DNA from: a virus | Length of the DNA: 22,722 bases | IMG/VR virus record: IMGVR_UViG_3300030328_003593 | Span: 1-22,722 of that record | Reading direction: 5' to 3' (one strand) | Shown here: positions 1 to 22,722 of the stretch, piece after piece | Layout of the letters: the number at the start of each line of letters is the position of its first letter | How positions within the stretch are numbered: the first letter of the stretch is position 1 | The notes under the pieces: model-generated | What the model was told of the DNA's origin: nothing | The model's database searches: none | Seen by the model: the letters and a program-made list of their open reading frames with translations, nothing else | Position numbers and translations under genes: made by a program

Positions 1-720
1 TGTTGAAGTAAATCCAGTAATATTATCACTAAATGCTTTTGCGGTTGCAGTTTCTCCAATATCTAAATAAAGAGCATTGTTAGCGTGAGCAGTATATGGT
101 GGAGTCGCAGGGTCTAAAGAAGAACTTCCAGTAAAAGTCGCATTGATTTGAGTGCATTTACCTAAAGCATAATACAACCAAGTTCCTTGATTGTTAACGA
201 TATTTAAATTTCCTCCACTTGCAGTTTCAATGCCTTTGTATTGATGAGTAAAGTTTCTTGAACCGCCTAGAGATAAATTAAGTTGTTTCATTTCAACTTC
301 AAGATTAGGGAAAGTAGCACTTTCTAAAACACCTAACCAATTATCAGCACTTAATCGTGCAATTGAACCTGTAAGTGTTGTTGGTGCTGGTGCGCCATAT
401 CCTCTAATAACAACGAAATCTGTTGCATCCTGAATTGTTCCAATAGTATGAGCAGGGGTTATAGTAATTGAAGTAGTATCATTTGCAGTAATAACATGCG
501 TTGAATGAACTTCTGTTGGTGATTCGGAATGGTCGTATAAATCAACAACACAACCAACGTATAGATTTTCAACCATCCTTACGTTATCAGTCCATAATGC
601 ATCTGCAACTAATTTAGTTGTAGTTGACCCTGAATTGTTCAATATAACCTTTAAATCCAATTCTGGAATCATAGTTAATGTTGCGCCGCTTCCTAAAAAT
701 ATATCTGTATTAATTGCCAT
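1..720 (-). CDS. Putative major tail tube protein, C-terminus cut by window edge
   Basis: This frame is open from an ATG at 718-720 to the left edge, giving 240 residues without a stop, so the C-terminus lies outside the window. It starts MAINTDIFLGSGATLT. A Shine-Dalgarno-like GGGAGATGA lies just upstream. The protein is rich in Thr, Ser, Asn and Gly with alternating beta-strand patterns. A central stretch (NLEVEMKQLNLSLGG, then RNFTHQYKG) looks like the strand-loop-strand core of tail tube proteins. It follows the tail terminator-like gene, which is where a tube gene is expected. I infer that it polymerises into the tail tube; this rests on position and fold impression rather than a diagnostic motif. 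A beta-rich fibre or decoration protein is the main alternative. Confidence 0.55.
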   Translation of the reverse strand, partial: MAINTDIFLGSGATLTMIPELDLKVILNNSGSTTTKLVADALWTDNVRMVENLYVGCVVDLYDHSESPTEVHSTHVITANDTTSITITPAHTIGTIQDATDFVVIRGYGAPAPTTLTGSIARLSADNWLGVLESATFPNLEVEMKQLNLSLGGSRNFTHQYKGIETASGGNLNIVNNQGTWLYYALGKCTQINATFTGSSSLDPATPPYTAHANNALYLDIGETATAKAFSDNITGFTST

Positions 721-750
721 GTTTTCATCTCCCTTTTCCTTACTAACTTA

Positions 751-1236
751 CTAGGGAATACTTAAACCAAATCTTTTTGCTTCTAAACTCACCTTATATC
801 CAAAAAGTTTCTTTGCTCGGTCATTACTTTCGCTTCTTGGGCCTACAAATAATTGATTAAACTTAGAACCATCACTTGCAGTATAACCCTTTCTGCTACC
901 TTCAAGCACTCTACGCAATATCAAGTATATAGCCCTTAGCCTGTCTTTGCCATATGAAGAATCAAAACCAGACCTTTCATCATGAAGAACTCTAATATGT
1001 AAAGTGAAGGTATATGTCTCATTTCTAATATCATAGTGAATAGTAGGATATTCAATATTTTGCGAATCTTCAAACACTACAATTGTAGCGGGGTATCTTC
1101 CCAAATCAACCCTTGCTGCTTTATTTGCAGTAATGCTTCTAATGTCAATTACTTCTGGAGTTACCCCATGAGAAGAACTAATAGTTCCGGCACTTACTAA
1201 AGCACTAGCGTTACTTGACCAATTACTATTAATCAA
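751..1236 (-). CDS. Putative tail terminator / neck protein
   Basis: A 161-residue alpha/beta protein with no signal peptide or membrane segment. Residues about 40-110 alternate strands (ATIVVFEDSQNIEYPTIHYD, then YTFTLHIRVLHDE) and are followed by a helix (DRLRAIYLILRRVLEG). This pattern and length resemble tail terminator and tail-completion proteins (lambda gpU, HK97 gp10 type), which cap the tail tube and join it to the head. Its place between the connector and the tail tube gene fits. The start is TTG, because no ATG lies nearby in frame; it sits five bases after the stop of the upstream 70-residue gene and has no clear Shine-Dalgarno site, so translational coupling is likely. The assignment is structural inference only. 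Confidence 0.5.
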   Translation of the reverse strand: MINSNWSSNASALVSAGTISSSHGVTPEVIDIRSITANKAARVDLGRYPATIVVFEDSQNIEYPTIHYDIRNETYTFTLHIRVLHDERSGFDSSYGKDRLRAIYLILRRVLEGSRKGYTASDGSKFNQLFVGPRSESNDRAKKLFGYKVSLEAKRFGLSIP

Positions 1237-1241
1237 ATTAA

Positions 1242-1454
1242 TTAAAAGAGAGACTTCATCAATAACGATACCTCCTTTTCTACTTGGCTATTAACATAAT
1301 TTTCATATTGTTCTGTAGCATACTCAATTATTTCTTCATCGGAAAAAGATATATCTATTCCTAAAACTTGAGAAAGTTCTTGCATGGCTAATTGTCTTTC
1401 TCTTTGTATCTCAAGAAATTCTGTAAATTTTTGAACATTAAGTTTGATAGCCAA
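1242..1454 (-). CDS. Small acidic helical protein, unknown
   Basis: A 70-residue protein predicted to be almost wholly helical, with a high content of Glu, Gln and Leu. It starts at TTG with a Shine-Dalgarno-like GGGGGA eight bases upstream, in the short gap after the connector gene. It ends five bases before the tail terminator-like gene, so the two are probably translated together. The size, charge and position fit a small neck or head-completion accessory protein. I do not recognise the family and no motif supports a specific function. Confidence 0.6.
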   Translation of the reverse strand: MAIKLNVQKFTEFLEIQRERQLAMQELSQVLGIDISFSDEEIIEYATEQYENYVNSQVEKEVSLLMKSLF

Positions 1455-1465
1455 AATTATTCCCC

Positions 1466-2776
1466 CTAATCTAAGAAATAAACAATATCGGTTTTGCTCC
1501 CTAATATATCCATAGCCTCTTTACGAAGAATATCATATTTTTCTTTAGTGGAAATGTTCGCACCTGTTTCAGTAATCAATACGCTTTGGTCATCATGCCT
1601 TATAATTTCAGCAGCGACTAATTTTGTAGTGGCTTCGTGAACTGCGGCAGGAACCCTACTATTTCCAGCCAAGTAAGAAACAAAAATAGAATTTCTTGTA
1701 TGGTAAGGATAATCTTGTAAAAAGAAAATTCTCCCCTCTTCTCCAAGTAGCCAGTAGTCGCCAGTTCTTCGCATGTCTTCTTTGTCTGTAAAATTTGTAA
1801 CTGTGGCAAGAGTTGGAACACTTAAATTTGTAGCAGTAAAAGTTCCAGTTGCACCACCTGTTCCTGTAGCCGCTTGACTCATGGTAACTGATGTAGAACT
1901 TGCTATTGTAGAAATTGTCGTTCCGCTAGGAATATTAGTTCCCGATATTCCCATACCTACTACTAATTTACTGGAATCCGCTACTGTCAAAGTAGTGCTA
2001 GTATTAGAAGTGGTCATCGCTTGTTGGGTCTTTATTTTCACCACACAATCCGACCCATCATCCCCCGAAAGTAGGGAGGAAACGAGAATCTTTGCTCCAT
2101 TTCCTTCCTCTTTTTGGGCAAAGAAAAAGTCCGAAATCGACAAACTAGAACTTGTTAGACTTTTTGCTGCATTAGCGTTGGTATATTGTCTAGTAGATGG
2201 AAATTCTTCATTAATTAATGAAATAATATCATTAACAGTTGTTTTAATTCCAAAGGTATTACAAAACTCATCATTGCCTAAACTACCTACTGTATTTTCT
2301 GCAACCATCTCAAATTCAACACCGCTATTAGGTAATTGTAAAGTAATAGAATAAATATCTCTAAAATTTTCTAATAATTGTATTTGTGCTTCTGCTGATG
2401 CTAATTCTTTATATCCACTTCCAGACCAAACTTGTAAAGAAATAATCTTTTGAATTTTCATTTGTCTTAGTTGAATAAAACCAACATAACCACCATAAAG
2501 AGTTGCTCCTGCTCTATTAGTGTATTCAAAATTATGAATCTCTTTTTTAGTTACAATTGGTCTATAACTTCTTTTTAATTTATCGTCAACCATCCCTTCT
2601 ACTCTTTTTATTATATTACCAACTTGCGCTCTAGTTGGATAAGTCGCAGAAGCATCAAAACGAGGAACTTGTAATAAATCAGCAACTTGAATATAATCTG
2701 TATAAAAACCAATACCGGCTGAATAGTCAGGAGTTCCTGCTAAAGAATAATCACTGGGAGATGAGGTAATTGACAT
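1466..2776 (-). CDS. Putative head-tail connector (adaptor) with inserted Ig-like domain
   Basis: A 436-residue protein. I place the start at the ATG at 2776, one base after the stop of the upstream gene and behind GGGGGA, rather than at the ATG 15 bases upstream, which lies inside that gene. Residues about 25-75 (YIQVADLLQVPRF, then VGNIIKRVEGMVDDKL) and the C-terminal helices (AAVHEATTKLVAAEIIR) resemble gp6/gp15-type connector proteins that dock under the portal. Between about residues 250 and 318 there is a Thr/Ser/Gly-rich segment (LVVGMGISGTNIPSGTTI, then ATGTGGATGTFTATNL) that looks like an immunoglobulin-like or beta-sandwich repeat inserted into the adaptor. Position just before the tail terminator-like gene agrees. 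The connector role is moderately supported; what the insert does is unknown. Confidence 0.5.
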   Translation of the reverse strand: MSITSSPSDYSLAGTPDYSAGIGFYTDYIQVADLLQVPRFDASATYPTRAQVGNIIKRVEGMVDDKLKRSYRPIVTKKEIHNFEYTNRAGATLYGGYVGFIQLRQMKIQKIISLQVWSGSGYKELASAEAQIQLLENFRDIYSITLQLPNSGVEFEMVAENTVGSLGNDEFCNTFGIKTTVNDIISLINEEFPSTRQYTNANAAKSLTSSSLSISDFFFAQKEEGNGAKILVSSLLSGDDGSDCVVKIKTQQAMTTSNTSTTLTVADSSKLVVGMGISGTNIPSGTTISTIASSTSVTMSQAATGTGGATGTFTATNLSVPTLATVTNFTDKEDMRRTGDYWLLGEEGRIFFLQDYPYHTRNSIFVSYLAGNSRVPAAVHEATTKLVAAEIIRHDDQSVLITETGANISTKEKYDILRKEAMDILGSKTDIVYFLD

Positions 2777-2777
2777 T

Positions 2778-4115
2778 TTATATTCCCCCATCTACTCCAT
2801 TAGTTTTTAAATATTTTAATTTGGTTCTTATTTCATTAAGATGGTCATTCATTTTATTTTTCTTTATTTGACCTTCTTTAGAATAATAACTAAAATCAAA
2901 TCTTCCTATTTTAGCGATTCTTCTTTCTGAAACAAGAAGTGCTTCTTTAAGAGGTTTTTTTAGTAATTTATCTTTATCTCCTTTTTTCCATTCGGTTTTT
3001 GTAAAGGGATTTAATCTTATTGTGAGTTTTAAGTGAAATAGTTTTATTTCTGTAATTACAGATAAGTCTTCTATTCTTGCTTGAACGGAATCAGATTCTT
3101 CGATTCCCTCCAATATATCTTCAGTTAAATCTACTTCAAGAATATTTGTTGGCATATCAAACTTTAAGTGGTTAGGTAGGATAGATTCTATTTTTTTCAT
3201 AATGTTATCGTAAGATAATTCATCTTCTAATTTACTAGATAAAATGTCTATAGTAAATGTATTTTTTGTATCTGGCCTATACTCCACAGATGATTCTACT
3301 CCTCTAGTATAATAGGAGCCTTCAGGAATAAATCCTCCCGATTTAATTCCTAAAGTATCTCTAATATATTCAACATAATAGTTTCTAAGTTTGTCTGCCA
3401 TAACTTTTGCAGTATCGGATTGTTCTGGAACCTCGACATCAAAATCATACTTTGCATCTTCTTCGCTTTTAATTAGACTGTAATTAATATTTAGACTATC
3501 TACAAATTTAGGAATTGCCATCAATGTTTTCATATCTCCATTGTATGCTTCATACATATTTCTTGTAGTTTTAGCGGGTTTTCCTAAACTAATGTTTAAC
3601 ACTATACTATCATGTATAAATTCAATATAAGACTCGTTTAAGTCTTCTAAAGCCAAAAATTCATCAATATCTAATTTTGGCAACTTCTTTTCTTGTGCTA
3701 AATCTAAAACATCTCTTCCCAATGTAAGGGAAGTTTCACCAATCATCTGATTATATTTTTTTGAATCAGTCAATATATCAAATAAAGAATTTTCTTCGGC
3801 AAATTTTATTGCTTCTGCTCTTTCATTTTCATCTCCACGAATATACTCGCTATATGCATCAGCATCCTCTTTATACATTTGTAAAGATAATTCTTTATCT
3901 TTGATTGTTTTTTCAAGAACCTTAGAAAACTCTTGCGTTAGTTCATCATAGGTTCCTTTTACTTGGGCATCTCTCAAAGCCCTTTTGAAAAACTCACGAA
4001 AGTTTTGGTCATCGCTATCTTTTGATAAATACTCTGCAAATATTTTCTTAAAAGAATCTTCTGCGTCTGGTAAAGTTTGGGTCAATTTTGTTCCAAAACT
4101 AAACTGAACAGACAA
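2778..4115 (-). CDS. Late structural-region protein of unknown function, 445 aa
   Basis: I do not recognise this protein. It is soluble looking, with no signal peptide or membrane segment. The N-terminal 130 residues are acidic and helical. The middle (about 150-260) mixes helices and strands. The C-terminal third alternates strands (EIKLFHLKLTIRLNPF) with basic helices and ends in a Lys-rich stretch before GVDGGI. Start: TTG at 4115 behind a very good Shine-Dalgarno AAGGTGAT six bases upstream, which decides the start since no ATG is close. It sits directly before the connector gene, so a neck, tail-completion or minor head role is plausible. Its large size and acidic N-terminus are atypical of known neck proteins. 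Confidence 0.7.
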   Translation of the reverse strand: MSVQFSFGTKLTQTLPDAEDSFKKIFAEYLSKDSDDQNFREFFKRALRDAQVKGTYDELTQEFSKVLEKTIKDKELSLQMYKEDADAYSEYIRGDENERAEAIKFAEENSLFDILTDSKKYNQMIGETSLTLGRDVLDLAQEKKLPKLDIDEFLALEDLNESYIEFIHDSIVLNISLGKPAKTTRNMYEAYNGDMKTLMAIPKFVDSLNINYSLIKSEEDAKYDFDVEVPEQSDTAKVMADKLRNYYVEYIRDTLGIKSGGFIPEGSYYTRGVESSVEYRPDTKNTFTIDILSSKLEDELSYDNIMKKIESILPNHLKFDMPTNILEVDLTEDILEGIEESDSVQARIEDLSVITEIKLFHLKLTIRLNPFTKTEWKKGDKDKLLKKPLKEALLVSERRIAKIGRFDFSYYSKEGQIKKNKMNDHLNEIRTKLKYLKTNGVDGGI

Positions 4116-4127
4116 ATGTAATCACCT

Positions 4128-4778
4128 TCACATTAACCATTTTGCCCAAGCCGCACCTTTTTGTATGGCTGAACCTAAATGTAATCCACTTGAAGGGGGC
4201 TCATAACTCATTTGACCATTAGAGGGGTCAATCCAATATGGTCTTCCATATCCATCTGTTCCAGAGGGAGGAATAGGATAGCCACTACCATTATTCATAG
4301 CATTATTTACTTGATTGTATTGTTGAGTATTTCCTGTTACTCCTGCTACTGCCATTCCAGCACTAGGGGCATTATTCATTCCACCGCCAAATCCTTGAGA
4401 TTCTAGATATTGTGACTTAGCCATTTTTCTTTGATTAATAACCTCTGCATTTAACGCAGCCCCAAGAATCTTTTGAATATCTAAATCAATATTTTCTTGT
4501 GTTATTCTCTCATATTCTCTTAGACATTCTGGATTCAAAGAGATGTTGCCACCATTTGTAGTAAAGGCTAGTTTTCCTAACATTTGTGAAACTACTCTTT
4601 CTATAACATCTTCTAGTAATTTTTCCACCGCAACAAAAAACATCTCACCATGATATTGAAAAAACTCTTCAACATGATTGTCTTGTAAAGAAAGTAAATT
4701 ATTTACATTCTTGAATTGCTGGTCATTTTGTGCTTGAACTGCTCCTAAAACAGTTTTATTACTTGTTCCAAATGGCAT
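4128..4778 (-). CDS. Unknown late protein with helical N-half and Gly/Asn/Pro-rich C-half
   Basis: A 216-residue protein of unknown family. Residues 15-125 are helical (HVEEFFQYHGEMFFVAVEKL and following). Residues 128-200 form a low-complexity, flexible region rich in Gly, Asn, Pro, Tyr and Gln. The last 20 residues again look helical and aromatic, ending in AAWAKWLM. The start ATG has GAGGAAT seven bases upstream. It ends 12 bases before the next gene. The layout of a helical bundle, a disordered linker and a short amphipathic tail would fit a minor virion or assembly protein, but no function can be assigned. Confidence 0.7.
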   Translation of the reverse strand: MPFGTSNKTVLGAVQAQNDQQFKNVNNLLSLQDNHVEEFFQYHGEMFFVAVEKLLEDVIERVVSQMLGKLAFTTNGGNISLNPECLREYERITQENIDLDIQKILGAALNAEVINQRKMAKSQYLESQGFGGGMNNAPSAGMAVAGVTGNTQQYNQVNNAMNNGSGYPIPPSGTDGYGRPYWIDPSNGQMSYEPPSSGLHLGSAIQKGAAWAKWLM

Positions 4779-4780
4779 AT

Positions 4781-5455
4781 TTATTCCTCTTTATCTTCTT
4801 TCTTTTCTTCAGTTTCTAAAGGCTTTGTTATTTTTACCCCTGCCTGTATCATTAAGTAATTCAACCTATCTGTTAGTATATTTATTTCCCCAACAATTTC
4901 GATAGCCTCGTTAGTGGCTGACCTATTATCACGCATAACAGGTGGCTTTATTAAATAACCTGCGGCAGTAAGGGAAGCAATATCGTTCTTACTTAAATTA
5001 GTTAATGGCCCACCTTTTAGTATTTTAGGCATCCTTGGCTTAAATCCTTTATACTCTAACCCATGCTTTTCTGCTAACATTTGTTGGTCAAGTATTTCTA
5101 ACTGTCTAAAAATAGAAGAATGTTTAGGACAATAGGTTCCCATTAACGGCCTACCTTTCACTACTTTATCTAATGGCATTGGGGGTCTAAGATAATCTCC
5201 TGCCTCCCATATGTGATGCATTCCACATACTACACATCTTTCTTTTAGATTAAATTTTTTTCCATATTTAATTCCTAAAAAACTCTTTGGTTCCGCAGTT
5301 AATATTTTAATAAACTCCTTTTTTTGTTTTTTTGGTTTAATCGCTAGTGGTTTATATTCTACTATGTTACCAGAAGTTCTTGCTTGCTCAATTGGATTGA
5401 GTAGCGGGTTAAAATTCTGTGGGGCATTCTGTCCTATAATTTGCTGCTGATACAT
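4781..5455 (-). CDS. Zinc-finger-like protein of unknown function
   Basis: A 224-residue protein. It carries one likely zinc site: C74 and C77 in the string CVVCGMHH, with C109 and H112 in CPKH about 30 residues later, a C-X2-C...C-X2-H arrangement. The segment before it is strongly basic (KPKKQKKEF), and the C-terminus is a charged tail ending in KKEDKEE. Both features suggest nucleic-acid or protein binding. It lies between the small WEKILK protein and the Gly/Asn-rich protein, and its stop is two bases from the next start. The ATG is preceded by GAGGAAT. I do not know the family; a DNA-contacting head-closure or regulatory role is possible but unproven. Confidence 0.65.
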   Translation of the reverse strand: MYQQQIIGQNAPQNFNPLLNPIEQARTSGNIVEYKPLAIKPKKQKKEFIKILTAEPKSFLGIKYGKKFNLKERCVVCGMHHIWEAGDYLRPPMPLDKVVKGRPLMGTYCPKHSSIFRQLEILDQQMLAEKHGLEYKGFKPRMPKILKGGPLTNLSKNDIASLTAAGYLIKPPVMRDNRSATNEAIEIVGEINILTDRLNYLMIQAGVKITKPLETEEKKEDKEE

Positions 5456-5473
5456 CTTTCATTCCTCTTTCTC

Positions 5474-5680
5474 TTATAGTTCCCATTCTAAATCTTTTAA
5501 TCCTTTTATGAATAATCTAAGTGAATCATAACCTCTTGATTTTGTGCTAAAGTTATCTTTCTTCCAATTATTATATAACATTTCTACAACCCTTGCATTA
5601 TCAGTATCTTTTTTAATATATTCTAATATGTTTTTTTTATTTATTTCTGTTGCATCATGTTTTAATATTTTTTCCCACAT
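5474..5680 (-). CDS. Small helical protein with N-terminal WEKILK motif
   Basis: A 68-residue, charged, helical protein starting MWEKILKHDATE. The N-terminal W-x-x-I-L-K peptide recurs in variant form in other proteins of this window, which suggests a shared docking element. The rest is ordinary mixed helix with no membrane segment. It follows the GTPase gene after five bases and may be translationally coupled to it; the Shine-Dalgarno signal (AAAGGA) is weak. Family unknown. It could be a partner of the GTPase or a small virion protein. Confidence 0.65.
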   Translation of the reverse strand: MWEKILKHDATEINKKNILEYIKKDTDNARVVEMLYNNWKKDNFSTKSRGYDSLRLFIKGLKDLEWEL

Positions 5681-5685
5681 AATAA

Positions 5686-6354
5686 TCAGTAGTCCTTTAT
5701 CATTGTAAGTATTCCTTTATACACCATTTCTGAATCTGATTTTGCTGAAACTATATACTTGTAGCATGGGATTCCTTTATCATTCAACTGCCTCATGCCA
5801 TATTTAAAGGGTTCAAATATTTGATGTTTATCTATAGTTTTACCTTCTAATAAAGGATATTTTTCTCCCCAAACATCATACTTGTTAGCCCAAATACCTA
5901 CTGCTAAGGGATAATCTACTTCTTTTTTTCTTTTCCCATTTGACCAAAGGTTTGTTATTATAGTATCTACTAAAAATTTCCACGCTACTTGATGGTCTAA
6001 ATTAACTTCACTGTCTAAATGTCGATGGTCAATCATAAATATAATATATTTGGGTTTTCTTAAAATCATATCTTTTTCCCATTCTTTCCAGAATATCGCT
6101 TCCCCACCTATGTCAGCACTTTTTATTGTATGTGAATTACCATCTATTTTAATATTTTTTCTAGTAGCCCTAGCCCTACCAACTGTTCTTTTATTAATTT
6201 GTGGAACTTCTCCTCTTGTCCTTAATTGGTGACTTAATGTTGTTTTACCCACCATTGTTGCCCCATAAACTCCAAAATTAATGGCGTGAACCTTTTTCCA
6301 AAAACCTATTACTGCTTCACCAACTAAAATAGCGAAGCCTGTCATTAGAGACAT
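5686..6354 (-). CDS. Arf/Ras-like small GTPase with N-terminal hydrophobic segment
   Basis: A 222-residue protein with the full set of small-GTPase motifs. G1 (P-loop) is GATMVGKTT at residues 31-39; G3 is DIGG at 81-84, close to the DVGG of Arf and G-alpha proteins; G4 is NKYD at 157-160, the guanine-specificity motif; G5 is SAK at 203-205. The residue after DIGG is Glu85 where Arf and Ras proteins carry the catalytic Gln, so intrinsic hydrolysis may be slow. Residues 4-18 are hydrophobic (MTGFAILVGEAVIGF) and could anchor the protein in, or lay it on, a membrane. It directly follows two small membrane-protein genes, and its ATG overlaps the last base of the preceding TAA. GTP binding is well supported; the role in the virus is unknown. 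Confidence 0.85.
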   Translation of the reverse strand: MSLMTGFAILVGEAVIGFWKKVHAINFGVYGATMVGKTTLSHQLRTRGEVPQINKRTVGRARATRKNIKIDGNSHTIKSADIGGEAIFWKEWEKDMILRKPKYIIFMIDHRHLDSEVNLDHQVAWKFLVDTIITNLWSNGKRKKEVDYPLAVGIWANKYDVWGEKYPLLEGKTIDKHQIFEPFKYGMRQLNDKGIPCYKYIVSAKSDSEMVYKGILTMIKDY

Positions 6355-6573
6355 TTAATGCCCCCAAAGACCTGTTACTCCATCAACAATCCAACCCATT
6401 ATATTTATGTCAAAAACACCTAGAATATTACCAACTAAAAAACCAGCAAATGTAAAAGTAAAGCCCCAAAACCATGCTCTCATCTTCAAAAAGAAGACAT
6501 CCGCAGAATGCGCTCTTTGCTGATTATAAGCATAGTCTGAGTCTGAAAAACCCATCAAGTCGCCAAATACCAT
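6355..6573 (-). CDS. Small membrane protein, probably one or two TM helices
   Basis: A 72-residue protein with a hydrophobic aromatic helix at about residues 33-54 (AWFWGFTFTFAGFLVGNILG) and a second weaker one at 57-70 (NIMGWIVDGVTGLWG). The N-terminal 30 residues are polar. The ATG is preceded by GAGGTGG. It abuts the GTPase gene, overlapping it by none or one base, so the two are almost certainly co-translated. No family is recognised. It may be a membrane partner or anchor of the GTPase; a holin-like role is possible from size and topology, but there is no specific evidence for it. Confidence 0.75.
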   Translation of the reverse strand: MVFGDLMGFSDSDYAYNQQRAHSADVFFLKMRAWFWGFTFTFAGFLVGNILGVFDINIMGWIVDGVTGLWGH

Positions 6574-6582
6574 TTAACCACC

Positions 6583-6969
6583 TCATTGAAGTGTGGCTAA
6601 AAATTCACTTCCAACAGTGTTAGAATCTTCTTCTTGCCCTTGAGGAGTATAGAAGTTAGTATTGTATTGCCTAGCACTTTCACGCATCTTGTTTCTTTGT
6701 GCTTCATCTCTAGCCTTTCTTTCCCAATAGGCTGCTATCTTTCTATCAAGTAGCCACATCTCGATTTTATCATTAAGTGCTAAATCAAATAAGGCTTTCA
6801 TTACCATAATGCTTCCAATAGTCATTAGCCCAAATAAAGTAGCGTGGGCTATTGGGGTATATGGGAAAGTAGAACCATATAGAGCATAAAAGAATACATT
6901 CGCTCCACTTAGGGTTCCAACAAATAATATAGTCATCACTAATCTAGTATCTTGATTCAAAGCCGCCAA
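6583..6969 (-). CDS. Two-TM membrane protein with cytoplasmic charged tail
   Basis: A 128-residue protein. Two transmembrane helices are clear: about residues 10-31 (VMTILFVGTLSGANVFFYAL) and 41-65 (AHATLFGLMTIGSIMVMKAL). A highly charged helical tail (KIAAYWERKARDEAQRNK) and a polar C-terminus follow. Start is TTG with a strong GAGGTG six bases upstream; no in-frame ATG fits. It is followed nine bases later by the 72-residue membrane protein and then the GTPase, so these three genes look like one membrane module inside the late operon. Function unknown; a role in lysis, egress or the virion is possible. Confidence 0.78.
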   Translation of the reverse strand: MAALNQDTRLVMTILFVGTLSGANVFFYALYGSTFPYTPIAHATLFGLMTIGSIMVMKALFDLALNDKIEMWLLDRKIAAYWERKARDEAQRNKMRESARQYNTNFYTPQGQEEDSNTVGSEFLATLQ

Positions 6970-6978
6970 AAAAACACC

Positions 6979-7278
6979 TCAAGAGAATTCTATGGAAATA
7001 GCCGCAGATTCGCCTGTTCCTGCTGAAATAGTAGCAAAAATACCAGTTCCGCAAATAACACCATGCATATCGAATTCAGTAGTATGAGGAGCATTACTTC
7101 CTCCAACAATTAGTCTCGCTACTTCTGTTCCACTTCCAGCAGTATTATCAAAAACCTTTATTGTTGTGGCATTTGAACCTGTTGCTACGGCATGGATAGA
7201 AACCAATTTACACTGTCCCGAAAATATAGCATTACTAGCCGCCGTCAATACGCCACTACTTCTACAACCTATTCCCAT
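6979..7278 (-). CDS. Small beta-rich virion protein, probable decoration
   Basis: A 99-residue protein with regular beta-strand alternation and many Gly, Ala, Thr and Ser residues (KLVSIHAVATGSNATTIKVF, later GIFATISAGTGESAAISIEF). This looks like the small beta-sandwich decoration or fibre-base proteins of marine tailed viruses. It lies a few genes downstream of the major capsid protein, as such proteins often do. The ATG has GAGGG seven bases upstream. Two Cys residues near the N-terminus and one in the second half are present but form no metal motif. Virion location is inferred from position and composition. Confidence 0.6.
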   Translation of the reverse strand: MGIGCRSSGVLTAASNAIFSGQCKLVSIHAVATGSNATTIKVFDNTAGSGTEVARLIVGGSNAPHTTEFDMHGVICGTGIFATISAGTGESAAISIEFS

Positions 7279-7326
7279 AGTATTCCCTCAATTAATTGTT
7301 ATGAGCCAAGACTCTTAACAGTTTCT

Positions 7327-7665
7327 CTACTCTTTGGTGGTTTTCTTAGTCTGAGGTTTCTTTTTTGGTTTAGAAACTTTAGGCTTAGAAACACCTTTCT
7401 TCTTAGGAAGAAGTAGGTCTGAGAGAGAAGTAGCGTCTGCTAAATTCTCTTTCATGACTCTACTTAACAACTTTAGAGTTTTTTCATCAGTGCTTAAGAC
7501 TTCTTCTCTATCTGATTCTTCAAAGACAAACATTAGATTATTGTCTTTTATTCTCATTAAAGCCCATTCAGCAGGAACGCTGATTGCACCTCTTTTGCGA
7601 ATTACGCCATATGGCGTATCAAGACGACTAATGTTTGCTCTATGGCTTAAGGTAACTTGAGGCAA
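7327..7665 (-). CDS. Small protein with Lys/Pro-rich basic tail
   Basis: A 112-residue protein. Residues 1-85 form a mixed alpha/beta domain (GVIRKRGAISVPAEWALMRI, then a helix). Residues 86-112 are an extended Lys/Pro/Thr tail (KPKVSKPKKKPQTKKTTKE) like the disordered tails of linker histones and other DNA-contacting proteins. The start is TTG with GAGGTGA four bases upstream, which fixes it. It sits among head genes just after the putative decoration protein. It may be an internal head protein or a head-completion protein touching packaged DNA; that is inference from charge and context. Confidence 0.65.
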   Translation of the reverse strand: MPQVTLSHRANISRLDTPYGVIRKRGAISVPAEWALMRIKDNNLMFVFEESDREEVLSTDEKTLKLLSRVMKENLADATSLSDLLLPKKKGVSKPKVSKPKKKPQTKKTTKE

Positions 7666-7674
7666 TTGCTCACC

Positions 7675-8268
7675 TCAAAGATTACCGTAAACTCTAACTC
7701 TAACTGCACCAATGTTGGTTGTTCTAGCAACATCGGCTCCAGAAGAGTTAGTTACCGCTTTAAGTTCAAACGAAGAGTCTGTTAAATAAGCCCCAGTAGC
7801 ACTGATTTTTGGCAATACGTCGTAAGTAATGAGTTCTTTACCAGTCACCTCAATCTTGTTGATTGTGGAAAGACCTAGTGTAGAAGCGTTAATTACCTCA
7901 TTAGTGTGACTAAATGTTACTTCATCATCAGTTTCAGCAGCCGCAGTATAGTTTGAACCGTCTAAGTTAGTCAAAGTAAAAGTTCCACTTGCGGTTCCAG
8001 TGTTAATAATAAATGTAGCATTGTTTGCTCCATCAGCAGCATTAGTAATAGTTACCTCTTGACCAGAAGTTACACCAGCAGCAAGTGTTCCATCATCGCC
8101 AGCGATATTGTTAGCAGCAGCAGCAACAAAGGTAATTGTGTGACCAGCAACTTGTGTAGCAGCATAAGATGTAATATCTATTACTGCATCCACAAAGTAT
8201 TCATCACCACTAACCCTTGGTGTAGTATAGCCTTTATGGTCGGCTAAAATTGTAATTGTGTGTGTCAC
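7675..8268 (-). CDS. Beta-rich head decoration-like protein
   Basis: A 197-residue protein immediately downstream of the major capsid gene. The N-terminus (THTITILADHKGYTTP) and C-terminus (TTNIGAVRVRVYGNL) look like one beta domain. Residues about 40-120 form an Ala/Thr/Gly/Asn-rich segment (ATFIINTGTASGTFTLTNLD) that resembles an inserted immunoglobulin-like repeat, similar in feel to the insert in the connector. Start is GTG, placed by GAGGTG six bases upstream. Position and composition suggest a capsid-surface decoration or stabilising protein. No catalytic motif is visible. Confidence 0.6.
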   Translation of the reverse strand: MTHTITILADHKGYTTPRVSGDEYFVDAVIDITSYAATQVAGHTITFVAAAANNIAGDDGTLAAGVTSGQEVTITNAADGANNATFIINTGTASGTFTLTNLDGSNYTAAAETDDEVTFSHTNEVINASTLGLSTINKIEVTGKELITYDVLPKISATGAYLTDSSFELKAVTNSSGADVARTTNIGAVRVRVYGNL

Positions 8269-8278
8269 TTAAAACACC

Positions 8279-9613
8279 TCACTTCAAGTTGGTAATTTTA
8301 CCTTGGCCTTTAAAGTATGAACAACCTACTTCTGCAATTGTTCGATACAATGCTCTGTTTCCAAGTTGTCCAACACCGAATGGGTTTCCGTTGCTAATAC
8401 CATCTTCAAAGTATTGAGTTGGTTTCATAACTGCAAGCCACAAATGGTCGGTATCAAGGAAAAGCATGTCACTGATTGTTCCAGAGTCAGCAGATGTGCT
8501 TTGCATTGAAACAACTGGAATCATTGGTATGTCGTAATAAGTTGCTACACGGAATCCAACTTCTGCACCTTTAACTCCACGAACACCGTTAACAGTAGGA
8601 ACTACTTCTTTTCTATCCATAAATCGCTCTTGGGATTGTAGAAGGTCAGATAGTGTTTGAATTGTGTCATATCCAGTCATAATAACTTTTGGTGAACCAC
8701 CGTTTTCACGGAGTTGTCGCAAAAGACTGTTCATGATTGTTAGGGTAAATGCTCTAGAGTCTCCACTTGCATATCCATCACCGTAATCTAGAGTGCAATC
8801 TAGGAAAGAAGCACTGTCACGGTTTGTTCCGTAAATGTGGTATGCTTCACTAATATCGTTTGTGATTGAAGAAACAGGGAAATTATCTGTGTCCATTTGG
8901 TCTAATTCAGCATTTGAAGAAATAACCTTGTAAAGAGAGGTATAGTTTCTTTCAATGTTAGCAGCCGCATTGGATTTGTCTGCTTGTAGATAGGCTTCTA
9001 GAGGAGAAACAAGCATTAGGTTTTGTGCTTCTGCGTGATGCTTACCCATGTCTTCTCTCATTTGCGCTCTGATGTCGCCAATTCCGTCATCAATTTGTGC
9101 CATCTCCATAGCCAATTCACTGAAATCAAATTGGTGAGCAATAGTCTTTGGAGACATGCTCAATACAGAGTATTCTGGAGCGATAGCAATCAAACCATCT
9201 CCACTTGTAGATAGAGAAGCGTTTTCTGGAACGCCACCAATATGGTCTAATCGTGGAGCATCAGTTCCAGCCAAATCAGTTCCGGTTTGAGTAAAGTTGT
9301 GGAAGTTACCAGTTCCACCAGCAGGTCGCTTTGATAGAACTCTCCAACCGCTTGAAGTGTATGGCCTTTTTGACATAACAGAAAGTGCGTTTACTTCTCT
9401 GTTTAGCATAGACCAAACTTTTTGTCCGTATAGAACACTGTAAAGATTACCTGCAACACCTGTTGTTGGGGAAGTTTGAGTTGCTGCATCATGGCCCCCA
9501 TGAATACCAGTGACCGCTCCTGCGGTTTTCAAAAGCATATTACTGCTTCCACCAAGGCTAAATCCGTATGTTTGTGCTTCTAAGTCTGCAATTGTGTTAA
9601 TATATCCTGTCAT
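8279..9613 (-). CDS. Major capsid protein, HK97-like
   Basis: A 444-residue protein directly after the protease-scaffold gene, the standard place for an HK97-fold major capsid protein. The start is the ATG at 9613, behind a clear GGAGGA and one base beyond the TAA of the upstream gene; the longer reading from 9646 lacks a ribosome site and overlaps that gene. Residues 1-60 are Gly/Ala/Ser-rich and may be a flexible arm. Later segments have the mix expected of the fold, including a long helix (FDFSELAMEMAQIDDGIGDI) and C-terminal strands (MLFLDTDHLWLAVMKP). Length fits the family. Identity rests on position and overall pattern, since HK97 capsid proteins share little sequence. Scaffold-assisted assembly and proteolytic maturation are implied by the upstream gene. 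Confidence 0.8.
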   Translation of the reverse strand: MTGYINTIADLEAQTYGFSLGGSSNMLLKTAGAVTGIHGGHDAATQTSPTTGVAGNLYSVLYGQKVWSMLNREVNALSVMSKRPYTSSGWRVLSKRPAGGTGNFHNFTQTGTDLAGTDAPRLDHIGGVPENASLSTSGDGLIAIAPEYSVLSMSPKTIAHQFDFSELAMEMAQIDDGIGDIRAQMREDMGKHHAEAQNLMLVSPLEAYLQADKSNAAANIERNYTSLYKVISSNAELDQMDTDNFPVSSITNDISEAYHIYGTNRDSASFLDCTLDYGDGYASGDSRAFTLTIMNSLLRQLRENGGSPKVIMTGYDTIQTLSDLLQSQERFMDRKEVVPTVNGVRGVKGAEVGFRVATYYDIPMIPVVSMQSTSADSGTISDMLFLDTDHLWLAVMKPTQYFEDGISNGNPFGVGQLGNRALYRTIAEVGCSYFKGQGKITNLK

Positions 9614-9614
9614 C

Positions 9615-10277
9615 TTAAATTCCTCCTGCCATTTTATGAATGTCATTCCAGTTCATATCTGCAATTTCATCCAATGAAGGGAGTGTAACTTGAGCCTCTT
9701 CTTGTGCTTTTAGGATTGTTTCCTTTTCAGTAGTTAGAGACTTTCGCAATTGTGTAAATTCTTCCTTGAGGGAAGCAATTTCACTAGCAGCATCATATTC
9801 AGCCTTTGCCAACAGTTCTTCTCTAGAAGTAACTTCTTTTGCGAATCGGCTTTCAAATGTCTTTTGTAGATTATCGTAGGCCAATTTCTCTAGTTGTTCT
9901 TGACGGAATGCTTCATATGCTTTCTCGATGTTTTCGTTGGAAAGGTCAAGTGTAGAGAATTCGTTGGAATCAAAAGCCTTTACAACTGGCATATCAGTTG
10001 CTTTAGGCTTTCCATTGTCAACAACAACTCTGTCTGCTGGCTCTCCGATTTCAACACCGGCTCCATCTAGAGTAGAAACAACTGCTTTTGTCTCTGCATC
10101 TATGTATTCGCCCATGCCTTTTTCCTCTTCCAACATTGTCTCGTCTTCCATTTCCATGCTTTCTTTTTCTGGCATATCCAACATCTCTCCGTCTTTCTTT
10201 TCTTCTTCCTTCCTCAAGGCATTGACTTCATTCATCAATGAATCCAATTCCTCAAGTGCTTTTTCTAATTTTGTCAT
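9615..10277 (-). CDS. Predicted internal-start scaffold protein (nested, in frame)
   Basis: Inside the protease-scaffold gene an ATG at residue 177 (MTKLEKALEELDSL) is preceded at five bases by AAGGTGA, a near-ideal Shine-Dalgarno sequence. Translation from it would give a 220-residue protein consisting only of the acidic coiled-coil scaffold. This mirrors the known lambda arrangement in which the scaffold Nu3 is made from an internal start within the protease gene C. The product would nucleate capsid assembly in excess over the full-length fusion and share its C-terminal WNDIHKM tail. The ribosome site and frame are seen directly; expression of the short form is inferred. Confidence 0.6.
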   Translation of the reverse strand: MTKLEKALEELDSLMNEVNALRKEEEKKDGEMLDMPEKESMEMEDETMLEEEKGMGEYIDAETKAVVSTLDGAGVEIGEPADRVVVDNGKPKATDMPVVKAFDSNEFSTLDLSNENIEKAYEAFRQEQLEKLAYDNLQKTFESRFAKEVTSREELLAKAEYDAASEIASLKEEFTQLRKSLTTEKETILKAQEEAQVTLPSLDEIADMNWNDIHKMAGGI

Positions 10278-10805
10278 ATTTTTCACCTTATTTTTTTCTT
10301 GTTTTAGAATGTCAAACTTTGCTTCAGGGTTTATTCCTTTTTCACAGATTGTAACCTCATGTAATTCTAGTTTGCTTATTTCATTGTATTGTCCTAATTC
10401 TGGATGGCTTTTCTTTACTTTTTGTATTGCCTGTCCTCCGATACTAAAACTCCTCAATGAACCTTTTCTGATGCCTCTATTAATTTCTTTTGCTTTTTCT
10501 ATATCGTCACGGAGTTTAATTACAACAAAGAAGCCAACATCATCTACTTCTGTTTTCCATAACCTCCCAGTTTTATCTCGATATGATTTTACTACTTCTC
10601 CAACTTGGACATTTGAATGATTTGTCATTACATTTCTAAATTTTGGATTCTCCATATATTTTTTTACTGCTTCATTTAATGCTTTAAGGGTAATTAAATC
10701 GTTTTGTTTGTCTACGATTTCTATACTTGCATATCCTCCAATCATTAATTCATCGCTTTTTAATATTTGAAACTCATTTGTGTCTCTTTTGAGAAGAACA
10801 TTCAT
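9615..10805 (-). CDS. Prohead protease fused to scaffold domain
   Basis: A 396-residue protein. I start it at the ATG at 10805, ten bases after GGGAGG; the TTG three codons upstream is too close to that site. Residues about 1-165 form a prohead serine protease domain of the XkdF/S78-like type: the likely catalytic His is H63 (MTNHSNVQVGEV) and the likely Ser is S121 (SLRSFSIGGQA), followed by the strand ELHEVTICEKG. Residues 177-396 are acidic and coiled-coil, typical of a scaffold, and end in NWNDIHKMAGGI. The protease should cleave scaffold and capsid protein during head maturation. An internal start with its own Shine-Dalgarno site probably yields free scaffold. The major capsid gene begins one base past its stop. 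Confidence 0.82.
   Translation of the reverse strand: MNVLLKRDTNEFQILKSDELMIGGYASIEIVDKQNDLITLKALNEAVKKYMENPKFRNVMTNHSNVQVGEVVKSYRDKTGRLWKTEVDDVGFFVVIKLRDDIEKAKEINRGIRKGSLRSFSIGGQAIQKVKKSHPELGQYNEISKLELHEVTICEKGINPEAKFDILKQEKNKVKNMTKLEKALEELDSLMNEVNALRKEEEKKDGEMLDMPEKESMEMEDETMLEEEKGMGEYIDAETKAVVSTLDGAGVEIGEPADRVVVDNGKPKATDMPVVKAFDSNEFSTLDLSNENIEKAYEAFRQEQLEKLAYDNLQKTFESRFAKEVTSREELLAKAEYDAASEIASLKEEFTQLRKSLTTEKETILKAQEEAQVTLPSLDEIADMNWNDIHKMAGGI
10283..10289 (-). promoter_or_regulatory. Internal Shine-Dalgarno for scaffold start
   Basis: AAGGTGA on the minus strand, five bases before an in-frame ATG at 10277. It is stronger than many gene-start sites in this window and lies exactly at the junction between the protease and scaffold domains. 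Confidence 0.6.
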
Positions 10806-10835
10806 TTTCTTCAATCCTCCCTAATTTCCATCTAC

Positions 10836-10843
10836 TATATAAA
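10836..10843 (-). promoter_or_regulatory. Candidate archaeal TATA box before protease-capsid genes
   Basis: TTTATATA on the minus strand lies in the 48-base gap between the ligase stop and the protease start, one of the few real gaps in the window. It matches the archaeal TATA-box consensus and could give the capsid genes their own promoter. Against it: the gap is short, a start site about 25 bases downstream would fall at or after the Shine-Dalgarno sequence at 10816-10821, no convincing BRE is visible, and such AT-rich octamers arise easily by chance in this sequence. Confidence 0.25.
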
Positions 10844-10853
10844 GAACATGAGA

Positions 10854-13394
10854 TTAACGTGGAATATCTATTGAACTAAACTTATCTTCATAAATATTCC
10901 AAATACCGTCATCTCCTTCTTTGTCTGCTGGTTTTTGTTCATAACCAGTCCATGCTAACCACATTCTTTCACCTTTCACTGGTAAAACCCGAACATGAAG
11001 TTTAGTTTCAAACTTGTTGCCTTCTAAAAAATATTCATGATAGCCATGCCTTTGAATTCCTAATTTAACAGTTCCAGTATCTACTGTCTTTTCTTTATCA
11101 ATATTTTTTGCTACTTCAGCAGGATATTTACCTGCTTTACCAAACATATCAAATATTTCTTCTTCATCTTGAGTATCTACTAACCAGTTAATAGATTCAT
11201 CTCCTAATTTCATAACAATATTTAGATTGTTATCTTTTCGCATATATATTTTGAATTCACCTTGTTGGTATTCTTCTGGAGTTTTATAGGCTTTCTTAAT
11301 AGAATCTTCTTGGTATATCTTATCTGCTTCTGCAAATAATTTATCTGAATCAAAAGAAATACCATCTCTTTCTTCTGCCCAGTTCTTAAGTTTAGAATAT
11401 TGGCTTTCTAATACATCTTCATAAAGAGAAGAGTGGGCCTTTACTAAATAATTGTGTAATTCTTTAGGAGTCTTAGCCCCATTCTCTTTCAAATAATTAA
11501 ATATAGCAACAGTAAGTTTACTTTGTTTTGTTTTCATTATTTCCTCTACTTGTTGCTTCCACATATCTAAATCCTTTAATGCATTTTTAGACATTAAATT
11601 ATTTTCTTCAAAACCATATATGGTAAAACCATCCAAATCAGACTTAACAATAATAGTGGTTTCTCCGTGTATATGGTCTGTTATAGTAATCCCTTTCTTT
11701 AGAGCATCAACTGTATAGTTTAATGATTTTTTAGTATCTTGAGAAAGAAGTTCCAAAGTAACTAATTTATCGGGGTGTTCTACTTCTGGCACTTCTATTA
11801 CCTTTGCAGAAAATAAAGTATATCTTTCTCCCGATTTTTTGACTTCATCTACCTTTACTCTTATTATGCTTCCAATATCTACATTTATTTTGGTGTTAAG
11901 AGCCTTACCAACATCCATGTATTTATTGCCTTGGAATTCTTCGATAAATTTTCCTTCCTCTTCAACTGGGCCAACTCCTAAAGTATAGGAATAAAGATTG
12001 CTTTTAGTCTTAGATTTATTTAAAACAATAACATCCAAGTCTACGAACTTCTTCCACTTTATCCACTTTGGGTTCTTTCTAGTTCCTAAGTAATATGTAG
12101 AAGTAGCGTCTTTGATAACTACTCCTTCGGAAGTAGGCATTTCCATAATAGTCTTAGAATATTCTTCTACATCTTTTAGATTATCTGCTTGCCTAGTATC
12201 TTTCTTTGATGGGAAGTTTAGAACGTCAGCAGAATGCATAGAATAATTATTGAACATTATAGTCATTCTATCGCTTAATTCTTCATCTAACAAGTTTTGT
12301 TCATCATGTCGCATAATATCAAAGACATGACATTTTAATGTAGCATCTTTGTATTTATTTTTAAAAACATGAGCAATAGTATCTGCTCTATGAAGGGCTT
12401 CTTCGCCATCAAATAAAATTAATTCTGCATCTAAAATACAACTACCGAATTGTTTATTCTTTAATTCCTTAGCAATATCTTTACATTTTTCAGTAATATC
12501 TTTTTTATTATAAGAATAAATCTTTACATTATTGTCTATTTTATGTAATTGTATTCTCATACCATCATATTTTTCTTGAATAAACCATTCTCCACTAAAA
12601 CCTTTTAATTCATTAATATCATCTATATCAAAAATTCTATACATTGGCTTATTTGGAACAATAAAATCAGACTGGGCTTTTTCTTCTTCGGATTTCTTTT
12701 CTTTTTTAATGTCTAAAGATTTTCTTTCTTTTTGAGTTTTAAATCCATCTATTTCTTTTAAGTCTTCTAAGTCCTCTTCAGAATATTTAGATAACATTAA
12801 TAGTTCTAACATATCCATAGCAGATTTAACTTTCTTTTCTACCTCTTTCGAGTCTTTTCCATCCCCGTAATGTTCAATAATATAGAGGGCAATATCATCT
12901 GATTCTAGGTCAAGCCCCTTAAGACCCACAGTAATATCATCCATTTCCATATCTTTAATCGCATAAATTTCTTCGGGTAAAGTTTTATCATTTTCTCTAA
13001 GAGCATAGTGAACAAATTTTACCATAGTTTCTGGACTACCTAATAGAGACTCTAGGACTTTTCCTTTGAATCTTTTAGAGAAGGGGTCTTCCACTAAATC
13101 AGAAGAATATCTAAGTGCCTTTATTCCATCAAATATTTTCTGTGCTTGAAGTGAAGATGGGTCGCCACTTTCTTTCATATCTAATAAATCAAAATCTAAA
13201 TAGTCTTTGAGTTCATTAGTGGTAGCATCTATATCTTCTACTACTTCTTTAATCATTTCTATGGCTTTTCTCCAACGCCCGCCATATTCAGTAGGGTCAT
13301 TTCTTGCAGAAAGATATGCAACTCTAATCCTTTCAAATAAGCGAAGTATTTCTTCGGAAGGTTGTTTATCCTTCTCAATAGAACTTAACTTCAT
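10854..13394 (-). CDS. ATP-dependent DNA ligase with large C-terminal extension
   Basis: An 846-residue protein with the motifs of ATP-dependent DNA ligases. Motif I is EKYDG with the AMP-accepting Lys at K275; motif III is AELILFDG (E324); IIIa is VFDIMRHD (about 357-364); IV is SEGVVIKD (422-429); V is KWIKWKK (443-449). An OB-fold follows at about 451-540. It should seal nicks in duplex DNA using ATP. Residues 1-240 are helical and charged and replace a recognisable DNA-binding domain. Residues 620-690 are helical, perhaps winged-helix. Residues 713-846 look like a degenerate LigD phosphoesterase-type beta barrel without its catalytic His. ATG start, GAGGG upstream. At 846 residues it is much longer than typical ligases of about 550-600. 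Its place inside the head-assembly genes is unusual. Confidence 0.88.
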   Translation of the reverse strand: MKLSSIEKDKQPSEEILRLFERIRVAYLSARNDPTEYGGRWRKAIEMIKEVVEDIDATTNELKDYLDFDLLDMKESGDPSSLQAQKIFDGIKALRYSSDLVEDPFSKRFKGKVLESLLGSPETMVKFVHYALRENDKTLPEEIYAIKDMEMDDITVGLKGLDLESDDIALYIIEHYGDGKDSKEVEKKVKSAMDMLELLMLSKYSEEDLEDLKEIDGFKTQKERKSLDIKKEKKSEEEKAQSDFIVPNKPMYRIFDIDDINELKGFSGEWFIQEKYDGMRIQLHKIDNNVKIYSYNKKDITEKCKDIAKELKNKQFGSCILDAELILFDGEEALHRADTIAHVFKNKYKDATLKCHVFDIMRHDEQNLLDEELSDRMTIMFNNYSMHSADVLNFPSKKDTRQADNLKDVEEYSKTIMEMPTSEGVVIKDATSTYYLGTRKNPKWIKWKKFVDLDVIVLNKSKTKSNLYSYTLGVGPVEEEGKFIEEFQGNKYMDVGKALNTKINVDIGSIIRVKVDEVKKSGERYTLFSAKVIEVPEVEHPDKLVTLELLSQDTKKSLNYTVDALKKGITITDHIHGETTIIVKSDLDGFTIYGFEENNLMSKNALKDLDMWKQQVEEIMKTKQSKLTVAIFNYLKENGAKTPKELHNYLVKAHSSLYEDVLESQYSKLKNWAEERDGISFDSDKLFAEADKIYQEDSIKKAYKTPEEYQQGEFKIYMRKDNNLNIVMKLGDESINWLVDTQDEEEIFDMFGKAGKYPAEVAKNIDKEKTVDTGTVKLGIQRHGYHEYFLEGNKFETKLHVRVLPVKGERMWLAWTGYEQKPADKEGDDGIWNIYEDKFSSIDIPR

Positions 13395-13412
13395 TCAAAA
13401 ACCCTCTTCAAT

Positions 13413-13661
13413 TTAGGCTTTGAATTCTGTTGTTTCCCCACCTTTACCGTAGCCAGAATGAGTCCCATCATTGTTCTCAATTTTGGTTTTATCCTTTTCA
13501 GCCTTTGGTCGCTTAATTTTGACTTTTTCCATACGGTCATCTTTTTCATCTGGTAGGCGATTATTATCATACATTGATTGATGTAGTAGTTCTTTTGCGT
13601 TTCTTGCTTTTTCAATAGTTAGGCTGACAATTCTTTCTTCTTTTGTTACTCTTTCTGGCAT
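13413..13661 (-). CDS. Small basic/charged protein, unknown
   Basis: An 82-residue charged protein starting MPERVTKEERIVSLT. The start is set by GGAAGTGA just upstream of the ATG at 13661; a longer reading from 13709 would overlap the 45-residue gene and lacks a ribosome site. Lys and Glu make up much of the sequence (KVKIKRPKAEKDKTKIE). The C-terminus GYGKGGETTEFKA is flexible. It is probably a small assembly or head accessory protein. No family is recognised. A competing frame across 13391-13615 has no ribosome site and poorer codon character, so I prefer this one. Confidence 0.65.
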   Translation of the reverse strand: MPERVTKEERIVSLTIEKARNAKELLHQSMYDNNRLPDEKDDRMEKVKIKRPKAEKDKTKIENNDGTHSGYGKGGETTEFKA

Positions 13662-13674
13662 ATCTTCACTTCCT

Positions 13675-13812
13675 TTACTTTTCTTCAAATAACTCTTCAA
13701 GTAATTCAACTGCTTTACTATTTGAAATTGTCCTTTTTGTCAATCGGTTCAATATATCTTCAATAACTACTTTTTTTGAATCTTCTTTTTTGATACAATG
13801 CTCCCATGTCAT
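13675..13812 (-). CDS. 45-residue protein starting MTWEHCIKK
   Basis: A very small gene hidden between two others. It reads MTWEHCIKKEDSKKVV and continues to ELLEELFEEK, 45 residues. Its ATG overlaps the last base of the upstream gene's TAA, the classic signature of translational coupling, and it stops 13 bases before the next ATG, exactly filling an otherwise unexplained 150-base gap. The N-terminal Trp-Glu element matches the W-x-x-I-x-K peptide of other small proteins here. It is predicted to be helical and acidic at the C-terminus. Function unknown. Confidence 0.6.
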   Translation of the reverse strand: MTWEHCIKKEDSKKVVIEDILNRLTKRTISNSKAVELLEELFEEK

Positions 13813-14051
13813 TATTGTCCACCTGCATTTTCTACCATTTTGTGAATATCAGACCAATCCATAGTTGATACATCAGCCACACTTGAGCCAATCACATTAT
13901 CAACTACTGGGGTAGGAGTCTCAGCAACAACATACCCTGACTTCATTAGCAAATTATCTTGGGAATAAACAGTTTTTTCCAGAGTCTCAATCTTAACACT
14001 CAAAGCCTTTATGATTTCAAGTAGTTCTTCATTAATGGTTTTATCGCTCAT
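13812..14051 (-). CDS. Small coiled-coil protein with C-terminal DWSDIHKM motif
   Basis: A 79-residue protein. Residues 1-35 form a helix or coiled coil (INEELLEIIKALSVKIETLE). A Pro/Val-rich linker follows, and the protein ends MDWSDIHKMVENAGGQ. That end closely matches the C-terminus of the protease-scaffold protein (MNWNDIHKMAGGI), so both probably dock on the same partner during head assembly. Its ATG overlaps the TGA of the upstream gene by four bases (ATGA). A second, mini-scaffold or scaffold-adaptor role is a reasonable inference. Confidence 0.7.
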   Translation of the reverse strand: MSDKTINEELLEIIKALSVKIETLEKTVYSQDNLLMKSGYVVAETPTPVVDNVIGSSVADVSTMDWSDIHKMVENAGGQ

Positions 14052-14413
14052 TCCTTTCTCTCCTTTTTTCCTGTGGGATAAACTAAATCTCTTAGTTGTC
14101 TAAAGAGCAATTCATACTCCTTACGGAGTTTTGTAGCAGTAGCCACAATATCAATGTTTCTCTCATCCATAGACTTTATTTTCTTATTGAGTTTTTTATC
14201 TGATTTCATCAAATCTAATTCTTTAAGAGTAGAAATTAAATCACCTAACTTAGTAAAATCTTGACCAAAAAATTCTGTTGGTTCAGCAGCCTGTAATGTT
14301 TTCTTTAATCTTTTTTTACCTTTAGCATCTAAAGAATCTAAAAGTTCTTTTGGAACCTGTTTCTTTTCCTTTAAAATAAAATTATTTCCTTCACCATAAA
14401 AATCCCATGTCAT
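14048..14413 (-). CDS. Small basic helical protein starting MTWDFYGEG
   Basis: A 121-residue protein. I start it at the ATG at 14413, six bases after GGGTGA, rather than at the GTG three codons upstream. After MTWDFYGEGNNFILKEK the rest is helical and strongly charged, with Lys-rich stretches (DAKGKKRLKKTL and KKLNKKIKSMDERN). It overlaps the following gene by four bases. The N-terminal MTW[DE] resembles that of the 45-residue protein. It may be a head-assembly accessory protein; I do not recognise the family. Confidence 0.68.
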   Translation of the reverse strand: MTWDFYGEGNNFILKEKKQVPKELLDSLDAKGKKRLKKTLQAAEPTEFFGQDFTKLGDLISTLKELDLMKSDKKLNKKIKSMDERNIDIVATATKLRKEYELLFRQLRDLVYPTGKKERKE

Positions 14414-14418
14414 ATTAT

Positions 14419-16332
14419 TCACCCTTTTATTTCACTTAATAAAGATTCCATCTCATTTACTTTTTCCGCTAGTCTTTCCACAACTTCATATGCTTCATCT
14501 GCTGCTTCCAACATTTCATCCAATTGTTCCATAGATACAGAAGTAACTTTTTTGTATTTCTTTCTTCTACTTCTTGGATTCATTTCTGAGACAGATTCAT
14601 CTTTTATTTCATCTACAATAGATTGAGCCTCTGCTCTCTTTTCTTTTTGTGTAAACATAAACATAGTGGATATTGAACTAACTAAATCTTGAAGGGCTTT
14701 TTCATTTCCTTCCTCTATAGGCTCTAATAAAACATTTAAATTCCTAAACTCATCTTTAATATCGCCAATCATAGCGTCAAACTGTTTTATTCTTTTTCTT
14801 AATGTGAAATATCTTTCTAAGGATTTTTCCTCTAACGCTACTTGCTCTTTAGCGTTTTTAAGTTCTTTATTGTCTTCCTCGTCATCTTCTTCTAAAGTTT
14901 CAACTATGGATTTTAATCTAGCAAGTTCTGATTTATCTGGCTTGGTTATCCTATTGAATTTTCTTATAATTTGTATAGTCTGTTCAATAAATGGAACGTA
15001 AGAAATTAGAGATTTAGTGTCTCTTCTAACTTCCTTTAATTTTACTTGGGATTCACTTAATTTTTCTTGGATAGTTTGAATAATTCTATCTTTATATTTT
15101 TCTTTATTTTGAGAAATTTCTTCTACTTGGTCTAAAATTTCCTTTACTTCTGGTCCGATTTTTCCAGTAATGGGGTCTTTTTTTCTCCGGTAAGCAACCG
15201 ATTCACCAACAGGTTTCTTTTTTCCAGTAATAGGGTCTTCATTGTAGTAGGTAGTTTTGATTTCTTTTAAACTACTAAGAAGATTGTTAATAGTATAAGC
15301 AATCATATCTTCTAAATTATCGCTTTTCATATAGCCTTCTAATTCTGCTATTTTATTTACTAACCTTACATCATTCTTCCCTAGTTTTTCTAGTTCCTTT
15401 AGTACCTCTTGTAGTCCCTTCATTATGCTTCCCATTTCATCATATTCTTTTTCAGAAATTTTGTTAAATGCTCTTTGCACTCTAGAGAGATAAGATTTTG
15501 TATCTCTTTTAGCAGTAGGAGTTTTCTTAAAGGTATTAATATGTATATTTTTAAAAGCATCCATAAAGGTCATGTCTTCTTGACCTTCGACAGAATAAGT
15601 GTTGTTCATTATTTCTAATAGCCTAGTTTGAATTTCTTGAACATCAACATCATCTAATTTTTTAACTCTTTTAGGCTTTCCTGTGGCTCTATCGGCTCTT
15701 AAAGGTGGAGAGATGGCAACAAGAATTCCATTTTTAATATACTCAGTTTTGTCAAGTAGGCCTTTTTCACTTTCAGAAATAATTTCCATAGCATCCATAA
15801 TAGTATTGGACTTTTTCATATTTTTTCCAATAAGACCATCATAATCATCTACGTTAAAGAATTCATAGCCGGAAGTGTGTATGCTTTTGGTAGAGGGTTG
15901 TATTTCCATTTCCTTCGCAAGACGTTCTAATGCTGGTAGTGCATTTTCTAGAGTGACATATCTTTGTCTAACAGATTTAAATCTACTATATTCAAATTTA
16001 GAAGCAACTTCTTCTGATTCTTCTGATTCATATGCTTCAGTATCGGTTCCGGCTTGACTCATTCCTTCTCCTCTAGACCCTTGGCCTCCTAATTGGGCAG
16101 AAAAAGCCGCTTCTGCTTCCTCTCTTGCTTCTTGTTCTTCTCTATCTTCTTCTTCTGCCTTTGAAATTAGTTTTCTATAAATAGCGATATTTTCACTATT
16201 CATATTTTCAACTAAAGATTTTATAATTTCGTTCCTACTCGATGTGCCTAGTAGTTTTTTAGTATTTTCATCTAAAGGAACTCTTTTTATAAGAGTATCA
16301 AATGATTTATCTTTAGATATTTCTAAAAACAT
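14419..16332 (-). CDS. Large coiled-coil protein of the head-assembly region
   Basis: A 637-residue protein of unknown family. It is soluble, highly charged and mostly helical, with long coiled-coil stretches (for example KNAKEQVALEEKSLERYFTL and the C-terminal 60 residues ending MESLLSEIKG). Residues 60-115 are an acidic, Gly/Ser-containing low-complexity region. Around residues 360-390 a DPITGK motif occurs twice, 20 residues apart. Start is ATG behind AAGGTG. It lies between portal and protease, where some viruses encode internal head, scaffold-like or head-ejection proteins. Size and coiled-coil content would fit an internal capsid or scaffold-associated protein, but no motif proves it. 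Confidence 0.7.
   Translation of the reverse strand: MFLEISKDKSFDTLIKRVPLDENTKKLLGTSSRNEIIKSLVENMNSENIAIYRKLISKAEEEDREEQEAREEAEAAFSAQLGGQGSRGEGMSQAGTDTEAYESEESEEVASKFEYSRFKSVRQRYVTLENALPALERLAKEMEIQPSTKSIHTSGYEFFNVDDYDGLIGKNMKKSNTIMDAMEIISESEKGLLDKTEYIKNGILVAISPPLRADRATGKPKRVKKLDDVDVQEIQTRLLEIMNNTYSVEGQEDMTFMDAFKNIHINTFKKTPTAKRDTKSYLSRVQRAFNKISEKEYDEMGSIMKGLQEVLKELEKLGKNDVRLVNKIAELEGYMKSDNLEDMIAYTINNLLSSLKEIKTTYYNEDPITGKKKPVGESVAYRRKKDPITGKIGPEVKEILDQVEEISQNKEKYKDRIIQTIQEKLSESQVKLKEVRRDTKSLISYVPFIEQTIQIIRKFNRITKPDKSELARLKSIVETLEEDDEEDNKELKNAKEQVALEEKSLERYFTLRKRIKQFDAMIGDIKDEFRNLNVLLEPIEEGNEKALQDLVSSISTMFMFTQKEKRAEAQSIVDEIKDESVSEMNPRSRRKKYKKVTSVSMEQLDEMLEAADEAYEVVERLAEKVNEMESLLSEIKG
15161..15239. 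repeat. Pair of 19-base direct repeats, 60-base period
   Basis: TTTCCAGTAATGGGGTCTT at 15161-15179 recurs with one mismatch at 15221-15239. On the coding strand each copy encodes DPITGK inside the large coiled-coil protein. The 60-base, in-frame spacing suggests a small tandem duplication of a 20-residue unit that has since diverged between the copies. Confidence 0.7.
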
Positions 16333-16341
16333 AGTAACACC

Positions 16342-16569
16342 TTAAAATGGAATATTTTCCTTTCTTCCTCTTCTTTTTGGAGGCAGACTTACAACATCGG
16401 GAATATCGCTAGATGCTGGACTAACTTTATGAGAACTATCTGGGGGAAGTCCTCCTAGAGATAAATCTCTAGTCTTTTTTACTTCTGCACTTGCATTAGC
16501 GTTTAACGCTTTTACTTGTGCTAATTCTTTTCTTAATCTTATTTCTTTTTGTTTTAAATCTTCAGTCAT
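16342..16569 (-). CDS. Small protein downstream of portal
   Basis: A 75-residue protein. Residues 1-35 form a charged helix (LKQKEIRLRKELAQVKALNA). The remainder is disordered, rich in Pro and Ser, and ends in a basic patch (KRRGRKENIPF). Its ATG overlaps the last base of the portal TAA, so it is translationally coupled to the portal. It could be a portal- or scaffold-associated peptide. No family is recognised. Confidence 0.65.
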   Translation of the reverse strand: MTEDLKQKEIRLRKELAQVKALNANASAEVKKTRDLSLGGLPPDSSHKVSPASSDIPDVVSLPPKRRGRKENIPF

Positions 16570-18233
16570 TATCCTACTCTCCTTTCATTTCTTGTGTCTA
16601 CGTTTTGATTCCCTGCTTCTTTAGGTAGGCCTGTCATTCTTTTATCTGGCCCAACGCTCATTCTCGGTTTATTTCTAGTTGCCGGTGGATTCTCCTGTGG
16701 TTTGCTTAAAGTCTGTTCTTGTATTTGCCCTAATTGACTTTGGTCTATATTTGTTCCAGCATAGGGGTCTAATTCAACTTTTTCTTCTTTAGCCCCTTCT
16801 TTACCTTCTTCTGGTTCTTTTGGTTCAGGTTTCTTAAAAGTAAATTGGCCATCTTCATCCATATCAACTTCAAATCCTAAATTCTTAGTAGAAGCCGCAA
16901 TATTAACTTCAATTTCTCTCTTTCTTAATACTGCTATTTCATCTTCTTCTTCGCTTGGTGGGAGTTTTAGATTCCAATCAGTAATGCCAAACTGTTTAAT
17001 TAAGAATGGGAATACATAATTATTGTAAACATTTTGTGCCATTTGAACTGCTCTATTAGTTACAAGTATTTGCATACCTTCATTGTTTAGCCCACCACTT
17101 GTAGTATTGTCGGCCATAAACACTTTGCTTACTCCAAAGAAAGCAGAAATTCTATCTCTTAAATCATCTTTAACAGAAACATAGTCCATTTCCTTTAGGC
17201 TATCCATGAACTTAATCCACTCAACAGAACCTTTACCGCCTTCTGCTTCAATACCCATTACAGGAATAAAGTGAGGGTCAGTCTCCATCTTCTCTTTAAC
17301 AGACCGCCAAAAAGAACGCATCGAATCCATATTTCTAGTTTGAACTGCAAGTAGGCCTCTAGGCATACGACTTTTTTGATATGATGAGTTGACATAATTT
17401 TCCATAGCAATAAGTGTAGTAATGTGATTATAAAGAGTAATAATAGGAGACATACCATATAATCTAGAAGGACTGTATTTGCTAAAATGCAATACTTCTC
17501 CCCTCAAGTAATGCTGGTCTTTGCCTCCAACTCGATTTACATAATGAACTGGATATAATGCACTACCACATTCTTCACACATTTCATGAGGCTCAGTAGA
17601 AAGAATATGTCTATGATTTACACACGTAAAGCCTTTTGTTCCTCTTTGCCCTAACTCATCAGAATAGATAGCCATAGTTACAGGGTCGCCTCGATAAATT
17701 TCTTTAATGCGATGCATCCTTATTTTTTGATTACCATCAATAAAGTATTCTTTTACTAAAATAATGTAAGCATCATCCATTATGTTCAAGTCATCTTCTA
17801 ATTCTCTAAGGACATCTATGAAAAGTTGTTCTGCTTTGTTAACATATCCTTCTATAAATTTTTCAGCATATTGAAGTTGCTTAACATCTGGAGTTTGTAA
17901 ATTTGTGCTTTCACATCTTGAACATTCGATAACTGGTCTTTTATGTTCTTTGCCACAATCTTTGCATCTTGCTTCGTAGGCTTTTTCCCAAACATATCCT
18001 CTACGAAAAATTTCTTGCTTAAGTTGGGTAATACAAGTCCTAGTTATCACAGAATTTTGAACTATATGGTATAGTAAAGGAGCCGTCATAAGGCTATTCT
18101 GTTGTCTTTCTTGAATACCGATATTGTAGATTTCCCTATCAGCAGGTTTTGGAGTAGAGCGTCTAAATAAGTTCGTAATACTGAATCTTCTTTTCTGTTC
18201 AACGATAGCATCACCTCCTCCCTTATCAAGCAA
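16569..18233 (-). CDS. Portal protein with zinc-ribbon-like insertions
   Basis: A 554-residue portal protein, the dodecameric ring through which DNA enters the head. Support: an N-terminal LFRR segment, the wing/clip pattern (VLHFSKYSPSRLYGMSPI, a portal hallmark), a long helix (ITTLIAMENYVNSSYQKS), GVSKVFMADNTTSG near 367-379, and a Pro/Glu/Lys-rich C-terminal tail. Two Cys clusters are unusual: C90, C93, C104 and C107 form a zinc-ribbon pattern, and C204, H207/H209, C219 and C222 suggest a second. The nominal start is TTG at 18233, overlapping the HMG-CoA lyase stop by eight bases, but a perfect Shine-Dalgarno sits inside the frame (18210-18219), so the true start is uncertain. The frame is clearly coding before the first internal Met at residue 49. 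Confidence 0.85.
   Translation of the reverse strand: MLDKGGGDAIVEQKRRFSITNLFRRSTPKPADREIYNIGIQERQQNSLMTAPLLYHIVQNSVITRTCITQLKQEIFRRGYVWEKAYEARCKDCGKEHKRPVIECSRCESTNLQTPDVKQLQYAEKFIEGYVNKAEQLFIDVLRELEDDLNIMDDAYIILVKEYFIDGNQKIRMHRIKEIYRGDPVTMAIYSDELGQRGTKGFTCVNHRHILSTEPHEMCEECGSALYPVHYVNRVGGKDQHYLRGEVLHFSKYSPSRLYGMSPIITLYNHITTLIAMENYVNSSYQKSRMPRGLLAVQTRNMDSMRSFWRSVKEKMETDPHFIPVMGIEAEGGKGSVEWIKFMDSLKEMDYVSVKDDLRDRISAFFGVSKVFMADNTTSGGLNNEGMQILVTNRAVQMAQNVYNNYVFPFLIKQFGITDWNLKLPPSEEEDEIAVLRKREIEVNIAASTKNLGFEVDMDEDGQFTFKKPEPKEPEEGKEGAKEEKVELDPYAGTNIDQSQLGQIQEQTLSKPQENPPATRNKPRMSVGPDKRMTGLPKEAGNQNVDTRNERRVG
18210..18219 (-). promoter_or_regulatory. Perfect Shine-Dalgarno at portal gene start
   Basis: AGGAGGTGAT on the minus strand is a full complement of the conserved 16S rRNA 3' end. 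It lies 14 bases after the nominal portal TTG. In the portal frame the codons at the normal distance downstream are GCT, ATC and GTT, none of them a standard start, which makes the real start unclear. Confidence 0.55.
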
Positions 18234-19110
18234 CAGGAGATGTTTCTATTATGAATGCTTCGGGTAACTTAAGTTTTTTATCTTGAAAACTTTTAATCCA
18301 GTAAGTTATCTCACTGAGGTTTTCAAGTTCGACTCCTGTTTCATAACCATGATTGTTTGCCCAAGAAATTAACTGGTTAGTAGAAAGGTTTCCCCCACTA
18401 TTTGGTATGAATGGACATCCTCCCAAACCGTTAATACTAGCATCAAAAGTGTCTATTCCCCATTCAGCCGCTACCTTTACATTGTCAAAAATGTCTCTAG
18501 TGTAATTTTTATTTTCATGTAAGTGTAGTGCTATGTTTGCATCAAGTCCTCTAGTCATTTCTAAAGTATGTAGCATTTGAGTAGGATGGGCAACACCAAT
18601 AGTATCGCATAAAACAATAGTTTCTGCCAAGTAGTCTGCTTTGAACATAGCATCTTTTAGAACGTGTTCTTTGGGTTTTCCTTCAAAGGGGCAACCGAAG
18701 GCACAAGACACATACGCTCTTACATTACTTCTATCTACTTCAATTAGCATATCATCTAACTCAGAAAATTTTTCTTTTAAAGACCTATTCAAATTTCTCA
18801 TGTTAAATTCTTTAGAGGGTGAAAAAAAGACATTGAAGTTCTTAGCACCTATTTCCTTAGCATTATCAAATCCTTTTTGGTTAGGAATCAAGACATCGAA
18901 ATCTGCTATTTCTTTAGTTTGTAAAAATACTTCTTTGGAGTCTGCCATATTAGGAACATACTTAGGATGAACGAAAGAGCCGATTTCCATTTGAGTAAGG
19001 CCAGCAGAATATAACTCCTTAACCAAGTGAACTTTATTTTTAGTGGATAATTTGAAACTACTATTTTGTAACCCATCTCTTGGCCCGACTTCGTAGATTT
19101 CTATATCCAC
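18226..19110 (-). CDS. HMG-CoA lyase homologue (virus-borne metabolic gene)
   Basis: A 294-residue TIM-barrel protein of the HMG-CoA lyase family, which splits 3-hydroxy-3-methylglutaryl-CoA into acetoacetate and acetyl-CoA, the last step of leucine breakdown. It begins IEIYEVGPRDGLQN. Residues matching the known catalytic set are present: R11 and D12, E42, the metal ligands D12, H196 and H198, C232 in GLGGCPF, and N241 in GGNLST. The length is full (usually about 300). The HxH loop is altered (HLHENKN instead of HxHDTxG), so activity or substrate could differ. Start is GTG behind AAGGAGGAG. It lies between a LAGLIDADG gene and the portal, overlapping the latter. Related HMGL-like enzymes (isopropylmalate or homocitrate synthases) fit the motifs less well. 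Confidence 0.87.
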   Translation of the reverse strand: MDIEIYEVGPRDGLQNSSFKLSTKNKVHLVKELYSAGLTQMEIGSFVHPKYVPNMADSKEVFLQTKEIADFDVLIPNQKGFDNAKEIGAKNFNVFFSPSKEFNMRNLNRSLKEKFSELDDMLIEVDRSNVRAYVSCAFGCPFEGKPKEHVLKDAMFKADYLAETIVLCDTIGVAHPTQMLHTLEMTRGLDANIALHLHENKNYTRDIFDNVKVAAEWGIDTFDASINGLGGCPFIPNSGGNLSTNQLISWANNHGYETGVELENLSEITYWIKSFQDKKLKLPEAFIIETSPVA

Positions 19111-19112
19111 CT

Positions 19113-20477
19113 CTACTCCTCCTTTAGAACAGTCCCACCAATTTGTTCTATTTCATCCATTACAGAAACTTTACAATTATCTTTATATTTTTGAATATCA
19201 TCTAAATTTATATTTTCTTTTGCCCAATCAAACCCAACATGGTCTTTATGATTTTCCCATTTCATTAATTTAAAAATTTCACCACATCGGTCCTTATACC
19301 AATCTGTTTTTTTGTAGGACTTCTTCATGCGAATTAGTTCTAAGAGAAGTTCAGCATTTCCTTTCTTTAGTCTAAAGTGAGGTAGGCATTTCGTTAGTAG
19401 TTCACTAACATCTGATTGTGAATAAAAATTTAATCTATTTATTAGTCTAGTATCTTGTGGAGATTTTTGGTCTAGATGCATCCTACCAAAACCAATTGAT
19501 TTGTGCATTTCCAGCATGAATGCTTTTCCTCTTTCTCCTGTAGCAACTAGCCCCACTCTAGGATTCATATTTCTATCAAGAGTGATATATCCATCTGAGT
19601 CAATAAATGCCGCAGTATAGGCCCAAATATTCTTTTTTATTTCACTAGGTAATTTGTAATAGGCTCCATCTACAGAAACAATATCCAATTTTTTAATCAT
19701 TTTAGAAATAACATGAGGAGAACAAGTCCTATGCATACTATTTGGCATTCTTTCATGTATTTCTCTAGCACCTATACCTTGGAATTCGCAAACTGTTTTG
19801 ATAATAAAATCCTCTTGTCTTTCTTTTTTGGATTTAGTAATAGACTGACTACTAACTTTAGCAATACAATCTCTAAATTGTTTTTTTGCGGAAGACATAG
19901 TTTTGGATAGCGTGGCATATTCTTTACCGTAGGCCATATCTTTTTGTTCGAGTTCTGCTTCCCAATATTTACACAAAGCATCTACAACTTTTCTTCGAGA
20001 AGATAAATCTTTCATTTTATGTAATTTATGTAGGTCTTTTTCATTGAATCTCATTTTCAATAGAGTTGATTTATAGGGAGATAGCCAGTAAATAGCATCA
20101 ATGCACTTATACAAATGGTCACTATATGCATCAATCATAGTATCAATGGCCTTTGACATTTTATCTCTTTGTTCTCCCTTTAATTCTCTACGAGTTTTTC
20201 TCATAGTTTTTATCAAGTCTGGAATACTATTATCCTCAACTGTGTATTCTTTAGGAAATGAATTCAACATATCTCTTGCTTTACTAGCATTAACATTGTA
20301 TGTATTTGAAATCTTATTAATTTCGTCATACTCCGATAATACTTCTCCAAAGTCAAATTTTAGTTCAATATCTAATTCCTGCTGAACACTTTCTTTTGCC
20401 TCTTCCTCTTCTTGTTCTAACTCAGCAAGACGAGACATTTGAGTAGAGGCTTCTCTGTATTGTTCAGCAGTAGGCAT
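19113..20477 (-). CDS. Winged-helix protein fused to LAGLIDADG endonuclease domain
   Basis: A 454-residue protein. The ATG at 20477 is chosen because GAGGAGTGA lies immediately before it; a GTG two codons earlier overlaps that site. Residues 1-215 are helical and charged, with no assigned family. Residues about 220-278 look like a winged helix (FIIKTVCEFQGIGAREIHER, then VSVDGAYYKL). Residues about 283-400 form a single-motif LAGLIDADG domain: AAFIDSDGYI is the signature helix with its catalytic Asp, and PHFRLKKGNAELLLELI matches the family's second conserved segment. One motif implies dimeric action. It should cut a long DNA target, typical of homing elements, but it is free-standing and fused to a DNA-binding region. 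A role as small terminase or regulator cannot be excluded, since no separate small terminase is visible. Confidence 0.78.
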   Translation of the reverse strand: MPTAEQYREASTQMSRLAELEQEEEEAKESVQQELDIELKFDFGEVLSEYDEINKISNTYNVNASKARDMLNSFPKEYTVEDNSIPDLIKTMRKTRRELKGEQRDKMSKAIDTMIDAYSDHLYKCIDAIYWLSPYKSTLLKMRFNEKDLHKLHKMKDLSSRRKVVDALCKYWEAELEQKDMAYGKEYATLSKTMSSAKKQFRDCIAKVSSQSITKSKKERQEDFIIKTVCEFQGIGAREIHERMPNSMHRTCSPHVISKMIKKLDIVSVDGAYYKLPSEIKKNIWAYTAAFIDSDGYITLDRNMNPRVGLVATGERGKAFMLEMHKSIGFGRMHLDQKSPQDTRLINRLNFYSQSDVSELLTKCLPHFRLKKGNAELLLELIRMKKSYKKTDWYKDRCGEIFKLMKWENHKDHVGFDWAKENINLDDIQKYKDNCKVSVMDEIEQIGGTVLKEE

Positions 20478-20486
20478 ATTCACTCC

Positions 20487-21911
20487 TCAAAAATTTAATC
20501 CTAATCCAAAGTTAGTATTTGCCCTTCTTGGATTATCATCGAACAGGCCCATATCATCTAGAAGTATGAAGTTATCTGTGGCTTGGTAAGTAGCGGCATT
20601 TGCTAAAGCCAAACTCATAACCATATCGTCGTGCGCCCCTACCCCCTCAAATTTACCTCTTTCAGTAATAGCAAACATAGACAATTCCTCAATCAAAGCC
20701 GAAGTAACTCTGCGGCTCTCTTCATTCCCATAAGGGAAATGCATTTTATTGTTTTCTAAAGTCATCTGCAAATTAAGTATTATTTCTTGCTTTTTTCTGC
20801 GAGTGGTGTTGAAATCATGAACATTCAAATCAGCCACTTGGCGAAGTTCTTGTGTAAATGATTTGGCAAAGGTATTGGTTTCAAAAAGAATAACTTCGGG
20901 TCTAAACATTTGACCAATGAGTTTTACCTTCTGTATGTTTTCTCTAAACTCTACATTCTTTGCCCTATCAATATAAATTATTGATTTATTCTCATTTTCA
21001 TCCATTTCTATTACAGTAATTACATTGTAATCGCCATCAGTAGAAATAGCAGGGTCAACACCTACAAAGTATTTCATTCCCTCTCTTTTTTGGGGCTTTA
21101 ATACCAAATCTTTATTCTTAGCACTGTCTAAATGTTCAGGATTAAAGAGAGAAGTTCCAGTTGAAATAGGCACACACATATATTCTCTAGTAAATTTAAG
21201 AGAGCCTATCTCAGCCTTTCTTTCCATCAACGCCTCATAGTTCCACCTATCTGGCCAAAGTGGTTCATTTAAAGCATTAAGACAAGGATAGGTTCTAACT
21301 GTATAGGCTTGATTTTCAGAAAGTTGTTGATAAATATCTGTATAACTAAATGGAGTTCCGATAACTCTCAAAGAAGCAGTATGGTGAAGCGTAGGAATCA
21401 TGTCGCCATAAAACCAATCTGTAACTTTTTGAATACCACTTACACTAAATTCTTTCAAAGGGTCATCAATAACAATTTCTTGTGGGTGAAGACCACGAAT
21501 CTGAGAGCCAACTGAACGCTCTAAGATTTGATTACCATTGGTTAGAGTAATGTTACCAATAGCCCAACCTCTTGCTGGCTTGAATTTCTTTAGTAAAGGA
21601 TGAGCAAATAATTTATCAATATCTCTCATGTGAACCATAGTCTGCTTTTGGTTAGAAGAAATGTATAACATTTGATATGGAGGGGGCTGGAAAACTAAAT
21701 TCCAAACTACCCATGCATGCATAAATACAGATTTACCGTGACCCCTAGAACAGATAATTACTGTTCTTTGAGTAGTATTCATTAGTTCATGCCATTCTTG
21801 TTGATGATTGGCAAAATCTAGACCAAGGACATTTTTAAAAAAGTAAGGAAATGAATTTTTGGATAATTCCATATCCATTTGATGCTCAAGATTAAACAAG
21901 TCTAAGTCCAT
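20487..21911 (-). CDS. terL: Terminase large subunit
   Basis: A 474-residue protein with both domains of the DNA-packaging motor. ATPase: the Walker A-like CSRGHGKS at residues 54-61, Walker B IVIDD at 146-150, and the coupling motif GTPFS at about 185-189. RNase H-like nuclease: VGVDPA (D286), FETN (E344) and AHDD (D428/D429), the acidic triad that cuts concatemers. It docks on the portal and pumps genome into the prohead. Length is typical. The ATG follows a modest ATGGGA and lies 15 bases after the metallopeptidase-like gene. Unusually, two non-packaging genes separate it from the portal. The gene is complete and appears intact. Confidence 0.95.
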   Translation of the reverse strand: MDLDLFNLEHQMDMELSKNSFPYFFKNVLGLDFANHQQEWHELMNTTQRTVIICSRGHGKSVFMHAWVVWNLVFQPPPYQMLYISSNQKQTMVHMRDIDKLFAHPLLKKFKPARGWAIGNITLTNGNQILERSVGSQIRGLHPQEIVIDDPLKEFSVSGIQKVTDWFYGDMIPTLHHTASLRVIGTPFSYTDIYQQLSENQAYTVRTYPCLNALNEPLWPDRWNYEALMERKAEIGSLKFTREYMCVPISTGTSLFNPEHLDSAKNKDLVLKPQKREGMKYFVGVDPAISTDGDYNVITVIEMDENENKSIIYIDRAKNVEFRENIQKVKLIGQMFRPEVILFETNTFAKSFTQELRQVADLNVHDFNTTRRKKQEIILNLQMTLENNKMHFPYGNEESRRVTSALIEELSMFAITERGKFEGVGAHDDMVMSLALANAATYQATDNFILLDDMGLFDDNPRRANTNFGLGLNF

Positions 21912-21926
21912 AATCTATCCCATCTA

Positions 21927-22722
21927 TTACTTAAGTCTCTCTAACTGTTTGGCTTTTAATTCTTCTAATGATTTCTTTCTAAGGTCACGAATATATTTTC
22001 CACCAGTATATCCCCTATTGGGTTGGTATGGGTCTTCGTTTATTTTCATATAGAAATCCCTCCCATATACTGTTAGATTCATAGCATAATTTTCAACTTC
22101 TTTAAGAACATCAGACTTTAGATTCTCTAAATCCTTTTTAACTCCATCCCTAATCTCTTTATCAACTTCTCCCTCATCTAAAATCGACATAGCATATTTC
22201 ATAAAACCATTTAAAACATTTTTCATATATTCTTCGGTAGACTCTATAATCTTCAAATTCATTTCCCTACTAGAAAAAGCAGAAGTAATATAAGCATAAG
22301 TTTCATCATAAGCATCTATTTTACCTATCTTTACCAAAGGCTCTTTTATTGAGCGCAGAAGATTCGTTCTAATGCGGTCTTTATTATTAATAACAATACT
22401 CGGAGAGTTTTCTATATACTCATTTAATAAGTCAAATGCTTTTGATATATGTTTCTCAACAAGTGGCTTAATTTCTGAACTTGTTGCTTTATGGCTATAT
22501 TCATGTATTATTGTTTCTATTACATCTTCTACTATTTCAGATTCTAACTTATCAGCATTCCCCGCTAAATTTACTGTTACTTTTCCCCCTTGATACCAAC
22601 CTGCTGCTTTATCTTCTGGCCGAAAAACAAACTCATCTACTTTTAAAATATCTCTCCAAGATTTCTTTAAACGGTTATCGGGTAAAGTGCGCCACCAAGA
22701 TTTTTCAAATGCCTTTTCTACA
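21927..22722 (-). CDS. HEXXH-containing protein, N-terminus cut by window edge
   Basis: The frame stays open from the right edge to a TAA at 21927, giving 264 residues of a longer protein. A shorter reading from a TTG at 22337 would hide the most informative part. About 73 residues into the visible portion is IETIIHEYSHKA, a HEXXH zinc-metallopeptidase motif in a helix with the usual hydrophobic lead (HEYSH encoded at 22491-22505). A third metal ligand is not clearly identified. Upstream of it, SWRDILKVDEF repeats the W-x-D-I-L-K peptide seen elsewhere in this window. The C-terminal 140 residues are helical and charged. It directly precedes the terminase. It could be a peptidase for virion maturation or a head-associated protein carrying a toxin-like fold; the function is open. 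Confidence 0.6.
   Translation of the reverse strand, partial: VEKAFEKSWWRTLPDNRLKKSWRDILKVDEFVFRPEDKAAGWYQGGKVTVNLAGNADKLESEIVEDVIETIIHEYSHKATSSEIKPLVEKHISKAFDLLNEYIENSPSIVINNKDRIRTNLLRSIKEPLVKIGKIDAYDETYAYITSAFSSREMNLKIIESTEEYMKNVLNGFMKYAMSILDEGEVDKEIRDGVKKDLENLKSDVLKEVENYAMNLTVYGRDFYMKINEDPYQPNRGYTGGKYIRDLRKKSLEELKAKQLERLK

Follow-up and report, generated by a model that had tools for sequence, protein, structure and literature searches.

A conserved Arf-like small GTPase and its membrane-gene neighbours in the structural operon of magroviruses

Introduction

Why should a virus with the head genes of a tailed virus carry, within its structural operon, a small GTPase of the kind that acts as a molecular switch in cells? 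Such a gene lies in the window analysed here, a 22,722-nucleotide (22.7 kb) fragment of the virus record IMGVR_UViG_3300030328_003593. The fragment belongs to the magroviruses, very abundant viruses of marine archaea. To our knowledge, both the way in which archaeal tailed viruses exit from their hosts and the roles of their many conserved non-structural late genes are largely unknown. We asked what the GTPase is, how widely it is distributed, which genes accompany it, and which function its setting favours.

The virus and the locus

The window encodes TerL, a portal protein, an S78 prohead protease and an SU10-type major capsid protein (MCP), as well as an ATP-dependent DNA ligase and HMG-CoA lyase. 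Near-complete records of the same lineage are 92–97 kb in length and contain a split family B DNA polymerase (PolB) and a chaperonin. ICTV lists as traits of the Aoguangviridae (order Magrovirales) a tailed-virus module, an ATP-dependent ligase, HMG-CoA lyase, a 90–100 kb genome, a split PolB and a chaperonin, and gives a literature-based link to marine Poseidoniales archaea as hosts (PMC10768690). The gene traits agree with this list, with genome size, split PolB and chaperonin found in the same-lineage near-complete records and the remainder in the 22.7 kb window itself; the window is thus a magrovirus of a lineage like Aoguangviridae.

Three other proteins of the window deserve mention. A 456-aa protein encoded between TerL and HMG-CoA lyase (19113–20483, minus strand) has a C-terminal half that looks LAGLIDADG-like by eye (AFIDSDGYITL) and a winged-helix-like middle, and Pfam is unsupportive. 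The portal protein (16569–18233, minus strand) has an inserted CxxC...CxxC zinc-ribbon-like segment with weak HypA and zf-ChsH2 matches. The 846-aa DNA ligase (10854–13394, minus strand), encoded between the protease and portal genes of the structural operon, has long extra N- and C-terminal regions.

The GTPase gene is located at positions 5686–6354. The first-pass annotation had left its strand unstated; it is read on the minus strand, from 6354 to 5686, and the plus-strand reading was rejected, being closed by stops throughout. The open reading frame is real, and its ATG start immediately follows the stop codon of the upstream gene and is backed by the conserved N-terminus MS..GF(A/V) of the homologues. 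A sigma-70 promoter scan around the region gave chance-level results, and such a scan is ill-suited to archaea. In the direction of reading, the locus comprises:

8279–9646, minus strand: major capsid protein (SU10-type), the anchor upstream of the cassette
6583–6969, minus strand: two-TM protein (TM2, predicted from hydropathy), 128 aa, with a charged C-terminal tail
6355–6573, minus strand: single-TM protein (TM1, from hydropathy), 72 aa, directly upstream of the GTPase, with a 0 nt gap to its start
5686–6354, minus strand: Arf/Ras-like small GTPase, 222 aa, with an N-terminal hydrophobic helix (residues 3–22), G1 (31–38), G2 (Thr57), G3 (81–85) and W92, G4 (157–160) and G5 (203–205)
5474–5680, minus strand: 68-aa ORF between the GTPase and zinc genes, a variable slot and probably not core
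4781–5455, minus strand: putative zinc protein (CxxC ... GTYCxxH), 224 aa, downstream; candidate GTPase regulator
4128–4778, minus strand: Gln-rich (Q) protein, 216 aa, the last cassette gene
1466–2791, minus strand: head-tail connector-like protein, 441 aa, the anchor downstream of the cassette, with a profile match to HCTV-1 gp117

A complete small-GTPase domain

The motifs from which GTP binding was first proposed occur in the correct order in the window protein (G1, G31-A-T-M-V-G-K-T38; G3, D81-I-G-G-E; G4, N157-K-Y-D160; G5, S203-A-K), and T57 is assignable as the switch-I Thr. They do not reflect chance, as G1 to G4 are kept in 304–305 of the 305 non-identical full-length homologues counted. 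GKTT is present in 304/304 (one row is gapped there), and T57, D81, G84, N157, K158 and D160 are each present in 305/305; the G5 motif reads SAK in the window's lineage (A) and AT[KRN] in a second lineage (B). The best Pfam match of the window GTPase is PF01926. Single-sequence HMM searches yield weak matches that stay under the cut-off (to MMR_HSR1, E 0.0026, to Roc and Ras, and to TIGR00231 small_GTP, E 8.6e-4), and no family model exceeds its own threshold. Firm evidence for a GTPase comes from the set of motifs that is invariant among the homologues.

Structure prediction leads to the same identification. An AlphaFold2 model built from sequences of both lineages (pLDDT 74.7, pTM 0.74) contains the six strands and five helices of a small GTPase, arranged canonically, with each motif at the proper strand end and with local low confidence at the P-loop and switch I; an earlier model from lineage A sequences alone (pLDDT 53) was set aside. 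A Foldseek search of the PDB returned 1535 matches at E<=1e-3, headed by KRAS, Arl and Rab structures. Among them are KRAS (E 1.2e-8), Arl10B, Arl3 and Rab33, at E values of 1e-8 to 5e-8, and the Arl3 match has a TM-score of 0.73 by target length. Motifs, fold and Foldseek thus agree with the initial proposal of an Arf/Ras-type small GTPase inside a tailed-virus structural operon.

The first-pass annotation had named two outcomes that would speak against a GTPase, namely a non-GTPase P-loop fold on structure prediction and homologues lacking NKxD. Neither was seen. An alternative is that the protein is a P-loop NTPase of another class, such as a kinase or an ATPase, with a superficial resemblance to GTPases, and weak P-loop matches to guanylate kinase (E 0.064) and the Sak4 family (E 0.1) point that way. 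However, the predicted fold is that of a GTPase, Ras, Arf and Rab proteins dominate the fold search, and NKxD is invariant in 305/305 homologues; model, Foldseek and alignment together refute this alternative in practice and leave it a negligible probability. RecA matches in a PDB profile search cover only a 20-residue P-loop stretch and were dismissed as chance or a shared P-loop. It is virtually certain that the window protein is a small GTPase with a complete Ras/Arf G domain, for which GTP binding and hydrolysis are predicted.

Arf-like features and the catalytic position

Within the G domain, switch II has the form DxGGx6W, with D81, G84 and W92 present in 305/305 homologues and Gly83 replaced by Ala in seven. 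Arf, Sar1 and Galpha share this arrangement, which Ras and Rab are not known to have. Speaking against a formal Arf label, the Arf model PF00025 matched none of nine virus records (0/9) even at E<=1, and individual members of the GTPase family reach a best E of 0.0036 against Arf. From these sequence comparisons, we call the viral GTPase Arf-like and regard it as a separate, divergent and undescribed family. The magrovirus and archaeal-virus papers surveyed describe no such GTPase, although an earlier annotation may exist in the text or supplements of the first magrovirus description (PMC5434244) or of PMC11706807.

The hydrophobic N-terminus reported in the first-pass annotation is borne out by a helix at residues 3–22, though the protein has no Gly2. 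A hydrophobic helix is present at this end in all rows examined, only borderline hydrophobic in lineage B. A further claim, that Glu in place of the catalytic Gln makes the protein a GTP-biased switch, fares less well, finding no family-wide support. Among the 305 homologues, 191 have Glu at residue 85, 107 have Gln, six have Asp and one has His; Glu85 is fixed in the 101/101 sequences counted from the window's lineage, and the other lineage has mostly Gln. Absence of the Gln is therefore a trait of the window's lineage rather than of the whole family, and it allows no firm conclusion on hydrolysis.

The same position bears on the possibility that the protein is a host take-over switch, either a decoy or a constitutively active GTPase that redirects one of the host's own GTPase pathways (for vesicles, division or polarity) and does not take part in virion building. 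The absence of the catalytic Gln from all 101 window-lineage sequences would suit such a function, as would the common use of small GTPases as regulators in archaea (PMC10927574). Against this stand the 107 homologues that keep the Gln and the placement of the gene in the late structural operon, where it is accompanied by conserved partners of its own, and we consider take-over unlikely.

Distribution and conservation

Phylogenetic analysis of the GTPase resolves two well separated lineages, A (the window's) and B, with support of 100/100 and 30–36% identity between them. Presence of the gene was evaluated independently of the GTPase itself in loci chosen by their MCP. After 24 of the 80 loci were left out for ending too soon, all 56 of the remaining 56 contain the GTPase, 1.6–2.9 kb downstream of the MCP. 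The GTPase is thus a universal core gene of magroviruses in the tested loci, with no exception seen, and it is single-copy in the full-length records examined. It is also the best-conserved of the proteins compared: in 40 of 55 MCP-selected loci the GTPase is closer to the window than the MCP is (median 81% versus 68%), and, among the loci shown, only the GTPase, TerL and HMG-CoA lyase of the window detect the other lineage by blastp. Given its presence in every tested locus and a conservation above that of the capsid protein, the GTPase must have an essential role.

Outside the magroviruses, tblastn of 50,697 phage records gave no meaningful match to the GTPase, in line with the initial remark that small GTPases are not a standard component of tailed viruses. 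For cellular homologues, a scan of 84,980 genomes with short peptide patterns, which are insensitive to distant relatives, returned two contigs only, both of them viral and binned into bacterial metagenome-assembled genomes (MAGs).

Several records carry magrovirus GTPases under other labels or in duplicate. Magrovirus GTPases of both lineages occur on three contigs (L158 = NZMJ01000024.1, L359 and L360) of a MAG labelled Maricaulis, and another is found on L159 (PAUP01000076.1) in a Cytophagaceae-labelled MAG; these are archaeal virus contigs placed in bacterial bins. The 184,733 bp record IMGVR_UViG_3300021958_000021 (L018, L068) has two different magrovirus GTPase loci ~92 kb apart; it joins two distinct virus genomes, probably through chimeric assembly.

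A conserved cassette around the GTPase

In lineage A, the MCP is followed by small head genes, the two-TM gene, the single-TM gene, the GTPase, the zinc gene and the Q-rich gene, and then by connector and tail genes. Lineage B has the same cassette order (a two-TM-type protein with a charged tail, a single-TM protein, GTPase, zinc, Q), followed by a second two-TM protein, an HTH/zinc protein and, further on, the terminase. Neighbours were counted in non-identical loci with room for the gene, lineage A before lineage B. TM1 adjoins the GTPase in 167/168 loci and its positional analogue in 129/133, with median gaps of 4 nt and 2 nt, respectively; TM2 is present in 165/165 and its positional analogue, mostly with one strong TM peak, in 129/129; the zinc protein lies downstream of the GTPase in 138/139 and 136/137, and the Q protein is found in 135/135 and 137/137. 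The cassette of the GTPase with TM1, TM2, zinc and Q genes is therefore conserved (97–100% of cases) across two lineages whose structural operons are otherwise differently arranged.

Profile comparison between the lineages gave E values of 4e-39 for the GTPase, 1.9e-9 for the zinc protein and 6.6e-7 for the Q protein, and on this comparison the zinc and Q proteins are evidently homologous across lineages. Homology of TM1 and TM2 between lineages was undetectable, so these are treated as positional and topological analogues only. Candidate zinc ligands are two Cys followed by Cys-x2-His, kept in at least 173/177 lineage A sequences; in lineage B, the first Cys and the CxxH are present in 138/138. 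An ArfGAP-like arginine-finger reading of this protein was rejected, as the Arg beside the zinc motif is Tyr in 60 of 172 lineage A sequences.

The spaces flanking the GTPase behave as variable insertion slots, holding the 68-aa ORF in the window, ~0.9 kb of extra sequence between TM1 and the GTPase in L018, and an additional ~0.5 kb ahead of the zinc gene in L075. In lineage B, the conserved two-TM and HTH/zinc proteins after the cassette are exemplified by L255:8386–8628 and 8887–9645, and weak PHROG matches suggest that the latter may be a small terminase subunit.

Morphogenesis, entry or membrane action

A gene situated among capsid, connector and tail genes could be a GTP-dependent morphogenesis factor, an assembly switch (chaperone or checkpoint) for head-tail connection, with the membrane proteins merely placing assembly at the membrane. 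Three observations are consistent with this. First, lineage A has the GTPase after the capsid genes and before those for connector and tail, and lineage B has it just upstream of the HTH/zinc protein and terminase. Second, its conservation exceeds that of the capsid protein. Third, the lineage A Q protein weakly matches a virion structural family (E 0.004).

The halovirus HCTV-1 (Druskaviridae) provides a comparison. It has the best MCP match among the phage records (26%), its gp117 matches the 441-aa connector-like protein of the window (E 2.9e-8, profile) and its gp121 matches the first tail protein (E 1.8e-5, profile), with the order of these genes kept. Unlike the magroviruses, HCTV-1 gives no match to the GTPase profile anywhere in its genome. 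Four short genes separate its MCP from gp117; one of them (gp116) encodes a short protein with a TM segment, and none is a GTPase, zinc or Q counterpart. The cassette was therefore either gained in magroviruses or lost in haloviruses, and it is dispensable for building such a head and tail as such. That HCTV-1 builds its head with related MCP, connector and tail proteins without this gene speaks against a morphogenesis factor, as do the two directly adjoining TM genes, which point to the membrane; we regard this explanation as possible but doubtful.

Alternatively, the cassette proteins might travel inside the virion and work on the host membrane as the genome is delivered. An entry machine would be compatible with a late operon, small TM proteins and extreme conservation. 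However, we saw no signal of virion incorporation and know of no precedent for a GTPase in tailed-virus entry, and this explanation seems improbable.

The reading that we prefer is membrane action late in infection. In the searches made, no other tailed virus was found to contain an Arf/Ras-type switch, and the packing of this one with membrane and zinc-protein genes suggests a part in reshaping or organising the membrane of the host while virus is being produced. Haloferax requires a small GTPase, ArvA (OapA), for extracellular vesicle formation, and the N-terminal helix of ArvA is presumed to be released on activation; arvB promotes vesiculation, and arvC, a downstream Zn-ribbon gene, restrains it and has been suggested to encode a GAP (PMC10927574). 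The viral cassette repeats this plan with other partners, and we therefore propose an ArvA-like, membrane-anchored late switch. A role at the host envelope, first raised from the hydrophobic N-terminus, gains support from the flanking membrane genes and from the ArvA precedent.

In our model, the GTPase would be a membrane-anchored, Arf-like core late protein of magroviruses. Its N-terminal helix likely holds it at the host cytoplasmic membrane, a site proposed because of this helix and the two adjoining membrane genes, and the adjoining TM proteins are likely its membrane partners. Less certainly, GDP/GTP cycling of the ArvA/Arf type would recruit partners or drive their polymerisation so as to bend or reorganise the archaeal membrane, the action would be timed to virion assembly or release, and the zinc protein may regulate the GTPase in a GAP- or effector-like manner. 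Membrane association of the GTPase is likely. That it drives membrane remodelling in assembly or exit is a plausible proposal to which we give slightly less than even weight, and we infer a role in virus egress that can be tested. More tentative, and rather unlikely, is a dedicated membrane-remodelling machine, in which the GTPase with its own TM receptors, a zinc regulator and a coat- or scaffold-like partner would drive release or membrane-associated assembly from archaea without a peptidoglycan wall. If true, this would represent a new kind of exit system for tailed viruses, replacing holin/endolysin lysis.

Comparison with known GTPase systems

The best matches of the predicted fold among viral proteins are to giant eukaryotic viruses, also DNA viruses that encode small GTPases: the top matches listed from a viral structure library are nearly all their Ras/Rab/Ran-type or other GTPase-like proteins. 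Those viruses are unrelated, however, the top matches have only 10–20% identity, and they are of Rab/Ras/Ran type rather than Arf-like. Eukaryotic Arf/Arl proteins (Arl3, Arl8, Arl10B) share the fold, the DxGGQ/E...W switch II and the N-terminal helix. In contrast to them, the viral GTPase has no PF00025 match in the records searched, lacks the myristoylation Gly2 and has E, Q, D or H at the catalytic site, and lineage B members exhibit an insertion after switch I.

The Haloferax ArvABC system offers a different kind of likeness, drawn here from the description of ArvA, which is annotated as PF01926 and has Arf as its closest HMM match (PMC10927574). Like ArvA, the viral protein has PF01926 as its best Pfam match, an Arf-type relationship, an N-terminal hydrophobic helix, a downstream zinc-protein gene and a euryarchaeal setting. 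Unlike ArvABC, the viral cassette is late, belongs to a virus and has two TM proteins, an unrelated zinc protein and a Q-rich protein as partners. Neither the ArvB family (PF09846; H. volcanii control positive) nor the ArvC zinc ribbon (PF09845) was matched in nine records (0/9 each; eight magroviruses and HCTV-1), and an unrelated CxxC..CxxH protein occupies the ArvC-like position. Because these two families and the Arf model are unmatched in the virus records, the parallel is limited to arrangement. ArvA nonetheless appears to be the closest functional parallel, as a likeness of arrangement and not proven descent. If the GTPase works on membranes in the manner of ArvA and Arf, Arf-type membrane remodelling would be a virus tool outside eukaryotes too, with one clear gene set to test. 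The viral family is also relevant to how diverse Arf-like GTPases were before eukaryotes arose.
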